Assembly (NCBI RefSeq): GCF_025263685.1
Contig: NZ_CP092109.1
Coordinates: 2,853,001-2,917,000, forward strand
Direction: 5' to 3'
Origin: Geoalkalibacter halelectricus
GTDB taxonomy: Bacteria; Desulfobacterota; Desulfuromonadia; Desulfuromonadales; Geoalkalibacteraceae
Length of the DNA: 64,000 nucleotides
The position numbers and the translations under genes were made by a program. This document shows, in pieces, positions 1-64,000 of this stretch (within the stretch, counting starts at the first letter, position 1; the number at the start of each line of letters is the position of its first letter). The notes under the pieces were generated by a model. It worked only from the letters and a program-made list of their open reading frames with translations, was not told the origin of the DNA and did not search any database.

Positions 1-2
1 AT

Positions 3-1682
3 AGCAACGACATCGAGAAGGAGCGCGGCATCACGATTCTGGCCAAAAACCTCTCCATCCGCCACGGCGACCTCAAAATCAACATCGTCGACACGCCCGG
101 CCATGCCGACTTCGGCGGGGAAGTCGAGCGGGTCCTCAAAATGGTCGATTCGGTGCTGCTGCTCGTCGATGCCTGCGATGGCCCCATGCCCCAGACGCGC
201 TTCGTTCTGAAAAAATCCCTCGACCTGGGCCTCAAGCCCATCGTCGTCATCAACAAGATCGATCGGCCCGGCGCGCGACCGGAAAAGGTCGTCGACATGG
301 TCTTCGATCTGTTTTGCGAACTCAACGCAAACGAGGAGCAACTCGATTTCCCCATCGTGTTCGCCAGCGCCAAGCAGGGCATCGCCAAGCGCGAGATGGC
401 CGACGACTCCAACAACCTCGAACCGCTGTTCGCCATGATCCGCGAGCGGGTCGCGCCTCCGGAGGTCGATCCCGGGCGCCCCTTCCAGATGCTCGTCACT
501 CATATAGATTATAACGAGTACATCGGCCGTATCGCCACCGGCAAAATCTTCAACGGCCGCGTCAAGGCCGGTGAAACCATCGTCCTGGTCAAGCGCGGTG
601 GCGAGATCGTTCGCGGGCGGGTCTCCAAACTGCTCGGCTACGAGGGTCTCAAGCAGGTCGAGATCGGCGAGGCGACCGCGGGTGACATCGTGACTCTGGC
701 GGGCTTTGAGGAAATCGGCATCGGCGAGACCTTCGCCAGCGTCGACGACCCCCACGCCCTGCCCTACGTCTCCATTGACGAACCCACCATCTCCATGAAT
801 TTCATGGTCAACTCCTCACCCTTTGCCGGCCGTGAAGGAAAGTTTCTCACCTCGCGCCAGATTCGCGACCGCTTGACTCGCGAACTACGCACCAATGTTT
901 CGCTGCGGGTGCAGGATACGGACAACACCGACACCTTCAAAATCTCCGGGCGCGGCGAGTTGCACCTGTCCATCCTCATCGAAAACATGCGCCGCGAGGG
1001 GTTCGAACTGGCCGTCTCCAAGCCCGAGGTCATTCTGCGCGAAATCAACGGCCAGGTGTGCGAACCCACCGAGTACCTGGTTATCGACGTGCCCGAGGAG
1101 TATCAAGGCACGGTCATCGAAAAACTCGGCACCCGCAAGGCCGAGATGGTCTCCATGCAGCCCCTCGACGGGATAAACCGCCTGGAGTTCATCATCCCCG
1201 CTCGCGGCCTCATCGGATTTCGCACCGAGTTTCTCACCGACACCCGCGGCACCGGCGTCATGACCCACACCTTTCATGAGTACGCCCCCTTCAAGGGCCA
1301 CATCCAAGGGCGCAAGAACGGTGTGCTGATCGCCATCGAGCATGGCGAGAGCGCCGCCTATGCCCTGTTCAATCTGCAAGAGCGCGGCATTCTGTTCATC
1401 GGCCCCGGCGTCGAGGTCTACGAAGGCATGGTCATCGGGCAAAACGCCAAGGAAAACGACCTGGTGGTCAATCCCTGCAAAGGCAAGAAACTCACCAACG
1501 TGCGCGCCTCCGGCAGCGATGACGCCATTCGCCTGACCCCGCCACGCATTTTTAGCCTGGAGCAGGCCCTGGAATTCATCGACGAGGACGAGTTGGTCGA
1601 AATCACACCCAAGTCCATTCGCTTGCGCAAAAAGCATCTCGATGCCAACGAGCGCAAAAGGCACGAAAAGAAAATGGGATGA
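3..1682 (+). CDS. typA: Ribosome-associated GTPase TypA/BipA (5' end outside window)
   Basis: Translational GTPase that binds the ribosome and supports growth under stress and 50S subunit maturation. The frame is open from base 3, giving 559 residues; the family is usually about 605-615, so roughly 50 N-terminal residues including the P-loop lie upstream of the window. Visible are the G2 region (RGIT near base 30), G3 DTPGHAD at base 90 and G4 NKID at base 252, followed by EF-G-like domains II, III and V and a TypA-type C-terminal domain ending in a basic [15 protein letters not shown] tail. EF-G and LepA are excluded by length and domain order. No neighbour shares its strand closely downstream, so it probably ends its own transcript. 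Confidence 0.97.
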
Positions 1683-1986
1683 TTGAATTTTTTTCGATAC
1701 CACCGGACTGGTCAGACCAAATACGTTTCCAATTATAAAATGCGCGTTGCATGTGGGAAAAACGCATTTAAACCGAAGCGTTGTGCCACATTTTTGCCAC
1801 TGGGATTCTCAGCACCAGAAAAAAAATAAAATCGCGGTATAAAGAGCAAAACCCTATTCTTTCCAACTTATTGTTTTTATGTGATTTTTTCGATTTTTTC
1901 CCTTGCCGGGCCGAACTTTTTGAGATAGAATTTCCCTCGCAATCTTGGGAATTTTTCTCACATAACTAACAGGCCGAGGTGAAGAC
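1683..1986. other. Intergenic region, AT-rich
   Basis: About 300 bases between typA and a small zinc-ribbon gene. It is noticeably more AT-rich than the flanking genes. It contains an imperfect inverted repeat (AAATGCG near 1737 and ACGCATTT near 1762) but no hairpin with a clear U-run, so no confident typA terminator. A 62-codon open frame here (1781-1969) has no ribosome binding site and no recognisable sequence and is not called. Confidence 0.5.
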
Positions 1987-2160
1987 ATGATCGAGTGCCC
2001 TATCTGCAAAGGCAAGACCCATGTAGAAATCGACACGCATTCCGACGGTTTCGCCGAAAATCTGCAGGAATGCGGCGATTGCGGCGCCCTGTGGACCACC
2101 AAGGGGGAGCGCCACATCATGCTGCATGGCGCCACATCCTATCAGGCGATCCACTCCTAG
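1987..2160 (+). CDS. Small zinc-ribbon protein, 57 aa, function unknown
   Basis: Short acidic protein with two cysteine pairs, CPIC at residues 4-7 and CGDC near residues 33-36, an arrangement typical of a small zinc ribbon. An AGGCCGAGGTG ribosome binding site lies directly before the ATG, and a strong intrinsic terminator follows 30 bases after the stop, so this is a monocistronic expressed gene despite its size. The ribbon is followed by a stretch rich in Thr, Lys and His. I do not recognise a characterised family; metal binding is inferred only from the cysteine spacing. Confidence 0.75.
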   Translation: MIECPICKGKTHVEIDTHSDGFAENLQECGDCGALWTTKGERHIMLHGATSYQAIHS

Positions 2161-2188
2161 GAACCGCTTGCCCATAAGAAACATTTCC

Positions 2189-2224
2189 AAGCGAGAAGGG
2201 ATAAGCCCTTTCTCGCTTTTTTTC
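2189..2224 (+). terminator. Rho-independent terminator of the zinc-ribbon gene
   Basis: Stem AAGCGAGAAGGG / CCCTTTCTCGCTT with a short ATAAG loop and one bulged base, followed by a run of T interrupted by a single C. Classical intrinsic terminator on the plus strand. Confidence 0.9.
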
Positions 2225-2372
2225 TTTTTAGGCGCCGATGAAAAACCTGGCTACTCGACACCGCGTACCAACCGGAGCAGGGTGCAGGAACAGCTTGAAA
2301 AAAGGGAATGATCTGATTATAGTGGGGCGGTTTTTGTTCTAACTCTGCTTGAACTCGCCACGGAGGACGACC

Positions 2373-2924
2373 TTGGACAAGGAACTGACCGATAAGGACA
2401 AAAAAATCCTGCTCAAAGCCGCCCGCAAAGCGATCTGCGATTTTGTCTCAAAAGAGTCCTTCGAGCCTGAGCCGCGCGAGGAAAAGTCTCTCAATCGACG
2501 CAGTGGCTGCTTTGTCACCATCAAGCAGGACGGGCAATTACGCGGGTGCATCGGCAATTTTCAGTCCGAGCGCCCCCTGTTTAAGGAAGTCGCCGAGATG
2601 GCGGTGGCCTCGGCCACCAAGGATCCGCGCTTTTATCCCATGAAAGCCGCGGATCTGGAAAATTTTTCCCTGGAAATATCGGTACTTTCGCCGCTGAAAA
2701 AAATCGAGAACATCGAGGAGATCGAGATCGGAACCCACGGCATCTATCTCGAAAAAGGCTTCTACCGCGGCGTCCTTCTGCCCCAGGTGGCCACCGAACA
2801 CCATTGGGACCGCATCACCTTTCTCAAACAGACCTGCATCAAGGCGGGCCTGCCCACCAACGCCTGGCAAAGCGAGGACGCCGAAATCTATATTTTCAGC
2901 GCCCAGATCTTCGGCGAAAAATAA
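2373..2924 (+). CDS. AMMECR1-domain protein (AmmeMemoRadiSam system protein A type)
   Basis: Single-domain AMMECR1 family protein of about 183 residues. The hallmark segment is present: GCFVTIKQDGQLRGCIG, then the FKEVAEMAVASATKDPRF segment and LPQVATEHHWDRITFLKQTC near the C terminus. The family occurs in all domains, often near Memo and radical SAM genes; its chemistry is unsettled. Neither partner is seen here. The start is chosen as TTG at 2373 because GGAGG sits six bases upstream; a longer reading from TTG at 2349 would have to start before that site. Its stop codon abuts the stop of the convergent dtxR-like gene. Confidence 0.9.
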   Translation: MDKELTDKDKKILLKAARKAICDFVSKESFEPEPREEKSLNRRSGCFVTIKQDGQLRGCIGNFQSERPLFKEVAEMAVASATKDPRFYPMKAADLENFSLEISVLSPLKKIENIEEIEIGTHGIYLEKGFYRGVLLPQVATEHHWDRITFLKQTCIKAGLPTNAWQSEDAEIYIFSAQIFGEK

Positions 2925-3572
2925 TCATTCCTTGCGCACAAAGATTTCCCGCGCCAGATCCTGGTCGACGGCAAACTGCGAATGACCGACCTTGAACACG
3001 AAGGTGGGAAAGGTCTGGCTGAGTTGCAGACGGTTGCCGGGAAGCACGCCCATACTCATGAGCTTTTGCATTTTTTTCGGGTCGTCGGCGGCCAGATAAG
3101 CGATCTCACCGCCCTCACCCGCCTTGAGTTCCGTCAGGGCGACCACCCCTACTCGACCCTGCTCACGCGCCTCCTCGCAACATAGACCCGGCGGGATGGG
3201 GTTGCCATGGGGGCAGGTGGAGGGATGATTGAGCAGGGTACAGATCTTGGTGTCCACACCCTGGTGCAGCAAATGCTCCAGCTCGCAGGCCTTGGCATTG
3301 CCCTCCCCGCCTTTGACATCCAGAATATCCATCATGAGCCGCTCAGCCAGACGGTGGCGCCGCACGGTCATGCGCGCCTCGGGGCGCCCCTCCTTGCGCA
3401 GGTATACCCGATCCCCGCTGACCTCGATGTAGGCCAGGCGATTGAGTTCGGCAAGGGCCTCATCATCGGGACCGATCCCCAGGGTACTCAGATGGGCGGC
3501 GTTGTCGCCGGCCTCTTCGGTGGCGATCCACAGCGCTTCAAGAATTTCCTCGGCCTTGGGAGAAACTTTCAT
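2925..3572 (-). CDS. DtxR/MntR-family metal-dependent repressor with C-terminal FeoA-like domain
   Basis: Predicted Fe(II)- or Mn(II)-responsive transcription factor of 215 residues. The order is a winged-helix DNA-binding domain (about 1-75), a metal-binding and dimerisation domain with the typical H..E and C..E residues (LERLMMDILDV-like helix, ACELEH, CTLLNHPSTCPHGNP), and an SH3-like FeoA domain from about residue 140 (MQKLMSMGVLPGNRLQL). It is the last gene of a feoB operon: its ATG overlaps the stop of the zinc-ribbon gene as ATGA. No separate feoA is present, so the FeoA-like fold appears only as this fusion. It probably feeds metal status back on the operon; direct target sites are not proven. 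Confidence 0.9.
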   Translation of the reverse strand: MKVSPKAEEILEALWIATEEAGDNAAHLSTLGIGPDDEALAELNRLAYIEVSGDRVYLRKEGRPEARMTVRRHRLAERLMMDILDVKGGEGNAKACELEHLLHQGVDTKICTLLNHPSTCPHGNPIPPGLCCEEAREQGRVGVVALTELKAGEGGEIAYLAADDPKKMQKLMSMGVLPGNRLQLSQTFPTFVFKVGHSQFAVDQDLAREIFVRKE

Positions 3573-3757
3573 GGCGAATCCTTAGACTCCTTTTGAGCAG
3601 TATTTTTTTCCAGCCAGCGTTTAAGAAACCCTCTGGGCACGGGGTTTTTGTAGCCACAGTGCGGACAGTGAATGTTGCGACATCCCCCGAAGCAAGCCCC
3701 GCAAGCCTTTTGCACGATCTCTTGCGGCAGCTCTTTTCCACAAAACCCGCACGTCAC
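3569..3757 (-). CDS. FeoB-linked small cysteine-rich zinc-ribbon protein, 62 aa
   Basis: Tiny protein lying between feoB and the dtxR-like gene, with overlaps at both ends (GTGA with feoB, ATGA with dtxR), so translation of all three is coupled. It has CGFC, CGAC..C and CPHC motifs, consistent with a double zinc ribbon or a small Fe-S module, followed by a basic RGFLKRWLEKN tail that could lie along the membrane. The GTG start at 3757 is chosen over an upstream ATG because that would run far into feoB. It may play a FeoC-like accessory role, which is inference from position only. Confidence 0.75.
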   Translation of the reverse strand: MTCGFCGKELPQEIVQKACGACFGGCRNIHCPHCGYKNPVPRGFLKRWLEKNTAQKESKDSP

Positions 3758-5724
3758 GACAATACCCCACCCGCCAGCAGAAGCCGATTGAGCAATGCTC
3801 CGGCCGTGAACGCCAAGACCGACACAAAAACCAGTATACCAAGAGAAACACGCCACCCGCGCTCTTTCTGCATGATGAGAAACTGGGCGATGCAGGGAAC
3901 AAAGAGGGTCAGCGTAACGGCCGCCACCGTCAATTGCACGGCAGACAGCAGGCCGGAGGTTTGCAAATCATAGAGCCCGGCCGCGCCGAAGTCGCGGCGG
4001 AAAAAGCCGAAGATAAACGCGGCGGCCGCTTCGGCGGGCAGACCCAGGGCATTCATGGCGGGCGTCATGGCACGAACCAACCCCTCCAGCAGGCCGGTCA
4101 TCTTTCCGGCCCAGAGCAGCACCGAGGCAAGAATGAACAGGGGAAAGATCTCCAGGAAGTAGGACTGCATGCGCGTCAGGGTTTTGACCAGTACATTGCG
4201 CGGCTGCGGCATGCGCAAGGGCGGGATTTCCATGTAAAACATCGGCTGCTCACCCGGCATGACCCGCGCGGCGAGAAACCCGACCAGCAGGAACAGTCCG
4301 GCAATGCATGCGCTCCAGACCACCAGCGCCCCAGGAACCCCGGACAGCAATCCGAGAATCACGCCGAGTTGCGCGCTGCACGGGATCGCCAGGGCCAGCA
4401 GCAAGGTGGCGATGATGCGTTCGCGAATGGTTTCGAGAGTGCGCGTCACGATGGTCGCCATGGTATCGCAGCCGAACCCGAGCACGATGGGAATGACCGC
4501 GCGGCCATTCAGGCCGATGCGCTTGAACACCCGGTCGACCAGCATCGCCAGGCGGGGAAAGTAGCCGGTATCCTCGATCAGGGAGAACACCAGAAAAAAG
4601 GAACCGACGATGGGCAGCACCAACGCCACGGCGTAACGCACCCCCAGGGTCAATACACCGTATTCACCGACCAGCAACTCATAGAGCCAGTCCCACGCCA
4701 GATAGGTCTGACCCAAGCGCTCAACCCATGGGTTGATGTGTTCCTCGAACAGCACGCCTTCGAGAAAATCCACCACCACCCCGGCGCCAAAAACGCCCAC
4801 CACCTGGTAGAGGCCAAAATACAGGATCAAAAGCAGAATCGGCACCCCGGTCCAGGGGTTCATCATCCAATTGGAAAGGCGCTCGGCGAGGGGAACGCCG
4901 GCCACCGCGCTTTGTCGCACCACGCCGGCCAACAGGCCAGAGCACACGCGCTTGCGTTCCAGGCTGATGCGCAGATGTAGATCGGCGCGCCGCTCGAACA
5001 CGACGCCGTTGACCACCTGCGCGATGCGGGCGTAATCCTGCTCGCCCTCCGTGCGTCGCACCAGCGCCTCGATTTCAGTGTCGCGCTGCAGCAGCAGCAA
5101 CGCCAGGGACTTGCGGGACAGGCGGTATTCCTCGCGCAGCAGATCCGCCACCTGCCGAATGTCGCTTTCCAGATCAGCGGCGTAGCTGAAGCGGGCCTGG
5201 GGGCGATCAGCGGCGTTCTCGATGACGGCGCGGATTTCTTGCAGACCGCGCTTGCGCGCGGTCGCCGCGGCAATCACCGGAATGCCGATTTTTTCCTCGA
5301 GCAAGGCCGTGTCGATTTCCATGCCGAGGCGCTCGGCCTCATCCATGATGTTGACCACCAGGACCACCGGCAGGCCCGCCTCGACCAACTGCAGCGTCAT
5401 GGGCAGCATGCGCTCGATGTTGCGGGCATCGATGACATGCAAAACGGTGTGCGGGGTTTCCTCGAGGAGAATGGCGCGCGCCACGCGTTCTTCTTCCGTG
5501 ATCGGCATCAGGGTGTACATGCCGGGCGTGTCGAGTACCTCAAAGCGTTGTCCCGCCACCTCACAGACGCCCCGGGAAACCTCCACCGAGGTGCCGGGGT
5601 AGTTCGAGACCGTGGTATAGGCGCCGGTCAGGGCATTGAACAGCACACTTTTGCCGACATTGGGGTTGCCGACCAGTACGATTTTGGGAAGAACCTGGGC
5701 ATCGGAAATCGAGCGCTTCTTCAT
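3754..5724 (-). CDS. feoB: Ferrous iron transporter FeoB
   Basis: Inner-membrane Fe(II) transporter with an N-terminal G domain. Residues 19-26 are the P-loop GNPNVGKS; the G3 motif DTPGMY and the G4-like NIMD follow; the GDI-like helical domain spans about 170-270; the remainder holds the two Gate regions and about ten membrane segments. At 656 residues it is at the compact end of the family. It is the first gene of an operon feoB / zinc ribbon / dtxR. A Fur-box-like sequence lies 18-36 bases upstream of the ATG and the fur gene is immediately upstream on the same strand, so iron repression is expected. Confidence 0.97.
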   Translation of the reverse strand: MKKRSISDAQVLPKIVLVGNPNVGKSVLFNALTGAYTTVSNYPGTSVEVSRGVCEVAGQRFEVLDTPGMYTLMPITEEERVARAILLEETPHTVLHVIDARNIERMLPMTLQLVEAGLPVVLVVNIMDEAERLGMEIDTALLEEKIGIPVIAAATARKRGLQEIRAVIENAADRPQARFSYAADLESDIRQVADLLREEYRLSRKSLALLLLQRDTEIEALVRRTEGEQDYARIAQVVNGVVFERRADLHLRISLERKRVCSGLLAGVVRQSAVAGVPLAERLSNWMMNPWTGVPILLLILYFGLYQVVGVFGAGVVVDFLEGVLFEEHINPWVERLGQTYLAWDWLYELLVGEYGVLTLGVRYAVALVLPIVGSFFLVFSLIEDTGYFPRLAMLVDRVFKRIGLNGRAVIPIVLGFGCDTMATIVTRTLETIRERIIATLLLALAIPCSAQLGVILGLLSGVPGALVVWSACIAGLFLLVGFLAARVMPGEQPMFYMEIPPLRMPQPRNVLVKTLTRMQSYFLEIFPLFILASVLLWAGKMTGLLEGLVRAMTPAMNALGLPAEAAAAFIFGFFRRDFGAAGLYDLQTSGLLSAVQLTVAAVTLTLFVPCIAQFLIMQKERGWRVSLGILVFVSVLAFTAGALLNRLLLAGGVLS

Positions 5725-5741
5725 GGGAACAATGGACCTCT

Positions 5742-5760
5742 AAGATTGACTATCATTTTC
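5742..5760 (-). promoter_or_regulatory. Candidate Fur box upstream of feoB
   Basis: Read on the minus strand the sequence is GAAAATGATAGTCAATCTT, which matches 14 of 19 positions of the E. coli-type Fur consensus GATAATGATAATCATTATC. It lies between the fur terminator and the feoB start, where an operator would be expected. Binding is inferred. Confidence 0.65.
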
Positions 5761-5774
5761 ATAAAGAACGCAAA

Positions 5775-5794
5775 AAAAGCCCGTCAGGGCTTTT
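5775..5794 (-). terminator. Terminator of fur, overlapping its stop codon
   Basis: Perfect stem AAAAGCCC / GGGCTTTT with a GTCA loop; on the minus strand a T-run follows. The fur stop codon TGA lies inside the loop and stem, so termination begins within the end of the coding region. It insulates feoB from fur read-through. Confidence 0.85.
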
Positions 5795-6215
5795 GGCAAT
5801 CGGCACAGAGGCCGTACAACTCAAGGCGATGGTTTTCAATCTTGAAATTATGTCGCCGGGCAACTTCGTCCTGCAAGGTTTCGATGCGCGGATCCTCGAA
5901 CTCGATGATGCGCTTGCAGCGGGTGCAGATCAGGTGATCGTGGTGCTCCTCGCCGATAACCGACTCATAGCGCGTCTGGCCGTCGCCGAATTGGTGCTCC
6001 TCGGCGATTCCGCACTCGGAAAACAACTTCAAGGTACGATAAACGGTGGCATAGCCGATATTGGGGTGTTTTTCGCGAATGCGCAGATACAGCTCTTCAA
6101 TGGAGAGATGGCTGCCGGCCGCCAGGAATTCTTCCAGGATGATGTCGCGCTGCTGCGTGGACTTCAATCCCTTTTCGGAAAGATACCGACGAAACTTGTC
6201 ACGAATTTTTCCCAT
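5784..6215 (-). CDS. fur: Ferric uptake regulator Fur
   Basis: Fe(II)-dependent repressor of 143 residues. N-terminal winged helix (about 1-80, with the typical TQQRDIILEEF and IGYATVYRTLKLF recognition helix), then a metal-binding dimerisation domain with the HHDHLICTRC segment and a C-terminal CADC pair for the structural zinc. The start ATG at 6215 is preferred over an upstream in-frame ATG because GGGAG lies five bases before it and MGKIRDKF is the normal beginning. Located directly upstream of feoB. A second family member at 40.5 kb is placed as Zur by its context. Confidence 0.93.
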   Translation of the reverse strand: MGKIRDKFRRYLSEKGLKSTQQRDIILEEFLAAGSHLSIEELYLRIREKHPNIGYATVYRTLKLFSECGIAEEHQFGDGQTRYESVIGEEHHDHLICTRCKRIIEFEDPRIETLQDEVARRHNFKIENHRLELYGLCADCQKP

Positions 6216-6276
6216 GGCGGCTCCCGTTGAAAGGCACATTCATAGCCAAGAAAGTTGCATCAGTCAATGGGGAAAA

Positions 6277-7026
6277 TTACCCGAGCATCGGCAACCACTC
6301 GTAAAGGTATCCTGTCATGAAAGCGAACATATTGAAAAAGAGCATGATTCCCACCACCATCAATAAAACGCCGGTGATGATCTCCATGATCCGAATGTGC
6401 CGCTTGAAGCGATTGAAAAAGGACAAAAATCCATGAAACATCAGGCCGGAGATGAAGAAGGGAATACCCAATCCGGCCGAATAGGCGGACAGCAGGTAAA
6501 TCCCCTCGCTCACTCCGCCGGTGGTGCTGGCGGCCAGGGCGAGGATGGCACCAAGAATGGGACCGATGCAGGGCGTCCAACCGGCGGCGAAGGCAATGCC
6601 GACCAAAAGCGTGCCAAGCACGCCGGTGGGCTTGCGCGCCAGGTGAACGCGCTTCTCGCCCAGCAGCATGCCGAAGTGAAGCAGTCCGGTCATGTGAATG
6701 CCGAACAGGAAGATGAGTACCCCGCCGACCTTTTGGATCACTCCCAGCCAGTCGCGCAGATAACTCTGAAACGAATGCGAGGCCCAGCCCGCCAGTCCCC
6801 CGAGAGCAATGAAAACGATGGAGAACCCGACGATAAAGGCCAGGGAATGAAACACCACCGCAAAACGCACCTTGGCGTCGGGTTGGGACTCCTTGAGTTG
6901 CCCGAAGGAGATTCCGGTGATGTAGGTCAGGTAGGATGGAATGAGGGGCAGCACGCAGGGGGAAAAAAATGACAGCACCCCGGCGGAAAAGGCGATCCAA
7001 AGGGTGATTTCCGCACCGGTCGGCAT
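6277..7026 (-). CDS. ccdA: CcdA-type thiol-disulfide electron transporter
   Basis: Six-helix membrane protein (249 aa) of the DsbD/CcdA family that passes reducing equivalents from cytoplasmic thioredoxin to periplasmic thioredoxin-like proteins, usually for cytochrome c maturation. The two conserved membrane cysteines are present in FFSPCVLPLIP (TM1) and GWTPCIGPILG (TM4), each followed by proline-rich kinks. It lies nine bases downstream of the tlpA-like gene, its likely partner. The many haem proteins of this type of organism give such a pair an obvious job. Confidence 0.93.
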   Translation of the reverse strand: MPTGAEITLWIAFSAGVLSFFSPCVLPLIPSYLTYITGISFGQLKESQPDAKVRFAVVFHSLAFIVGFSIVFIALGGLAGWASHSFQSYLRDWLGVIQKVGGVLIFLFGIHMTGLLHFGMLLGEKRVHLARKPTGVLGTLLVGIAFAAGWTPCIGPILGAILALAASTTGGVSEGIYLLSAYSAGLGIPFFISGLMFHGFLSFFNRFKRHIRIMEIITGVLLMVVGIMLFFNMFAFMTGYLYEWLPMLG

Positions 7027-7035
7027 AGACTCTTC

Positions 7036-7572
7036 CTAGTCCGCGAGAAGTCTGGAAATATGTTCGATGACCCGGGAATCGGTCCAATCGCGTCCGCCGA
7101 TGACATGATCGACGACGATGCCGTTGCGATCGACGATGAAGGTTTCGGGAAAACGGTAGACTCGGTAGAGTTCCTGCACCCGGCCCTGGGGATCGATGGG
7201 AATGGTGAAGCTGTAGGGGTTGGCCTCCAGGTAGGTGGCCAGGGCGCGATGAGGGTCCTCCTCGACGTTGATGGCGAGCAGTTCGAAGTCCTCGCGATGC
7301 CCGAAACGCTGGTTAAGCTTCTCCAGGGTGGGCTTTTCGGCGCGGCAGGGCGGACACCAGGTCGCCCAGAAGTTGATCAGAACCACCTTGCCGCGCAAGT
7401 GCGAGAGCGTGACCGAATCACCACCGTAGGTGTTCAGGGTGAAATCCGGTGCCACGGTGCCAACGCGAACGCTCGGAGCCGGAGGGGCATCGGGCTTGGG
7501 AGCTCCGCCCATGACCAGCAGAGCGCCTGCGACCAGGGCCAAAACCACGAGAACGGGGAGAAAACGGCGCAT
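7036..7572 (-). CDS. TlpA/ResA-like periplasmic thioredoxin
   Basis: Membrane-anchored thioredoxin-fold protein of 178 residues: an N-terminal uncleaved anchor or signal (about 5-23), then an AhpC-TSA/Redoxin domain with VGTVAPDFTL, the active site WCPPC inside NFWATWCPPCRAEKP, and the cis-proline region RFPETFIVDRNG. Together with the adjacent CcdA it forms a complete periplasmic thiol reduction path, probably serving apocytochrome c. A role as ResA is likely but not proven, since TlpA and ResA cannot be separated by sequence alone. Confidence 0.93.
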   Translation of the reverse strand: MRRFLPVLVVLALVAGALLVMGGAPKPDAPPAPSVRVGTVAPDFTLNTYGGDSVTLSHLRGKVVLINFWATWCPPCRAEKPTLEKLNQRFGHREDFELLAINVEEDPHRALATYLEANPYSFTIPIDPQGRVQELYRVYRFPETFIVDRNGIVVDHVIGGRDWTDSRVIEHISRLLAD

Positions 7573-7652
7573 AGAAAAAATACCTTTCGTGTAAATATTC
7601 CAGAATTTATATATTTACTCGGTTGCCAGAACATTGTCAAGAAAAGCCAGGG

Positions 7653-8057
7653 TCAGGGAGCAGAATCCTCGCTGTTTGCCTCTTCCCAGAGTTGTTCGAT
7701 CAGATCCATCTCGTCCTCGGTGAAGCCGAAATAATGGGCGAGTTCATGCATGACGGTCTCGCGCAGCACCCGCTGCAGGGGTATGCCGGTTTCGGCGATG
7801 AAATTTTCCACCGCCTTTTGATAAATGATGATCAGGTCGGGCGGGGTGCTGACGAAGTCGATGCTGCGCTCGGTGAGGGGCCAACCCGAGTAGTAGCCGA
7901 GCAGGTCGCGCGGATCTTCCAGCCCGACACCGAAGAGGGTATCCGCATCGGCCCAGTCATGAACCTGAAAGGAGAGATTTTCAGCGCGCGCGAGAAACTC
8001 CTCGGGGATGGAGGCGATGGCCCGCTCAACCTGATGTTCGAATTCGGTGCGCGTCAT
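7653..8057 (-). CDS. Zincin-like metallopeptidase family protein
   Basis: A 134-residue protein of the minimal zincin family (Pfam Zincin_1). The metal motif is in ETVMHELAHYFGFTEDEMD, that is HExxH followed by a downstream Asp/Glu. Upstream PPDLIIIYQKAVE is also typical. No signal peptide, so cytosolic. The ATG overlaps the stop of the thioesterase gene (ATGA), suggesting coupled translation. Substrate unknown; proteolysis has not been well documented for this family. Confidence 0.85.
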   Translation of the reverse strand: MTRTEFEHQVERAIASIPEEFLARAENLSFQVHDWADADTLFGVGLEDPRDLLGYYSGWPLTERSIDFVSTPPDLIIIYQKAVENFIAETGIPLQRVLRETVMHELAHYFGFTEDEMDLIEQLWEEANSEDSAP

Positions 8058-8518
8058 TCTTCGAACCCTTGTCCACGCGCCACGCGGAACACGCTGCGAA
8101 AGCGCGCAACCTCGCTCTCCTGCTCATCCAGCAGAATCGCCTCGCCATAAAAGGTGCGCCCCTCGGGCCCGCGCACCTCGGCTATGGCTCTGACCTCCCC
8201 GGCATGCACAGGCGCCAGAAAGGTCATGCTCAATTCGGTGGTGGCGAATCGAGAACCCGGCGGCAGCAGGCTTTTAATCGCCATGGCCACGGCGGTATCG
8301 GCCAGGGTGGTCAAGGCCCCACCGTGCATCAAGCCTCCTCCCTGGGCCAACTTGACGCGAAAAGGAACACTCAGCACGGCACGGCCCTGCGCGGCGCTCT
8401 CGATGCGCAGACCGACCAAGTCCTCAAAGGGGGCCGTGTCGATCCATCCCTCCAATTCAAAAGTAGATTGACCCGCATCTTCCATGGGCAGGTTTCCGTC
8501 GATCAGCAATCGTGCCAT
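8054..8518 (-). CDS. PaaI-family hotdog-fold thioesterase
   Basis: Hotdog acyl-CoA thioesterase of 154 residues. The family helix with the HGGALTTLADTAVAMA motif carries the catalytic-region HGG and the Asp of the PaaI group. It lies 21 bases downstream of a sigma-54 response regulator and overlaps the zincin gene, so the three are probably co-transcribed. Acyl substrate cannot be told from sequence. The start ATG at 8518 gives an N-terminal extension of about 20 residues relative to the shortest family members. Confidence 0.88.
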   Translation of the reverse strand: MARLLIDGNLPMEDAGQSTFELEGWIDTAPFEDLVGLRIESAAQGRAVLSVPFRVKLAQGGGLMHGGALTTLADTAVAMAIKSLLPPGSRFATTELSMTFLAPVHAGEVRAIAEVRGPEGRTFYGEAILLDEQESEVARFRSVFRVARGQGFEE

Positions 8519-8539
8519 GCGTTCGCTTCCTTGTTGGCT

Positions 8540-9889
8540 TTATTTGGGGATACCGTATTTTTCCATGCGATAAATCAGGGTATGGCGCGGAATGCGCAAA
8601 AAGGCGGCGGCGCGGGTCTGATTGCCGTCACAGCGCCGCAAGGCTTCAAGCACCGCCTCTTTCTCCAAATCCTCCAGTGCATAGCCGCCCTCGGGCAGGT
8701 TGAGAACCCGTGGTTGACTCGCCTTGCCGGTCAGACCGGCGACGGGGCGAAAGTCCTCGACATCGAGTTGGTCGGAACGACGCAGGATCAGCATGCGCTC
8801 GACGCAATTCTCCAACTCGCGCACATTGCCCGGCCAGGAGTGAGCGGCGAGCTGGCGCAACAGCGCATCGCTCACCCGCACCCCCTGCCCGCCATGTTTG
8901 TTGAGAAAATGGCGCACCAGTACGGGAATATCATCGAGACGCTCGCGCAGGGCCGGCAGATAGACCGGAATCACCGCCAAGCGGTAATACAGATCCTCGC
9001 GAAACTGCCCGCCAGCCACGGCCTCTTCCAGATTTAGATTCGTAGCGGCCACCACCCGCACATCGACCTTGCGCGGTGATCCGCCCACCGGCTCGATGAC
9101 ACGCTCCTGCAGCGCCCTTAGCAGCTTGGGTTGCAGATCCGCGGGCAGTTCACCGACTTCATCCAGGAACAGGGTGCCGCCGTCGGCCTGGGCGAATTTT
9201 CCGGAGCGATCACGCACCGCGCCGGTGAAGGCGCCGCGGACATGGCCAAAGAGTTCGCTCTCCAGAAGCTCATGGGGAATGGCGGCGCAATTGACCGGCA
9301 CCAGGGGTCCGGCGGCGCGCTCGCTGCCGTGATGAATGGCGCCGGCCACCAACTCCTTGCCGGTACCGCTTTCACCCAGCAGCAACACCGTGGCTTCGGT
9401 GTTGGCCACCCGCCGCACCATATCGAACACCTGCTGCATCTTTTCGGAAATTCCGACGATGGAGGAAAAGTCGACGCGCTCGTGGAGTTCTTCGCGCAGG
9501 CGTGCATTTTCTTCCTGCAGTCCGCGAAAGGCCAACGCCTTGGCCACCACCAGGCGCAACTCATCGCGTCCGAAGGGTTTGGTGAGGTAATCGTAGGCAC
9601 CGATCTTCATGGCATCCACGGCCTTTTCCACCGATCCAAAGGCGGTGATGACCACCACCAGGGTCTCGGGCGACTCCTCTTTGATGGTCTTGAGTACTTC
9701 GTATCCGGACATGCCCGGCATGGCGATATCGGTAATCACCAGGGGCGGCCTGGCTTCACGAAAAAGCTCAAGGCCGGCTTGACCGTCAGGGGCGGTCAAC
9801 ACCTGATAACCGGCCTCTTCCAGGGAAAATTCCAGTACCCGGCGCAGGGAGACATCGTCTTCGATGATCAACAGGGATGCTTTGGGCAA
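8540..9889 (-). CDS. Sigma-54-dependent NtrC-family response regulator
   Basis: Enhancer-binding protein of 449 residues in three domains. Receiver about 1-120 with acidic pair D11-D12 and phospho-acceptor D54 (VITDIAMPG); AAA+ domain about 140-375 with Walker A GESGTGKE, the sigma-54 contact loop GAFTGA and Walker [11 protein letters not shown]; a Fis-type helix-turn-helix at the end ([20 protein letters not shown]). The cognate kinase gene is ten bases upstream. Targets are unknown; no convincing -24/-12 promoter was seen at its own neighbours. Confidence 0.95.
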
Positions 9890-9898
9890 AACCGGCTC

Positions 9899-11005
9899 CT
9901 AGGGGTTTTTCGCGGCATCAGCCAAGGGCAGGCACAACCGAAACGTGGTGCCTTTGCCAGGGCGGCTCTCCACGCTGATTTCACCGCCATTGCGGCGCAC
10001 GATGCGCTGGGTTATGGCAAGCCCCAATCCCACGCCCTCGGCACGGGTGGTAAAAAACGGGGAAAAAATTCGTTCGAGGTTATCCACGGCGATGCCCGGC
10101 CCGTTGTCTTGAAAAAGCAGGCATAGGGAATCACCCTCACGCCGCCCTTGGATCCTGAGCGTCCCCCCCCCAGACATGGCCTGCACGGCGTTGAGCACCA
10201 GGTTCAAAAAGGCTTGCTTGATTTGATCACGATCCCCGAGCACTTCCTCGGGGCCTACCTCGTGCACGAGGCGCACGCCACATTTTTGCGCCTGACGCTC
10301 CACCAGGGTCAAAACATCGCCCAACACCTCGGCCGGGGTGAACGCCCCACGCTCTGAGCGCGACGGGCGGGCGAATTGCAGGAAATTCTCAACCACGGAA
10401 TTGAGGCGCGCGACCTCCTTGAGCAGGATTCGGGCAAATTCATAGCGCCGATCGGAGGGATCTATTCCGTCCTGCAAGATCTCGGCGGTTCCGCTTATCG
10501 ACCCGAGGGGATTGCGGATCTCGTGGGCAAGCTCAGCCGAGAGTTCCCCCAAGGCGCTGAGGCGGTCGGCCCGGCGCAATTGATCCTCGATTTCCAGAAT
10601 CTGGTCGGCCTGTTCGCGCAGTTTAACGTAACTTTCCTCAAGTCGCTGGGCGGCTTGCTGATAGCGGTCTTTTTGCACGCGCTCGCGCTGGGCCAGAAAC
10701 CCGGTGATGAAGCCAATGACGTTGTAGATCAGTATTTCAAGATATTGCTCGGGCTCGCTGCCGGGGTGGTGACCCCATTGAAACAACACATGCGGCGCGA
10801 AAATGATGGAGATGGCGATGGCCGTCGCCATGCCACCCTTGAGCATGAACCACAAGCCCCCGAGAATGATGGGGATGTAGTAGAGGCGCCGGTAGATATC
10901 GTGAATATGCGCCTTGTCGGTTCCGGTCAGGTAATGAAGCGCGGTAATCAGCGCGATCAGCCCAACCAGGATCAGCAGGCGGATTTGAACTTCGTTTTTG
11001 AGCAT
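9899..11005 (-). CDS. Membrane sensor histidine kinase
   Basis: First gene of a two-component operon. The 368-residue protein has four predicted membrane helices in residues 1-100, a coiled-coil linker (about 105-150), a HisKA dimerisation domain with the phospho-accepting histidine in ELAHEIRNPLGSISG, and an HATPase_c domain with N-box LNLVLNAVQAM, G1 DNGPGI and G2 GVGLGLAI. There is no obvious periplasmic sensing domain, so input is probably through the membrane helices. A half copy of the dispersed palindromic repeat lies 15 bases upstream of the start. Confidence 0.94.
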   Translation of the reverse strand: MLKNEVQIRLLILVGLIALITALHYLTGTDKAHIHDIYRRLYYIPIILGGLWFMLKGGMATAIAISIIFAPHVLFQWGHHPGSEPEQYLEILIYNVIGFITGFLAQRERVQKDRYQQAAQRLEESYVKLREQADQILEIEDQLRRADRLSALGELSAELAHEIRNPLGSISGTAEILQDGIDPSDRRYEFARILLKEVARLNSVVENFLQFARPSRSERGAFTPAEVLGDVLTLVERQAQKCGVRLVHEVGPEEVLGDRDQIKQAFLNLVLNAVQAMSGGGTLRIQGRREGDSLCLLFQDNGPGIAVDNLERIFSPFFTTRAEGVGLGLAITQRIVRRNGGEISVESRPGKGTTFRLCLPLADAAKNP

Positions 11006-11019
11006 AGGTTCTTTGTATC

Positions 11020-11045
11020 ACCCGGTGTGGGGTCGCAGCCCCCAT
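11020..11045. repeat. Half copy of dispersed palindromic repeat
   Basis: CCCGGTGTGGGGTCGCAGCC followed by CCCATG equals one end of the full palindromic repeats at 46.2 and 48.8 kb, in reverse orientation. It sits in the divergent region between the histidine kinase and the AEC transporter. Confidence 0.8.
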
Positions 11046-11171
11046 GCTGAACACCTAAGGTTCTTTTACTCCAGCCGATGGGCGGCCGCAATCCTTATCT
11101 TTCCCATTATGGTTTAAATGTTGGACACTTGCAAACCGGTTGCAGTATTCTCATGCGGTTTGGAGCCCCCC

Positions 11172-12116
11172 ATGAGCTTGTTTTTCGAAATTCTCGGCAT
11201 CGTCATTCCCGTCTTCCTGGTCATCGGCCTGGGATACGGACTGCGCCGCGCGGAGCTGATCGATCAGCACTTTCTCCATCAAACCAACCGCCTGGTTTAC
11301 TATGTCGCCTTGCCGCTGCTGTTGTTCTACGAGATCGGCCGCGCCGATTTTTTCGCCAATTTCAACGGCGCTCTGGTGCTTGGTTCATCCATGGTCATCG
11401 TGCTGGGATTTGCCCTCTCCTACGGTTACGCGACGCTGCGCCGCTACCCGCCAGGCGCGCGCGGGACATTCGCCCAAGGAGCCTTTCGCGGCAACCTGGC
11501 CTACATCGGCCTGGCCATCGTCTTTAACGCCTATGGCAGCGAAGGCCTGACCCGCGCCGGCATTCTCATGGGCTTTCTGGTGCCGGTGCTCAATTTTTTC
11601 GCCATTCTCGCCCTGCTGCTGCCCCACCGCAAGGACAGCGACCATCAGGGTGCGCGATTCTGGCTGCGCCAGTTGCTGCTTAATCCGCTGATCCTCGCTT
11701 CCTTCGCCGGCATCGCCTGGAGCTTTCTGCACCTGCCCATGCCGCCGATTCTCGACGGCACCCTGCGCATCGCCACCGGCATGAGCCTGCCGCTGGCCCT
11801 TCTGGCCATCGGCGGCTCCTTTTCCCTGGAGAGACTGCACGGCGATCTGGTCAGGGCGGCCCTGGCCACCGGCATCAAAATCATCTGGCTGCCGCTGCTG
11901 GCCGCGGGGATCTTGCTGCTGCTCGGGGTACGCGGCCAGGAACTGGCCATCGGCGTGCTGTTCGCCGGCACCCCGGCCGCCACCGCGACCTACATCATGG
12001 CCCATCAGATGAAGGGTGATGCCGAACTGGCCGGCGCCATCGTCATGCTCTCCACCCTGCTCTCCGCCCTGACCTATACCTTGGCGCTGTATGTTCTCAG
12101 GAGCCTGGGCTTATGA
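11172..12116 (+). CDS. AEC (auxin efflux carrier) family transporter
   Basis: Integral membrane protein of 314 residues with about ten helices in two five-helix halves, typical of the AEC/bile-acid-sodium-symporter-like superfamily. Motifs such as VFLVIGLGYGLRR at the start, a central GNLAYIGLAI and AGTPAATATYIMAHQM near the end fit the family. Bacterial members export or import dicarboxylates or other organic anions; the substrate here is not predictable. The ATG at 11172 is chosen over a more distant upstream start because MSLFFEIL begins directly at the first helix and GGAG precedes it. The stop overlaps the next gene (ATGA). Confidence 0.9.
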   Translation: MSLFFEILGIVIPVFLVIGLGYGLRRAELIDQHFLHQTNRLVYYVALPLLLFYEIGRADFFANFNGALVLGSSMVIVLGFALSYGYATLRRYPPGARGTFAQGAFRGNLAYIGLAIVFNAYGSEGLTRAGILMGFLVPVLNFFAILALLLPHRKDSDHQGARFWLRQLLLNPLILASFAGIAWSFLHLPMPPILDGTLRIATGMSLPLALLAIGGSFSLERLHGDLVRAALATGIKIIWLPLLAAGILLLLGVRGQELAIGVLFAGTPAATATYIMAHQMKGDAELAGAIVMLSTLLSALTYTLALYVLRSLGL

Positions 12117-13120
12117 GTTACCCCCAGGTGTCCATTCTGCTCGCGGTCCGCAATGAACAAAGCTATCTGCCGGCGGCTCTCGCCTCCCTTCAAGCCCAGA
12201 CGCTGAGCGACTGGGAGTTGATCGCCGTCGATGACGGATCCCGTGACGCCACCGCCGCCATCCTCGCAGCCGCCGCACGGCGGGATCGCCGCATCCGCCT
12301 CTTTCGCCGTCCCTGGCGGGGTTTGGTCGCGGCGCTCAATTACGGTTTGGCGCGCTGTCGTGCGCCCCTGATCGCACGCATGGACGGCGATGATCTCTGC
12401 CATCCCCGCCGCTTGCAACTCCAGGCGAGTTTTTTGCGCCGTCATCCCGACATCGGCCTGGTCGCCACCGCGGTGCGCCACTTTCCGCGGCATCGCATCT
12501 CGGACGGCATGCGCGCCTATGAAAGCTGGCAGAACGACCTGATTGATCCGCAGGACATCCAGCGCGATCTCTACGTCGAATCGCCCTTCGCCCATCCGAG
12601 CGTCATGCTGCGCAAAAGGATTTTGGCGCAGGCCGGCGGCTACCAAGATCACCCCTGGGCCGAGGATTACGACCTGTGGCTGCGCCTGGCGCGTCTCGGG
12701 GTGCGCTTCGCGCGTCTGCCCCAGGTGCTGCTCTTTTGGCGCGATCGCCCGCGGCGCCTGACGCGCACCGCGCCCCAGTGCAGCGCCGCCGCCTTTCGTG
12801 CCTGCAAGATCCACCACCTTCGCCAAGGATTTTTACGCCACGCCACCGCTGTCACGCTCTGGGGAGCCGGCATGGAAGGCAAGGCCTGGCGCAAAGCGCT
12901 CGACGCGGCAGGCATCGGCGTTACGCGCTGGATTGAAGTCGACCGGCGCAAAATCGGTCAACGCATCCACGGCGCTCCCGTTCTTGGCGCCGAGGAATTG
13001 CACCCCGGCGGCCCGCCTCTGCTGGTCACCATCGGTGCCCGAAACGCCCGCCCCCAGGTTCGCGCCTGGGCTGCGAAAAAAGGCTTGTGCGAAGGGCGCG
13101 ATTTCATGGTCGTGACCTGA
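12113..13120 (+). CDS. Family 2 glycosyltransferase with C-terminal Rossmann-like domain
   Basis: GT-A fold glycosyltransferase of 335 residues. N-terminal QVSILLAVRNEQSYLPAAL, nucleotide-binding DDGSRD and metal-binding DGDD motifs, then AEDYDLWLRL, mark GT2. From about residue 245 there is a second small domain (TLWGAGMEGKAWRKAL) resembling the nucleotide-binding start of PglD-like or dinucleotide domains, an uncommon but known combination. Translationally coupled to the AEC transporter, which is an unexpected partner. Acceptor and sugar unknown. Confidence 0.9.
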   Translation: MSYPQVSILLAVRNEQSYLPAALASLQAQTLSDWELIAVDDGSRDATAAILAAAARRDRRIRLFRRPWRGLVAALNYGLARCRAPLIARMDGDDLCHPRRLQLQASFLRRHPDIGLVATAVRHFPRHRISDGMRAYESWQNDLIDPQDIQRDLYVESPFAHPSVMLRKRILAQAGGYQDHPWAEDYDLWLRLARLGVRFARLPQVLLFWRDRPRRLTRTAPQCSAAAFRACKIHHLRQGFLRHATAVTLWGAGMEGKAWRKALDAAGIGVTRWIEVDRRKIGQRIHGAPVLGAEELHPGGPPLLVTIGARNARPQVRAWAAKKGLCEGRDFMVVT

Positions 13121-13234
13121 TGCTGGGTTTCGCACCGGACCCGGCTTCCTGGGTAAAGCCGGGCGGCCCCTTGTGGAAAACCGCATGTTGAAGGAATTCA
13201 GTACACTGGTGTTACGCAAACCTTGAAACGACAA

Positions 13235-13258
13235 GGGGCGCCCGACAAAGGGCGCCCC
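13235..13258 (-). terminator. Hairpin after the MCP gene
   Basis: Perfect nine-base stem GGGGCGCCC / GGGCGCCCC with a six-base loop, 27-50 bases past the stop of the minus-strand MCP gene. On the minus strand the following bases are only moderately T-rich (TTGTCGTTT). A second hairpin, CCCGGCTT / AAGCCGGG at 13140-13163, follows the plus-strand glycosyltransferase but lacks a T-run. Confidence 0.6.
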
Positions 13259-13284
13259 GTTGATGGACCAAGGAAAAAGCGTGT

Positions 13285-15276
13285 TCAGCTCTGCTTGAGC
13301 CGTTCGAGCCGCTCGACCACTTCGGCGCTCTGCTTGCGCCGGTCTTCCATTTCCGCGAAAATCCGCGCCGCCATCTCCTGCACCGACTCGACTCCCGACT
13401 CGATGTCACGGGTATCTTTTTCCTGCTTGGCGGTCGCCACCACCATGTCGTCAGCCATATTGGTGATCTCGGCGATGGATTTGACGATGCTCTGGGTTCC
13501 CTGAACCTGCTCGCGGAAGGCCAGGGACACCTGGCCCGCCATTTCTCCGAGTTCCTCAATGGATTTGGTCACGTACTCGGCACTGTGGGCCACCTCCTGG
13601 GTGGCGCCGCGGATTTCGCGCGCCATGCCCATAGCCTTGACGGAACTCTCGAGAATTTGTCGCAAGGAGCCCTCGGTGTCGCGCCCCATGTCGAGCCCCT
13701 TGTCCACCCATTCACGGGTCTTGCCGATGTGACCCACCGCCTTGTGGGTCGAATCCTGGATTTCCTGAATGATCTGGGTGATGGCGCCGGTGGAACTCGA
13801 GGTTTCCTGGGAGAGTCCGCGAATCTCCTCGGCCACGACGCCGAAGGAGCGCCCCTGCTCGCCGGCCTGGGCGGCGATGATCGCGGCATTGAGAGCCAAC
13901 AGGTTGGTTTTCTGGGTAATTTCGTTGATGACGGTGGTGATGCTGTCGATCTGCTGGCTTTTCTGCGAAAGCGTCTCGATGACCGCCGCCGCATCCTGAA
14001 CCGACTGCGCGATGCCCTTTAGTCCTTCCATGGTGGCGGCCACGATGCCGACGCCTTCCTCGGCCTGTTTCTGCACGGTTTCGGACATCTGCTGCGAAAT
14101 GGCGCCATTTTCCTCGACGCTGCGTATGGTGCTGGATATCTCCGTCATAGCGGAGATGGAGTTCTCCATGAAATCAGTGAGCAGTTTCATGTTCTGCGAC
14201 ACTTCCTCGATGGAGACGGAGATTTCCGTCGACGCGGATTGGGTACTGCCCACGGCGTCGCGCACCACGTCGGCGCCGCCGGCGATCTCGGCAATGGAGG
14301 ATGCCGTGGAGGCGGTGGCGCGCTTGAGATTAGATACCTGGCGGGAATAATCCTCGCGATACTTGGCAAGTTCGTCGAAAGTGTGATTGAGTTCGCGAAT
14401 CAGGGTTTCAACGGCACCGATGAGATTGATTTTGGTCAAAGCGGCCGAAACCTGGTCGGCGAAGAGTTTGACAGTGTCGACATCGGTTTCGTCCAAAGCC
14501 TTCTGCTTGCTCTTGTTGTCGACGCCGAACACGCCCACGACTTCATCATTGACGATGACGGGACAGAGGATGAAGCTGCGCGAACGCAACTGAGGCACGT
14601 CGCGCAAGGGCGGCTCCATGCGATATTCCGGCGCCATGTCGCGGACATTCTCCACCAGAATGGTGCGCCCGTCGTTGAAAGCTTGATACAGGGCGCCGGC
14701 ACGCCGGTCCAGCGCAATGGCGGGCAGTTGCGAGGGAACCGCGTCTCCGCCCCGGCAGGCCACCCAATCAAGCCCGTCGCGGGCGCTGTTGACCATGAAG
14801 ATATTGACCCGGTCATAGCCGAGGATGTTGTGCAGACCTTCGGCGGCGAGGCGCAGGACTTCCTCGGCACGAATGGTTTTTTGAATGTTGGCGTTGATGC
14901 CGTGGAAACTTTTTATGCTGGCGTTGAGATCGAAAAAGCGTTGCTCGAATTCCTTTTTTTGCCGCGCCACCTCTTGATTGAGTTCGTCGAGGCGCCGGGC
15001 CCGCTCGTGAATCTGCTGGCTGGATTTGCCGATGAAAAATCCGAAACAGCCCAGAACCACGGCGGTGCCGCCGCCCATGTAAAGGTAGAGCGCCAGGCTT
15101 TCGCCGCCGCGCAGCAACGCTTCCAAAACCTGCGCCCAATAGCCGGTGCCGGGAGCCCAAAACATCAAGGGGCGCAGCAATATCCAGCCGATGGGGGCCA
15201 GGATACCGAGCCCGACACCACCTAGCGCATAGAGAAATTTACGATCAATTCCTTGGTTTCCGTCGGCAACTCCCAC
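13285..15276 (-). CDS. Methyl-accepting chemotaxis protein with GAF domain
   Basis: Chemoreceptor of 663 residues. Two membrane helices near the N terminus (about 17-37 and 62-85) with a very short loop between them, a coiled-coil, a GAF domain (about 120-290, [15 protein letters not shown] and [20 protein letters not shown]), and a long MCP signalling domain with the hairpin tip [26 protein letters not shown]. There is no periplasmic ligand domain, so sensing is by the cytoplasmic GAF. The tip reads [11 protein letters not shown] where most receptors have NAAIEAARAGE, a real variation. No CheB/CheR-binding pentapeptide ends the protein. Confidence 0.94.
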
Positions 15277-15418
15277 GCTGTCTCTCCCCTTGATCCCGAT
15301 TGTTCCCGCGGTTTAATTGCGAAACCGCTCCCATGGCCTGGCAGCCCGAGACCTCAAAAATTACTCATTAGGGCACAGCCTACCCTGCTTGCCGCGGAAG
15401 GTCAAGAAAAAATTAACC

Positions 15419-15431
15419 CATTATCATAATG
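15419..15431. promoter_or_regulatory. Palindromic Fur-like operator candidate
   Basis: CATTATCATAATG is a perfect 13-base palindrome (odd centre) in an AT-rich patch upstream of the MCP gene and just past the stop of the ROK kinase gene. It shares the ATTATCAT core of Fur boxes. Distance to the MCP start is about 140 bases. Assignment as an operator is tentative. Confidence 0.3.
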
Positions 15432-15455
15432 AGAACTACACAGTGCCGCGCGGCC

Positions 15456-16424
15456 TCAGGCCGTCCATACCACATCCGGATCTCGGCCGAAGCGCGCGGC
15501 GCCGAGAATCCCCGCATTGTCTCCCAGGGCACCGGCCAGAATTTTCATGCGCCGCGCCGGGCGTTCAAAGGCGCGCCTATACAGCTCCTCGCGCAGCGCG
15601 GGCATCAGCAGATCAAGGCTTTCCGCAACGCCGCCGCACACCACCACCCCATCAAGATTCAGAAGGTTGGCGACCCCGGCCAGTGCCTGACCGAGACGCC
15701 GACCGGCATCTTGCAGGACCTCGCGGGCCAGGGCATCATCCTGTCGCGCGGCACGACCCACCTCGGCCGCGCTCAACGCCTCGGAGGACAAGGTGGCAAG
15801 CAGGCTGGGACGCCCCTGCTCCAGGGCGGTGCGCACCGAGCGCAAAATGCCCGTGGCGGAGGAGTATTGCTCCAAACAACCGCGACTGCCACACCCGCAA
15901 GAACGCCCCTCGGGTTCGACATTGACGTGGCCGAACTCGCCCGCGCAGCCATCGACTCCGACCCACAAACGCTCGGCCAGGACCAGCCCGCCGCCGACCC
16001 CCGTGCCTAGGGTGACGGTCAGAAAGGAGCGCAGATCCCGCCCCGCGCCCCAGATTTTCTCACCCCAGGCAATGGCGTTGGCGTCATTGAGGACGGCGAC
16101 GGGCACCTCCAAAAGCCGCTGCAATTCCTCGGCAAAGGCCACCCCGTCAAGCACGCCCAGGTTGGGCGCGGCAACCACCTGCCCCTGGGCGTCGACCAGA
16201 CCCGGCACACCGGCGCCGACCGCCCCGATCCGATCACCGTCGCCGGCAACCTGGTCCATGAGGGTGCGGCACTCTGCGGCGATGCGTGTGATCAACTCGC
16301 CGCCCCGGCTGAAGCCTCGACTGGAAAATCTTGCCCCCTCGGAAACCCGCCCCTGATCGTCAACCAGGGCCAAGCGACAATTGGTGCCGCCAAGATCGAT
16401 GCCGATGTCGTAGACCCGACTCAT
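15456..16424 (-). CDS. ROK-family sugar kinase (glucokinase-like)
   Basis: ATP-dependent sugar kinase of 322 residues. The phosphate-1 motif DLGGTNCRLAL is at the N terminus, the sugar-binding LNDANAIAWGE and EFGHV segments follow, and the zinc-binding ROK signature CGCGSRGCLEQ is near the middle. Glucose is the usual substrate in bacteria without a PTS, but N-acetylmannosamine or fructose kinases look alike. It is the third gene after exbB and exbD, with an ATGA overlap to exbD; that pairing with an energy-transducing complex is functionally unexplained. A perfect CGGCC-TCA-GGCCG hairpin spans its stop codon. Confidence 0.93.
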   Translation of the reverse strand: MSRVYDIGIDLGGTNCRLALVDDQGRVSEGARFSSRGFSRGGELITRIAAECRTLMDQVAGDGDRIGAVGAGVPGLVDAQGQVVAAPNLGVLDGVAFAEELQRLLEVPVAVLNDANAIAWGEKIWGAGRDLRSFLTVTLGTGVGGGLVLAERLWVGVDGCAGEFGHVNVEPEGRSCGCGSRGCLEQYSSATGILRSVRTALEQGRPSLLATLSSEALSAAEVGRAARQDDALAREVLQDAGRRLGQALAGVANLLNLDGVVVCGGVAESLDLLMPALREELYRRAFERPARRMKILAGALGDNAGILGAARFGRDPDVVWTA

Positions 16425-16834
16425 GGGCGCCCCTGTGGTTCTTCCGTGGCAATGGCGAGCCGGGTAAAACCCGCTGCCCGCGCCGCATCCATCAACTCGA
16501 CCACCCGCCCATGGCGAGCGTCGCGATCGGCCAGCAGCATGAAGGTGGTTTGCGCGGCCTGGGGACCGTAGCCCGCCAGACGCCCTTGGAGATCGGCGAA
16601 GGAGGTTCTTTCATCGCCGATAAAAATGTCCCCCTCGCGCGACAGGTAAACTTTGAGTTCCCGGGCTTCGCGCTCAAGCACCTCAGCACCGGCCTCGGGC
16701 AGGTGGATGTCGATCCCCGGAGCCTCGACAAAGGTTGTGGAAATCATGAAAAAAATCAGCAGAAGAAACACGACGTCGACCATCGGCGTGATATCGACAC
16801 GGACATCGGTGGTCGTTCTGCGACGAAAGCCCAT
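16421..16834 (-). CDS. ExbD/TolR biopolymer transport protein
   Basis: A 137-residue inner-membrane protein with a basic cytoplasmic start (MGFRRRTTTDVRVD), one membrane helix (PMVDVVFLLLIFFMIST) holding the conserved Asp that carries protons, and a periplasmic domain with the family LPEAGAE and LLADRDARHGRVVELMD segments. It abuts the exbB stop exactly. With ExbB it makes the proton-driven motor that energises TonB- or Tol-type outer membrane processes. No tonB, tolA, tolB or pal follows, so the partner must be elsewhere. Confidence 0.93.
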   Translation of the reverse strand: MGFRRRTTTDVRVDITPMVDVVFLLLIFFMISTTFVEAPGIDIHLPEAGAEVLEREARELKVYLSREGDIFIGDERTSFADLQGRLAGYGPQAAQTTFMLLADRDARHGRVVELMDAARAAGFTRLAIATEEPQGRP

Positions 16835-17437
16835 TTATCTGTTCCCCAAAAGATCGACGAGATGCAGGGAGTACTCCTCCATCTCCAGAATGATGCGCTC
16901 GGAACGGCCGCTGAGATAGCGATGACCGAGAATGGTGGGGATGGCCACGGTCAGCCCGGCGGCCGTGGTGATCAGCGCCTGGGAAATTCCACCGCCCAGG
17001 GTCGCCGGTGTTCCCACCCCTTGGGCCGCGATGACGTTGAAGGCTTGTATCATGCCCCACACCGTACCCAAGAGACCGAGCAGGGGCGAAATATTGGCGA
17101 TGGTCGCCATCAGGCCGAGGTAGCGCGCCAGGGGGGCGGACTCGCGACTTCCCGCCTCATCGACCAGGGTCTTGATCTGATCGCGTTCGCGCCCGACGGC
17201 ACGCAGGGCGGCGATAAAAATGCGCGCCAGGGGCGTTCCCGCCCTCTGGCAGACGATAATCGCCTCATCGGTCTTGTTCACATTGACCAGTTGTTCGACT
17301 TCACGCAGCAGCAAATCCGAACCGCGGCTGATGCGCAGATAAACGTAGACACGCTCGAGAAATATGGCCAAAGCGATGACAGAGCACACCCCGATGGGCC
17401 ACATGAAGGGTCCACCCTGCTGAAACAATTCAAGCAT
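16835..17437 (-). CDS. ExbB/TolQ/MotA-family proton channel protein
   Basis: A 200-residue protein with three predicted helices: one near the N terminus (PFMWPIGVCSVIALAIFLERVYV) and two after residue 110, including the conserved ISPLLGLLGTVWGMIQAF and ITTAAGLTVAIPTILGHRYL segments that line the ExbD channel. First gene of the exbB-exbD-ROK operon. Its upstream region carries a half copy of the palindromic repeat and a decayed copy of the CTAG hairpin element, so it probably has a promoter displaced from the HIT gene. Confidence 0.94.
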   Translation of the reverse strand: MLELFQQGGPFMWPIGVCSVIALAIFLERVYVYLRISRGSDLLLREVEQLVNVNKTDEAIIVCQRAGTPLARIFIAALRAVGRERDQIKTLVDEAGSRESAPLARYLGLMATIANISPLLGLLGTVWGMIQAFNVIAAQGVGTPATLGGGISQALITTAAGLTVAIPTILGHRYLSGRSERIILEMEEYSLHLVDLLGNR

Positions 17438-17485
17438 CTATCCTTGATCCTTTCCAAAAAACAAAAAATTTTTTGTAACTGTTCC

Positions 17486-17512
17486 GCATGGGGGCTGCGA
17501 CCCCGCACGGGG
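17486..17512. repeat. Half copy of dispersed palindromic repeat
   Basis: GCATGGGGGCTGCGACCCCG followed by CACGG matches the right end of the full copy at 46.2 kb. Located about 50 bases upstream of exbB. Confidence 0.8.
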
Positions 17513-17565
17513 AGAAAAGATATAGTCACTTAGTCATGACAGGCTAAACCTGTCTAGGAGGCTAG

Positions 17566-17615
17566 GAGGCTGTCGAATTATCCGGGCCGCAGCGAAACGA
17601 TGGTCCGACAGCCTC
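17566..17615. mobile_element. Decayed/deleted copy of CTAG-flanked hairpin element
   Basis: Begins GAGGCTGTCGAATTATCC and ends GGTCCGACAGCCTC, matching the ends of the 161-bp element at 35.2 kb but with almost all of the interior missing. It is flanked by CTAG on the left and CTAA on the right. The left flank also has a partial duplication (CTAGGAGG repeated), suggesting slippage or a nested event. Confidence 0.75.
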
Positions 17616-17665
17616 CTAAAATATCACAGGTGACGGGACAATTCCAAGGCAGGGGCGGCGGGCGG

Positions 17666-18163
17666 CTACAGGGGGCGATCCGCGTACGGAGCGAAGGCCC
17701 GGCGCAGCAAGCGGTAGGTCTCTTCCAGGTGTTGGGGCACGACCCGCACATCGGCAAAGACCGGCATGAAATTGGTGTCGCCCTGCCAGCGCGGCACCAC
17801 GTGGTAGTGCAGATGATCCGGCACCCCGGCACCTGCGGCCCGGCCGAGATTAAGGCCGATGTTGAAGCCCTCGGGACGTGACACCTCGGTGAGTACCTTA
17901 CGCGCCAGAGCGACGAGCCGATACATTTCAACAATTTCCTCTTCGCTAAAATCATCGAGATCGGCACTGTGGCGATAAGGCGCGACCATAAGGTGGCCGT
18001 TGGTATAGGGAAAGCGGTTCATGATGATGAAAGCATGGCGACCGCGCAGCAGCACCTGGCGCCTGGCGTCCTCCTCTTCCAACCCACGCAGGCAAAAAAT
18101 GCAGCCTTTCTGCGGTTCACCATTGATATAAGTCATGCGCCAGGGCGCCCAGAGACAGTCCAT
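17666..18163 (-). CDS. HIT-family nucleotide hydrolase/transferase
   Basis: Histidine-triad protein of 165 residues. It begins LWAPWRMTYI and CIFCL, as in the AP4A-phosphorylase-like/FHIT-like HIT branch, has GHLMVAPYRH in the middle and the catalytic triad HLHYHVVPRW near residue 120. These enzymes cleave dinucleoside polyphosphates or nucleotidyl adducts. A C-terminal EETYRLLRRAF segment is typical. A 55-base gap separates it from the phosphoesterase gene upstream; both are likely one transcript. Confidence 0.92.
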   Translation of the reverse strand: MDCLWAPWRMTYINGEPQKGCIFCLRGLEEEDARRQVLLRGRHAFIIMNRFPYTNGHLMVAPYRHSADLDDFSEEEIVEMYRLVALARKVLTEVSRPEGFNIGLNLGRAAGAGVPDHLHYHVVPRWQGDTNFMPVFADVRVVPQHLEETYRLLRRAFAPYADRPL

Positions 18164-18218
18164 GGAAGTCTAAGCTTTCGTTGGAATCGAGGCTGGTGAG
18201 GTTTGCGCGAGGCGCGAT

Positions 18219-18713
18219 TTATCCGCAGCGAACGATCTCGCCGCGAATAGTCTGCCCCAGATACAAGCGCCCCACCGTGGGAAAGGGCGCTTGACGCGGA
18301 TCCGTGGGACTGCCCGGGTTGAACAGCAGCAAAGCGCCGCGCTGTTCGTTGAGGGGATAGTGGCTGTGGCCATACACCAGGCAATCCAACCGCGCGTCAG
18401 CGAATTCTTGTAAAAGCCGCTCCTCAAGTCCGAACGCGGAGCCCCAGCCGTGGATCAGCCCGATGCGAAAGCCTGCCAGCTCGAGGATGCGCTTGTAGGG
18501 CAAATCGGGGTGGGCGGCATCCATGTTGCCACGCACGCCATAGACCGGCAAGGGGCTGAACGCCGTGAGCAGTGCGGAGTCAATCATATCCCCAGCGTGA
18601 ATAATCGCCTGCGCATCAGAGAAATGATCCCGCGCGAGCCGACCGAGAAATGCCTGACAGTCCGGATCATCGCGTAAGTGCGTATCGGACACAACCCCCA
18701 CTATGACGTCCAT
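18219..18713 (-). CDS. YfcE/MJ0936-type metallophosphoesterase
   Basis: Calcineurin-like phosphoesterase of 164 residues. The di-metal site motifs are all visible: D-x-H in VVSDTHLR, GDMID, GNMD, LIHGWG and GHSHYP. It belongs to the small bacterial YfcE group that hydrolyses phosphodiesters in vitro; natural substrate unknown. It marks the last core gene before an accessory island on its 5' side. Confidence 0.93.
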   Translation of the reverse strand: MDVIVGVVSDTHLRDDPDCQAFLGRLARDHFSDAQAIIHAGDMIDSALLTAFSPLPVYGVRGNMDAAHPDLPYKRILELAGFRIGLIHGWGSAFGLEERLLQEFADARLDCLVYGHSHYPLNEQRGALLLFNPGSPTDPRQAPFPTVGRLYLGQTIRGEIVRCG

Positions 18714-18915
18714 GGTTCCAATCTCCCCGGATCTGGACTACAGGGTTCATGACGACCTCGCCTGCAACCTGTCCTGATCCATCCGCGCCAGCATATACTA
18801 GCTCATTACTCAACTTTCGCAGGCTGAAAAAAATCGACAAGTACTTGTAATTATTAAACAAAAGCGCCATCAACTGTGGTAGAATTGGTTATCGCCAAAC
18901 AACCAAAAATCCCCC

Positions 18916-18975
18916 AGGTGAACTCGGCAGAATAGCGCTTGCGTTTCGTTTTGCTCATTGGAACCTCTCTTTCGT
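18916..18975 (-). pseudogene. 5' remnant of an IS3-type transposase OrfA
   Basis: On the minus strand an AGAGAGGT ribosome site precedes ATG at 18958, encoding MSKTKRKRYSAEF, the characteristic beginning of IS3-family OrfA (normally followed by KAKVAL). After the phenylalanine the similarity stops. The rest of the insertion sequence is gone. The adjacent bases up to about 19020 (TGTCCGAAATTTTGG) look like its former end, joined to the 3' end of the hepT gene. Confidence 0.7.
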
Positions 18976-19304
18976 CAGTGCGTGGCTGTCCACCTTAATG
19001 CACTGTCCGAAATTTTGGTACCAGCTCTCAGATCCAGGTCGATTCCGCCAAGGTAATCATGGACAAGGATATTGCGGAAACCGGAAATGCCGCGCCAGTC
19101 AATCTCTGGATGAGACTCTTTTGCCTCGGCCGATAGCCGCTGACTTGATTCAGCCATGACCTGCAGGACGCGCAGGGTGGCATCCTGAACCAGGGTGTCT
19201 TTGAGAAATCGTTTTTTGTCAGTGTCTGTTGCGTACCGCTCGATGCGCTCTATGCATTCCGGCATGTGTCTTATGTAGATTTGATCGCGCTTCTCGTCGG
19301 TCAT
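18975..19304 (-). CDS. hepT: HepT-like HEPN toxin, C terminus replaced by IS debris
   Basis: DUF86/HEPN protein of the MntA-HepT toxin-antitoxin type, 109 residues. The RNase motif RX4HXY is intact as RNILVHDY near residue 80. In normal members the sequence continues for another helix after GIDLDRVW; here it changes after GGIDLDLR into AGTKISDSALRWTATH, encoded by IS-end sequence. The catalytic site remains, but the terminal helix is lost, so folding and dimerisation may be affected. ATGA overlap with the antitoxin gene upstream. Confidence 0.85.
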   Translation of the reverse strand: MTDEKRDQIYIRHMPECIERIERYATDTDKKRFLKDTLVQDATLRVLQVMAESSQRLSAEAKESHPEIDWRGISGFRNILVHDYLGGIDLDLRAGTKISDSALRWTATH

Positions 19305-19585
19305 AACTCGACAGCTTCTCGAAGTATTTTGTCGCGGATTGCGGGATGCAGGGCGTTCGGAGTTGTCATGTCAACCGGTCTTCCGAGGACATCTTCGAGA
19401 TCTTTAAGAAGTCCGCCAAGTGCGAAAGCTGATTTTCCCTTTTGCATTTCGACCAGAAAATCGATGTCGCTGGTCTCCGTCGCGCGATCCGCTGCCATAG
19501 AGCCGAAAACACGGATACGCTCTGCGCCTCGCTTTCTGGCCAGGCGGAGAATCTCTTGCCTGTGGGCTTCGATGAGTGGGTCCAT
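19301..19585 (-). CDS. mntA: MntA-type nucleotidyltransferase antitoxin
   Basis: Minimal nucleotidyltransferase of 94 residues, the antitoxin that AMPylates the tyrosine of the HepT RX4HXY motif in characterised systems. The motif GS-x9-SDIDFLVEM is present. The start ATG at 19585 (MDPLIEAHRQEILRLA) is preferred to an upstream one, because the extra 24 residues do not resemble the family and GGAGAAAACG lies before this ATG. Antitoxin appears intact while its toxin is truncated. Confidence 0.88.
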   Translation of the reverse strand: MDPLIEAHRQEILRLARKRGAERIRVFGSMAADRATETSDIDFLVEMQKGKSAFALGGLLKDLEDVLGRPVDMTTPNALHPAIRDKILREAVEL

Positions 19586-19689
19586 CGTTTTCTCCTTATT
19601 TGAGCCACAGAGACAGAATAACACAAGGCTGAAGGGGGGAAGAAAAGAAATTTTCAATCTGAGCGGATCTATAGGACACCCACTTAAAG

Positions 19690-20103
19690 ATTGCCAAGCA
19701 GGTGCGCAAAGCCGCCGCCGGCCTGCGCCGCAAAGAGGAGCCGCTGCGCCCAGAAAGCGAGCTGCGCCATCTTACGCCGTCGCCCTTGCTGGAGTTTTCT
19801 CCTTCGGCCCCGGTGTCTGGTGCCATTCCTTTTAGCCTGCCCGACTACCTGGAATTGGTCGATGTGCTCGGACGTGCCATTCATCCCGCCAAACGCGGCG
19901 TTATCCCCGAAAGCACCCCTGCCATCCTGTCACGCCTGGATATCGATTTTGATACCTTTATTGCAACCGCCGATCAGTTTCTTAGTGGTTTCGGCAGTGC
20001 CGTAGGTACGCCACAGCATCTGGCCGCGCTGGCCGAGCAACGTCAGTGCCGTTATCTGCGCGGGGTCGGGCAGGCGCGTTCGGTGTTTGGACGCGCCGCA
20101 TAG
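19690..20103 (+). pseudogene. C-terminal fragment of an IS200/REP-associated-type transposase
   Basis: The open frame lacks its N-terminal catalytic part (no HUH motif). What remains, KQVRKAAAGLRRKE and PFSLPDYLELVDVLGRAI ... RRGVIPE-like ... SGFGSAVGTPQHL ... RYLRGVGQARSVFG, resembles the conserved C-terminal region of a widespread transposase group related to Y1/REP transposases. It ends naturally at its normal C terminus. The 5' portion has been deleted. Confidence 0.65.
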
Positions 20104-20120
20104 CCGTTTGCTCGCGGTGT

Positions 20121-20657
20121 CCTGCGCGGGAAATCATCGTCTGGGTGTTCGATAACCGGATTCTCATATCCAATCCAGGTAAGCTGTACGGCCGCTTACA
20201 TATCGAGGATCTGCACCGCGACGATTATGTCTCTTCGTTGCGCAACCGTCTGTTGGCGGAAGTTTTTTATCTGACCGGAGATATTGAACGCTATGGTACG
20301 GGCTTTGTGCGAATCCGAGAAGCCTTGGTGGACTATCCAGGATTGGCAATTGCAGTTGAAGAAATGGGTGAGTTTTTTAAAGTTGAACTTCGTCATTCCA
20401 CCGAGCAAGTTGCCGAGCAAGTATGCCGGTTGTTGACTGCGTTGGATCGTCCCAAAACACGTCGTGAACTTCAGAATCCATTGCAACTCCAGCATCGCGA
20501 ACATTTTAGAAGTGCCTATCTTCGCCCCGCTTTGGATGCTGCCCTGATTGCTATGACCCCTCCGGAAAAACCACGCGCTGCAGACCGGCAGTATGTGCTC
20601 ACAGAAAAAGGTCGGAAGAAATTACTCCATCGCATACGCGTCGATTCACAAAATTAA
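20121..20657 (+). pseudogene. C-terminal fragment of an AlbA/RecG-like ATP-binding regulator
   Basis: Starting around REIIVWVFDNRILISNPGKL the translation matches the middle and end of the Schlafen/AlbA_2 (RecG-like, 'divergent AAA_4') regulator family: LRNRLLAEVFYLTGDIERYGTG, then the winged-helix segment with HREHFRSAYLRPAL and MTPPEKP...YVLTEKG. The N-terminal AlbA domain and the early ATP-binding part are absent. The open frame reaches back to 20046 through unrelated out-of-frame transposase sequence, so this is a junction of two broken genes. Confidence 0.7.
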
Positions 20658-21003
20658 TAATTCAAAACACCAGAGGATAGGATATTTGCTGGACACACAA
20701 TTTTCACCGCTGCTGCAGCAAGCCGAAGAAGACGGGAGAATTATCGGTGGCTTAAGATCAGCTGTTGATAAAAAACGACGGACAAAATGGCAATACTCAG
20801 CACCTGGAAGGCTTGAGTAAGGGCGTGAGGCTGGTTGACGACAAGGATATTTGACAACGGGGCGGGTTTCTGCCAGCGTTTTTGCACATAAGGCAATTTA
20901 GCTTGTCTATATGCTTTTAAATCGCGCCCCCTGGCAGTAAGCTCTCCCGTGATTCGCGGAGATGCCAAGCCCAGGGGGTTTTTCGTTTTCAGTGGAGGGG
21001 GAT
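20658..21003. other. Intergenic stretch in the accessory island
   Basis: About 350 bases, AT-richer than the window average, with no convincing gene. A 75-codon open frame at 20593-20820 is mostly the out-of-frame tail of the broken regulator. The downstream half holds the leader of the NYN gene, including a GGAGGGG ribosome site at its end. Confidence 0.5.
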
Positions 21004-21597
21004 ATGGAAAATGTAGCCATTTTGGTTGACGCTGAATTTTTCATTAAGCAGTACCGTGCCCATCATCCCGAGGCAGTGACACCCGAGAAGTTGGCAGGTG
21101 GTCTTTACGACATATGTTTGAGGCACCTGGTCAGCAAGAAGGGAAACCACCGCGACCGGCTTTATCGGGTGATTGTTTATGATTGTCCGCCGATGATGAA
21201 GAAGGTTCATCATCCGATTACAAAAAGGTCCATCGACCTCTCCAAAACCAAGACGGCTGTCGAGCGGTTTACGTTTCATGACGAACTGAAAAAGCGTCGT
21301 AAGGTCGCTCTACGGTTGGGTTACATAGACCAGGATAATGCGGCATGGTCTGTTCCGCCATCCATCCTCAGGGATTTACTGCAAAAAAAGCGGTCTTTTG
21401 AAGATTTGCAGGAGCATGAAGTCAATTACATCGGTCGGCAGAAGGCTGTCGATATGAAAATCGGCCTCGATATTGCGTCTCTGGCGTTGAAGCGGATGGT
21501 CAATAAAATCATTTTGATCGCAGGGGACAGCGACTTTGTGCCGGCGGCGAAACTGGCTCGGCGCGAATTTTGGATTGAACATGGGCCTCAGTACTGA
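21004..21597 (+). CDS. NYN-domain (PIN-like RNase) protein, C-terminally truncated
   Basis: LabA/DUF88-type NYN protein of 197 residues. The acidic catalytic positions are visible in AILVDAEFF, VDMKIGLDIASLAL and LIAGDSDFVPAAKLAR. The family normally continues past AAKLARREG with strands and a helix; here the frame passes after REF into WIEHGPQY and stops inside a heptamer repeat, so the last part of the domain is lost. The ATG at 21004 follows GGAGGGG. The three aspartates survive, so nuclease activity is possible but doubtful. Defence or RNA-turnover roles are suggested for relatives. Confidence 0.82.
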   Translation: MENVAILVDAEFFIKQYRAHHPEAVTPEKLAGGLYDICLRHLVSKKGNHRDRLYRVIVYDCPPMMKKVHHPITKRSIDLSKTKTAVERFTFHDELKKRRKVALRLGYIDQDNAAWSVPPSILRDLLQKKRSFEDLQEHEVNYIGRQKAVDMKIGLDIASLALKRMVNKIILIAGDSDFVPAAKLARREFWIEHGPQY

Positions 21598-21615
21598 GTT
21601 TTCAGCACTCAGTTG
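21586..21615. repeat. Heptamer repeat, CTCAGTA/TCAGCAC family
   Basis: CTCAGTACTGAGTT followed by TTCAGCACTCAGTT: degenerate heptamers of a family also seen at 22976-23000 (inverted) and 41024-41050. It covers the stop codon of the NYN gene. Confidence 0.65.
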
Positions 21616-21719
21616 TAAAGCCGCCTGCCGGACGACACGGCAGGACTTTCCGAAATTTGTGAACACTTGTTCCGAAAATTCAGTTGTTAAATTCCGAATT
21701 GCACGATATGTTGTCCCGC

Positions 21720-22967
21720 ATGGCAGATGAATTTCCCTTATATCCCAGGTTGATAAAAACCCGCGTCGCCGAGGCCATGCTAGATACCCCGGTAGTGCTC
21801 CTGGCTGGTCCGCGGCAGGCAGGTAAAACGACGCTGGTTCGTCAACTGGCGAACCAGCACATGCGCTATCTGACCCTGGACGACGAACTGACGCTTCTGG
21901 CTGCTCGGGAAGACCCGGTGGGGATGGTGCGCAGTCTTGACCGAGCGGTTATCGACGAGATCCAGCGCGCGCCGCAACTGCTGCTGGCGATCAAAAAAAG
22001 CGTCGACGAAGATAGACGCGCGGGGCGGTTTTTGCTCACCGGTTCGGCCAACCTCATGGTCTTGCCCACAGTCGCCGACTCCCTGGCCGGACGGATGGAG
22101 ACCCTGACTCTGCTGCCTTTGTCCCAAAGTGAGCTGCACGGTTCGTCGGCCAACTGGATAGACATGGCGTTTGCAGGTCGCCTTCCTGAAGTTTCTGTCC
22201 CTGTGGTAGGGCCCGACCTGGTCGATGCGGTGCTGCGGGGCGGTTATCCCGAAGCGGTCTTGCGTGCTGAAGCGCGTCGGCGTACAGCTTGGGCACGACA
22301 CTATATCGATGCTTTGATCAAGCGCGATGTGCGTGATGTGGCCGGGATCGACAAGCTTGACCATCTGCCGCGCTTTTTGCGGGCGTTGGCACAGATGGCC
22401 GGCCAGATGTGCAATTATACGCAACTAGGCGGTCAGGTTGATTTGGATGCTAAAACAGCCGCTCGTTATATCGGGATTTTTGAGCAGATGTTCCTGCTTC
22501 AGCGCATTGATGTGTACGCGCGCAATCGTCTCAGCCGGGTGGTCAAGACGCCAAAAGTTCAGTTCCTTGACTCTGGATTGCTTTCGGCGCTGCTGGATCT
22601 GACCGTCGATGCGGTTCAGCGGGATCGTACACGCTTCGGACTGGTACTTGAAAACTTCGTTTTTGCCGAAATACGCAAGCATGCTTCTATGGCGGAATCG
22701 GATTGCCGCCTGCTTTACTATCGGGACCACGATCAGAACGAGGTGGATCTGGTGGTTGAAAACGTCATGGGCGATGTGATCGGCATTGAAGTCAAGGCCG
22801 CCGCCACCGTCCGGGAGAGTGATTTGCGTGGACTCAAGCGGCTCTCGGTGGTTGCAGGAGATACCTTCAAGCTTGGGGTTCTTCTTTATGACGGCACTGA
22901 AACCCTGCCCCTGGGTGATCGTCTTTGGGCAGCACCTTTGTCGAGCTTGTGGGGCAGTGGGGCGTAA
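21720..22967 (+). CDS. AAA+ ATPase of the DUF4143 family
   Basis: P-loop ATPase of 415 residues with an N-terminal AAA_14 domain (Walker A GPRQAGKTTL, Walker B RAVIDEIQRAP, sensor LLTGSANLMVLP) and a C-terminal DUF4143 restriction-endonuclease-like domain (YYRDHDQNEVDLVVEN ... IGIEVKAAATV). The D-x(n)-ExK pattern of a PD-(D/E)XK nuclease fold is visible in that last segment. These proteins are common in accessory islands; function unknown. No ribosome site decides between ATG 21708 and ATG 21720; the second is used. Flanked on both sides by inverted heptamer repeats. Confidence 0.88.
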   Translation: MADEFPLYPRLIKTRVAEAMLDTPVVLLAGPRQAGKTTLVRQLANQHMRYLTLDDELTLLAAREDPVGMVRSLDRAVIDEIQRAPQLLLAIKKSVDEDRRAGRFLLTGSANLMVLPTVADSLAGRMETLTLLPLSQSELHGSSANWIDMAFAGRLPEVSVPVVGPDLVDAVLRGGYPEAVLRAEARRRTAWARHYIDALIKRDVRDVAGIDKLDHLPRFLRALAQMAGQMCNYTQLGGQVDLDAKTAARYIGIFEQMFLLQRIDVYARNRLSRVVKTPKVQFLDSGLLSALLDLTVDAVQRDRTRFGLVLENFVFAEIRKHASMAESDCRLLYYRDHDQNEVDLVVENVMGDVIGIEVKAAATVRESDLRGLKRLSVVAGDTFKLGVLLYDGTETLPLGDRLWAAPLSSLWGSGA

Positions 22968-22975
22968 AGGCAGGG

Positions 22976-23000
22976 CTGAGAATCCAGTGCTGAGTATCGG
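22976..23000. repeat. Heptamer repeat, GTGCTGAGT orientation
   Basis: GCTGAGAATCCAGTGCTGAG followed by TATCG, the inverse of the repeat at 21586-21615. Directly after the DUF4143 gene. Confidence 0.55.
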
Positions 23001-23006
23001 GGCGGC

Positions 23007-23096
23007 CCGCACTGGAAGCTGGCTGGTGGCAATGACGAACCCTGAAAAGCCCCGTGCAGCCGACCAGAAATAGGTTCTAACGGCTACGGGGCGAGA
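23007..23096 (+). pseudogene. Second fragment of an AlbA/RecG-like regulator (frameshift and stop)
   Basis: Reading PALEAG, then after a one-base deletion VAMTNPEKPRAADQK, stop, VLTATGR, this matches the C-terminal end of the fragment at 20.1-20.7 kb (PALDAALIAMTPPEKPRAADRQYVLTEKGR). It is a separate, more decayed member of the same family, with about 30 codons left. Confidence 0.75.
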
Positions 23097-23167
23097 ATTC
23101 TTGGGGAGCAGGAAGTAGCAAGTAGAAAAAACAGTGTTGAGGGTAGAAAGTCTACCAAGGAAAAACC

Positions 23168-24109
23168 ATGTCAACCATTCTAATCACCGGCGCTACGGGT
23201 TTTGTCGGCCGTGGGCTCTGTTCGCGCCTAAAGACAGAAGGGCGTGATTTCCGCCGTGCCGTTCGCCGTCAAACGCCTGAAGAAGATACCCACGCGGTCG
23301 GCGACATCGGCCCTGACACCTCATGGAGCGAGGCGCTAAACGGCATCGACACCGTCATTCACCTGGCCGCACGCGCGCATATCATGAACGAGAGCGCAAG
23401 CGATCCCCTGCGGGAATTTCGCCGCGTCAATGTGGATGGAACTCTCAACCTGGCCCGCCAAGCGGCAGCAGCTGGGATCAAGCGTTTCATCTTTTTGAGT
23501 ACCATCAAGGTCAATGGTGAGCAGACCTTGCCGGGATTGCCTTTTACCGAAATTTCTCCGTCCGCTCCGGAAGATCCCTATGGCATCTCAAAGCACGAGG
23601 CGGAGCAGGGGCTTGCCGAAATCGCTCGCGAAACGGGGATGGAGGTTGTCATCATCCGCCCCCCCCTGGTGTACGGCCCCGGCGTAAAGGGAAATTTCGC
23701 AAGCATGATGCGCTGGATCGCCAAAGGCATCCCCCTGCCGCTCGGCGCCATCCACAACCAGCGCAGCCTGGTCGCCCTCGACAACCTCGTCGACTTCATC
23801 ATCACCTGCCTCGATCACCCCGCCGCCGCCAACCAGACTTTTCTCGTCGCCGACGGCGAAGATCTCTCCACCACCGACCTGCTGCGCCGGGTCGGCCAGG
23901 CCATGGGCAAGCCCGCCCGCTTGATTCCGGTGCCTGTGGGACTGCTCAAAGCCGGTGCCGCCCTGCTCGGCAAACAGGCTATGGCGCAGCGTTTGTGCGG
24001 TAATTTGCAGGTGGATATTTCAAAGGCGCGGGAGGTGCTGGGATGGGAGCCGCCGGTTGGTGTGGATGAGGGGTTGAAGAGGGCAGCGAGGGAGCGAGAT
24101 AGCAAGTAG
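23168..24109 (+). CDS. NAD-dependent sugar-nucleotide epimerase/dehydratase (WbpV-like SDR)
   Basis: Extended short-chain dehydrogenase of 313 residues. N-terminal NAD site GATGFVGRGLC, catalytic Ser/Thr region FLSTIKVNG and YGISK (YxxxK). The family (WbpV-like, 'UDP-glucose 4-epimerase family protein') acts on UDP-linked 4-keto-6-deoxy or N-acetyl sugars for O-antigen. It is followed by a sugar transferase and a WbpM-like dehydratase, a normal gene order, although here separated by a four-helix-bundle gene and toxin-antitoxin genes. Its last eleven codons and stop are made of a 40-bp repeat unit, so the C terminus has been replaced. Confidence 0.9.
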   Translation: MSTILITGATGFVGRGLCSRLKTEGRDFRRAVRRQTPEEDTHAVGDIGPDTSWSEALNGIDTVIHLAARAHIMNESASDPLREFRRVNVDGTLNLARQAAAAGIKRFIFLSTIKVNGEQTLPGLPFTEISPSAPEDPYGISKHEAEQGLAEIARETGMEVVIIRPPLVYGPGVKGNFASMMRWIAKGIPLPLGAIHNQRSLVALDNLVDFIITCLDHPAAANQTFLVADGEDLSTTDLLRRVGQAMGKPARLIPVPVGLLKAGAALLGKQAMAQRLCGNLQVDISKAREVLGWEPPVGVDEGLKRAARERDSK

Positions 24110-24240
24110 CGAGAAGGTAGGGGCGGTGAGGGAGCGAGATAGCAAGTAGCGAGAAGGTAGGGGCAGCGAGGGAGCGAGATAGCAAGTAGCGAGAAGGTAG
24201 GGGCGGTGAGGGAGCGAGATAGCAAGTAGCGAGGAAGTGA
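24081..24240 (+). repeat. Four tandem 40-bp repeats
   Basis: Units at 24081, 24121, 24161 and 24201, each of the form GGGCAGCGAG or GGGCGGTGAG followed by GGAGCGAGATAGCAAGTAGC and GAGAAGGTAG. The two variants of the first ten bases alternate, so the true period is 80 bp; the last unit ends GAGGAAGTGA. The sequence has a degenerate heptamer texture. Unit 1 encodes the epimerase C terminus and stop; unit 4 supplies the ribosome site of the next gene. Confidence 0.97.
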
Positions 24241-24242
24241 AA

Positions 24243-24608
24243 ATGGAAAAGCCGCATAAAAAATTAAATGTCTGGCAGAAAGCGGTTGATTTGTCGGTAG
24301 ATACATATCGTATTACAGAATCTTTTCCCAAATCTGAGCTTTTTGGCCTCGTCAGTCAAATGCGCCGTGCCGCAGTAAGTGTGCCTGCAAATATTGCAGA
24401 AGGGGCAGCGAGGACAGGGGCAAAAGATCAGCTGCACTTTCTGAATATAGCCAGAGCCTCATTAAGCGAACTTGACACTCATTTGGAAATAGCCCTAAGA
24501 ATAAAATTAGTGTCTGGCACAGATGCTCAGCTCGTCTCATCTTTGATGACCGATGTGGATCGTCTGCTTTACGGATACATGAAATCAGTTAGAAAATTAG
24601 TGAGTTGA
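24243..24608 (+). CDS. Four-helix-bundle protein (S23/IVP family)
   Basis: A 121-residue protein of the family first found in 23S rRNA intervening sequences and related to the Avd proteins of diversity-generating retroelements. Signature: VWQKAVDLSVDTYRITESFP ... LVSQMRRAAVSVPANIAEGAAR ... FLNIARASLSELDTHLEIA. These proteins form basic pentameric bundles and may bind nucleic acid. It is neither in an rRNA gene nor near a reverse transcriptase. The ATG at 24243 is preceded by GAGGA inside the last tandem repeat. Both flanks consist of related repeats. GC is lower than in neighbours. Confidence 0.9.
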   Translation: MEKPHKKLNVWQKAVDLSVDTYRITESFPKSELFGLVSQMRRAAVSVPANIAEGAARTGAKDQLHFLNIARASLSELDTHLEIALRIKLVSGTDAQLVSSLMTDVDRLLYGYMKSVRKLVS

Positions 24609-24623
24609 AAAGGCAGCGAGGGG

Positions 24624-24697
24624 GCGAAGTAGCGAGGTAGTAAGGTCAAAACCTCTCTCGCAATCTCGCTACTTCGCTATCTTGCTGATTTTTTTTA
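24624..24697 (+). terminator. Hairpin built from repeat sequence, with T-run
   Basis: Perfect 13-base arms GCGAAGTAGCGAG (24624) and CTCGCTACTTCGC (24665), with a 28-base loop that also has pairing potential, then eight T at 24689-24696. The left arm resembles the 40-bp repeat and the right arm is its inverse, so the repeat family itself forms the terminator of the four-helix-bundle gene. Confidence 0.75.
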
Positions 24698-24720
24698 ACA
24701 CCTTTACATAGGAACAACCC

Positions 24721-25275
24721 ATGCTTCGCACCCTCGACATCTTGTTCTCCGCCCTCGGCCTGCTCGTCGGCTTCCCGATCCTCGCGGTCATCACCGTTAT
24801 CGGCTTTTTCGACACCGGCTCACCCATCTTCCGCCAGGAGCGCGTCGGGCGGAACAAAAAGCCCTTCGTGCTGGTGAAATTCCGCACCATGAAGGTGGGT
24901 ACCGCTTCGGTGGCGAGTCATTTGGCCAGCAGCAGCGCCATCACGCCGCTGGGCAATTTTCTGCGCCGCACCAAGATCGACGAGCTGCCGCAGTTATGGA
25001 ACGTGCTCAAGGGGGAGATGAGCCTGGTGGGGCCGCGCCCGAATCTGTTCAACCAGGAAGAGCTGATCGCGGAACGGGACAAATTGGGCGTCTATGCCGT
25101 GCGCCCCGGCATCACAGGCCTGGCGTAGGTCAACGAGATCGATATGTCGACACCGAAGCTGCTGGCGGAAACCGATGCGCGGATGATCAAGGAGTTGACC
25201 GTCGGCAAGTATTTTTCCTACATCCTGCAAACGGTGACCGGCAAGGGATCGGGGGATCGGGTGAGGGGCAAGTAG
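24721..25275 (+). pseudogene. Undecaprenyl-phosphate sugar transferase with in-frame amber codon
   Basis: Short WcaJ/PglC-type initiating sugar transferase: one membrane hairpin (about 3-28), then [41 protein letters not shown]. The frame continues to 25275 (184 sense codons plus the amber) but codon 136 is TAG at 25126-25128, within GLA-stop-VNEIDMSTPKLLAETD; relatives read GLAQVNG. A single C to T change from CAG explains it. The catalytic DE motif lies before the stop; the lost 48 residues include the conserved GLAQVN core. Probably inactive unless the amber is read through. Confidence 0.85.
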
Positions 25276-25318
25276 GAGGGGTATTAAAGGTCGCCCACTT
25301 GAAAGTTGCAACAAGCCG

Positions 25319-25618
25319 CTATTTGATATGCCGGTTGGGATCCTGTCTGGCATGTAGCACGCGAACAATCTCGATGTGCTTGGATCGCACCTGATAAAAC
25401 ACGACGTGACTTTCTACAGGAAAGCTTCGGATTTCAGGTAGAACCTCGGGGCGTTCCATGCCAAGGTGGGGGCGTTCAGTCAGCGACCAGAGACATTGTT
25501 TGAGGTTTTCGAGATACCTGAATGACTGTTTCTGCCCCCAGTTTCGCAGGCTAAATTGATAAATGTCCTTGAGGTCATCTCGTGCCGCGAATGAGATGAC
25601 CAGATGGTAATGGCTCAT
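25319..25618 (-). CDS. parE: ParE/RelE-superfamily toxin
   Basis: A 99-residue toxin with the family pattern ISFAARDDLKDIYQFSLRNWG ... SLTERPHLGMERPEV ... RSFPVESHVVFYQV ... IEIVRVLHARQD. ParE-type gyrase poisons and RelE-type RNases share the fold; the HARQD ending and ParD partner favour ParE. Its ATG overlaps the antitoxin stop (ATGA). Not truncated. Confidence 0.9.
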   Translation of the reverse strand: MSHYHLVISFAARDDLKDIYQFSLRNWGQKQSFRYLENLKQCLWSLTERPHLGMERPEVLPEIRSFPVESHVVFYQVRSKHIEIVRVLHARQDPNRHIK

Positions 25619-25884
25619 GGATGAGGCTCGCCCTGGAGGGCGGAAAACAGATCGTCCAGTTCCTTTCTTGATTGAACCCTAACCCCTTGCCCCTTCTTGA
25701 GTTGGTCAACACCAGTTTGGAGCTGCTCGCGCAGACAAGCGAGTTTGATCTCATGGATCCAATCCTCGTGAGCGTCCATAAAGCGCAGCGCTTCCCGGAC
25801 AACCTCGCTGGCGTTGTTGTAGAGGCCGCTTTCAACCTTGGCTTTAATTCGGGATTCCAATTCCGGGGTCAATGAGATGTGCAT
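25615..25884 (-). CDS. parD: ParD-type antitoxin
   Basis: An 89-residue ribbon-helix-helix antitoxin: N-terminal MHISLTPELESRIKAKVESG and NNASEVVREALRFMD form the DNA-binding dimer; the acidic/basic tail from about residue 45 wraps the toxin. First gene of the pair. Autoregulation through the upstream region is typical for the family. Confidence 0.92.
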   Translation of the reverse strand: MHISLTPELESRIKAKVESGLYNNASEVVREALRFMDAHEDWIHEIKLACLREQLQTGVDQLKKGQGVRVQSRKELDDLFSALQGEPHP

Positions 25885-26059
25885 CGCTCTCTCCGTGTCG
25901 AGGATATTTGTTTACAGCATAGTTTCCTGCGCAAAGATTGTCAAACTTTGAGCGTGGGCATTCGTGGGATTTTAAGTTTCTTGCGCATTCCAGGTGACAA
26001 AAAGCGCCTCCGTACCTCTGTCTAAGGTTTTGCGAACCCCATTTTCAGGTTTTTCCTGA

Positions 26060-26088
26060 TAGACATTGCAAATTTATTATTTTATGCT
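26060..26088 (+). promoter_or_regulatory. Candidate sigma-70 promoter for the polysaccharide genes
   Basis: TAGACA at 26060-26065 and TATGCT at 26083-26088 with a 17-base AT-rich spacer. It lies in a low-GC 290-base gap between parD and the WbpM-like gene. No JUMPstart or ops element was seen. Confidence 0.45.
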
Positions 26089-26173
26089 AGGGCATCGTTT
26101 TTCGGTTGTTTTTTTTGGAGGATGCCGGGCTGTCGCTTTTTCATGACAAGGCCGGCGAGGGGTTGCAAAAAAT

Positions 26174-28138
26174 ATGTTTTTCAATAATCGGTCTCTTGCT
26201 ATTTTTGGTCTTAAGACAGCCATCATTCTGACGGCTTTTTTTCTCGCCTTCCTGCTGCGCTTCGATTTTCAGATTCCTGCCTCGCAATGGCGCATTCTGT
26301 CCGAACTGCTGCTGCCGGTGCTGGCCATCAAGTTGGTGGTTTTCTGGTTTTTCGGTATGAATCACGGCTGGTGGCGCTACGTGTCGCTGGCCGATGTCTT
26401 CGATGTGTTCCGGGCCAATCTGGTCGCTTCCCTGGCGGTGCTGCTCTATGTGGTCTTCGTTCACGGGGTAGCCGGGGTGCCGCGCTCGGTTCTGGTTCTG
26501 GACGGGGTTTTTTGTTTTTTGCTCTCCTGCGGGGTGCGTTTTTTGACCCGTGCCTTCCGGGAAAATTACTTTCCCCTGCTGCGCAGCCGGCCCAGGAATA
26601 ACGAGCGCCTGTTGATCGTGGGCGCCGGCAACGCCGGGCAGATGCTGGTGCGCGAAATCCGCTCGAATTCCGCCCTCAACAAGACCATCGTCGGTTTTGT
26701 CGACGATGATCCACTCAAACTCAATCGCCGCTTCCAGGGTATCAACGTCCTCGGCGGGCAGGAGCAGTTGGCCCGATTGTGCCGCAAGCACAAGGTTCAG
26801 GAAGTGATCATCGCCATTCCCTCGGCGACCGGCAAGCAACTGCGCGCCATCGTCGAGCGCTGCCAGGGTGCCGGGGTGAAATTCAAGACCCTGCCTGGGG
26901 TGGGCGATCTTATCGAGGGCAAGGTAACGGTGCAGCAGGTGCGTCCCGTGGATCTTCAGGATCTTTTGGGGCGGGACCAGGTGCGCATCGAGGTCGAACG
27001 GATCAAGGCTTTTTTGAGCGGCAAGCGGGTTTTGGTCACGGGGGCGGCGGGCAGCATCGGCAGCGAGATCTGCCGGCAGGTGGCGCGCTTTTCACCAGCC
27101 AAGCTGGTGCTGTTCGACAACGCCGAATCGCCCTTGTTCTACGTCGAAAAGGAACTCGGCGAAAATTTCCCCGATATTCCCCTGGCCGCCATCATCGGTG
27201 ACGTGCGCTACCGGGCGCGGGTCGAGGCCATTTTCGATGAATTCCAGCCCCAGGTGGTGTTTCACGCAGCGGCCTATAAGCATGTGCCCATGATGGAGCA
27301 CAACCCGGCGGAAGCGGCCAACAACAACGTGCGCGGCACCAAGATCATCGCCGACGCTGCTCATGAGTTCAAGGCCGAGAGCTTTGTCATGATCTCCACG
27401 GACAAGGCGGTCAGGCCCACCAATATCATGGGCGCGACCAAGCGCGCCGCCGAACTCTACGTGCAGGATCTCAGCCGCCGCAGCAAGACCCATTTCGTGA
27501 CGGTGCGCTTCGGGAACGTGCTGGGCAGCGCCGGCAGCGTGGTGCCGATTTTCAAGTCGCAGATCGAAACCGGAGGACCGGTCAAGGTGACTCATCCGGA
27601 CGTGACGCGCTTTTTCATGACCATTCCCGAGGCGACCCAGTTGGTGTTGCAGGCCGGCAGCATGGGCAAGGGGGGAGAGATTTTCCTGCTCGATATGGGC
27701 GAGCCGGTCAAGATTCTGCATCTGGCCGAGCAACTGATCCGCCTGTCGGGGATGCGCCCCTTTGAGGATATCGAAATCGTCTTCACCGGCCTGCGCCCCG
27801 GCGAAAAGCTCTACGAGGAGCTTTTGCTGGAGGGCGAGGGCATCATGCCGACCTCCCACGAAAAGATTCGGGTGGCGCGCGCCGCCTTCTGCGAGTCGAA
27901 AATCCTTTCGCGGCACATTGAAGAGCTCTATCAGGCCGAACGGGCCATGGATATGGACCGCGTGCGGTTGCTGCTGCGCACCATCGTGCCCGAATACCAG
28001 CCTCCGGAGCCGGGCAACCCCGAATATGAGCGGCTTTTTGTGGAATCCGACCGGCGACAGACCAGCGACGGGGCCGTGATCGATCTGGCCGAACGGCGCC
28101 GGCAGCGCCCCCAGGTGGCGGGGGAAAAGGTGGGCTGA
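26174..28138 (+). CDS. Membrane nucleotide-sugar 4,6-dehydratase/epimerase (CapD/WbpM family)
   Basis: A 654-residue protein with four N-terminal membrane helices (within about 8-125), a first Rossmann domain (VGAGNAGQMLVREI, about 145-280) and a C-terminal extended SDR domain with VTGAAGSIGSEICRQV, ISTDKAVRPTNIMGATKRAAE and NVLGSAGSVVPIF. WbpM and relatives convert UDP-GlcNAc to its 4-keto-6-deoxy form, the first step to QuiNAc or FucNAc. Typical length and composition. It fits with the WbpV-like epimerase and the broken sugar transferase upstream. Confidence 0.94.
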   Translation: MFFNNRSLAIFGLKTAIILTAFFLAFLLRFDFQIPASQWRILSELLLPVLAIKLVVFWFFGMNHGWWRYVSLADVFDVFRANLVASLAVLLYVVFVHGVAGVPRSVLVLDGVFCFLLSCGVRFLTRAFRENYFPLLRSRPRNNERLLIVGAGNAGQMLVREIRSNSALNKTIVGFVDDDPLKLNRRFQGINVLGGQEQLARLCRKHKVQEVIIAIPSATGKQLRAIVERCQGAGVKFKTLPGVGDLIEGKVTVQQVRPVDLQDLLGRDQVRIEVERIKAFLSGKRVLVTGAAGSIGSEICRQVARFSPAKLVLFDNAESPLFYVEKELGENFPDIPLAAIIGDVRYRARVEAIFDEFQPQVVFHAAAYKHVPMMEHNPAEAANNNVRGTKIIADAAHEFKAESFVMISTDKAVRPTNIMGATKRAAELYVQDLSRRSKTHFVTVRFGNVLGSAGSVVPIFKSQIETGGPVKVTHPDVTRFFMTIPEATQLVLQAGSMGKGGEIFLLDMGEPVKILHLAEQLIRLSGMRPFEDIEIVFTGLRPGEKLYEELLLEGEGIMPTSHEKIRVARAAFCESKILSRHIEELYQAERAMDMDRVRLLLRTIVPEYQPPEPGNPEYERLFVESDRRQTSDGAVIDLAERRRQRPQVAGEKVG

Positions 28139-28227
28139 GAATCTCCGGCTCACCCATTGAAGCACGTATATCGCAGAATCGGGCGTGAAATGATTTTTTC
28201 CATGGAGTCCCCTGTCGGGAGGGGCGT

Positions 28228-29706
28228 GTGAATGGTTTTCCCGCGATTCTCCACCACGGGGGCAAGGACGGCGTCACCGGTTCCTGCCATGAGCTGCGCG
28301 TGGATGTCGACAACGGCATTCTCATCGATTGCGGCTTGTTCCAGGGTGAAGATGCCGAAATTCGCCCCTCCGTTTCTCCGACGTCTTCCCTGGAAATCGA
28401 TTTTCCCCTCAGCCACATCAAGGCCCTGGTGGTCACTCATGCCCATATCGATCACGTGGGGCGCATCCCCTATCTGTTGGCCGCCGGGTTTGACGGCCCC
28501 ATCTATTGCAGCGAGCCGACCGCCCTGCTGCTGCCCCTGGTTCTGGAAGACGCCCTGAAAATCGGCTTTACCCGCAACACACGGCTCATCGATCAATTCC
28601 TCGCTCATCTGCAAGAGCGCCTGGTCCCGCTGCCCTACGGCCACTGGCGGCACATCCCCCTGAGCACCGGCACGCGCCTCGACATCAAACTCCAGCGCGC
28701 CGGGCATATTCTGGGCTCGGCCTTCGTCGAATGCCGCATCCGACCCTCATCCCCCGGCCCCAAGGGTTCTTCTCAGTGCCTTTCAACCAAGGACCAGGGA
28801 CCAGGGACAAGGGACAGCTCCTACCCTTCCGACCTGCGGGTTCTCTTTTCCGGCGATCTCGGCGCCCCTTATGCGCCGCTGCTGCCGGCGCCCCGCGGGC
28901 CCTGGGGCGCCGATCTGGTGGTGCTGGAAAGCACCTACGGAGATCGCGTGCACGAGGATCGACGCAGCCGCCGCGCGCGCTTGCGTGCGGTGCTCGAACA
29001 TGCCCTGCGCGATCGCGGGGCGGTGCTGGTGCCGGCCTTCAGCATCGGGCGCACCCAGGAGCTGCTCTACGAGATGGAAGCCATCATTCATGGGCAGCCC
29101 AAACGGCAGGCAGCGCCAGGTGTCGCCTGGGAGGATCTGGAAATCATCGTCGATTCGCCCCTGGCGAGCCGCTTTACCGATGCCTATCGGCAGTTGAAAC
29201 CTTTCTGGGATGCCGAGGCGCAACGGCGGTTGCGTGCCGGGCGCCATCCCCTGTCATTTGAGCAACTCACCACCATCGACAGCCACGCCGACCATGAACG
29301 CGCGGTGGCCTATCTGCAACGTACCCGCCGCCCCTGCGTGGTGATCGCCGGCAGCGGCATGTGCGCCGGCGGGCGCATCGTCAACTACCTCAAGGCGCTG
29401 CTCGGCGACCCTGCCACGGATGTGCTGTTCGTCGGCTATCAGGCGCGGGGCACCCCGGGGCATGCCATTCAGCGGTTTGGCCCGCGCGGCGGTTATGTTA
29501 TGCTCGACGGCGCGCGCGTCGATATCCGCGCCCGGATCCATACTCTTTCGGGCTACAGCGCCCACGCCGATCAGCGCAACCTGGTGGATTTCATCCGCCG
29601 CATGCGCCGCCGTCCCAAGCTGGTGCATCTGGTGCACGGCGAGGCCGCGGCCAAGCAGGCCCTTGCGCATGAGCTGGAGGAGTTGGGCGTTCGCGTGCAG
29701 AGTTGA
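28228..29706 (+). CDS. MBL-fold beta-CASP RNA metallo-hydrolase
   Basis: Beta-CASP nuclease of 492 residues. The metallo-beta-lactamase motifs are THAHIDHVGRIP, a middle Asp in FSGDLGAP, and the CASP motifs AGSGMCAGGRIVNYL and SGYSAHADQ, with a final LVHGE. Members are RNA 3' end processing or decay enzymes. GTG start at 28228 follows GGGAGGGG. An extra segment of about 25 residues just before VLFSGDLG is encoded by heptamer repeats (28787 onward) and does not belong to the fold; it sits in a surface loop and keeps the frame. Confidence 0.92.
   Translation: MNGFPAILHHGGKDGVTGSCHELRVDVDNGILIDCGLFQGEDAEIRPSVSPTSSLEIDFPLSHIKALVVTHAHIDHVGRIPYLLAAGFDGPIYCSEPTALLLPLVLEDALKIGFTRNTRLIDQFLAHLQERLVPLPYGHWRHIPLSTGTRLDIKLQRAGHILGSAFVECRIRPSSPGPKGSSQCLSTKDQGPGTRDSSYPSDLRVLFSGDLGAPYAPLLPAPRGPWGADLVVLESTYGDRVHEDRRSRRARLRAVLEHALRDRGAVLVPAFSIGRTQELLYEMEAIIHGQPKRQAAPGVAWEDLEIIVDSPLASRFTDAYRQLKPFWDAEAQRRLRAGRHPLSFEQLTTIDSHADHERAVAYLQRTRRPCVVIAGSGMCAGGRIVNYLKALLGDPATDVLFVGYQARGTPGHAIQRFGPRGGYVMLDGARVDIRARIHTLSGYSAHADQRNLVDFIRRMRRRPKLVHLVHGEAAAKQALAHELEELGVRVQS
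28787..28817 (+). repeat. Heptamer repeat inside a coding region
   Basis: CCAAGGA, CCAGGGA, CCAGGGA, CAAGGGA: four consecutive heptamers of the (T/G)GAC(C/A)AA family, encoding STKDQGPGTRD in frame. It is preceded by GTGCCTTTCAA, which also precedes the copy in manC when that one is read in the same orientation. Confidence 0.85.
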
Positions 29707-29759
29707 GCCGTCGCATCATTCCCCTCTCCGGTTAAAGACACATTGAAAAGAGGCTGTGC

Positions 29760-31226
29760 ATGATCATCCCCGTCATTCTCTCCGGCGGTGCCGGAACGCG
29801 GCTCTGGCCGCTGTCGCGTGAGCTTTATCCCAAGCAGCTGTTGCCCCTGGCGGGCGAGCATACCATGTTGCAGGAGACGGCCCTGCGCCTGGAGGGGCTG
29901 AGCGCCTTGGGTGCGCCCCTGGTGGTGTGCAACGAGGCGCACCGCTTCATGGTGGCCGAGCAGATGCGCCGGATCGGCCGCACCCCGGCGGCGATTTTGC
30001 TTGAACCCCTGGGACGCAACACCGCCCCGGCGGTGGCGGTGGCGGCCTTGCAGGCCCTGGACGGCGGTGAGGATCCGCTGCTGCTGGTGTTGCCCGCCGA
30101 TCATGTGATCGCCCAGCCCGAGGCCCTGCGCGCGGCCATCGAGAGCGGCGCGCCCCTGGCGCGGGAAGGGCGGCTGATGACTTTCGGCATCGTCCCCACC
30201 GCGCCGGAAACTGGCTATGGTTACATACGCGCTGATCGCGCGTGTCCTTTGTCATTTGTCACTGGTCATTTGTTGAAAGGCAAGGACCAAGGAACGGGGA
30301 TGGAGGACGCTACTGCGTTTGCCGTCGCCCAGTTCGTTGAAAAGCCGGATTCGGCGACGGCGCAAAGGTATCTGGATTCGGGGGAGTATTTCTGGAACAG
30401 CGGCATGTTTTTGTTCAAGGCGTCGCGTTACCTGGAGGAGTTGGAGCGGCTGGCGCCGGCGATGCTGCGCTGGTGCCGCGCGGCTCTGGAACAGGCGGTG
30501 CGGGATCTGGATTTCATTCGCCTGGATGCCGAGGCCTTCGCCGCCTGTCCGGGCAATTCCATCGACTACGCGGTGATGGAGAAGACCGATGCGGCGGCGG
30601 TGATCCCCCTGGCGGCGGGCTGGAACGATGTGGGCTCCTGGTCGGCCCTGTGGGAGATCGGGGCGCGCGACGCCGACGGCAACGTGCGGCGCGGCGATGT
30701 GTTGACCAGCGGCACCCGCAACTGCTACCTGCACGCCGAGCGCCGTTTGATCGCGGCGGTGGGGCTTGAGGATCACATCGTCGTCGAGACCGCCGACGCG
30801 GTGCTGGTGGCGCATCGCGACCGGGTGCAGGAGGTCAAGGACATCGTCGCTCAGCTCAAGGCGCAGGGCCGCGAGGAGGCGCTGCTGCACCGGCGCGTCA
30901 ATCGTCCCTGGGGCAGCTACGAAGGGCTGGTGCAGGACGGGCGCTTTCAGGTTAAGCGCATCAGCGTCAACCCCGGCGCCAGCCTCTCGCGCCAACTCCA
31001 CCATCACCGCGCCGAGCATTGGGTGGTGGTGCGCGGCACCGCGCGCGTCACCCGCGGCGAGGAAACCTTCATCCTCGCCGAGAACGAATCGACCTTCATC
31101 CCCCTGGGCACCGAACACCGCCTGGAAAACCCCGGCAAGATCCCCCTGGAAATGATCGAAGTGCAAAGCGGCAGCTATCTGGGCGAGGATGATATTGTGC
31201 GGTTTGAGGATCAATATGGCCGCTAG
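29760..31226 (+). CDS. manC: Mannose-1-phosphate guanylyltransferase / mannose-6-phosphate isomerase
   Basis: Bifunctional type II enzyme of 488 residues. N-terminal GDP-mannose pyrophosphorylase domain with LSGGAGTRLWPLSRELYPKQ and FVEKPD; C-terminal cupin (from about 375) with NRPWGSYEGL and HHHRAEHWVVVRGTA. It makes GDP-mannose for surface polysaccharide, using mannose-1-phosphate from the mutase encoded downstream. Between GYGYIRAD and AVAQFVEKPD there are about 20 extra residues (from CPLSFVTGHLL) encoded by heptamer repeats; relatives have only a short loop here. The frame is intact. Confidence 0.95.
   Translation: MIIPVILSGGAGTRLWPLSRELYPKQLLPLAGEHTMLQETALRLEGLSALGAPLVVCNEAHRFMVAEQMRRIGRTPAAILLEPLGRNTAPAVAVAALQALDGGEDPLLLVLPADHVIAQPEALRAAIESGAPLAREGRLMTFGIVPTAPETGYGYIRADRACPLSFVTGHLLKGKDQGTGMEDATAFAVAQFVEKPDSATAQRYLDSGEYFWNSGMFLFKASRYLEELERLAPAMLRWCRAALEQAVRDLDFIRLDAEAFAACPGNSIDYAVMEKTDAAAVIPLAAGWNDVGSWSALWEIGARDADGNVRRGDVLTSGTRNCYLHAERRLIAAVGLEDHIVVETADAVLVAHRDRVQEVKDIVAQLKAQGREEALLHRRVNRPWGSYEGLVQDGRFQVKRISVNPGASLSRQLHHHRAEHWVVVRGTARVTRGEETFILAENESTFIPLGTEHRLENPGKIPLEMIEVQSGSYLGEDDIVRFEDQYGR
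30245..30295. repeat. Heptamer repeats inside manC, both orientations
   Basis: TCCTTTG, TCATTTG, TCACTGG, TCATTTG, then TTGAAAGGCAAGGACCAAGG. The first part is inverted relative to the second, so the insert can fold into a hairpin. It is inserted in frame. Confidence 0.85.
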
Positions 31227-31234
31227 TGCGGCCG

Positions 31235-31266
31235 TTATTTGTCATTGGTCCTTTGTCATTTGTTAA
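31235..31266. repeat. Heptamer repeat upstream of four-helix-bundle gene (inverted orientation)
   Basis: TTATTTG, TCATTGG, TCCTTTG, TCATTTG, TTAAAA, immediately after the manC stop. Confidence 0.9.
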
Positions 31267-31279
31267 AATCGGAGGGGTG

Positions 31280-31654
31280 ATGCAGGGGCGGGGGTTTGAA
31301 TCCTTGGTGGTTTATCAGTTGGCGGAGAGGCTTGCGGATGAAATCTGGAAAATCGTTTCTGGTTGGGATCGGTTGGCAGCGGAAACGGTCGGACGACAAA
31401 TGATTCGTGCCGCCGACAGTATTGGCGCCAACATCGCCGAAGGAAGCGGTCGTGGAACCTATCAGGATAATAGACGGTTTGTGAAAATCGCGCGCGGTTC
31501 GCTTTTCGAGGTGCGCCATTGGTTGCGGCGTGCCTTTTCTCGGGGCCTGTTGACCCCGGAACAGGTCAAGTTGACCAAGCCTCTGATCGCCGAACTCGGC
31601 CCCAGACTCAACGCCTACCTGAACTCCATCGGAAAATCTTCTGAAAATCAATAG
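31280..31654 (+). CDS. Four-helix-bundle protein (S23/IVP family), second copy
   Basis: A 124-residue member of the same family as the gene at 24.2 kb but clearly different in sequence: [18 protein letters not shown] ... [22 protein letters not shown] ... [20 protein letters not shown]. The ATG at 31280 follows GGAGGGG, so it is preferred to the in-frame start at 31226. The gene interrupts the manC-mutase pair and is bounded by heptamer repeats in inverted orientation on its two sides, as a small mobile unit would be. No reverse transcriptase or template repeat is near. Confidence 0.92.
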
Positions 31655-31668
31655 ATTTTAGGCTTTTA

Positions 31669-31696
31669 CAAATGACAAAGGACCAAGGACAAATGA
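31669..31696 (+). repeat. Heptamer repeat carrying the start codon of the mutase gene
   Basis: CAAATGA, CAAAGGA, CCAAGGA, CAAATGA. It contains two in-frame ATG codons (31672 and 31693, three heptamers or seven codons apart) and AAGGA Shine-Dalgarno-like cores between them. Confidence 0.92.
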
Positions 31697-33048
31697 CAGC
31701 TTTTAAAGCTTACGACATTCGCGGGCGGTTGCCCGATGAGCTGAACGAGGACATCGCTTATCGCATCGGGCGCGCTTATGCGCAGCTTTTTAAGCCGCGC
31801 GAAGTGGTAGTGGGGCGTGATGTGCGCTTGTCGAGTGCTTCGTTGTGCGCGGCGCTGGCGCGGGGCTTGACCGAGGGCGGTGCGGATGTCGTGGACATCG
31901 GCTTGTGTGGCACGGAGGAGGTCTACTTCGCCGTGTTTTTCTCCAAGGCCGACGGCGGCATCATGGTGACCGCCAGCCACAATCCCATGGACTACAACGG
32001 CATGAAACTGGTGCGCGAAGGCGCGCGGCCCATCAGCGGCGACAGCGGCCTGCATGAGATCGCCGCTTTGGTCGCGGCGGGCGATTTTGCGCCGGTGGCA
32101 GCCAAAGGGCAGGTGCGTGGCGAGGATTTCAAGGTACCCTTCGTGCGCCACCTGCTCGGTTATGTCGATGTGCGCTGCCTCCAACCGATGAAGGTGGTGG
32201 TCAACGCCGGCAACGGCTGCGCCGGGCCGGTGCTCGACCTGCTGGAAAAGCAGCTGCCTTTCGAGTTCATCCGCGTGCACCACGAGCCCGACGGCACCTT
32301 TCCCAACGGCATCCCCAATCCGCTGCTGCCGGAAAACCGCGCCGCCACCGCCGAGGCGGTGCGCGCCGCCGGCGCCGACCTCGGCCTGGCCTGGGACGGG
32401 GACTTCGACCGCTGCTTTTTCTTCGACGCGGGGGGCGAGTTCATCGAGGGCTACTATATCGTCGGCCTGCTGGCGGAAAACATCCTGCGCAAGCATCCCG
32501 GCGCCAAGATCATTCACGATCCGCGTCTGACCTGGAACACCATCGAGATGGTGCGCGCGGCGGGCGGGGTGCCCATCCAGAGCAAGACCGGCCATGCCTT
32601 CATCAAGGAGCGCATGCGCGCCGAGGACGCGGTCTACGGCGGCGAGATGAGCGCCCATCATTACTTTCGCGAGTTTGCCTATTGCGACAGCGGCATGATC
32701 CCCTGGCTGCTGGTGCTGGAGCTCATGGGGACGAGCGGCAAGCCCCTGGCGGACCTGGTGGGCGAGCGGCAGACGCGTTTTCCGGCCAGCGGCGAGATCA
32801 ACCGCAAACTTGCCGATCCGCAAGCGGCGGTCGCGGCCGTGGAGGCGCGCTACGCGGATGCGGCTCTAGGGGTGGATCGCACCGACGGGCTGAGCCTGGA
32901 GTTTGCCGATTGGCGTTTCAATCTGCGATTGTCCAACACCGAACCGGTGCTGCGCCTCAACGTGGAGAGTCGCGGCGATGCGGAGTTGATGCGTGCCCGG
33001 ACCGAGGAGTTGCTGGCGCTCATCGACGCTGCTGCCGCGGCGGGCTGA
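31693..33048 (+). CDS. Phosphomannomutase/phosphoglucomutase
   Basis: Alpha-D-phosphohexomutase of 451 residues (AlgC/ManB type). All four domains are recognisable: active serine loop [13 protein letters not shown], metal loop DGDFDR, sugar loop [11 protein letters not shown] and phosphate loop [11 protein letters not shown]. With ManC it turns mannose-6-phosphate into GDP-mannose. The natural start is [11 protein letters not shown] at 31693; a 458-residue form from ATG 31672 is equally open and would add seven repeat-encoded residues. Which one is used depends on the heptamer region. Confidence 0.95.
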
Positions 33049-33073
33049 AAGGCAAAAGACTCAGGCTGTTTTT

Positions 33074-33149
33074 ACAGGGATGTACAGGATATTCAGGATG
33101 AAAACCGACGTCCCCCGCGCCTTATCCTGCATATCCTGTGTATCCCTGT
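33074..33149. repeat. 26-base imperfect inverted repeat
   Basis: Arms at 33074-33099 and 33124-33149 match at 23 of 26 positions; each is made of CAGGGAT/ACAGGAT-like short units. Located after the mutase gene; no T-run follows on the plus strand. On the minus strand the arm is preceded by an A/T-rich patch. Confidence 0.85.
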
Positions 33150-33171
33150 TAAAAAATTAGGGAATTTATTC

Positions 33172-33198
33172 ACCCGGTGTGGGATTGCGGCCCCATCC
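33172..33198. repeat. Half copy of dispersed palindromic repeat
   Basis: ACCCGGTGTGGGATTGCGGC followed by CCCATCC, related to one end of the copy at 48.8 kb. It lies about 110 bases upstream of the subtilase gene. Confidence 0.75.
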
Positions 33199-33310
33199 TG
33201 TACAGTTACACAAAATTGTTTGACCATCACAAGAGGCTGTTTTGGCGTACGGCGCGATTCTTGCTGTTTTGTCTGTTATTCTCTAGATAGACAAACGGCA
33301 AGGATCGCTT

Positions 33311-35233
33311 ATGACGGTTTATCGACACTTTGTCACGATTCTGCCTGCCCTGATCGCGACCTTCCTGCTTTCTCTTCCCGCCTCGCCCTCCACGGCAGCA
33401 GAAATCTCCCCCGGCCTTCATGCCGCTTTGCAGCACGCTTCGCCAGAGCAGCCGCTGCCCATCATCCTCATTCTGGAGGCGCCCGAGGAGGTGCCCGATT
33501 TTGTCCGTCAGCGCGGCGGAAAGGCGCGTGCCTCCCTGGCGCGTGACCTGCGTGCGCGGGCCCGGGCCCGGGAGGCGCCGGTGGAGGCGTTTCTGCACCG
33601 GCGCGGCATCACCCAGGTCCAATCCCTGTGGCTGATCGACGGCCTGGCCTTGCGCGCGACGCCGACGCAGATCGCCGAACTGCAAACCCTGATCGAGGTG
33701 CGGGCCCTGCACCTCGACGAGCCTGCCGAGCCGCCGCCCGTGGAGGCGAGCTTCGCGCATTTTTCGCCGCGCTGGAACATCACGCGGGTGGGCGCTCCGC
33801 AGCTCTGGGAGCAGGGTTACGCCGGTGCCGGACAGGTGGTGGCGGTCATTGATACGGGTGTCGATCTCGCTCATCCCCTGCTGGGTCCGCGCTGGCGCGG
33901 CGGGAGCAACAGTTGGTTCGATCCCTTCGACGGCACCAGCGAGCCCGATGATTTTGCCGAAGGGCAGGGCGTGGCGCACGGCACGGCGGTCACCGGTGTG
34001 GTGGTGGCGGGCGAGGGGGTAGGTGTGGCGCCCGCAGCGCAATGGATCGCGGCACGCATCTTTCATCCCGAGCGCGCGACGCGCAGCTCGCACATCATTT
34101 CCGCCCTGCAGTGGACTCTGGATCCCGACGGCGACCCGGTCACCGACGATGCGCCCGCCGTGGTCAACGGCTCCTGGGGAATCAACGCGCAGAATTCCTG
34201 CAACACCGTTTATCGCCCTGCCATACAGGCGCTTAAGGCCGCCGGCATTGCCGTGGTGTTCGCCGCCGGCAACGCCGGTCCGCAAGCCGCTACCAGCGAA
34301 AGCCCCGCCAACTATGCCGAAAGCTATGCCGTGGGTGCCACCGACAGTCTCAACCGCATCGCCGGCTTTAGTTCGCGCGGCCCCTCGGCGTGCGGCGGCG
34401 GCATCTATCCGGATGTAACGGCGCCCGGGGTGAGCATCGTCAGTACCGACCTGGAAGGCGGTTTTGCCTCGGTTTCCGGAACCTCCTTCGCCGCGCCCCA
34501 CGTGGCCGGGGTGATGCTGTTGCTGCGCCAGGCATTCCCCACGGCCCCGGTGGCCGAAATCGAACAGGCTCTGCGCGCCGCGGCCGTGGATTTGGGACTC
34601 AGTGGTCCGGACAACAGCTTCGGCCACGGGCTGATCGATGCCCCGGCGGCTTACGATTATCTGGACTTCACGCCGGTGCCCGAGCTTTTGGCGCCCGAAA
34701 CGGATGCCCTGGTCGACGCCGGGGAAGTGACTCTTGCCTGGCGCCAAAAGCCCGACAGCTTCGGCGCTCCGGTGGAAAACCGGGTGCTGGTGGCGCTCGA
34801 TGCGGACTTCGCCCAGCCCCTGGAATGGGTAGCGGCGACCTCCGCGCCGGGTCCGGAGCGCCCAACCGCCGCAGCCGGCGCAGCCGGCGCCGTGCTGCTG
34901 GCGGCCGGTCTGGCCGCGGCGGGCGGCCGGCGGCGCCTGGCAATGCGCGTTGTGCCCGCGATTTTGGTGGCGGCCCTGCTGTTTGCCTGCGGTGGGGGCG
35001 GCGGCGGGAGCGACCAGGATGGAAATCTGGGGCTGGTGGTGGTGATTGAGGATGGGGAGGCGGAGCAAGGCGGCGATGAAAACGCAGAATTCTTCCCGAC
35101 GGATGATCCGCAGGTGCGGACCCTGACTCTCACGGGACTGACCAGCGGCGCCACCTATTACTGGAAGGTGGTGGCGGAGAACGCGCGCGGCAGTCAGCGC
35201 GAAAGCGAGGTGCGCTCCTTTACCCTGGACTAG
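33311..35233 (+). CDS. Secreted S8 subtilisin-like protease with split fibronectin-type domain
   Basis: A 640-residue exported serine protease. Signal peptide about 1-30, an I9-like propeptide region (about 30-140), then the S8 domain with catalytic D181 (VAVIDTGVD), H223 (VAHGTAV) and S392 (SGTSFAAPH), plus the oxyanion NGSWG/AAGNAG region. From about residue 454 a fibronectin-III-like domain begins (PELLAPETDALVDAGEVTLAW) and is finished only at 593-640 (LTGLTSGATYYWKVVAEN). Between the halves lie two hydrophobic segments (about 521-538 and 547-559) around RRR at 540-542, and a lipobox-like LLFAC with Cys560 followed by six glycines. Its stop TAG is part of the target duplication of the downstream element. 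Confidence 0.93.
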   Translation: MTVYRHFVTILPALIATFLLSLPASPSTAAEISPGLHAALQHASPEQPLPIILILEAPEEVPDFVRQRGGKARASLARDLRARARAREAPVEAFLHRRGITQVQSLWLIDGLALRATPTQIAELQTLIEVRALHLDEPAEPPPVEASFAHFSPRWNITRVGAPQLWEQGYAGAGQVVAVIDTGVDLAHPLLGPRWRGGSNSWFDPFDGTSEPDDFAEGQGVAHGTAVTGVVVAGEGVGVAPAAQWIAARIFHPERATRSSHIISALQWTLDPDGDPVTDDAPAVVNGSWGINAQNSCNTVYRPAIQALKAAGIAVVFAAGNAGPQAATSESPANYAESYAVGATDSLNRIAGFSSRGPSACGGGIYPDVTAPGVSIVSTDLEGGFASVSGTSFAAPHVAGVMLLLRQAFPTAPVAEIEQALRAAAVDLGLSGPDNSFGHGLIDAPAAYDYLDFTPVPELLAPETDALVDAGEVTLAWRQKPDSFGAPVENRVLVALDADFAQPLEWVAATSAPGPERPTAAAGAAGAVLLAAGLAAAGGRRRLAMRVVPAILVAALLFACGGGGGGSDQDGNLGLVVVIEDGEAEQGGDENAEFFPTDDPQVRTLTLTGLTSGATYYWKVVAENARGSQRESEVRSFTLD

Positions 35234-35394
35234 GAGGCTGTCGGACTATCCGGGCCGAAGCGAAAATTTGGATGTTTGAGTCCGGATTTTGGCTCCTTTG
35301 AGAGTGCATAGCCGTAGCTACGTGCCGAAAAGGAGCCGGAATCCGGACCAAACAGCCGGATTTGTAGCCGGCTCATGGATAGTCCGACAGCCTC
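35234..35394. mobile_element. 161-bp hairpin element (MITE-like) with CTAG target duplication
   Basis: Ends are the perfect 18-base inverted repeats GAGGCTGTCGGACTATCC and GGATAGTCCGACAGCCTC. Interior arms GTTTGAGTCCGGATTTTGGC and their near-complement around 35330-35352 extend the fold, so the whole element can form one long hairpin. Both flanks are CTAG. It encodes nothing. A YTAR-like target and ends of this type fit the IS5 superfamily; the parent IS is not in the window. A deleted relative is at 17.57 kb. Confidence 0.85.
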
Positions 35395-36105
35395 CTAGAA
35401 CTTGCCCGCCGGGGGATTTCGCGTGGGATCGACGCGCTGTTGCACGACGGTGCCGAGGTTGTCGGCCAGGCCGGCTTCGGCCAGCAGCTGGCCCCAGGGC
35501 CGATTTCCTTCCCGGGCCTGGAAGTACACGGCCGTGGCCGGTCGGCCGCCGGCCTGGGCGATGAACACGGCGAGAATGGTCTGCTGGGGATCGCAGCCGG
35601 CTTCGTGCAGGGCGCGCAGGGTGGCGGCGTCGGCCAGACCCTGTTCGAGCAGCACCTGATCGATGACGGCGCGCGCCAGTACCTCGTCCCAACCGTCGCC
35701 TGCCTCCACGGGGGGAATGGCCAGATCGATGGCGTGTTTCTCCAGAACCTGGCTCCAGTGCGCGGCGCGCCGTCTTTCCTGCAATAGCGCGCGCGGCTCC
35801 AGGGACGAGAGGGCGGCGGCGCGATAGGCGATCCACAGATCCTCGTTGCTGGTGCCGGTCTGCTTGGCCATCACCACCTCGCGCTTGGAGCGCTCGAAAA
35901 CAGCGGCCAGCAGGGTGTTCTGGGCGCTGGCGAGGAAATAGGCGTCGGCGGCGGCCGGGCTGTCGGGGTCGTAGGAGCGATCCTGAAAGCAATGACAGGT
36001 GATGGTGGAGGTCATCGCCTGGGCACTTGTGACGGCCGCCGGCATCAGGAAAAGAAAAAACGGTAAAAAGCGCAAGGCCTTCGGCAGGGAGAGTGGATTC
36101 GGCAT
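35395..36105 (-). CDS. Exported protein of unknown function, 236 aa
   Basis: Begins MPNPLSLPKALRFLPFFLFLMP with a signal peptide ending near AQA (about residue 30), so periplasmic or outer surface. The mature part starts with TCHCFQDRSYDPDSP, two close cysteines, and is then largely helical (AAADAYFLASAQNTLL ...). A later CDPQQTILAVFIAQ segment has one more cysteine. No CXXCH haem motif. ATG at 36105 follows GGAG by eight bases; an upstream ATG at 36165 lacks a signal-like start. I do not recognise the family. It converges on the subtilase, with the hairpin element between them. Confidence 0.75.
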   Translation of the reverse strand: MPNPLSLPKALRFLPFFLFLMPAAVTSAQAMTSTITCHCFQDRSYDPDSPAAADAYFLASAQNTLLAAVFERSKREVVMAKQTGTSNEDLWIAYRAAALSSLEPRALLQERRRAAHWSQVLEKHAIDLAIPPVEAGDGWDEVLARAVIDQVLLEQGLADAATLRALHEAGCDPQQTILAVFIAQAGGRPATAVYFQAREGNRPWGQLLAEAGLADNLGTVVQQRVDPTRNPPAGKF

Positions 36106-36535
36106 CTTAACAACTCCAGGAAAAAAGATCGGCACGGCAGAATGATTGGAGAAAATCCTAACCAAACCCGCCGCGACCGTCCTTGACCAAAGTCAAAAAC
36201 CTCCGATGGGAAAAAAGTCCTTGTCTTTGCGACAGATTCCTGTATCATGCCGATCGACTGTCCCATGGGAGGACGGTGCGAACTTTTGCATTGCCCCCTG
36301 TCCCATCGCTCACTGACCCTCCTGCACCTGGTTCCTTTTTCTACGAGCCCGTGGCAACACTTAAGGTTGGCGAGGATGTTAGCGCCCCCCGCGACGATTC
36401 CCGCGTGGGGCCCAAGTGCCAGTCCTGATGTGTTGCGGCCGCTATTGTTCGGGAGATCTGTTTATCCCGACGGCCCGCACGCCACCTCGTATCGCCTTGC
36501 GTCCCCACCGAGGAACGCGAGGGGAAGGAATGTTC
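36106..36535 (+). other. Long leader region of the DEAD-box helicase gene
   Basis: About 430 bases divergent between an exported-protein gene and the helicase gene. The half nearest the helicase is GC-rich with no credible ORF; open frames at 36183 and 36247 have no family resemblance and poor starts. Cold-shock helicases often carry long structured leaders, and several short complementary stretches are visible (for example CCCCCCGCGACGATTCCCGC against GTGGGG). No known riboswitch consensus was recognised. Confidence 0.45.
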
Positions 36536-37852
36536 ATGTCGTTTGATCAACTGCAACTGGCCGCCCCGATTCTGCAAGCACTTCAAGGCTGCGGCTACAG
36601 CGCGCCGACGCCGATTCAGGCCAAGGCCATCCCCGAAATTCTCGCCGGGCGCGACGTGCTCGCCTCGGCCCAAACCGGTACCGGCAAAACCGCCGCCTTC
36701 ATGCTGCCCACCCTGCAGCGGCTCGCGACCCTGGTCAAGGGTTCCAAGGGCGCGCCGCGCGTGCTGGTGCTCACCCCTACCCGCGAACTGGCCGCCCAGG
36801 TCACCGACGCCACCCGTACCTACGGCCGCAACTTGCGGCTGCGCAGCGCCGTGATCCTGGGAGGCGTGCCCTACGGCCCGCAGTTCAAAAGCCTGGGCGG
36901 GCCCATCGACCTGGTGGTCGGCACCCCGGGGCGGATTATCGATCACCTTGAGCGCGGCAGCCTGGATCTGTCCCGCCTCGAGGTGCTGATCCTCGACGAG
37001 GCCGATCGCATGCTGGACATGGGCTTCAAGGAGGACGTGGAAAAGATCACCGCAGCCGCTCCGGCCGAGCGCCAGACGCTGCTGTTCACCGCCACCCTCG
37101 ATCGCACCATGGCCGATCTCGCCCGGCGCCTGCTGCGCGAGCCGGTACGTATCGACATCGCCGGGAAAAAGGTGACCCACGAGCATATCGTTCAGCACCT
37201 GCACGTGGCCGACAACATTCATCACAAAAAGCGCCTGCTCCAGCATTTTGCCGGGGATCAGGCGGTGACGCGCGCCATCATCTTCTCCGCGACCAAGCGC
37301 GACGCCGACAGCCTGGCGCGTGAGCTGAACGCCGGGGGCCATCGCGCCGCCGCCCTGCACGGCGACATGAGCCAGGGGGCGCGCAATCGCACCGTGGGCG
37401 ATCTGCGCCGCGGCAAGATCCGTCTGCTGGTGGCCACCGACGTGGCGGCGCGCGGCCTCGACGTGTCGGGTATCAGCCACGTGATCAATTTTGATCTGCC
37501 CCAGTCGGCGGAAGACTACGTGCACCGCATCGGTCGCACCGGGCGCGCCGGCGCTTCTGGCATCGCCATTTCCTTTGCCGGCGGCGACGACGCCTTGCGC
37601 CTGCAGCGCATCGAGCGTTACATCGGCCAGCGTCTCAATCAGTCGGTGATTTCCGGCCTGGAACCGACCCGGCCCTTGCAGACCGCGCGCCCCTCGGGCT
37701 CCGGGCGGCCGGGCAAAGGGCGCACGGGCGCCGCGCCGGGTAACTTTCGCGGCAATAAGGGCAAGGATTTCGGCGCGCGCGGAGAGCGCAGCGCGCGGCC
37801 CGAACGCAAGGGACCGGTCATCGAGTACCGTAGCCGCAGAAACGGCGCGTAA
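36536..37852 (+). CDS. DEAD-box ATP-dependent RNA helicase, RhlE type
   Basis: A 438-residue RNA helicase. Motifs in order: Q-motif FDQLQLAAPILQALQGCGYS...PTPIQ, Walker A AQTGTGKT, PTRELA, DEAD, motif III here FTATLD where SAT is usual, ATDVAARGLDV, and HRIGRTGRAG. A basic Gly/Arg-rich tail (about 375-438) resembles RhlE/CsdA RNA-binding tails. Start: two ATG codons lie at 36530 and 36536, each with a purine-rich site; MSFDQLQL is the usual beginning. Likely roles are ribosome assembly or mRNA decay. Confidence 0.94.
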   Translation: MSFDQLQLAAPILQALQGCGYSAPTPIQAKAIPEILAGRDVLASAQTGTGKTAAFMLPTLQRLATLVKGSKGAPRVLVLTPTRELAAQVTDATRTYGRNLRLRSAVILGGVPYGPQFKSLGGPIDLVVGTPGRIIDHLERGSLDLSRLEVLILDEADRMLDMGFKEDVEKITAAAPAERQTLLFTATLDRTMADLARRLLREPVRIDIAGKKVTHEHIVQHLHVADNIHHKKRLLQHFAGDQAVTRAIIFSATKRDADSLARELNAGGHRAAALHGDMSQGARNRTVGDLRRGKIRLLVATDVAARGLDVSGISHVINFDLPQSAEDYVHRIGRTGRAGASGIAISFAGGDDALRLQRIERYIGQRLNQSVISGLEPTRPLQTARPSGSGRPGKGRTGAAPGNFRGNKGKDFGARGERSARPERKGPVIEYRSRRNGA

Positions 37853-37883
37853 GCGATCGGAAAAAAGAAAGATATAAGGAAAG

Positions 37884-37920
37884 AAAAGAGGCGGCGTCCC
37901 CATGGGGCGCCGCCTCTTTT
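37884..37920. terminator. Bidirectional intrinsic terminator
   Basis: Stem AAAAGAGGCGGCG / CGCCGCCTCTTTT with further pairing of CCCC and GGGG around the centre. A-run before and T-run after, so it can act for the helicase (plus) and for the Fe-S protein gene (minus). Confidence 0.92.
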
Positions 37921-37930
37921 CTTTCCGCGG

Positions 37931-38803
37931 TTATCCGAAATCCCCCGGTACCCGTGCCTCGCAGGGAATCTTGACCTGACACAGCCCGCAAGGGGTGGCT
38001 CCGGCGCCGATTCTTTCAGCGGTATAAGGAGTGGTGACCTCGCGGATGTAGGTGTGGCAGCGCTCCTTGTCGTGGCCGTGGGCGGTGGTGATGGCGTTCA
38101 CGGGGCAGCGCCGCACGCAGGCGCCGCAGGTGCCGCGCGCATACCACAGGCACCAGGCCTGATGGTCGTCGCCGTAGGGGCGCGCGCTCACGGGCAGCTC
38201 CAGGCGCGTGACCACCGAGCCGAAGCGCACCGCCTTGCCCCAGGGGGTAATGAGACCGTCGGAGAGGCCGAAAGTGCCCAGACCGGCGATAAAGGCGGTG
38301 TGACGCTCCGACCAGTTGGAGGCCAGGCCGAAGCGCTCGGACTGACGGTAAGCGAAACCCGGCAGGCGTTCCGGGGCGACGGCGGGATGACCGGCTTGGG
38401 TGAGAGTTGCCGCCAGGTGCAGGCGCAATTCGCAGTTGAACTGCTCGCCGAAAAGGCGCGACCGCGCCCAACGATCGGCGGGCAGTTGCGTTTCCCGGGC
38501 CTGATCCCGGCGGGTGGCGGCGGTTTGCGGCAGCACGTAGCTGATCACGCGTAACGCGCTTGCGGGCGCGGGCAATTCGGGAAAAGCCAGGGCGAAGGCC
38601 TCTTCGGGTGTCCAGTAGAAGGGGCCGAGCATGTCTTTGAACTGCATGAACCAGGGATCGTTGCCTGCGGCCACGGCCAAATGCGGCCTGTCCCAGGCCT
38701 TTTCGTGCTCGTCCGGGTGCAGGCGGTTGGCGGGGGAGTTGCGCCAGAATTCTTCCAGAACGTCTTGCACCCAAGCGATGGGAGTGTTTTTTTCGCTCGC
38801 CAT
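37931..38803 (-). CDS. QueG-like 4Fe-4S protein
   Basis: A 290-residue protein related to epoxyqueuosine reductase and to the reductive-dehalogenase Fe-S domain. Two clusters are indicated: CGACVRRCPVNAI and, after CHTYIREV, CGLCQVKIPCE. The N-terminal half has no B12 domain typical of QueG, so a queuosine role is doubtful. No signal peptide. It is flanked by a strong terminator on the 3' side and stands alone. Function unassigned; oxidoreductase by cluster content only. Confidence 0.82.
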   Translation of the reverse strand: MASEKNTPIAWVQDVLEEFWRNSPANRLHPDEHEKAWDRPHLAVAAGNDPWFMQFKDMLGPFYWTPEEAFALAFPELPAPASALRVISYVLPQTAATRRDQARETQLPADRWARSRLFGEQFNCELRLHLAATLTQAGHPAVAPERLPGFAYRQSERFGLASNWSERHTAFIAGLGTFGLSDGLITPWGKAVRFGSVVTRLELPVSARPYGDDHQAWCLWYARGTCGACVRRCPVNAITTAHGHDKERCHTYIREVTTPYTAERIGAGATPCGLCQVKIPCEARVPGDFG

Positions 38804-38922
38804 GTAATCCTCCGGCAGTTAACCGGCCCGCCTTGATTGGGCGGGCAAGAGTGAAGAATCTTCACTTTGACCCGAATCTTACCAATCCAGGTTTAGCGCA
38901 TTGCCGCCGGAAACTCAAGGGG

Positions 38923-39723
38923 CTATCCCCGCGAAAAACCGCGCGGTATGGCTCTGCTGAGGATGAAGAGCAGGGTGGCGGCGACCACGATGGAGGGTCC
39001 GGTCGGGGTGTCCCAGTAGAGGGAGGCGGTCAGACCGCCGCCCACCGCCAGGGCGCCGATGAGACTCGCGAACGCGGCCATGGCTTCGGGGGAGCGGGCC
39101 AGGCGGCGCGCCGCGGCCGCCGGGATGATGAGCAGGGCGGTGACCAGAACGACGCCGACGATCTTCATCATCACCGCCACCACCAGGGCCAGCAGGGCGG
39201 TGTAGAGCCACTGCACGAAATCGACCGCCACTCCGTCCACACGGGCCAGATCCTCATGCACGGTGATGGCGAGCAGCGGGCGCCAGACCGTGGCCAGGGC
39301 GGTGACGGCGAGCAGCCCGCCGCCGAAAATCCAGGCCAGATCCGCGCGCGTGACCGCCAGGATGTCGCCGAACAGGTAGGCCATGAGATCAATGCGCACA
39401 TCCTGTAAAAAGGCCAGGGCCACCAGCCCCAGGGCCAGGGAGCTGTGGGCGAGGATGCCGAGCAGGGTATCGCTGGCCAATTCGCGCTGGCGTTGCAGGA
39501 GAAACAGCAGCAGCGCCAGCAGTTGGCAGACGGCGATCACCGCCAGGGTCGGATCCAGGTGCAGCAAAAAGCCCAGGGCGATGCCGAGCAGCGCGCTGTG
39601 AGCCAGGGTGTCGCCGAAGTAGGCCAGGCGCCGCCACACCATGAACACCCCGAAGGGACCGGCGACCGCCGCGACGCCGAGGCCGCCGAGCAGGGCGCGC
39701 AGGAGAAAATTATCGAGAATCAT
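38923..39723 (-). CDS. znuB: Zinc ABC transporter permease ZnuB
   Basis: ABC-3 family permease of 266 residues with about eight membrane helices (first PFGVFMVWRRLAYFGDTLAHSALLGIALG is characteristic). Its ATG overlaps the znuC stop (ATGA). Third gene of the zur-znuC-znuB operon on the minus strand, opposite znuA. Confidence 0.94.
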   Translation of the reverse strand: MILDNFLLRALLGGLGVAAVAGPFGVFMVWRRLAYFGDTLAHSALLGIALGFLLHLDPTLAVIAVCQLLALLLFLLQRQRELASDTLLGILAHSSLALGLVALAFLQDVRIDLMAYLFGDILAVTRADLAWIFGGGLLAVTALATVWRPLLAITVHEDLARVDGVAVDFVQWLYTALLALVVAVMMKIVGVVLVTALLIIPAAAARRLARSPEAMAAFASLIGALAVGGGLTASLYWDTPTGPSIVVAATLLFILSRAIPRGFSRG

Positions 39724-40457
39724 GGCGTTTTCTCCTGGCGATGGCGGTGTTGGCGATCATGGCTGTAGATGGCGAGGCTGTCGGCGCGGGCGCCGAACAA
39801 TTCGATGAAGGCGCTGTTCCGGGCGATGGCTTCGGGAGTGCCGGTGCAGCAGATGTGGCGGTTGAGGCACACCACGCGGTCGGTGGCGCCCATGACCAGG
39901 TGTAGATCGTGGGACACGAGCAGGATGGCGCAGCCGAGGCGCCGCCGCAGGCTGCCGAGGTACTGATAGAAATCCTGCTGGCCGTGCACGTCGATGCCCT
40001 GGGTCGGTTCATCGAGGACCAGAAGTTGGGGGCGGTTGAGCTGGGCGCGCACCAGCAGCACGCGCTGCAATTCGCCGCCGGAGAGCTTCTGCAAGGGGCG
40101 GTCGGCCAGGTGCCTGAGTCCCGCGCCTTCGAGTTCATTCAAGGGATCGAGGCCCCCGGCGGGCGCCAGCTTGAGAAAACCGCGCACGCTCAGGGGAAAG
40201 GTCTCGTCGAGGTTGAGGCGCTGGGGAACATAGCCCAGGCGCAGGCCGGGGCAGCGCCAGACCTCGCCGCGATCGGGCCTGAGCAGGCCCAGGGCGATGC
40301 GCAGGAGCGTGGTTTTGCCCGCGCCGTTGGGGCCGACGATGGTGAGGATTTCATCGGCCTGAACCTCCAGGTCGATGTCCTTGAGGACTTCCCGCGCTCC
40401 CAGGCGTACCCCCACCCCGGACACGCGCAGCAACGACTGGCTCGCCACCCCGGACAT
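39720..40457 (-). CDS. znuC: Zinc ABC transporter ATP-binding protein ZnuC
   Basis: A 245-residue ATPase: Walker A GPNGAGKTTL, signature LSGGELQRVLL, Walker B LLVLDEPTQGID and H-loop VSHD. It starts only three bases after the zur stop. Works with ZnuB and the periplasmic ZnuA to import Zn(II). Confidence 0.95.
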   Translation of the reverse strand: MSGVASQSLLRVSGVGVRLGAREVLKDIDLEVQADEILTIVGPNGAGKTTLLRIALGLLRPDRGEVWRCPGLRLGYVPQRLNLDETFPLSVRGFLKLAPAGGLDPLNELEGAGLRHLADRPLQKLSGGELQRVLLVRAQLNRPQLLVLDEPTQGIDVHGQQDFYQYLGSLRRRLGCAILLVSHDLHLVMGATDRVVCLNRHICCTGTPEAIARNSAFIELFGARADSLAIYSHDRQHRHRQEKTP

Positions 40458-40460
40458 CCC

Positions 40461-40952
40461 TTAGCCTCGGCACTGGGGACAGAGGCCGAGAATTTCCACC
40501 GTCTGCCGGCGCGGCGCGAAGCCCGATGCGTGGCTGCTGCGGGCGATGGCGGCGCTGATGTCGGCGTCGTCGAGTTCGACCAGATCCTGACACTGCTCAC
40601 AGATCAGGAATTGTCCGCAATGCTCCTCGCCGGGGCGCACGCAGCCGACGAAGGCGTTGAGAGAGGAGACGCGGTGAATGAGACCCTGCTCCAGGAGAAA
40701 ATCCAGGGCGCGATAGACCGTCGGCGGCGCGGCCGAGCCCTGCTCCTGCAAGCGGGCCAGAACGGCGTAGGCCCCCACCGGCTTGTGGCTGCTCCACACC
40801 AGCTCCAGGACCCGGCGGCGCAAATCGGTCAGGCGTGCGCCGCGCTCGCGGCAAATGGCTTCAGCGGCGTCGAGGGCGCCGGCCACGCAGCGCTCGTGGT
40901 CGTGGTCCTGGCTGGGAAAGGGATGCTCGGGACAGGTTTCCAAGAAATTCAA
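40461..40952 (-). CDS. zur: Fur-family zinc uptake regulator Zur
   Basis: A 163-residue Fur-fold repressor. N-terminal segment carries two histidines and cysteine (CPEHPFPSQDHDHERC), then the winged helix (GAYAVLARLQEQGSAAPPTVYRALDFL), with CGQFLICEQCQDLVEL and a final CPQC for structural zinc. Placement at the head of znuCB, opposite znuA, with a palindromic site between, points to Zur rather than Fur. The iron regulator of the window is the gene at 5.8 kb. Confidence 0.93.
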   Translation of the reverse strand: MNFLETCPEHPFPSQDHDHERCVAGALDAAEAICRERGARLTDLRRRVLELVWSSHKPVGAYAVLARLQEQGSAAPPTVYRALDFLLEQGLIHRVSSLNAFVGCVRPGEEHCGQFLICEQCQDLVELDDADISAAIARSSHASGFAPRRQTVEILGLCPQCRG

Positions 40953-40967
40953 CCTCCTATTTTCAGC

Positions 40968-40995
40968 TTGACAATGTTATAACCTAACATATGCT
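40968..40995 (+). promoter_or_regulatory. znuA promoter with Zur operator
   Basis: TTGACA at 40968-40973 and TATGCT at 40990-40995 with 16-base spacing. Inside lies the palindrome ATGTTA-TAACC-TAACAT (40974-40990), a Zur-box-type sequence. It lies in the divergent region so it can repress both znuA and the zur-znuC-znuB operon. Confidence 0.75.
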
Positions 40996-41023
40996 GGTGG
41001 GCAAAAGGAAAAGTTCGTTGTCC

Positions 41024-41050
41024 GTTGCTCAGCACTCAGCACTCAGTATC
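41024..41050 (+). repeat. Heptamer repeats in the znuA leader
   Basis: GTTGCTC, AGCACTC, AGCACTC, AGTATC: tandem heptamers of the TCAGCAC family, between the Zur-controlled promoter and the ribosome site of znuA. Confidence 0.8.
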
Positions 41051-41073
41051 TATTGCATTATGGAGGTTCCGTG

Positions 41074-42093
41074 GTGGTGAAAGTTCTTCCGGTTTTTCTG
41101 GTTCTACTGTTGGCGACCTCGGTCTGGGCCGAGCCCCGGGTGGTGGTGAGTATTAAGCCGGTGCACTCCCTGGTGGCCGCGGTTATGGAAGGGATCGCCG
41201 AGCCCGATTTGCTGCTGAGCGGCGGCGAGTCGCCTCATGGCCATGCTCTGCGGCCCTCCCAGGCGCGCGCCCTGGCCGCGGCGGACCTGGTGTTCTGGAT
41301 CGGCCCCGATTTGGAAACCTTTCTGGTGCGGCCCTTGCGGTCCCTGAGCGCCGGCGCGCGGGTGGTCAGCCTGCTGGACACCCCGGGTATCGAACTGCAT
41401 GCCGCGCGTGCCGGCGGGGTGTGGGAGGCACACCATCATGGACATGGCCACGATCATGGGCACGGCCACCATCACGACAAGGATCACAAGCATCCCAAGC
41501 CTGACCACAACCACAAACGCGACCATAGCCACAATCACGACCACGGACATGCCGACAAGCGGGAGCCTGAACCCTCCCCCGATGCCCATCTGTGGCTCGA
41601 TCCGGTCAATGCCCGCGCCATCGTCGCCCTGGCCCTGGCCGAGCTCAGCGAGCTGATTCCCGCCGAGCGCGAACGCCTGGCCGCCAACGCCGCGCGCCTG
41701 ACCCAGCGTTTGCAGGATCTGGAAGCGGAATTGGAGGGGCTGCTCGCGCCGGTGCGCGAGGTTCCCTTCGTGGTGTTTCACGATGCTTACCAGTACCTGG
41801 AGAAACGCTACCGGCTCAACGCGGTGGGCTCCATCACCCTCGACCCGGAGCGGACTCCCAGCGCCCAGCGGGTGCGCGAGGTGCAGGGGCTGATCCGCGC
41901 GCGCGGCGCACGCTGCGTGTTCGCCGAGCCGCAGTTCACTCCGCGTCTGGTGGCTACGGTGGTGGAGGGCAGCGGCGCTCGCCAGGGGGTGCTCGATCCC
42001 CTCGGCGCGGACCTTGAGCCCGGCTCCGAGGCATATTTCCGGCTGCTGCGCGATCTGGGAGAAAATCTGCACGCCTGTTTGGCCCATGAGTGA
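41074..42093 (+). CDS. znuA: Periplasmic zinc-binding protein ZnuA
   Basis: Cluster A-I metal-binding protein of about 339 residues. Signal peptide about 1-19 (VKVLPVFLVLLLATSVWA). Metal ligands are likely H in SIKPVHSLV, the downstream histidines in PDAHLWLDP and FHDAYQYLEKR, and E/D in FAEPQFTP. A very long His-rich loop (about residues 116-160, over 20 histidines) is a typical ZnuA feature. GTG starts at 41071, 41074 and 41077 are all open; 41074 is best spaced (seven bases) from GGAGG. Its stop overlaps the next gene by eight bases. Confidence 0.93.
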   Translation: MVKVLPVFLVLLLATSVWAEPRVVVSIKPVHSLVAAVMEGIAEPDLLLSGGESPHGHALRPSQARALAAADLVFWIGPDLETFLVRPLRSLSAGARVVSLLDTPGIELHAARAGGVWEAHHHGHGHDHGHGHHHDKDHKHPKPDHNHKRDHSHNHDHGHADKREPEPSPDAHLWLDPVNARAIVALALAELSELIPAERERLAANAARLTQRLQDLEAELEGLLAPVREVPFVVFHDAYQYLEKRYRLNAVGSITLDPERTPSAQRVREVQGLIRARGARCVFAEPQFTPRLVATVVEGSGARQGVLDPLGADLEPGSEAYFRLLRDLGENLHACLAHE

Positions 42094-42766
42094 TTTGACG
42101 GATTTGATCGCCGCCTACGGCGAGCATCTGGCCCAGTACGATCGCTGGTTCTCGGACTGCATGGAGCGCTTTTCCGACCGGATTTTCTGCGCGGCGGGCT
42201 GCGCGGGCTGCTGCCGGGCGCTGTTCGACATCAGCCTGCTCGATGCCGCTCTTTTGCAGCGGGGTTTGCACGGCTTGACCCCGGCCGAGCAGACGCGGGT
42301 GCGGGAGCGCTCCGGCGCGATCCTCGTCCGGCTGCAGGAACACTGGCCGGATTTCTCCCACCCCTATACCCTCAATCACCGGCCCGAGGACCACTGGGAG
42401 GTGCCCGAGGAGGATGCGACACCCTGTCCATTTCTGGACGACACCGGGCGTTGCCTGGCCTACGCCTTTCGGCCTGCCACCTGCCGCCTGCACGGGCTGC
42501 CCAACGTCGATCGCGGCGGCGAGATCTTTCAGGCGCAGGGCTGCAGCCTTAACTTCGCCGGTGCCCGCGCCCTGGAAGAAGCGGGACTGCAATGGGATTT
42601 TCACGCCGCTTTTCTCGCCGAGGCACGTCTCTACCGCAGTTTTGCCGAGGCGCTCCTCGGCTCCCCGGAGGTGCAGGCCGACACCTTCATCGCCGCGGTT
42701 CCCTTCATTGATTTCACAGCCCTTGGCGCACCCGGCAGGCGTGGTAAAGTTAACCTGATTCCCTGA
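42086..42766 (+). CDS. YkgJ-type cysteine-cluster protein
   Basis: A 226-residue cytosolic protein. The family cluster CAAGCAGCCRALFDIS lies near residues 34-49, and further cysteines are in PCPFLDDTGRCLAYAFRPATCRLHG. YkgJ/UPF0153 proteins are thought to bind zinc or an Fe-S cluster. Overlap of start and znuA stop makes co-translation likely, and suggests a role in zinc handling, which is inference. ATG at 42086. Confidence 0.85.
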   Translation: MSDLTDLIAAYGEHLAQYDRWFSDCMERFSDRIFCAAGCAGCCRALFDISLLDAALLQRGLHGLTPAEQTRVRERSGAILVRLQEHWPDFSHPYTLNHRPEDHWEVPEEDATPCPFLDDTGRCLAYAFRPATCRLHGLPNVDRGGEIFQAQGCSLNFAGARALEEAGLQWDFHAAFLAEARLYRSFAEALLGSPEVQADTFIAAVPFIDFTALGAPGRRGKVNLIP

Positions 42767-42802
42767 GATCCGGATTAACGCCCAGCGCCCCAGGAGGTTT
42801 GC

Positions 42803-43900
42803 ATGGCTTTTGCCCTGCCGCCTTATCATCCTCCCGATTTTACCGCATCCAGGCTGGCCCAGGCCCCTGTGGCACGCTTCGTCGCCGTGGAGCGCGACGG
42901 GGTGGCGCCCGCCGAATATCACGCCACCTCGGTGTTCCCCGAATACCTGCAACTGGCTCCCGGTGACTGGCGCCTGCTCAAGGAATCGCGCATGGACTGC
43001 GTGGTGCGCCTGGGGGCCGCGGAGGATCTGGAGGTCGTCGAGTTCCGCCGCCTGTGCCGCGGCGACCGGGTGGCGTTGGGTCGACGCGAGGACGGCGGCG
43101 ACGGCATTTTGGTGCACACCAGCGGATTTCGCGCCGCCGCGCGGCGCGCGGAGAAGTTCGCCTTTCGCACCCTGACCACCCGAGAGACATCCTTTTCCTA
43201 CGATTACGACGAGCTTTACGCCCTGCTCGGCCATGAACGGCATCAGGGCTTTGTTCTCTGGGTGCTGGGGCCGGCCCTGGCTTTTGACCGGGACGCGCGC
43301 GCGGCCTTTGTCCGCCTGGTGCGGGCGGGGTTCGTTCACGGCGTACTGGCCGGAAACGCCCTGCCCACCCACGATCTCGAAGCCGCCCTGCACGGCACGG
43401 CCCTGGGCCAGGAGATCTATCGCAAGCGCCCGGTTGCCGAGGGGCATTACAAGCACCTCGACACCCTCAACAGCCTGCGTGCCTTGGGCTCCGTCGAAGC
43501 CGCCGTGGCGCGCGGGCTGGTCTGCGAGGGCATCGTTCACGCCCTGGTGCAAAACCACATCCCCTATGTCTTCGCCGGCTCCATTCGCGACGACGGACCG
43601 CTGCCCGGGGTGATCGCCGATGCCTGCGCCGCCCAGGACGCCATGCGCGCCCTGGCGCGCCGCGCCACCACGGTGATCTGCCTGGCGACGCAGTTGCACA
43701 CCATCGCCACCGGAAACCTGACGCCGAGCTACCAGGTTCTGGCCGACGGCCGGGTGCGCCCGGTGTACTTCTACAGCGTCGACATGTCGGAGTTCGCCGC
43801 CCAGAAGCTCATCAACCGCGGCTCTCTCACCACTCGGGCGATTTTGACCAACGCGCAGGATTTCGTCGTGACTCTGGAGCGGGGCCTGACAACCTCCTAA
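42803..43900 (+). CDS. LOR/SDH-domain protein, probable ornithine cyclodeaminase (archaeal/ArgZ-C-terminal type)
   Basis: A 365-residue protein of the LOR/SDH conserved-region family. Its C-terminal half carries the conserved VFAGSIRDDGPLPGVI and CLATQLHTIATGNLTPSY segments that in cyanobacterial arginine dihydrolase fusions (AgrE/ArgZ) and in methanogen enzymes form an NAD-dependent ornithine cyclodeaminase, giving proline and ammonia. The N-terminal AgrE-like guanidine-hydrolase domain is absent, so it would act on free ornithine. AGGAGG precedes the ATG. It overlaps, tail to tail by 4 bp, the carbamate kinase gene. Confidence 0.82.
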   Translation: MAFALPPYHPPDFTASRLAQAPVARFVAVERDGVAPAEYHATSVFPEYLQLAPGDWRLLKESRMDCVVRLGAAEDLEVVEFRRLCRGDRVALGRREDGGDGILVHTSGFRAAARRAEKFAFRTLTTRETSFSYDYDELYALLGHERHQGFVLWVLGPALAFDRDARAAFVRLVRAGFVHGVLAGNALPTHDLEAALHGTALGQEIYRKRPVAEGHYKHLDTLNSLRALGSVEAAVARGLVCEGIVHALVQNHIPYVFAGSIRDDGPLPGVIADACAAQDAMRALARRATTVICLATQLHTIATGNLTPSYQVLADGRVRPVYFYSVDMSEFAAQKLINRGSLTTRAILTNAQDFVVTLERGLTTS

Positions 43901-44829
43901 TCGCGGATGATTTCCGTGCCGGCCTCACCGCGCAGGGCCGCCTCGATATCCTCCACGGCGCAGATCAGGGCGCGTTTTCCGCCACCCTGGAGAAAGCGCA
44001 GGCAGGCTTCGACCTTAGGGCCCATGGAGCCCGGCGCGAACTGACCGGCCGCCAGGTGCGCGCGCGCCTCACTGGCGCCAAGACGGCGCAAAAAGCGCTG
44101 CCGTGCGCCGCCGAAGTCCAACGCGACTCCCGGTACGTCGGTGGCGATGAGAAATATCTCCACCCCCACCTCCAAAGCCAGGCACGCCCCGGCCAGATCC
44201 TTGTCGATGACCGCATCCACACCCTGAAAACCGCGTACCTCGCGCACCACGGGAATGCCGCCGCCACCGCAGCAGATCACCACGAAGCCCTGTTCGACGA
44301 GCAGACGTATCTCGCGCTTTTCCACCACGGTGCGCGGCTCGGGCGACGCCACCACGCGCCGCCAGCCCCGGGGCGTCTTTACCACGGGGAAATCCTCGGT
44401 CGGGCGCCGCGGATAAAATGGGCCGATGGGTTTGGTCGGCTCCTGAAAGGCCGGGTCGTCGGGGTCCACCACCACATAGCTGATGAGACTCACCAGAGGC
44501 GGCGGATCGTCGAGGCCCGCGGCGGCAAAGGCGGCGTCCAGAGACGATTCGATCATGTAGCCCAGTTGCCCTTGGGTCTGGGCGACGAGGATCTCCAGGG
44601 GCAGGTGCGGCACCTCGTGGCAGCTTTCCTGTTGCAGCAGCAGGTTGCCGACCTGCGGGCCGTTGCCGTGGGTGAGGATCAGGCGATGGTCGCGCGCCAG
44701 GCGTGCTAGTTGTCGCACCGGGCGTTGCAGGTTGGCGAACTGTTGTTCGATGGTGCCTTCCTCGCCGGCACGAATGAGAGCGTTGCCGCCCAGGGCGACG
44801 AGCAGTAGAGGTTTGGCGGTGGAGTTCAT
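43897..44829 (-). CDS. arcC: Carbamate kinase
   Basis: Amino-acid-kinase-fold enzyme of 310 residues. Motifs LLVALGGNALIRAGEEG, LTHGNGPQVGNLLLQQE, VICCGGGGIPVV and FLIATDVPGVALDFG are those of carbamate kinase. It converts carbamoyl phosphate and ADP to ATP, carbon dioxide and ammonia, or the reverse. No arginine deiminase or ornithine carbamoyltransferase is in the window. The start overlaps the stop of the synthetase-like gene (ATGA), so they are translationally coupled. Confidence 0.94.
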   Translation of the reverse strand: MNSTAKPLLLVALGGNALIRAGEEGTIEQQFANLQRPVRQLARLARDHRLILTHGNGPQVGNLLLQQESCHEVPHLPLEILVAQTQGQLGYMIESSLDAAFAAAGLDDPPPLVSLISYVVVDPDDPAFQEPTKPIGPFYPRRPTEDFPVVKTPRGWRRVVASPEPRTVVEKREIRLLVEQGFVVICCGGGGIPVVREVRGFQGVDAVIDKDLAGACLALEVGVEIFLIATDVPGVALDFGGARQRFLRRLGASEARAHLAAGQFAPGSMGPKVEACLRFLQGGGKRALICAVEDIEAALRGEAGTEIIRD

Positions 44830-46169
44830 GTCTTTCCTCCTCGCCCTCGGATGAACGCCGCCAGACGCGGGCCCAGCACCTGCGCCAGGGTGGGGCCGTC
44901 GCCGTCGGCATAACCGTAGCGCACGCGCAGGCTGGGATGCTCGATGTCGAGCAGGCGCGCCAGGTCGCTGGGCGTTGCGAAGAGCACCAGGTCGCAGGGC
45001 ACGGCGTTGATGGTGGCTTGCAAATCGCGCCTCTGCTCCGCGCCGTAGCCCATGGCCGGCAGGACTTTCTCAAGGTGGGGATAGTCCGCATAAACCTGGG
45101 TCAAGGAGCCGCGCGCATAGGGGCGCGGATCGACGATCTCCGCCGCCGCGGCCCGGCGCGCGGCCAGAGTCGCGGCGCCAAAGGCCATGCCGCCGTGGGT
45201 CAGGCTCGGGCCGTCTTCCACCACCAGCACGCGCTTGCCGCGGATTTGTTCCTCTCCCTCAACCTCGATGGCCGTGCGCGCCGGTACCACGTCGGCCGTG
45301 GGGCGCAGGCGCGCCACGCTGTCACGCACCGCGGCGATTTGCACGGGGGTGGCCGAATCGGTTTTGGCGATGATCGCGATGTCGGCGCACAGCAGGTTGC
45401 TCTCTCCCGGATAGTAGAGGCGTTCGTGGCCGGCGCGGTGCGGATCGAGGAGCACGATATGCACGTCGGGGCGAAAGAAGGGCAGATCGTTGTTGCCGCC
45501 GTCCCAGATCAGAATGTCGGCCTCGGCCTGCGCTCGGCGTAAAATCGCCGCGTAGTCCACGCCTGCGTAAACCACCAGCCCCTCATCCACCAGCGGTTCA
45601 TATTCCTCGCGCTCCTCGATGGTGCAGTCCATGGCCCGGATATCGGCATGGGAGGCAAAACGCTGCACCGCCTGGCGCGCCAAATCGCCGTAGGGCATGG
45701 GATGGCGCACCACCACCGGCCGCAATCCCTGGGCGCGCACCAAATCGCACACCGCGCGCGTCGTCGGGGATTTGCCGCAGCCGGTACGCACCGCGCCGAT
45801 GCTGATCACCGGGCAAGAGGCGATCAGTTGCGTGCGCCGGGTGCCCAGCAGCACGAAATCCGCGCCGCGCGCCAGAGCCAGGGAGGCTTTGTGCATGACC
45901 TGGAGGTGGGGCAGATCGCTGTAGGCGAACACCACCACATCGACCTGTTGGTCGACCAGCAGGGGTTCCAATGCCTCTTCGGCAACGATCGGAATGCCCT
46001 CGGGGTAGAGGGGGCCGGCCAATTCGGGGGGATAGCGCCGCTCGGCGATGTCGGGAATTTGCGCGGCGGTAAAGGCCAGCACCCGATGGGCCGGATCTTC
46101 GCGGAAGACCAGGTTGAAATTGTGAAAATCGCGGCCGGCCGCGCCCATGATCACCACGGTTCGAGGCAT
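44826..46169 (-). CDS. Cyclic 2,3-diphosphoglycerate synthetase-like P-loop protein
   Basis: A 447-residue cytosolic protein. N-terminal Rossmann-like part MPRTVVIMGAAGRDFHNFN, a central P-loop-like IGAVRTGCGKSPTTRAV, then GGNNDLPFFRPDVHIVLLDP and VLVVEDGPSLTHGGM. These are the marks of the cDPG synthetase family known from thermophilic methanogens. Bacterial members are found beside carbamate kinase genes, and their real reaction is uncertain. ATG at 46169 follows AAGGAA. A full palindromic repeat lies 30 bases upstream of it. Confidence 0.85.
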   Translation of the reverse strand: MPRTVVIMGAAGRDFHNFNLVFREDPAHRVLAFTAAQIPDIAERRYPPELAGPLYPEGIPIVAEEALEPLLVDQQVDVVVFAYSDLPHLQVMHKASLALARGADFVLLGTRRTQLIASCPVISIGAVRTGCGKSPTTRAVCDLVRAQGLRPVVVRHPMPYGDLARQAVQRFASHADIRAMDCTIEEREEYEPLVDEGLVVYAGVDYAAILRRAQAEADILIWDGGNNDLPFFRPDVHIVLLDPHRAGHERLYYPGESNLLCADIAIIAKTDSATPVQIAAVRDSVARLRPTADVVPARTAIEVEGEEQIRGKRVLVVEDGPSLTHGGMAFGAATLAARRAAAAEIVDPRPYARGSLTQVYADYPHLEKVLPAMGYGAEQRRDLQATINAVPCDLVLFATPSDLARLLDIEHPSLRVRYGYADGDGPTLAQVLGPRLAAFIRGRGGKT

Positions 46170-46198
46170 GTGGACATTCCTTGGATAGTAACTGTGCA

Positions 46199-46311
46199 GC
46201 ATGGGGTCGCAACCCCCATGCCAAGGGGCGCTTTTCGCCGTCCATGGCCGCTTGACCGGCGCCATCCATGGCGCCGGACACCCTCGTCATGGGGGCTGCG
46301 ACCCCACACCG
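46199..46311. repeat. Full palindromic repeat, copy 1
   Basis: About 112 bases. Starts GCATGGGGTCGCAACCCCCA and ends CATGGGGGCTGCGACCCCAC ACCG; between them GGCGCTTTTCGCC and TGGCCGCTTGACC form further pairs. It is about 85-90 percent like copy 2 at 48.8 kb. It lies between a minus-strand gene (30 bases from its ATG) and a plus-strand gene. A 290-base gap here holds nothing else. Confidence 0.9.
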
Positions 46312-46458
46312 TTGGATGGATGCCTTGAGTATTCTTGTAATATTTTAGCCTGCTTGGACTGGGCGGCAACGTGTTGAGCGCGAAAGTTCTGGCCGAAAAG
46401 GGGGGGGATGCTGTTAAAATGTAACGTCCGGCTGCAGATTCCAGATGATGGAGGCCTC

Positions 46459-46998
46459 ATGGCAAAGAATAAAGACGCGAAGGAAAAAGAATCCAAGGAA
46501 AAACAGGAAAAGGACAGTGGTGGCGGTGGGATTCTACAGGGGATTTTCGCCGGCTATCTCATTCTGATCCTGCATGCCGTGCTGATGCTGGTGGTGGCGT
46601 TGCTGGTGGTCTTTTTGCGCGGTGTGGTGGAATACATGCTGTGGATTTTTCTCGGCGGCGCATTCCTCATCTGCCTGTCCGCCTATATGTTTTACCGACG
46701 GGTGAAAAAAGGCGCCATCAACATCGGCGGCGCTCTCAACGACCCGGCCCTGCGCGACCGGCCGCTGGAAATCAGCTTTCTCGGCGGCCTGGCGGCGGTG
46801 CGTTTCGGCCGGCCCGGGGGCCTGGGCGAGGGTGACTACCCGCGCGCCATCGAGGGCCGGGCGGTGGAGGAGGCGCCGCGCCTGGAAGATCCCGAGGCCA
46901 TGCGCCGCCGCGAACTGGCGCGGCTGGTGCTGATGCTGGAACGCGAACTGATCACCCAGGAAGAATACGAACGGCTCAAGCACGATCTGCTCAAATAG
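46459..46998 (+). CDS. Membrane protein with charged N terminus and SHOCT-like tail
   Basis: A 179-residue protein. It opens with a highly charged lysine/glutamate segment and a GGGG hinge, two membrane helices (about 32-56 and 60-78), then a cytoplasmic part ending LERELITQEEYERLKHDLLK, which resembles the SHOCT oligomerisation motif. ATG at 46459 follows GGAGG. No partner is obvious. Function unknown. Confidence 0.78.
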   Translation: MAKNKDAKEKESKEKQEKDSGGGGILQGIFAGYLILILHAVLMLVVALLVVFLRGVVEYMLWIFLGGAFLICLSAYMFYRRVKKGAINIGGALNDPALRDRPLEISFLGGLAAVRFGRPGGLGEGDYPRAIEGRAVEEAPRLEDPEAMRRRELARLVLMLERELITQEEYERLKHDLLK

Positions 46999-47023
46999 GT
47001 TCTCGAATGACCGTGTCCGGCAC

Positions 47024-48712
47024 CTAATGGCGAAAGGTGCGGCTGAAGACTTGTTCCTGTTCGGGACTGCCGATGAGAATCAGCCCCATGCCTTTCGCAA
47101 GAATCGTCTCCGGCGGCGGCACCACCAGGGGGTCCTGATCGTCGTCGCGTTCCAGGGCGACGATGGAACAGCCTGATCGGGGTCGTATGCGCGAATCCTG
47201 AATGCTCTTGCCGATCAATTCCGGCGGCAGATCGCGGCGGAAGACATTGATCCCCTCAGTCAGAAAAATCGATTCTTTCCCCTCAATGATATTGCTCAAA
47301 ATGTTGGCACCCACTGAGGCGTTCGACACCACGAAATCGGCACCGGCGGCGTAGAGTTGCTCGACGTTCTCCTCGCGGTTGGCGCGGGCGACGATGCGGA
47401 TGTCGGGATTGATGTGGCGGCTGGCCAGGGTCAGAAAGATGTTGGTGCTGTCGTCGTTGGTGGTGACGATCAGCCCCTTGGCCTCTTGAATTCCGGACTC
47501 GCGAAGAACCTTGGGGCTGGTGGCGTCGCCGATGACGGCCACGTGGTCCAGGCAGTCGGGGTTGGATTGGCAGTCGATGAGGATGAAGGGGACGGACCGT
47601 CGTTCAAGAAAGCTTGCGGCGGCGCAGCCGATACGCCCATGACCGAGAATCAGAATTCGGTCTTCGGATTCTTCCTCCCCGGTGACTTTTTCCAGGGCTT
47701 TTAGCTGCTCGGCCGTGCCGGCCAGGACCATGAGCGCTTTGGGCGAAAGAATGGTGTCGGCCTGCGGGGTGGTGAAGCGGCCGCGCTCCCATAAGCCGAT
47801 GACCGCAAGGCCCGTGCGCTGGCGAACCTGGGCCTGGGCCAGGGTTTGCCCGACAAAGGGGGTGCCCTGCACGGGGATCTCCGCGATTTGCAGACTGCCG
47901 AAGGAATCGAGGACATGGGCCAGGGCGCCGCGCGTCGTTGCGCGACTGGCCAGGTAGTGGCCGAGAATGTTTTTAAGGGGGATGGACTGATCGGCGCCGG
48001 CGAGACGCAAGAGATCCTGGTGCTCGGGTTCGTTGACCAGGGTGGCGATGGGCGTATCGCACAGGGAGCGCGCCGTCAGGCACAGGTTGGTGTTTTCCGG
48101 GTCGCTGAGGTTGGCGATGATGTGCCCTGCCGCCTCCACGCGCGCGCCCCGCAGCGCTTTGGCGTCGGTGGGGGTTCCATAGACGACCTGCAACCCTTCT
48201 TCCTCCAACGCGATTGCCTGTTCATGATCGGGGGAAACGATGACGAAGGGTGTCCGGCGGTTCTGCAGGTGACGGGTCAGTGTGCGTGTGACGGAATCGA
48301 AACCGAAGATCAGGATGTGGCCGCTGGTCTCCGCGGGCAGGGCCATAGTGGCGCGATAGCGCAGGCGCTGCTCGATCCAGGGGGCGAGAAACAGGCTGAT
48401 CATGCCGAAGGGCAATAAAATCAGCATGAACACCACCCCCGAGAGGGTGACGATGGCGGAGAAGAGAAAGCCCGGATCGCTGGAGAAGGTGATATCGCCG
48501 TAGCCCAGGGTGGACATGGCGGTGATCGTCCAGTAGATGCCGGTAATAAAGGAATAATCACGGCCTTCAAGTTCCCACATCAGAAAGCGGAAAAGGGCCG
48601 CGTAAGTCATGACCAGCAGGGTCAAAAACGAACAGTAAAAGGTGAGAATTTTAATGTTTTTTCGCGCCTGGCCGCGAAAAAAATAGGCCAATTCGGCCGC
48701 AAAGGTCTTCAT
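47024..48712 (-). CDS. Voltage-independent K+ channel with two RCK domains
   Basis: A 562-residue ion channel: two membrane helices around the pore helix and filter TAMSTLGYGDITF (about residues 46-58), then two RCK/TrkA-N domains (about 130-250 with ILIFGFDSVTRTL, and about 345-460 with ILILGHGRIGCAA) and TrkA-C parts. MthK-type gating by ligand binding to the RCK ring is likely. GYGD confirms potassium selectivity. No neighbour on the operon. Palindromic repeat copy 2 lies about 120 bases upstream. Confidence 0.94.
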   Translation of the reverse strand: MKTFAAELAYFFRGQARKNIKILTFYCSFLTLLVMTYAALFRFLMWELEGRDYSFITGIYWTITAMSTLGYGDITFSSDPGFLFSAIVTLSGVVFMLILLPFGMISLFLAPWIEQRLRYRATMALPAETSGHILIFGFDSVTRTLTRHLQNRRTPFVIVSPDHEQAIALEEEGLQVVYGTPTDAKALRGARVEAAGHIIANLSDPENTNLCLTARSLCDTPIATLVNEPEHQDLLRLAGADQSIPLKNILGHYLASRATTRGALAHVLDSFGSLQIAEIPVQGTPFVGQTLAQAQVRQRTGLAVIGLWERGRFTTPQADTILSPKALMVLAGTAEQLKALEKVTGEEESEDRILILGHGRIGCAAASFLERRSVPFILIDCQSNPDCLDHVAVIGDATSPKVLRESGIQEAKGLIVTTNDDSTNIFLTLASRHINPDIRIVARANREENVEQLYAAGADFVVSNASVGANILSNIIEGKESIFLTEGINVFRRDLPPELIGKSIQDSRIRPRSGCSIVALERDDDQDPLVVPPPETILAKGMGLILIGSPEQEQVFSRTFRH

Positions 48713-48832
48713 GGGTTCTCGCCGTCGTCCGCATCAGCAATGGTGAAACCAAGCCATGTCGGATAAAAAGGTTTGGATTATCAAGCCCTTTTATCCCATC
48801 GGCGGGTTCTTTGGCAAGGAGTAACTCGTCAC

Positions 48833-48944
48833 CATGGGATCGCAGCCCCCATGGCAAGGGGCGCTTTTCGCCATCCCTGGCCGCTTGACTGGCGCCATCC
48901 TTGGCGCCAGACACCCTCGCCATGGGGGCCGCAATCCCACACCG
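48833..48944. repeat. Full palindromic repeat, copy 2
   Basis: CATGGGATCGCAGCCCCCAT at the left and CATGGGGGCCGCAATCCCAC ACCGG at the right, with GGGCGCTTTTCGCC and TGGCGCC-ATCCTT-GGCGCCA between. Very close to copy 1 at 46.2 kb. It is in a 300-base gap, with a heptamer repeat nearby. Confidence 0.9.
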
Positions 48945-48978
48945 GATGAGCAGATCCCAGAATTTATAGATTCAAAAA

Positions 48979-49006
48979 CAAATGACCAATGACAAATGAC
49001 AAATAA
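48979..49006 (+). repeat. Solo heptamer repeat
   Basis: CAAATGA, CCAATGA, CAAATGA, CAAATAA, ending seven bases before the stop of the minus-strand THUMP gene. Same family as the copies at 28.8, 30.2 and 31.2-31.7 kb. No gene lies inside it. Confidence 0.9.
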
Positions 49007-49012
49007 CAGCCC

Positions 49013-49552
49013 TCAACCCACCCGCACCACCTCGTAGCGCTCCATCAGGTCGCGGGTGAGAAGCCCCAGGCCGCAGCGATCCCCCAGGGTTTCCACGGCG
49101 AGTATCGCCTCGGGGTGGGTGAAGTCGATAGTTCCCGGCGCGCCGCGCGCTTCGAGTTGCGCCAGAATGAAGGCGTCCAGGTCGCGCTCGATCTCGGGCG
49201 AGATGATTTCGCCCTTGTGACCGCGACGCTCCAGGCGCACATAAAAGCTTTTTCCTGCCAGGCGCTCCAGAAACCCCGGCACCATTTCCTTGAGCAGATC
49301 GCCGAACGTATCCGGGGTGAAGGTGAATACCCGCTCGACGGGAATGATCCGTCCCAGATCCTGAAAGGCATAAAATTTACGCTCGCGCTCGCGACGGATG
49401 GTTTCGAGCATGGACAAAGGATCGCTCACCTGTCCGAGGGCGACGCCGAGAAATTCGGTGCGGCGGAATTCCCCGAAGGGTGCCAGATCCTCGAGCATGT
49501 GACGGTAGCGGCCGGCGCCGGCCATGGTTGCGACGATGTTGAATTTCCACAT
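49013..49552 (-). CDS. THUMP-domain protein
   Basis: A 179-residue stand-alone THUMP-like protein (MWKFNIVATMAGAGRYRHMLEDL ... FYVRLERRGHKGEI ... IDFTHPEAILAVETLGDRCGLGLLTRDL). THUMP domains bind RNA in tRNA-modifying enzymes; this has no catalytic domain. AGGAGAA precedes the ATG. Possible adaptor for tRNA modification, by analogy only. Confidence 0.88.
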   Translation of the reverse strand: MWKFNIVATMAGAGRYRHMLEDLAPFGEFRRTEFLGVALGQVSDPLSMLETIRRERERKFYAFQDLGRIIPVERVFTFTPDTFGDLLKEMVPGFLERLAGKSFYVRLERRGHKGEIISPEIERDLDAFILAQLEARGAPGTIDFTHPEAILAVETLGDRCGLGLLTRDLMERYEVVRVG

Positions 49553-49673
49553 CGCGGTTCTCCTGAGAGGGTGCGGTTGAAGGAAGACTCCACGGCTCTA
49601 CTCTCATTATAAACGCATCGGCGCCTTTGTTGCAGGGTGCTTGCCTTACTGCGTTCGGAAGGTTCAAGAAAAA

Positions 49674-49702
49674 AAGCAGGCAACCCTCCGGTCGCCTGCT
49701 TC
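49674..49702 (-). terminator. Terminator of the rubrerythrin gene
   Basis: Stem AAGCAGGC / GCCTGCTT with extra ACC/GGT pairs near the loop; on the minus strand a run of seven T follows the stem. Confidence 0.88.
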
Positions 49703-49730
49703 TTATGAAAAAGTTGAACTTGCAGCGAAT

Positions 49731-50192
49731 TCAGGCCGAGCGCTGGTAGACCTCGGCGAAATACTCGCGCAGGGTGGCGACATGCTCTTCATCCGCGCGC
49801 GCCAACAGTTCGAAGCGCTCCTTGAGGCGCGGATCGCTGAATTCCAGCGCCGAGCCGACGTGTACCTGCATGAAGCCCTCTTCCAGCTCGATGGCGCGCA
49901 ACAGGGCGTCTTCTTCCGCGGGCGGCGCGGCCTCGATGTCTTGCAGCAGGCTTTGCGCCTTGAGCAGCATCAGATCGAGCTTGGTTTTGGAGACCTTGGT
50001 TCCGGTGAAGCTCGCGTCGGCGGGCAGCAGACGCGCGAAGCGGATCTGATTGACGTGGTCGGCCTCGTCCTTGGCCATTTGCAGCAATAGCTCCTTCAGG
50101 CGCTCATTGCCCCTGATCGCGTTGGCCATGCGGCGATAAATGAGGCTCAGGGTGCTTTCGATTTCGGCGCAGGTATCAAAAAACTCATCCAT
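49731..50192 (-). CDS. Rubrerythrin-like ferritin-fold protein
   Basis: A 153-residue di-iron four-helix protein. Ligand candidates lie in CAEIESTLSLIYRRMA, MAKDEADHVNQI, AIELEEGFMQVHV and ADEEHVATLREYF, an E...ExxH pattern repeated twice. No rubredoxin tail, so a stand-alone ferritin-like domain. Likely peroxide or iron handling. Followed by a good terminator. Confidence 0.85.
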   Translation of the reverse strand: MDEFFDTCAEIESTLSLIYRRMANAIRGNERLKELLLQMAKDEADHVNQIRFARLLPADASFTGTKVSKTKLDLMLLKAQSLLQDIEAAPPAEEDALLRAIELEEGFMQVHVGSALEFSDPRLKERFELLARADEEHVATLREYFAEVYQRSA

Positions 50193-50286
50193 GGGCGACT
50201 CCCGACGGCAGAGGTGAAAAAATTAGAGCGATCTTATCCCACTTGGCTGCGCCGGGCAAGACATTTCCACCACCGGTTGCCAGAGT

Positions 50287-50625
50287 TTATTTCAGGGCTG
50301 CTCCGAGATAGGCGCGGGCGCGCTCGCCGAAGTCCTCGGGTGGGCTTTCAAATTCCACCGCCGGTCGCGTTTCGTCCCCGTCGATGAAGCCGAAGCTGCT
50401 GATATGGCGCCAGTTTCCGCTGTACAGCAGCTCATGGGCGGGAAGCTCACGCCAAGCGGCCGGCCGCCGTCCGGAAACCGCCGCCGCGACGTCGTCGGCG
50501 AAATTCGTGGCGCCGTTACCATCGACATCGATGTAGACCCGCTCGTCGGGCAGCTTTACGGCGAGGTCGCCGTGGTCGTTTTCATAGAGTTCGGCTTGAA
50601 TATTGAAGCTGATTTTGTCCGCCAT
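50287..50625 (-). CDS. Small acidic protein of unknown function, 112 aa
   Basis: Begins MADKISFNIQAELYENDHGDLAVKLPDE and is acidic throughout, with no membrane segment and no cysteine. ATG at 50625 follows GGAGG by five bases, better than the in-frame ATG four codons upstream. A DGNGATNFADD stretch resembles a calcium-type loop but lacks the full EF-hand pattern. No family recognised. Confidence 0.7.
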   Translation of the reverse strand: MADKISFNIQAELYENDHGDLAVKLPDERVYIDVDGNGATNFADDVAAAVSGRRPAAWRELPAHELLYSGNWRHISSFGFIDGDETRPAVEFESPPEDFGERARAYLGAALK

Positions 50626-50696
50626 GCTCTCCTCCATTTAGCAAAACGCGACTTCCTATGAATAAGTATAACTTGGATCTCGGGGACGGGTGGAAG

Positions 50697-51326
50697 TCAG
50701 GGAGGTGCCGGGCGCAGGTGAACGGAGGTGGAGAGCATGCGGCGCGGCGGACCTGTGGTGGGGTGGGCGAAGGTGGCGCCCGAGGGCAGGCGAAACACGC
50801 GCGGCGCGTCCGTCGTCTCGGGGTTGGGGCCGATGAGGGTGATGTCCACGGCGCGGATGTCCCGAAATTGCTCGGGGCTGGGTGAGGCGAGGCGTCGGCC
50901 GTTGGCGAGAAGGTAGGAGAATTCGACCAGGTCGAGATTATCGGCCAGAATTTGCGCCAAGGATCCGTCGTTTCGCACCAGGTTGCCGGAGGAGAGGATG
51001 AAGGTCAGGGTCGGTTCGAGGCTTTCCGCCATTTCGCCGGAGGGATTGACCCTGAAGGTAAGATTGGTCGGTCCGGCGCTGCGGATGCCGCCGCCCGGGC
51101 GGCCGTCGGGCCAAGCGGCTTGGGCCGCGCGCAGATCGGCGGCCAGCACCCGCAGGGCCAGGCGGTGCCGGGAGAGCTGAGGGTCCGCGGGCGCTTGCTC
51201 CTGGCGCGGGGAAGAGCCGGCAAAGAAGAGCGACAGGGTGCCCGCGCCCAGGGCGCCGATCAGGGCCAACAGCAGCAGCAGATTGCGGACGGTTATTCCC
51301 TTTTGATTGCCAAGCGGGCCGATCAT
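50697..51326 (-). CDS. Minor pilin-like protein without Glu5
   Basis: A 209-residue protein with an N-terminal helix NQKGITVRNLLLLLALIGAL and a cleavable-type glycine before ITVRN. It is the last gene of the minor pilin operon, after pilY1. The start ATG at 51326 has GGAG eight bases upstream; the longer frame to 51554 lies in pilY1 sequence. Type IV pilins need Glu5 for assembly; here positions 4-5 are Arg-Asn, so normal incorporation is doubtful. Mature part resembles other pseudopilins only weakly. Confidence 0.75.
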   Translation of the reverse strand: MIGPLGNQKGITVRNLLLLLALIGALGAGTLSLFFAGSSPRQEQAPADPQLSRHRLALRVLAADLRAAQAAWPDGRPGGGIRSAGPTNLTFRVNPSGEMAESLEPTLTFILSSGNLVRNDGSLAQILADNLDLVEFSYLLANGRRLASPSPEQFRDIRAVDITLIGPNPETTDAPRVFRLPSGATFAHPTTGPPRRMLSTSVHLRPAPP

Positions 51327-51411
51327 CGTTGCGCTCCGGAAGAGAAATCTCCCTCTTCCCAGCAAATTCCAGGCCAAGGATGGGCGATGGCCCCGGCCGC
51401 CTTTGGCAATT

Positions 51412-53928
51412 TCACGGCATGATCTCGCGCCAGGCGCGCGGATGCAGCCCCGGAGCGGTCGTGGCCGGGCGGTAGGGGTTGAGGTCGAGATCGGCGGTGG
51501 GGGCATACAGGCGTGCGGGGCGCCCGCTCCGGCCGAAGCGCCACAGCAAGGCACCCGGCACCCCGGCGCCGAGTTCGGTGTGACGCGACGGAGAGAGCTG
51601 GTTCAGGTTCGCGCTGCTTTCGCCGTGGGGATGTTGCTCCGGGTGCGCCGGCACGCCGCTGTCATGGGCGACGGCGTACAAGCGTGCCGTGCCGCCGAAC
51701 TCGCAGGGGCCGGCAGCGGGCGTCAGGGAGGTGAAATACACCGTTCCCGCGACCACCAGGGGCGCGGTGATGACCCGCTCGGCCGGGGCGCCTCGGGCAG
51801 GGTCCAGGTGGAAAAACCAGCCCCGGTCGGCGAGTTTTTTTTGCCTGTCCTCTTCCAGCACAGCCAGGGCGTCGCCGTGGAGCAGTTCGGTGACCTCGGC
51901 CAGGTCCGCCGGGGTTTGCGCCATGCGCAGGCCTTGGGCGAAGGGGTGCGCGGGGTGCGAGTCCTTACGCGTTTCGATCAGCCCGTAGAAGGCGTTGCGG
52001 CGGCGGTCGTCGTGGTCGGCGTCCAGCAGGTAGCGGCCGGTGCCGAAATAGATGCGCAAATTGCCCCGGCGGTCAATGGCCAGGGTCGGGCGCGCGCTGA
52101 TGGGCGGCCCGCCGGTGTCGAAGCGCGGCTTGGCGCGCCAGGCGCGCAGTTCGGCGTCGAAAAAGAATTTCCACAGCACGCCCTCGCTGTCGCCGGCGTA
52201 GATCAGATCGAGATAGCCGTCGCCGGTGCTGTCGATGCCTACCGGATCGGAGAGACCGTAAAAGGGCTGGGCGCTGGTTTTGCTCCCGACCGGCAGGGTT
52301 GACGCACCGTTCGCCGCCAGGGGCAGGGGGGCGCCGTCGCGCAGCGCCAGGGCGCGCAATCCGCCGGGACGGTCGTCGCTGCGCGGACCGCTGGTGAACA
52401 GGGCAACCCAGCTCCCGCTCGGCAGGATCGGACCAATGAGGGGCCGGGTCGCTGCCAGAGCACCGACGAAGGGCTGGGCTTCCCAAAGAAGTTTCAACCC
52501 CGTGGGAGTCGGATCGGTGATGTCGAGGGCGAAGTAGGCGGGTCCGCCCAGGCCGCCGCCACCGATGAGCAGGGTCTTCCAGGCGGTGTGACCCGTACCC
52601 CAGGCCGGATCGCGCGCATCGGCCGCCACGGGAGCCAGGTCGAGCAGGTAGCGGTGGCTGCCGTGCTGATCCTGGCCGATGCGCTGCTGTACCGCCGCCG
52701 GGATGAAGGCCCAAGCCTCGCCGCCGGCGGGAAGGTCGGCGGCGCCGAAGGCGCTGAAGGCATGCAGCAGGCCGGTGTTGGCAGCGGTGTAGATCAGGGT
52801 CGGGCGCGTCTGGTGCGCGAGGCGAAACTCCGCGTAATCCGGCGTGCGATGATGGGCGCGGGGCGCTCCCACCACCAGGGGGGTGGAATGGATGAGCGTG
52901 CCCAGGGGCTGCTCGCGTACTGCGTTGATGAGGGCGGCCGCGGCGGGACCGTCGAGATCCCAGAGCGTTTGCAGGTGACTCAGGGTTGGACCGGAGTCGA
53001 CCCAGGGGGAGAGGGTCGCCGCGGGGCCGGTCGGAGTCAGGATGTGGCGCGTTGCGGCCGGGCGGCTTGCCAGCAAGGCCGCGGCCGACCACAAAGGGCT
53101 CTCTTCGGCGGGCTCAAGACCGGAAGCGCTCAGGCGCCAGGCGCGCAGATCACCGCGCGCCTCAGCGGGAGCGAAACCGGCCCGCACCAGCAGTTCCCGG
53201 TTGTCGCGCCGGTCGTCGAGGACGACCAGGTCCGCGACTTGCGCCCAGGGAGCGAAAAATCCCGTCAGCAGGGGATCAAAGGCCGCGAACAGTTGGGACG
53301 ACTCCGCCGGCAGATTCAGGTGGCGACCCCCGTTGTGCTCCACGACCTCGGTCGGGAGTGCATTCTCGGCGCCAAGGTTGAGGATGTGGAGGATGGTTTC
53401 GACGGATGCTTCCGGGTCCGCATCCGGCACCGACCGGCAGACCAGATCCTCCAGGCGCGCGTCGAAGTCGGCGGCTTGCGTAGCGGGTTGGGCGGAAAGG
53501 AAAATCAGATGCCGGGTCGGGCAGGCGCGCGTGGGAGCGATTTCGACGGCAGATGGCGCCGGTGGCGGCTGGGCGGGTTGGTGCCAGGCGCGCACGAATG
53601 CGCGGATGGTTTCGGGCGGCGTGCCGCAGGGCAAATGCAGGTGCGTGGTGCGCGTATCCCCCGCCATGCTCATCAGGCCGAAATGCGCGCCTTCGGGTCC
53701 ATAGCGTTCGAGCAGTTGATCCACGGCATCCCGGGCCAGATCCCAGGGCGAAAAGGATGTATCCGCTGCTGCTTCGGTCGTGTCGAGCAGCAACAGGACC
53801 GAAGGCGGCGCGGCGCGCTTGGCCGCGAGAGGAAATTCCGGCACGCCGAACAGTGGAGCGCCCAGCGCAGCAGCGGGCGCCCATCCCAGCCAGATAGCCA
53901 GCCCGAGAACCACCAGCGCCCGCTTCAT
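51412..53928 (-). CDS. pilY1: PilY1-type pilus tip adhesin/assembly protein
   Basis: An 838-residue exported protein: signal peptide MKRALVVLGLAIWLGWAPAAALG, an N-terminal von Willebrand A-like region (SVLLLLDTTEAAADTSFSPWDL), and a C-terminal beta-propeller of PilY1 type with the calcium loop DSTGDGYLDLIYAGD near residue 570 and GTGRYLLDADHDDRRR later. Such proteins control pilus extension and adhesion. The VWA motif DTTEA is not the classical DxSxS, so metal binding is uncertain. ATG at 53928 is one base from the pilX stop. Confidence 0.88.
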   Translation of the reverse strand: MKRALVVLGLAIWLGWAPAAALGAPLFGVPEFPLAAKRAAPPSVLLLLDTTEAAADTSFSPWDLARDAVDQLLERYGPEGAHFGLMSMAGDTRTTHLHLPCGTPPETIRAFVRAWHQPAQPPPAPSAVEIAPTRACPTRHLIFLSAQPATQAADFDARLEDLVCRSVPDADPEASVETILHILNLGAENALPTEVVEHNGGRHLNLPAESSQLFAAFDPLLTGFFAPWAQVADLVVLDDRRDNRELLVRAGFAPAEARGDLRAWRLSASGLEPAEESPLWSAAALLASRPAATRHILTPTGPAATLSPWVDSGPTLSHLQTLWDLDGPAAAALINAVREQPLGTLIHSTPLVVGAPRAHHRTPDYAEFRLAHQTRPTLIYTAANTGLLHAFSAFGAADLPAGGEAWAFIPAAVQQRIGQDQHGSHRYLLDLAPVAADARDPAWGTGHTAWKTLLIGGGGLGGPAYFALDITDPTPTGLKLLWEAQPFVGALAATRPLIGPILPSGSWVALFTSGPRSDDRPGGLRALALRDGAPLPLAANGASTLPVGSKTSAQPFYGLSDPVGIDSTGDGYLDLIYAGDSEGVLWKFFFDAELRAWRAKPRFDTGGPPISARPTLAIDRRGNLRIYFGTGRYLLDADHDDRRRNAFYGLIETRKDSHPAHPFAQGLRMAQTPADLAEVTELLHGDALAVLEEDRQKKLADRGWFFHLDPARGAPAERVITAPLVVAGTVYFTSLTPAAGPCEFGGTARLYAVAHDSGVPAHPEQHPHGESSANLNQLSPSRHTELGAGVPGALLWRFGRSGRPARLYAPTADLDLNPYRPATTAPGLHPRAWREIMP

Positions 53929-53929
53929 G

Positions 53930-54421
53930 TCAATAGCCCCTGAGGTCGAGGAGGCGACCAACCTGGACTTCAATCAGCGCCTGCGCCTGTAGGGGGCCGA
54001 AGCCCCGGGAGTGCACGCTGAAGTCGATGCGTTGGAAATCGGTGCTGTACAAAGGCGCGTGACTGGTGCCGAGGTAATGGATGCTGACGGCGAACTGCTC
54101 TAGCCCGTCGCGATCCAGGGTCTCGGGGGCCGTGGCCGCCTGCGCGCAGAAGGCTTGCGCCCAGGAAGATGGCGCGGCGCGACTGCCGAGATCCTCGCGC
54201 AACTCATCGGGCTGGTCGGCCAGCCAGGAGAGCGCGTATTGCCAGCCGCCTTCGGCCTGGTAGAAGGCGCTGTCGCGCAGCACCTCGTTGCGGGTGATGC
54301 GAATTTCGGTCAGGGCCGCCGAGGTCGCCGCCATGCCCAGCAGGGTCAAAAGGGCCAGGACCATCAAGGCGGTCAGCAGGGCGGCGCCGCATTGGTCGTT
54401 CAGGTGTTTGGGCATCATCAT
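53930..54421 (-). CDS. pilX: PilX-type minor pilin
   Basis: A 163-residue protein with a short leader and N-terminal helix CGAALLTALMVLALLTLLGMAATSA, then ALTEIRITRNEVLRDSAFYQAEGGWQYAL, the familiar PilX motif with E near position 32. Glycine-alanine at the peptidase site replaces G-F. Three tandem ATG codons (54421, 54418, 54415) follow GAGGGGGG. Assembles at the pilus tip with PilV, PilW and PilY1. Confidence 0.88.
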   Translation of the reverse strand: MMMPKHLNDQCGAALLTALMVLALLTLLGMAATSAALTEIRITRNEVLRDSAFYQAEGGWQYALSWLADQPDELREDLGSRAAPSSWAQAFCAQAATAPETLDRDGLEQFAVSIHYLGTSHAPLYSTDFQRIDFSVHSRGFGPLQAQALIEVQVGRLLDLRGY

Positions 54422-54441
54422 GTTCCCCCCTCTCGATTGGG

Positions 54442-54882
54442 TCAAAACCCCGCGGTGCGGATGAATTCCAGGGACAGGCTTTGCTCCCCGTCGCGCCGGG
54501 GCCATACCGCGATCACCCGCACGGTCTTGAGCCCAGGGGCCGGATCCTCCTCGGCGATGTTCCAGAACAGGCGCATTCCCGCCTGGCCCGGTGGCTCAAG
54601 ACGGTGGTCGGCCTGTGAGTCTTCCGCGTCGCGATCGTCGAGGCCGGCGCGGCCGCTACCGTCGACGTCCCGCAGTTCGGGATGGTCGAAGGGCAGGGCG
54701 AGCAGATGTTCGCTCAGACTCCTGGCGGCGGCCCGGGCCTGGGCGCGCTGCTCAGCGTCGGCGGCGGCGCGCAGGGCGGTGCCTTGCAGGGAGGCCACGG
54801 CCAGCAGACCTATGGCGAACAGGCTCAGGGCAAAGAGCACTTCAAGCAGGGTGAAGCCCCTGGCGGCCCGACCGCTCTTCAT
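54442..54882 (-). CDS. pilV: PilV-type minor pilin
   Basis: A 146-residue prepilin with the cleavage motif RG|FTLLEVLFALSLFAIGLLAVASLQ, so Glu5 is present. The rest is mostly helical then irregular. Overlaps pilW by four bases (ATGA). Confidence 0.92.
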   Translation of the reverse strand: MKSGRAARGFTLLEVLFALSLFAIGLLAVASLQGTALRAAADAEQRAQARAAARSLSEHLLALPFDHPELRDVDGSGRAGLDDRDAEDSQADHRLEPPGQAGMRLFWNIAEEDPAPGLKTVRVIAVWPRRDGEQSLSLEFIRTAGF

Positions 54883-55595
54883 GGCTCCATGTTGCGCAGA
54901 TAGAGGCTCTCGTTCAGAGTGCGGCGGTATTCCCGGCCGCGGTGGTGAAAAACCGACGATAAGATGATATCGATACGCCGGATTTCATGCGGCGCGGCTA
55001 CCTCGCCGCTGACCGGATCGGGCAGGCGTTCCACCAACTCACCGTCCGCGTCACGCACGAAATAGCGCAAGCGTAATTCCGTCAGGTGATCGGCCAGGGG
55101 CTGATGAAAGCCCATCCCCGGACGATCAAGGGCCGCGCCACCGCTACCCGAACAACTGCCGCCGCCGCTGCGGCCGCTGTGCATGCCCAGGGTATTGGCG
55201 CCGTAGAGGCAAAAGGCGATGTGTTCACCCGCGGCCGTCAGGCGTCCGTCGGGGCGGGTGGCGGAGCTTCCGCTGCCTTCGCCGCCGAGGTCGCGGGTGA
55301 TGTAGAGATAGTCGGCGCGAGCGCTGACGATGCCGGCTCCGGCGCGCTCCGTGGGATCGTAGCCGGCGCTGCGCACATGATGGGCGATGACCGCCATGGC
55401 CGCGCGCAGCCGACTCTGTTCTTCCATGAGTCGGGAGTTGAGGGTGTAGGCGTCCTGATGGCTGCGGTACAGGGTCAGGATGGCGACCGCGGCCAGGCCG
55501 GTAAGAGCCAGGGCCAGCAGCACCTCGACCAGGGAATAGCCCTGCGTTTGCAGCCGTGTCTTAAGTCTTGGCGGTGGGTGGATGGGGGCCGACAT
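54879..55595 (-). CDS. pilW: PilW-type minor pilin
   Basis: A 238-residue prepilin with QG|YSLVEVLLALALTGLAAVAIL, SRLRAAMAVIAHHVRSAGYDP typical of PilW, then a large C-terminal part with a disulphide-type cysteine pair in a GSGGG loop. Third gene from the operon's end by order fimT, pilW, pilV, pilX, pilY1. Confidence 0.92.
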   Translation of the reverse strand: MSAPIHPPPRLKTRLQTQGYSLVEVLLALALTGLAAVAILTLYRSHQDAYTLNSRLMEEQSRLRAAMAVIAHHVRSAGYDPTERAGAGIVSARADYLYITRDLGGEGSGSSATRPDGRLTAAGEHIAFCLYGANTLGMHSGRSGGGSCSGSGGAALDRPGMGFHQPLADHLTELRLRYFVRDADGELVERLPDPVSGEVAAPHEIRRIDIILSSVFHHRGREYRRTLNESLYLRNMEP

Positions 55596-55599
55596 GGGA

Positions 55600-56091
55600 T
55601 CAGGGATTCAGGCGCGCCGCCCCGTAGAGGGTCAGGCTGAGTCTGTGAGTCGAGCCGTCATGGGGGCTGCGCAGTACCAGGGACCCGGCGCCGTGGCTGG
55701 GCAGACCGCGAAAATCGAATCCGCCCTGGGCCGCGCCCTGGGAAAAGCTCACCTGCTCCAGGCGCAGGGCCTTGAAGGGGGTAAATCCTTGGAGTTCATG
55801 GGAGTGGTCGCCGGGGCGCTCGGCCAGGATGCGATAGCCGCCGCGCGGCGCGGCCGGGGAATGGTCGGCCAGGGTGAATTCGAGATAAGCGCGGCCGTTG
55901 CCGCGCGCTGCTTCCGAGCGCGCCTGCTGAAAGGCGGCCAACAAGGCGCGCGCCTCGGCGTTTTCCTGCAGGCGGATCTGCCAGGGACGCAATTGCGGAA
56001 GGGCGAGGGCTGCGACCAGGGAGAGAATGAGCAGGACGCTGAGCGCTTCCCACAGGGTAAACCCGCGAGATTGCCGGGAAAAGGCAGGCAT
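55600..56091 (-). CDS. fimT: FimT/GspH-type pseudopilin
   Basis: A 163-residue prepilin. SRG|FTLWEALSVLLILSLVAALALPQLRPW has the cleavage site and Glu5. The C-terminal GspH/FimT domain has the ending SLVLRSPHDGSTHRLSL ... LYGAARLNP. ATG at 56091 follows GGAGGGG; the longer frame to 56199 is not needed. First gene of the pilin operon. Confidence 0.92.
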   Translation of the reverse strand: MPAFSRQSRGFTLWEALSVLLILSLVAALALPQLRPWQIRLQENAEARALLAAFQQARSEAARGNGRAYLEFTLADHSPAAPRGGYRILAERPGDHSHELQGFTPFKALRLEQVSFSQGAAQGGFDFRGLPSHGAGSLVLRSPHDGSTHRLSLTLYGAARLNP

Positions 56092-56327
56092 GATGGTTCC
56101 CCTCCGAACTTGGGCGAAAAAAGCCGCCGAAAGATACGCGTCGGCACCATAACAAATCAAGGGGCAAAGTATGCCCGAGGACCGCGGCGGAGACAACAAA
56201 AAAAGAATGAAATTTTAGCAATAACATGAGTTTGCGATGTTTTAATCTTTCATTTCCGGAGCCGCGACTTGCGAAGATTTGTCCAGGGGTGATAAACTCC
56301 GACGCAACTTTTCGCAAGGAGTTCTCC

Positions 56328-56582
56328 ATGAGCAAAAAAGAAGAGACCAAGCCCGTTAAGATTCCCGGCCTCGGCCTGGGGATTGCCGCTCTCAGCATCT
56401 TCGTCCTGGGTGGGCTGGCCGTGTTCGCCGGGCTCATTCTCTGGAGCGTTTACCGCAATGACTTTCTCTTCGGCTGGGGAACCGGCGAAGCCTTTGGTTA
56501 TCTCGGCATCTGCGTCGGCTTGCTGCTGAGCATCATGGGCGTGCTGCTCATGCGGCTGCTGCGCAATCGCGATCTGTCCTGA
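56328..56582 (+). CDS. Small two-helix membrane protein, 84 aa
   Basis: Starts MSKKEETKPVKIPGLGLGIAALSIFV; two membrane helices (about 15-40 and 54-76). ATG at 56328 follows AAGGAG by seven bases, so the longer frame from 56226 is not used. Divergent from fimT with a 236-base gap. Family not recognised. Confidence 0.78.
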   Translation: MSKKEETKPVKIPGLGLGIAALSIFVLGGLAVFAGLILWSVYRNDFLFGWGTGEAFGYLGICVGLLLSIMGVLLMRLLRNRDLS

Positions 56583-56947
56583 CCCTGCGACCTCCCTATC
56601 AGGCGCCCTGCCCGGGGCGCCATCGTTCGCGCGCAGTTTTTTTCCCTTCTGCTTGTATATCTCTTTCATACACCTCCAGGTCTAGTGCTTTTTTTGCAGT
56701 GAAATCGGCGCGTTGAGTCCCTGTTGCGGCAGCTTGGCGAGATCCCCGCGGCGCCCGCCCGCATAATTTTCCTATACTTTCATGCCCTTCCTTGCAGTGC
56801 TCGCACTCTTTTTTTTCTTCCATAAAATTCAATAGAAACAGCTTGTTGGAGAAAAGTTTAGGCGCTTTTCACAAGTTGGTACGGCTGATGCTCTATAGGA
56901 GTATCAGAATGCCCGGTGATGTTGGGTCGACCACAAGGAGGATTGCC
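56583..56947. other. Intergenic region before the small-membrane-protein cluster
   Basis: About 365 bases. Contains GGCGCC-CTGCCCGG-GGCGCC after the 56.3-kb gene, a weak terminator-like hairpin, and an AT-rich tract. No gene. The 77-codon minus-strand frame at 56599-56832 has no support. It ends with AAGGAGG for the next gene. Confidence 0.5.
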
Positions 56948-57196
56948 GTGAAAATCCGGATTTTGCTGAATTTAGGCCTGTTTTTCTGCGCTACCAGTGC
57001 TTTTGCCGCCGCCGGCGGTGAAGGGGAAGGCGCGAGCCTGATCATCAAGATTTTCTTCGGCTTCTTCGCGCTGATTGTCGCAACGCAGTTGATCCCGGGC
57101 CTGATTCTGCTCGGATCCTTGCTGAAAAGCCTGTTCGGCAAATCCGCGCGCGAGGCCGAAATGAGCGAGGAAACCCGGGGCCGCCGCTCCCAGTGA
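56948..57196 (+). CDS. Small exported/membrane protein, paralog 1 (82 aa)
   Basis: GTG start after AAGGAGG. Signal-like helix (KIRILLNLGLFFCATSAFAAAG) then a second helix IFFGFFALIVATQLIPGLILL and a basic-acidic tail. The core IF-G-ALIV-QL-P pattern is shared with the two genes at 57.7 and 58.0 kb. Family not recognised. It begins a run that ends in a multihaem cytochrome and a b-type cytochrome. Confidence 0.82.
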   Translation: MKIRILLNLGLFFCATSAFAAAGGEGEGASLIIKIFFGFFALIVATQLIPGLILLGSLLKSLFGKSAREAEMSEETRGRRSQ

Positions 57197-57247
57197 GGGT
57201 CTGGGTGGCGAAACGGGTGGGTTCAAAGTATGGAAAGGGGTGACGTC

Positions 57248-57640
57248 ATGGGCGTGTTGCTGATTGCCGATAGAGACAAGGATGGGCGCAAGCAGCTTGC
57301 GGATTTTTTCGCCAACGCCGGCTATCAGGTGGTGGAGACCGATTCCGCGGCCCAGGTGCTGCTCGACACTTTCAAGAAGGAAGCGCAGGTGGTGTTGCTG
57401 AGCGGCGAGTTCGACGAGATTCCGGCGGCGGACCTGATTCCCATCATCAAAAAGTGCAACCGCCATTTGACCATCATTCTGGTGTCCAACGAAGAATCAC
57501 TGCCGCAGATCCGCAAACTACGCTCCGAGGGCATTTTCTATCACGCCCTCAAACCGGTCAACGCGGCGGACAAGGAAGAACTCAAGCTGGCCGTTCAGTG
57601 CGCTTTCGCCAACGCCGGCGGCGCGCCGCGGCACACCTAA
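57248..57640 (+). CDS. Degenerate response-regulator receiver domain
   Basis: A 130-residue single receiver fold: MGVLLIADRDKDGRKQLADFF at the start, then VVLLSGEFDEI where the phospho-acceptor Asp normally stands, TIILVSNEES and YHALKPVNAADKEEL with the conserved Lys-Pro. The normal phosphorylation Asp is replaced (Ser-Gly-Glu), so it is probably phosphorylation-independent. The ATG at 57248 is used; 57230 is also possible. It sits between paralogs 1 and 2. Confidence 0.8.
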   Translation: MGVLLIADRDKDGRKQLADFFANAGYQVVETDSAAQVLLDTFKKEAQVVLLSGEFDEIPAADLIPIIKKCNRHLTIILVSNEESLPQIRKLRSEGIFYHALKPVNAADKEELKLAVQCAFANAGGAPRHT

Positions 57641-57692
57641 GAAGCTAGCGAGGTTGGTAGTACGACTCGACAACAAACGAAAGGAGGAGGTC

Positions 57693-57929
57693 ATGAAAAT
57701 CAAAAGCCTGTTGGGAGCGTTGATCGTTGTACTTGCCGGTGCGGGACCGGCCCTGGCGGCGGCAGGTGCGCGGCAGGACAACAGCGGTCTGGTGGTGTGG
57801 ATTTTTCTCGGTTTTTGCGCCCTGATCGTGGTCGCTCAGCTGATGCCGGCGCTGTTGATCATGCTCGGCGTGGTCAAGTCGGTGGCGCGCGACAAAGAGT
57901 TCACGCCGCAAAAAGTGAGCAACAAGTAA
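57693..57929 (+). CDS. Small exported/membrane protein, paralog 2 (78 aa)
   Basis: Signal peptide MKIKSLLGALIVVLAGAGPALAAAG, then IFLGFCALIVVAQLMPALLIMLGVV and a short tail. GGAGGAGG site. Second of the three small paralogs. Confidence 0.85.
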   Translation: MKIKSLLGALIVVLAGAGPALAAAGARQDNSGLVVWIFLGFCALIVVAQLMPALLIMLGVVKSVARDKEFTPQKVSNK

Positions 57930-58019
57930 GGTTGAGTGAATTCGGGGAAGCCGGCGCGGACGGATCGGAGGCGGTATGTGGCCGCATCCCGGCGCGCCGG
58001 CCTAACGGGGGAGGTTGCG

Positions 58020-58256
58020 ATGAAACGGGGAACATGGTCACTGATCTGTATCGGGCTGTTTCTGGGGGCTTTGACGGTCGCGGCGGCGGTGCCCGGCGTC
58101 ATGGACGGTTTCGCAGGCATCGTCATCACCATCTTTTTGCTCTACTGCGGGATCATCGTGGTGGCGCAACTGTTCTCGGCCCTCTATGCCATGCGCCTCA
58201 TGGTCGAGGATTCCCTGGACAAAAAGCGGGTGTCGCGCCGCGTTGACCTGAATTGA
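58020..58256 (+). CDS. Small exported/membrane protein, paralog 3 (78 aa)
   Basis: Begins MKRGTWSLICIGLFLGALTVAAAVPG, with IFLLYCGIIVVAQLFSALYAMR as its second helix and a basic tail. GGGGGAGG ribosome site. Proline of the core (QLxP) is lost here (QLFS), so it is the most divergent paralog. Confidence 0.82.
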   Translation: MKRGTWSLICIGLFLGALTVAAAVPGVMDGFAGIVITIFLLYCGIIVVAQLFSALYAMRLMVEDSLDKKRVSRRVDLN

Positions 58257-58306
58257 ACTGGTAGCTTTTTCATTAACGAATTCGATTGGTTGACAAGGAG
58301 ATCAAA

Positions 58307-58399
58307 ATGAACATCTCGACGAAAAGTGTGCTGTTTCTCTTTGCGGTTTACTTTGTGAGCTTTGTCGCCCTGGTGGTTCTGCCATCCGGAGCGGCATAG
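58307..58399 (+). CDS. Free signal-peptide ORF (30 aa), near-copy of the cytochrome signal peptide
   Basis: ATG at 58307 preceded by AAGGAG. MNISTKSVLFLFAVYFVSFV ALVVLPSGAA then TAG. It aligns residue by residue with the signal peptide of the cytochrome that starts 172 bases later (VKISAKHLIFLFFMYFLAFV ALVAVPSGWAA). No mature part follows. Either a leader peptide or the residue of a duplicated and deleted cytochrome gene. Confidence 0.75.
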   Translation: MNISTKSVLFLFAVYFVSFVALVVLPSGAA

Positions 58400-58427
58400 G
58401 CGGATAGATGGGGCGGGCAACATGTGG

Positions 58428-58444
58428 CCCGGGAGGCTCCCGGG
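58428..58444. other. Perfect short hairpin in the cytochrome leader
   Basis: CCCGGGA-GGC-TCCCGGG between the signal-peptide ORF and the cytochrome start. No T-run follows. Could serve as an RNA stability or attenuation structure. Confidence 0.6.
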
Positions 58445-58478
58445 TCGGCCCAGGATCAATAGAGAGGGAGGACGAACC

Positions 58479-59531
58479 GTGAAAATCTCAGCGAAGCATT
58501 TAATTTTTCTATTTTTCATGTACTTTCTGGCATTTGTTGCCCTGGTCGCGGTGCCGTCGGGTTGGGCCGCGGACACCGACCACTGCCTGATGTGCCACGG
58601 CGACGCCGGGATGGTGGGCGACGCCCTGTATGTGGACGGTGACAAATTCGCCGCCACCCTGCACGGCGACATGGGCTGCGTGGCCTGTCACGTCGACGCC
58701 ACCTACGACCACCCCGACGACGGCCTGCGCTTGGCCGCGGTCAACTGCAACGATTGCCACTTCGACATCGAGCAGGAATACAACGCCGGCATCCATGCCG
58801 GGCTGGCGTCCTGCAACGATTGCCACGAACCCCACAGCGTGCGAGGTCCCACCGAAGTCAGCGGCTACGACATGAACCTGATGTGCACCGGCTGCCACAG
58901 CGTATCGCGCATGGTCGACAGCCACAGCCGCTGGCTGCCCCAGGCCGGGCTGCATATCGAGGCGGTGCCCTGCATCACCTGTCACACCTCCTCGGAAGAC
59001 GTGGTCATCACCTGGTACCTGGTCAAGCAGAAGCAGGCCTACGGCGATTTCGTGCTGCTCAGCAACGAGGAATTGCAGCAACTTGCCGGCGAGGCCGGCA
59101 TCACCGAAATCATCGACCGCGACGGCGATGGATTCGTGTCGCTCGCCGAACTGCGCGCCTTCAACACCAGTCGTGATTTCCGCGGCCTGCACCTGGTGGG
59201 CATGATGACGCCGGAAACCGTCAGCCACAACTTCCAGGTGCTCGACAACCGCTGGGACTGCACCTTCTGCCATGCCTCCGGCCCCGGGGCCATGCAGACC
59301 AGCTACGTGGCCTTTCCTCGCGGGGACGGCTCCTTCAAGCGCCTTGACGTGGAAAAGGGCGCGGCCCTCGACGCCCTCTACGGCACGCCGAATTTCTACA
59401 TGGTCGGCGCCACGCGCAACAAGACCATGGACATTCTCGGGGCCATGATCATCGCCGGCGGCCTGGTGCTGCCCGTCGGTCACGGCACCCTGCGCTTCTT
59501 CACCCGTAAAAACCGCAAGGGAGGACACTAA
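58479..59531 (+). CDS. Seven-haem c-type cytochrome, CbcA-like, with C-terminal membrane anchor
   Basis: A 350-residue periplasmic cytochrome: signal peptide about 1-30, then seven CXXCH sites (CLMCH, CVACH, CNDCH, CNDCH, CTGCH, CITCH, CTFCH), an EF-hand-like DRDGDGFVSLAEL between haems six and seven, and a terminal membrane helix (ILGAMIIAGGLVLPVG) with a basic KNRKGGH end. It lies four bases before the b-type cytochrome, as in the CbcBA menaquinol-oxidising pair of Geobacter that works near the thermodynamic limit. The GTG start at 58479 follows GGGAGG. Gene symbol not assigned because synteny beyond the pair is unknown. Confidence 0.92.
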   Translation: MKISAKHLIFLFFMYFLAFVALVAVPSGWAADTDHCLMCHGDAGMVGDALYVDGDKFAATLHGDMGCVACHVDATYDHPDDGLRLAAVNCNDCHFDIEQEYNAGIHAGLASCNDCHEPHSVRGPTEVSGYDMNLMCTGCHSVSRMVDSHSRWLPQAGLHIEAVPCITCHTSSEDVVITWYLVKQKQAYGDFVLLSNEELQQLAGEAGITEIIDRDGDGFVSLAELRAFNTSRDFRGLHLVGMMTPETVSHNFQVLDNRWDCTFCHASGPGAMQTSYVAFPRGDGSFKRLDVEKGAALDALYGTPNFYMVGATRNKTMDILGAMIIAGGLVLPVGHGTLRFFTRKNRKGGH

Positions 59532-59535
59532 GGCC

Positions 59536-60186
59536 ATGGCACAGAGCAAATACATCTACCTGCAACCAACGCCCATTCGAATCTGGCACTGGCTCAATGC
59601 CCTGGGATTTATCGCCCTGATCCTCTCGGGCATCCAGATTCGCTATCCCGAGGTCAATATTTTCGGCAGCTATCGCGCCGCCATCGAGTTGCACAACACG
59701 GCAGGTATCGTCGTCTCGGTGAGCTTCTGCCTGTGGCTGATCTACTACCTGGTCATCTCGCGCAAGCTGGTCGCCCTCTACGTGCCGACCCGCGACGACA
59801 TCCAGCGTGGGCTCTGGCGCCAGGCCATGTTCTACTTCTTCAATTATTTCCGGGGTAAGCCCAACCCCCATCACGCAACACCGGAGTCCAAGTTCAACCC
59901 CATGCAGAAATCGGCCTACCTGGTGATCATGATGGTGCTGGTGCCTCTGGTCATCGTCTCGGGGTTGCTGTTGCTCAACATCGGGCCCATGCGCCAGGTG
60001 GTCATGGCCCTGGGTGGTGTGAAAATGGTGATCGGCGCCCATTTCCTGCTGTCCTGCGGCCTGACGGCCTTTTTGTTCACCCATGTCTATCTGGCCACCC
60101 TCGGCCAGACCGCCTTTGCTTACTTCAAGCCCATGTGGACGGGTTGGGAAAAGGTCGACAGCCACCACGCCGAAGAGGGGCATTGA
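59536..60186 (+). CDS. Di-haem b-type cytochrome, CbcB-like
   Basis: A 216-residue membrane protein of the cytochrome b561/HydC-FdnI family with four helices; histidines in PIRIWHWLNALGF, ELHNTAGIV, GAHFLLSCG and FTHVYLATLG are the likely haem ligands. It accepts electrons from menaquinol and passes them to the neighbouring periplasmic cytochrome. Ribosome site GGAGG lies before the ATG. Probable final gene of the small-protein/cytochrome operon. Confidence 0.92.
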   Translation: MAQSKYIYLQPTPIRIWHWLNALGFIALILSGIQIRYPEVNIFGSYRAAIELHNTAGIVVSVSFCLWLIYYLVISRKLVALYVPTRDDIQRGLWRQAMFYFFNYFRGKPNPHHATPESKFNPMQKSAYLVIMMVLVPLVIVSGLLLLNIGPMRQVVMALGGVKMVIGAHFLLSCGLTAFLFTHVYLATLGQTAFAYFKPMWTGWEKVDSHHAEEGH

Positions 60187-60218
60187 CGGCGGGTTTTATC
60201 CACGCCGAAAGGAAGTGA

Positions 60219-60258
60219 CGTGGGGGGCGGAGCCATGAACAAGGCTTCGCCCCCCACG
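60219..60258 (+). terminator. Strong hairpin after the cytochrome pair
   Basis: CGTGGGGGGCGGAGCC / GGCTTCGCCCCCCACG with an eight-base loop. GC-rich stem; the T-run after it is weak (CTCGTTTC), so terminator strength is uncertain. Confidence 0.6.
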
Positions 60259-60387
60259 CTCGTTTCATGGCGGGGCCGCGCAGATGAAATCCGCCATTGA
60301 CAGAAGCCTGGGCAAAATACTATCATTTAAAAATTAATCGATTTTATATTTATCCCTTCTCACCGGACCTTGCTCCGCGGGCCATCA

Positions 60388-62658
60388 ATGAGCGCCAACA
60401 GCATCCGCAGACACATCCTGCTGCCCCTGAGCTTCACCTTGCTGTTGTTGCTCGCCACCTTTCTGTTCAGCATCTATCGCATCAAGCTCCAGGAAGTCGA
60501 TGCCGCGCTGGCCCAAAACTATGAAATAGCACAGACTCTTTCCGCGGAGTTGCGCCACGAGCGCGCCGTGCAGATGGGCCTGGTTCTGGAGCTACTGGCG
60601 CGCGACCCCCATCTGCAGCAGGCCATGGAGGCTGGTGATCGCGCCGCGCTGCTGGAATTTTCCCGCCCCTTGTTCGAGGAGGTGCTGCTGCCCAACGGCA
60701 TCTCGCACCTCTATTTTCACCAACCGGATCAACGCGTCTTGCTGCGCCTGCACAAACCCGATTTTCACGGTGACCTCATCGGGCGCCACTCCCTGCGCCA
60801 GGCGGCCGCGGAGAACCGCCTGAGCAGCGGTGTCGAGCTGGGTCCTCTTGGCACTTTCACCCACCGGGTGGTGCTGCCCTGGTACGCGGCCGGCGACCTG
60901 GTCGGCTATCTCGAAGCGGGCGAGGACGTCGATCTGTTCATGGGGCGGCTACGGCAGAGCATCGGCATCGATTATGTTGTTGCGGTGGAAAAGTCTTATC
61001 TGGATCGCGAACTCTGGGAGCAGGGGCGGGCCCTGCGCGCCCGTCCCGCGGACTGGAACCGCTTTGCCGACCATGTGATTCTCGATCAGTCCCTGGAGAT
61101 CCTGCCCGAGGGTTTCGAGCAGGCCTTGAATCTGGACCACGATGCGCACCTGCACCTGTCCTTCGAGCTGAGCCTGGATGAGCGCGTTCTGCGCGGGCGC
61201 CTGCTGCCCCTGCGCGACGCCCGAGGTGTGGATGTCGGTGATGTGCTGCTGCTGGTCGATGTCACCGAAAAGCTCGCCCTGTTCAACCGCTCCATGTGGT
61301 TGGGGACATTGCTCACCCTGGGTTTCGGCGGAGTGCTGTTCGGTTTTTCCTACGTCATGCTCGGGCGCACCTCGCAGCAGTTGCAGGAGGCGCAGGATCG
61401 TCTGATGCGCGAATTCGAGGCGACGCGTCAGGCCAACGATCTTTTAGAAGAGGAAATGGCCGAGCGCCAACGCATGGAAGCGGCCCTGCGCGAGGCGCGC
61501 GACGATTTGGAGTTGCGCGTGTCCCAGCGCACCCTGGAGTTGCAGCAGGCGCTGCACGAGGCGCACCAGGCGCGTGAGCGCATCGACGCCATCCTGCGTT
61601 CGGTGGGCGATGGTCTGCTGGTAGTCAACGAATCCGGCGAGGTTCTGCTGGCGAACCAAGCGGCGCGCCTCCTGCTCAATCTGGCAGAGGGAAAGGTGGT
61701 GGGGCGCCCCCTGGCGGATCTGCTGCGCAACCAACTCCTTCTGGAGCGCCTGCGGCAGGCCCTGGCCGCCGCGGGCGGCGAGCAGGTCTTTGACGTGGAG
61801 CTGCTCGATGCCCAGGGCGCGCGGCGCATCATCGAAGCGCGCACCTCGGCCATTCACGGCCAGGGTCAAGGGCGCGACGGCATCCTGGTTCTGTGTCAGG
61901 ACGTCACCCAGGCGCGCCTGATCGACCGCATGAAAAGCGAGTTCATCTCCACGGTCGCTCACGAATTCCGCACGCCGTTGGCCACGGTGCTGGGCTTCTC
62001 CGAGCTGTTGCTGAGCCGCGAGGATTTCACTCCCGAACAGCGGCGCGAATTTCTCACCTACATTTTCGAGAAGGCCGACGCCCTGGCCGCCATCGTCGAC
62101 GATCTTCTCGACCTCAGCCGCATCGAGTCGGGGCGCGAAATCGAGCTGCGCAAGGAACCCAGCGCGCCGGATCAGCTCTTTTTGCCCGTCATTCGCGATT
62201 TCCGCCTGCAGCATCCCGACGCCGAGTTCGAGGTCGCCCTGGCGCCCAGCGCCGCCGACTTGCTGGTCGATCGCCGCAAGAGCGCCCAGGTGATGGAAAA
62301 CCTGCTGTCCAACGCCGTCAAGTACTCTCCCGGCAAACGGCGGGTCAAGATCAGCGGCTACGCCGAAGGGGCGTATTACCAAGTTCTGGTGCGCGACTGG
62401 GGCATGGGCATGACGCCCGAGCAGCAGGCGCGGGTGTTCGAGAAATTCTATCGCGCCGATTCCTCCAATGTGGCCGTCTCCGGAACCGGGCTCGGCATGT
62501 CCATCGTCAAGCACATTGTCGAAGCCCACGGCGGGCGCGTCTGGCTCGAGAGCGCCCCCGGCGAGGGCACCAGCGTCTATTTCACCCTGCCTTTGGCCAT
62601 CGCCGTTCCTAACTCTCCAGAGCACGCGTCAAGCGCCCGCAGCCTTTCTCCCTCCTGA
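60388..62658 (+). CDS. Membrane sensor histidine kinase with PAS domain
   Basis: A 756-residue kinase. Two membrane helices (about 10-35 and 305-325) with a periplasmic domain of about 260 residues between them; a coiled-coil (about 330-395); a PAS domain (about 400-510, SVGDGLLVVNESGEVLLAN); HisKA with the phospho-histidine in STVAHEFRTPLATVLGFSEL; HATPase_c with LLSNAVKYSP and GTGLGMSIVKH. No receiver on it and no response regulator adjacent. It may sense redox or substrate status for the cytochrome operon beside it; that is inference from position. Confidence 0.93.
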   Translation: MSANSIRRHILLPLSFTLLLLLATFLFSIYRIKLQEVDAALAQNYEIAQTLSAELRHERAVQMGLVLELLARDPHLQQAMEAGDRAALLEFSRPLFEEVLLPNGISHLYFHQPDQRVLLRLHKPDFHGDLIGRHSLRQAAAENRLSSGVELGPLGTFTHRVVLPWYAAGDLVGYLEAGEDVDLFMGRLRQSIGIDYVVAVEKSYLDRELWEQGRALRARPADWNRFADHVILDQSLEILPEGFEQALNLDHDAHLHLSFELSLDERVLRGRLLPLRDARGVDVGDVLLLVDVTEKLALFNRSMWLGTLLTLGFGGVLFGFSYVMLGRTSQQLQEAQDRLMREFEATRQANDLLEEEMAERQRMEAALREARDDLELRVSQRTLELQQALHEAHQARERIDAILRSVGDGLLVVNESGEVLLANQAARLLLNLAEGKVVGRPLADLLRNQLLLERLRQALAAAGGEQVFDVELLDAQGARRIIEARTSAIHGQGQGRDGILVLCQDVTQARLIDRMKSEFISTVAHEFRTPLATVLGFSELLLSREDFTPEQRREFLTYIFEKADALAAIVDDLLDLSRIESGREIELRKEPSAPDQLFLPVIRDFRLQHPDAEFEVALAPSAADLLVDRRKSAQVMENLLSNAVKYSPGKRRVKISGYAEGAYYQVLVRDWGMGMTPEQQARVFEKFYRADSSNVAVSGTGLGMSIVKHIVEAHGGRVWLESAPGEGTSVYFTLPLAIAVPNSPEHASSARSLSPS

Positions 62659-62885
62659 GTCACTCCCCAGGAAAGCCCTCCCTTTTGTTTTTTTTGTTTT
62701 TCGCCCATCTCCCAACTCGTTGAAAAATTATCAAAAAGTTTAACTAGGAGAAAATCAGTCAAAAAATTAATGCGAATAAATGTTGATTTTAAAATTAATT
62801 TAAGCTAAGAATGATTCCGTGTGATTTGACGTTGGTGGCATTTGTTTGAAGAGCATCCGCGCTCGACGCGGGAGGGAAGGCGTAA
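62659..62885. other. Intergenic region, AT-rich
   Basis: About 225 bases rich in A and T (62700-62810), unlike the surroundings. No riboswitch consensus such as GEMM was seen. The end has CCGCG-CTCGA-CGCGG hairpin potential and the GGGAGGGAAGG ribosome site of the next gene. Confidence 0.5.
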
Positions 62886-64000
62886 ATGAGAAGATTGTTT
62901 CGACAGTGGGATGGCGTCCTGCTCGCCGCGGCAGCGGCGGGCCTTGGCACATTGGCGGTCGCCGCGGGCCTGCTGCTCGGCGGAGCGGGGCTCTTGAGCC
63001 TGGCCGCGGTTGCGGCGACGACTCTGCTCTGGGCGGGTCTGCTTGGCGGCGCGGTGTATAGCCGGCGGCGTCGCGCACAGCAGCAATGGTGGCAGACCAA
63101 CCAGGACCTGGCCGATCTGACCAACCGTACCAAATCCTTGTTCGAGTTTCTGGCCCGCCAATTCAACGGCCAATTTTCCAACATCAAAACCGAAAACGAT
63201 CAGGTACGCACCCTGCTCGCCGACGCCATCGACAAGCTCATCAACAGCTTCACCGGGCTTGAGCAGCAGACCCGCCGCCAGCAGGAGCTGGCCCTGGGAT
63301 TGGCGGGCAAGGGCGGCGGCACCCAGGGTGGTCTGAGTTTCGAGACCTTTCTCAAGGAAATCGACGAAGTGCTCGCGACCTTTACCGACGCCATCGGCCG
63401 TAACAGCGAAATGGCGCGCGGCATGGTCCAGTCCATGGGCGAGACCAGCCGCCAGTTCCAAACCGTGTTGGGGCTGCTCGGCGAAGTCAAGAAAATCGCA
63501 GACCAGACCAATTTGCTCGCTATCAACGCCGCCGTGGAAGCGGCGCGGGCCGGCCAGGCCGGCAAGGGCTTCGCCGTGGTGGCCGAGGAAGTGCGCAACC
63601 TCTCCATCCGCTCCAACCGTTTCAGCGACCAGATCGGCACCTCGGTGGAAGGCATCTCCCAGGCCCTTGCCGACGCGGAGAAAATCGTCAATCAGATGGC
63701 CTCCCAGGATCAGGTCGTGACCGGCGGCGCTCGGCGGCGGGTGGATGCCCTCATGGAGAAAACGCGCGAATTCAACACCAGCGTCGAGGCGTCGGGGCGC
63801 GAAATCAGCGATTCCTCGGAGCGCGTCGCCGGTGAGGTGCGCCACGCCGTGACCTCCCTGCAGTTTCAGGATATGGCCACCCAGGTGCTGGGTACGGTGA
63901 ACAATCGGGTGGAGAATCTCGAAAGTCTGCTGGAGGGGTTGGCGGTTCTTTCGTTGGAAGAGCACCGTGGGGCGGGGCAGGATCTCAGCGAAGAGTGTCG
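62886..64000 (+). CDS. Methyl-accepting chemotaxis protein (3' end outside window)
   Basis: The frame is open from ATG 62886 to the window end (371 codons). Two membrane helices close together near residues 11-28 and 38-57, a cytoplasmic linker, then a signalling domain with the tip [30 protein letters not shown] and [14 protein letters not shown]. No periplasmic ligand domain. Unlike the receptor at 13.3-15.3 kb its tip is standard ([11 protein letters not shown]). The protein has no HAMP domain that I can see. Strong ribosome site. Confidence 0.93.

Follow-up and report, generated by a model that had tools for sequence, protein, structure and literature searches.

Bacterial lipoprotein signals are generally assumed to lie at the N-terminus of a protein and are sought there. 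Lgt, LspA and Lol have their roles in the lipoprotein pathway, the strict form of the lipobox is [LVI][ASTVI][GAS]C, and an Asp directly after the lipoprotein Cys is the rule for retention at the inner membrane. To our knowledge, the known Lgt/LspA signals are N-terminal. In MYXO-CTERM proteins, the Cys comes first, followed by the helix and then the Arg residues; there is no defined lipobox, and the topology is inverted (PMC11980579). The second fibronectin type III domain of the insulin receptor (FnIII-2) is described as an FN3 domain whose insert holds the site at which two chains are cleaved apart (PMC2577065, PMC7039211). Among database models, the nearest entry to the protein described here is NCBIfam NF058595, “lipo-invert putative C-terminal anchoring domain” (invert_tail), by its name a putative C-terminal anchor, and NF033207, midcut-by-XrtH, denotes by its name an internally cut protein. 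The name “lipo-invert” was absent from the open-licence full-text literature searched, and a search of the open-licence literature by title and abstract found nothing relevant for midcut/XrtH, or for an internal lipobox, an internal LspA cut or a split FN3 domain.

We analyzed a subtilase gene in a stretch of 64,000 nucleotides of the Geoalkalibacter halelectricus genome (hereafter, the window). The C-terminal tail of this protein is an FN3-like domain interrupted by two hydrophobic helices, with RRR between them and a Cys and six glycines after the second. With bacterial lipoproteins (Lgt/LspA/Lnt), the tail shares a basic n-region, an h-region of about 16 residues, a lipobox with A, S or G at position -1, the Cys, and a Gly/Ser linker, and two N-terminal lipoprotein-type proteins (L009 and L013) from the same genome have the same Cys-Gly runs as the tail; it differs from lipoproteins in that its signal is internal, after an N-terminal signal peptide. 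An invariant Cys, a membrane helix and an Arg cluster also occur together in the C-terminal surface-sorting tag of the MYXO-CTERM/myxosortase system (PMC11980579), but the split tail runs helix, Arg, helix, lipobox Cys, half-domain; the arrangement of Cys, helix and Arg run at the C-terminal end given in that paper is reversed in the window protein, which therefore falls outside the class. In the GlyGly-CTERM/rhombosortase system, helix and Arg run resemble helix 1 and RRR, and the substrate VesB is reported to be a serine protease as well. The window protein is not a GlyGly-CTERM protein: helix 1 and RRR lie away from the C-terminus, with about 100 residues beyond helix 1, and the host genome holds no rhombosortase above the cut-off (best listed rhomboid-like match 42.7 bits versus 84). 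Insulin receptor FnIII-2 works alike and is unrelated; its furin cut lies in a disordered loop, without a membrane hairpin or a lipid, and its chains are disulphide-joined. Chains of the insulin receptor family did occur among the structural matches (7v3p_B 579..796 for the window tail, and 6hn4_F 596..787 for the model of a relative, L140), with the insert region spanned by residue numbers only. MYXO-CTERM with its internal example (see below) and FnIII-2 with its insert are the best analogues.

The likeness to NF058595 covers the helix-basic-helix-Cys-Gly part of the window protein (residues 510-568 to profile 17-80 of 113), and 27 of the 30 members of our alignment A2 (see below) match the model at E <= 0.001. 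The cut-off of 37 bits is missed by the window protein (21.6 bits for the whole protein and 25.4 for the tail alone) and by each of ten tail-bearing proteins compared with the model (best 35.0 bits). Matches above the cut-off were present in 2/118, 0/395 (best 11 candidates or fewer per genome) and 0/34 genomes, and the two are a split tail (L064) and an ordinary N-terminal lipoprotein (L063). We therefore rejected filing the window tail under NF058595: it lies below the cut-off, and true members, sought in the 118, 395 and 34 genomes, were not found. L063 and L067, two ordinary N-terminal lipoprotein-type proteins with Cys-Gly runs, both match the model, L063 above the cut-off, so that NF058595 can be satisfied by composition. 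For NF033207, the window protein gave no match at E <= 10 and is not a member; among ten relatives, weak matches of 20.3 (L064) and 19.8 bits (L095) lie far under the cut-off of 45.

A subtilase with a split FN3 domain

The frame at 33311-35233 on the plus strand is open, with 640 codons for 640 amino acids, and its parts are listed in Table 1. The window protein is a subtilase by the Pfam criterion (PF00082). In alignment A3, of 17 sequences, Asp181 and Ser392 are invariant and His223 is nearly so, and we take these three residues to be the catalytic triad. On reading the sequence, Cys560 stands in the context LLFAC, and a linker lies between the Gly run and the last FN3 strands.

Table 1. 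Parts of the subtilase frame, in window coordinates
Feature	Position	Strand	Residues	Basis
Signal peptide, N-terminal	33311..33400	+	1-30, end approximate	Sequence read
Peptidase_S8 catalytic domain	33824..34630	+	172-440	Pfam PF00082, 3.6e-49
FN3 domain, first half	34664..34843	+	452-511	Model strands E7-10, E15-17, E22-27, E38-44; profile positions 1-56 match intact FN3
Hydrophobic helix 1, proposed stop-transfer	34868..34918	+	520-536	Model helix 69-85, low confidence; hydrophobicity across 89 tails
RRR, proposed cytoplasmic turn	34928..34936	+	540-542	Sequence read
Hydrophobic helix 2, proposed internal lipoprotein-type h-region	34937..34987	+	543-559	Model helix 92-109, low confidence
Lipobox Cys560, proposed Lgt/LspA site	34988..34990	+	560	Invariant in alignments A1, A2 and A3 and in 89/89 tails
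Six glycines	34991..35008	+	561-566	Sequence read
FN3 domain, second half	35114..35227	+	602-639	Model strands E151-156, E164-172, E178-180, E184-188

The Pfam fn3 model matches residues 602-636 under its cut-off (E 0.0019; 18.8 bits against 25). Alignment A2 has 30 rows, 26 subtilase tails and four tails from other protein families, and a joined profile of 99 positions was made from it by removing the insert columns. This joined profile matches uninterrupted FN3 domains across the junction, with a best value of 3.5e-21 over positions 1-98. AlphaFold2, run on the window tail with a two-sequence alignment, placed FN3 strands on either side of the two helices (pTM 0.54), with pLDDT values of 72-86 in the FN3 blocks and 35-56 in the helix blocks. 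A plain Foldseek search with this model listed FN3 domains at the top, none of them at E <= 0.001. When the Foldseek candidates were aligned structurally, the first was the B1 domain of CelAly (9kvu; Z 10.7, 1.9 Å over 91 of 94 residues), which has no FN3 label, followed by the fibronectin(III)-like modules of CbhA (Z 9.9, 1.9 Å over 85, and Z 9.7) and, close behind, by numerous domains annotated as FN3 and some with a different fold (sulfite oxidase, PD-1). The alignments of the window tail span both halves (model 1..189). For the tail of L140, also modeled from a two-sequence alignment (pTM 0.40), L1CAM fibronectin domains were matched across both halves (Z 9.3, 2.6 Å over 89).

The joined profile and the predicted structures show that the two halves of the tail belong to one FN3 domain, and the insert sits in the loop after strand C-prime. 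The initial annotation, made from the sequence of the window alone, had described an FN3-like fold split by an insert, and this description holds on all three lines of comparison: the joined profile, the two-sequence models and the structural matches across both halves. The interrupted tail of the window subtilase is a real feature, and the observation is confirmed.

Conservation and spread of the tail

Counting the host genome, subtilase matches were found in 33 of the 58 genomes sampled. Alignment A1 was built from 30 loci and holds 26 subtilase tails, in all of which Cys560 is kept. The four loci that it omits are one whose frame stops after the Gly run (L037), one at a contig end (L046), a different subtilase with no tail (L062), and one in which the tail and the Cys are present on reading (L039). 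In A2, the columns without any variation are those of a first-half Trp, the Cys and one Gly; variation is slight at the Tyr and Trp of the TYYWKV strand in the second half. Other subtilases, from further genomes, were read at their ends in 22 of 80 related loci: one has the tail (L140), 20 are without it, and one (L104) runs off its contig.

With the A2 profile at E <= 1e-9, the split tail was found in 61 of 118 genomes of the host's order. Outside the order, among the matches listed, whole-module matches occurred in three genomes of a single genus, from a different order in the same phylum, which makes 3 of 24 genomes there; the phylum sample comprised 297 genomes, 25 of them with any match at E <= 1e-6, and the best 12 candidates or fewer were scored in each genome. 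A wider set, to which 50 further loci were added, gave 116 distinct profile matches. After 19 incomplete matches had been dropped, the remaining 97 consisted of 89 split tails, among them most members of A2, and 8 intact FN3 domains without the insert. The internal Cys, chosen in each tail by a script (hydrophobicity and a following G, S or N) and then checked by eye, is present in all 89 complete split tails, two of whose frames (L064 and L243) run past the sequence end at the C-terminal side. Homologs with the insert and no conserved Cys, which the initial annotation had taken as counting against its reading, were looked for, and none was found among these 89. Because the A2 profile includes the Cys column, tails without the Cys would score slightly lower; the loss of one column of 163 would hardly conceal them. 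Two matches at contig edges (G109:C98 and G107:C268) fall outside the set of tails read, and a different tail was read in each of the two genomes.

The tails end 46 to 111 residues past the Cys, with a median of 61 residues from the Cys to the C-terminus over the 89. In five pairs, with one sequence used twice, the part after the Gly run (the last 40 residues) is under purifying selection, with a dN/dS of 0.08-0.19, and the hairpin is looser than the halves in most pairs (0.19-0.83).

The proteins that carry the tail were sorted by a simple motif into 40 subtilases, 33 frames under 400 amino acids and 16 others. Several of the 33 short frames consist of an FN3 domain followed by a split FN3, and some are cut by contig or locus ends; two of the 16 others (L203 and L216) may be subtilases that the motif overlooked. 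A Pfam search with ten tail-bearing proteins identified, among others, a glucose/sorbosone dehydrogenase (L075), a YncE-like propeller (L068), LVIVD (L259), GLUG (L257), an ASPM-Hydin Ig domain (L218), ubiquitin (L225) and, in L239 and L250, FN3-type or Ig-type domains only; it gave nothing above the cut-off for L234 and no match for L222. A hydrophobic N-terminal segment is present in 63 of the 64 tail-bearing frames that have an upstream stop, and in the same 64 no extra strongly hydrophobic 19-mer occurs from residue 100 to 80 residues before the Cys, a stretch that is short in the short proteins. At the level of sequence, these comparisons show the tail to be a transferable module, conserved on several unrelated secreted proteins. 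The expectation that the same insert would be found in other secreted families was borne out in other genomes and not in the host genome, where a genome search found no second copy of the split tail.

The insert as a possible internal lipoprotein signal

Over the 89 tails, the turn between the two helices contains 343 K/R versus 11 D/E, and the 25-residue outer flanks contain 93 and 36 K/R versus 222 and 240 D/E. From this distribution, both FN3 halves are expected to be outside and the RRR turn inside, an orientation that would give helix 2 the direction of a lipoprotein signal. An out-in-out topology thus fits the charges under the positive-inside rule, in agreement with the earlier placement of both halves of the domain outside the inner membrane. 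The distance from the last charge to the Cys has a median of 16 residues (range 3-27). At position -1 stands A in 38 tails, S in 37 and G in 14, that is, one of the three in 89/89, versus 28% A/G/S in the same helices, and at position +1 stands G in 84, S in 4 and N in 1. The strict lipobox occurs in 46 of the 89 tails, versus 7% of the triplets within the same helices; residue -3 is other than L, V or I in 22, and LFAC in the window protein departs from the strict pattern by its F at -2. Basic residues, a hydrophobic stretch and a Cys with A, G or S at -1, as in lipoproteins, are found in the window protein and in 89/89 relatives, and the N-terminal signal of a lipoprotein is lacking, with the Cys at residue 560 of 640. 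Asp at +1 occurs in 0/89 tails, so that the usual signal for retention at the inner membrane is missing. The insert thus resembles a stop-transfer helix with a lipoprotein signal behind it, and the conservation of the lipobox Cys and the Gly run noted earlier extends across the relatives.

On these grounds, we propose that ordinary Lgt and LspA lipidate and cut the protein at its internal Cys, and that the lipidated half-domain then holds the enzyme by completing the FN3 fold; we put the probability of this reading at roughly 0.6. Sec would export the N-terminal part of the enzyme, helix 1 would halt the transfer, the basic turn would remain in the cytoplasm, and helix 2, oriented like an ordinary lipoprotein signal peptide, would lead the polypeptide back to the outside. 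Lgt would add diacylglycerol to Cys560, and LspA would cleave just before it, leaving a short C-terminal chain, a half-domain with a lipidated N-terminus. By completing the FN3 fold, this chain would remain attached to the N-terminal chain, and a lipid in trans would thereby keep the protease at the membrane. A further step may be the later removal of helix 1, which would let the complex reach the outer membrane. The fate of helix 1 is the step most in doubt: a cut by LspA alone would leave two membrane helices on the N-terminal chain, which makes the lipid anchor seem superfluous if there is no second cut at helix 1. LspA was found in 59 of the 61 genomes with the tail, so that no special enzyme would be required; the two genomes without a match (G004 and G014) are draft assemblies with 200 and 310 contigs, respectively. 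An extra copy of LspA was considered as a partner and rejected, as the host genome has one match, and more than one row, in some cases gene pieces, was seen in 7 of the 61 tail genomes.

The chief alternative is a hairpin that is never cut, in which the two helices fix an FN3 cap to the outer side of the inner membrane, the chain stays intact, and the Cys is perhaps lipidated or makes another contact. The out-in-out topology and the single FN3 fold require no cut, and the two halves are conserved together, as such a cap would have it, but a plain hairpin has no need of an invariant Cys, of A, S or G before it in every one of the 89 tails, or of Gly after it in 84. We regard this alternative as unlikely, at about one chance in four.

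A dedicated sorting signal is more improbable still. The initial annotation had offered, beside signal peptidase II, a sorting protease that reads helix 1 and RRR; an enzyme of the rhombosortase, exosortase or CAAX type would free the N-terminal part, with the rest a remnant or a second product. A hydrophobic helix with an Arg run does resemble GlyGly-CTERM and similar tags, three rhomboid-like matches in the host genome score under the cut-off for rhombosortase, and the myxosortase paper reports that C-terminal tags can work in the middle of a protein and describes an internal MYXO-CTERM in MXAN_5598 (PMC11980579). Against this stand the lack of a rhombosortase above the cut-off in the host genome and the lack of association over 118 genomes, and the segment after the Cys is constrained and so not a remnant. 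Rhombosortase, the one dedicated sorting protease tested, was rejected as a partner: the tail is present in 10 of 20 genomes with rhombosortase versus 61 of 118 overall (Fisher p = 1), and the suggestion of a dedicated protease found no support in this comparison.

Translation from a start codon where helix 2 begins, which would yield the C-terminal half as an additional small lipoprotein of its own, is very improbable, since the Met that the window protein has three residues past RRR has a counterpart near that place in as few as 20 of the 89 tails (Met alone counted). That the tail is an artefact of a frameshift, a chimeric gene or an assembly error, as a broken frame in the G tract of the Gly run in one relative (G005) and an in-frame TAG in another (G072) might hint, can be dismissed almost with certainty, because nothing interrupts the window frame, 89 tails share its continuous architecture, and purifying selection acts on what follows the insert; the initial annotation had named a frameshift or assembly error as a ground for refutation.

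Taken as a whole, the interpretation in the initial annotation is partly supported. Its phrase “a new kind of surface anchoring” is tempered by the existence of the “lipo-invert” entry NF058595, though the window protein lies below the cut-off of that model. The recurrence of the interrupted tail on different secreted proteins suggests a little-known membrane tethering by a lipid added in mid-protein. Lipidation and cleavage at the internal Cys could then define a group of lipoproteins made of two chains: the ordinary machinery would act inside a folding domain, the lipid anchor would hold an enzyme in trans via the completed FN3, and unrelated secreted proteins would have acquired the module as it spread; we advance this broader view tentatively, at slightly less than even odds. 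Should internal signals be in use, then a number of cell-envelope enzymes of this order are being misread as secreted or integral membrane proteins, and Lgt and LspA have substrates that have not been sought. A natural, lipid-coupled split FN3, if true, would be of possible use in protein display.

Neighboring DNA and individual relatives

Upstream of the subtilase gene, at 33070-33160 of the window, an imperfect inverted repeat (acagggatgtacaggatattcaggat ... atcctgcatatcctgtgtatccctgt) was seen by eye. At the other end of the gene, a 169-bp element (35230-35398) has perfect terminal inverted repeats of 22 nt that start with CTAG, and its left end overlaps the TAG stop codon of the subtilase. 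At least 40 full copies are present in the host genome (best 40 of 91 candidates), the others being 96-99% identical to the copy in the window, and the element looks like a MITE.

Two relatives deserve separate mention. In L233 (G005:C1:3104134-3107098), the frame breaks in a G tract within the Gly run, just past the lipobox Cys, and the second half continues in another frame; the break may be a sequencing slip, decay or phase variation. The ubiquitin-bearing L225 (1372-2886) is a protein with a signal peptide, a ubiquitin domain (PF00240, 2.1e-28), two Hydin-type Ig domains and a split FN3 tail, and its ubiquitin domain strongly resembles eukaryotic ubiquitin.
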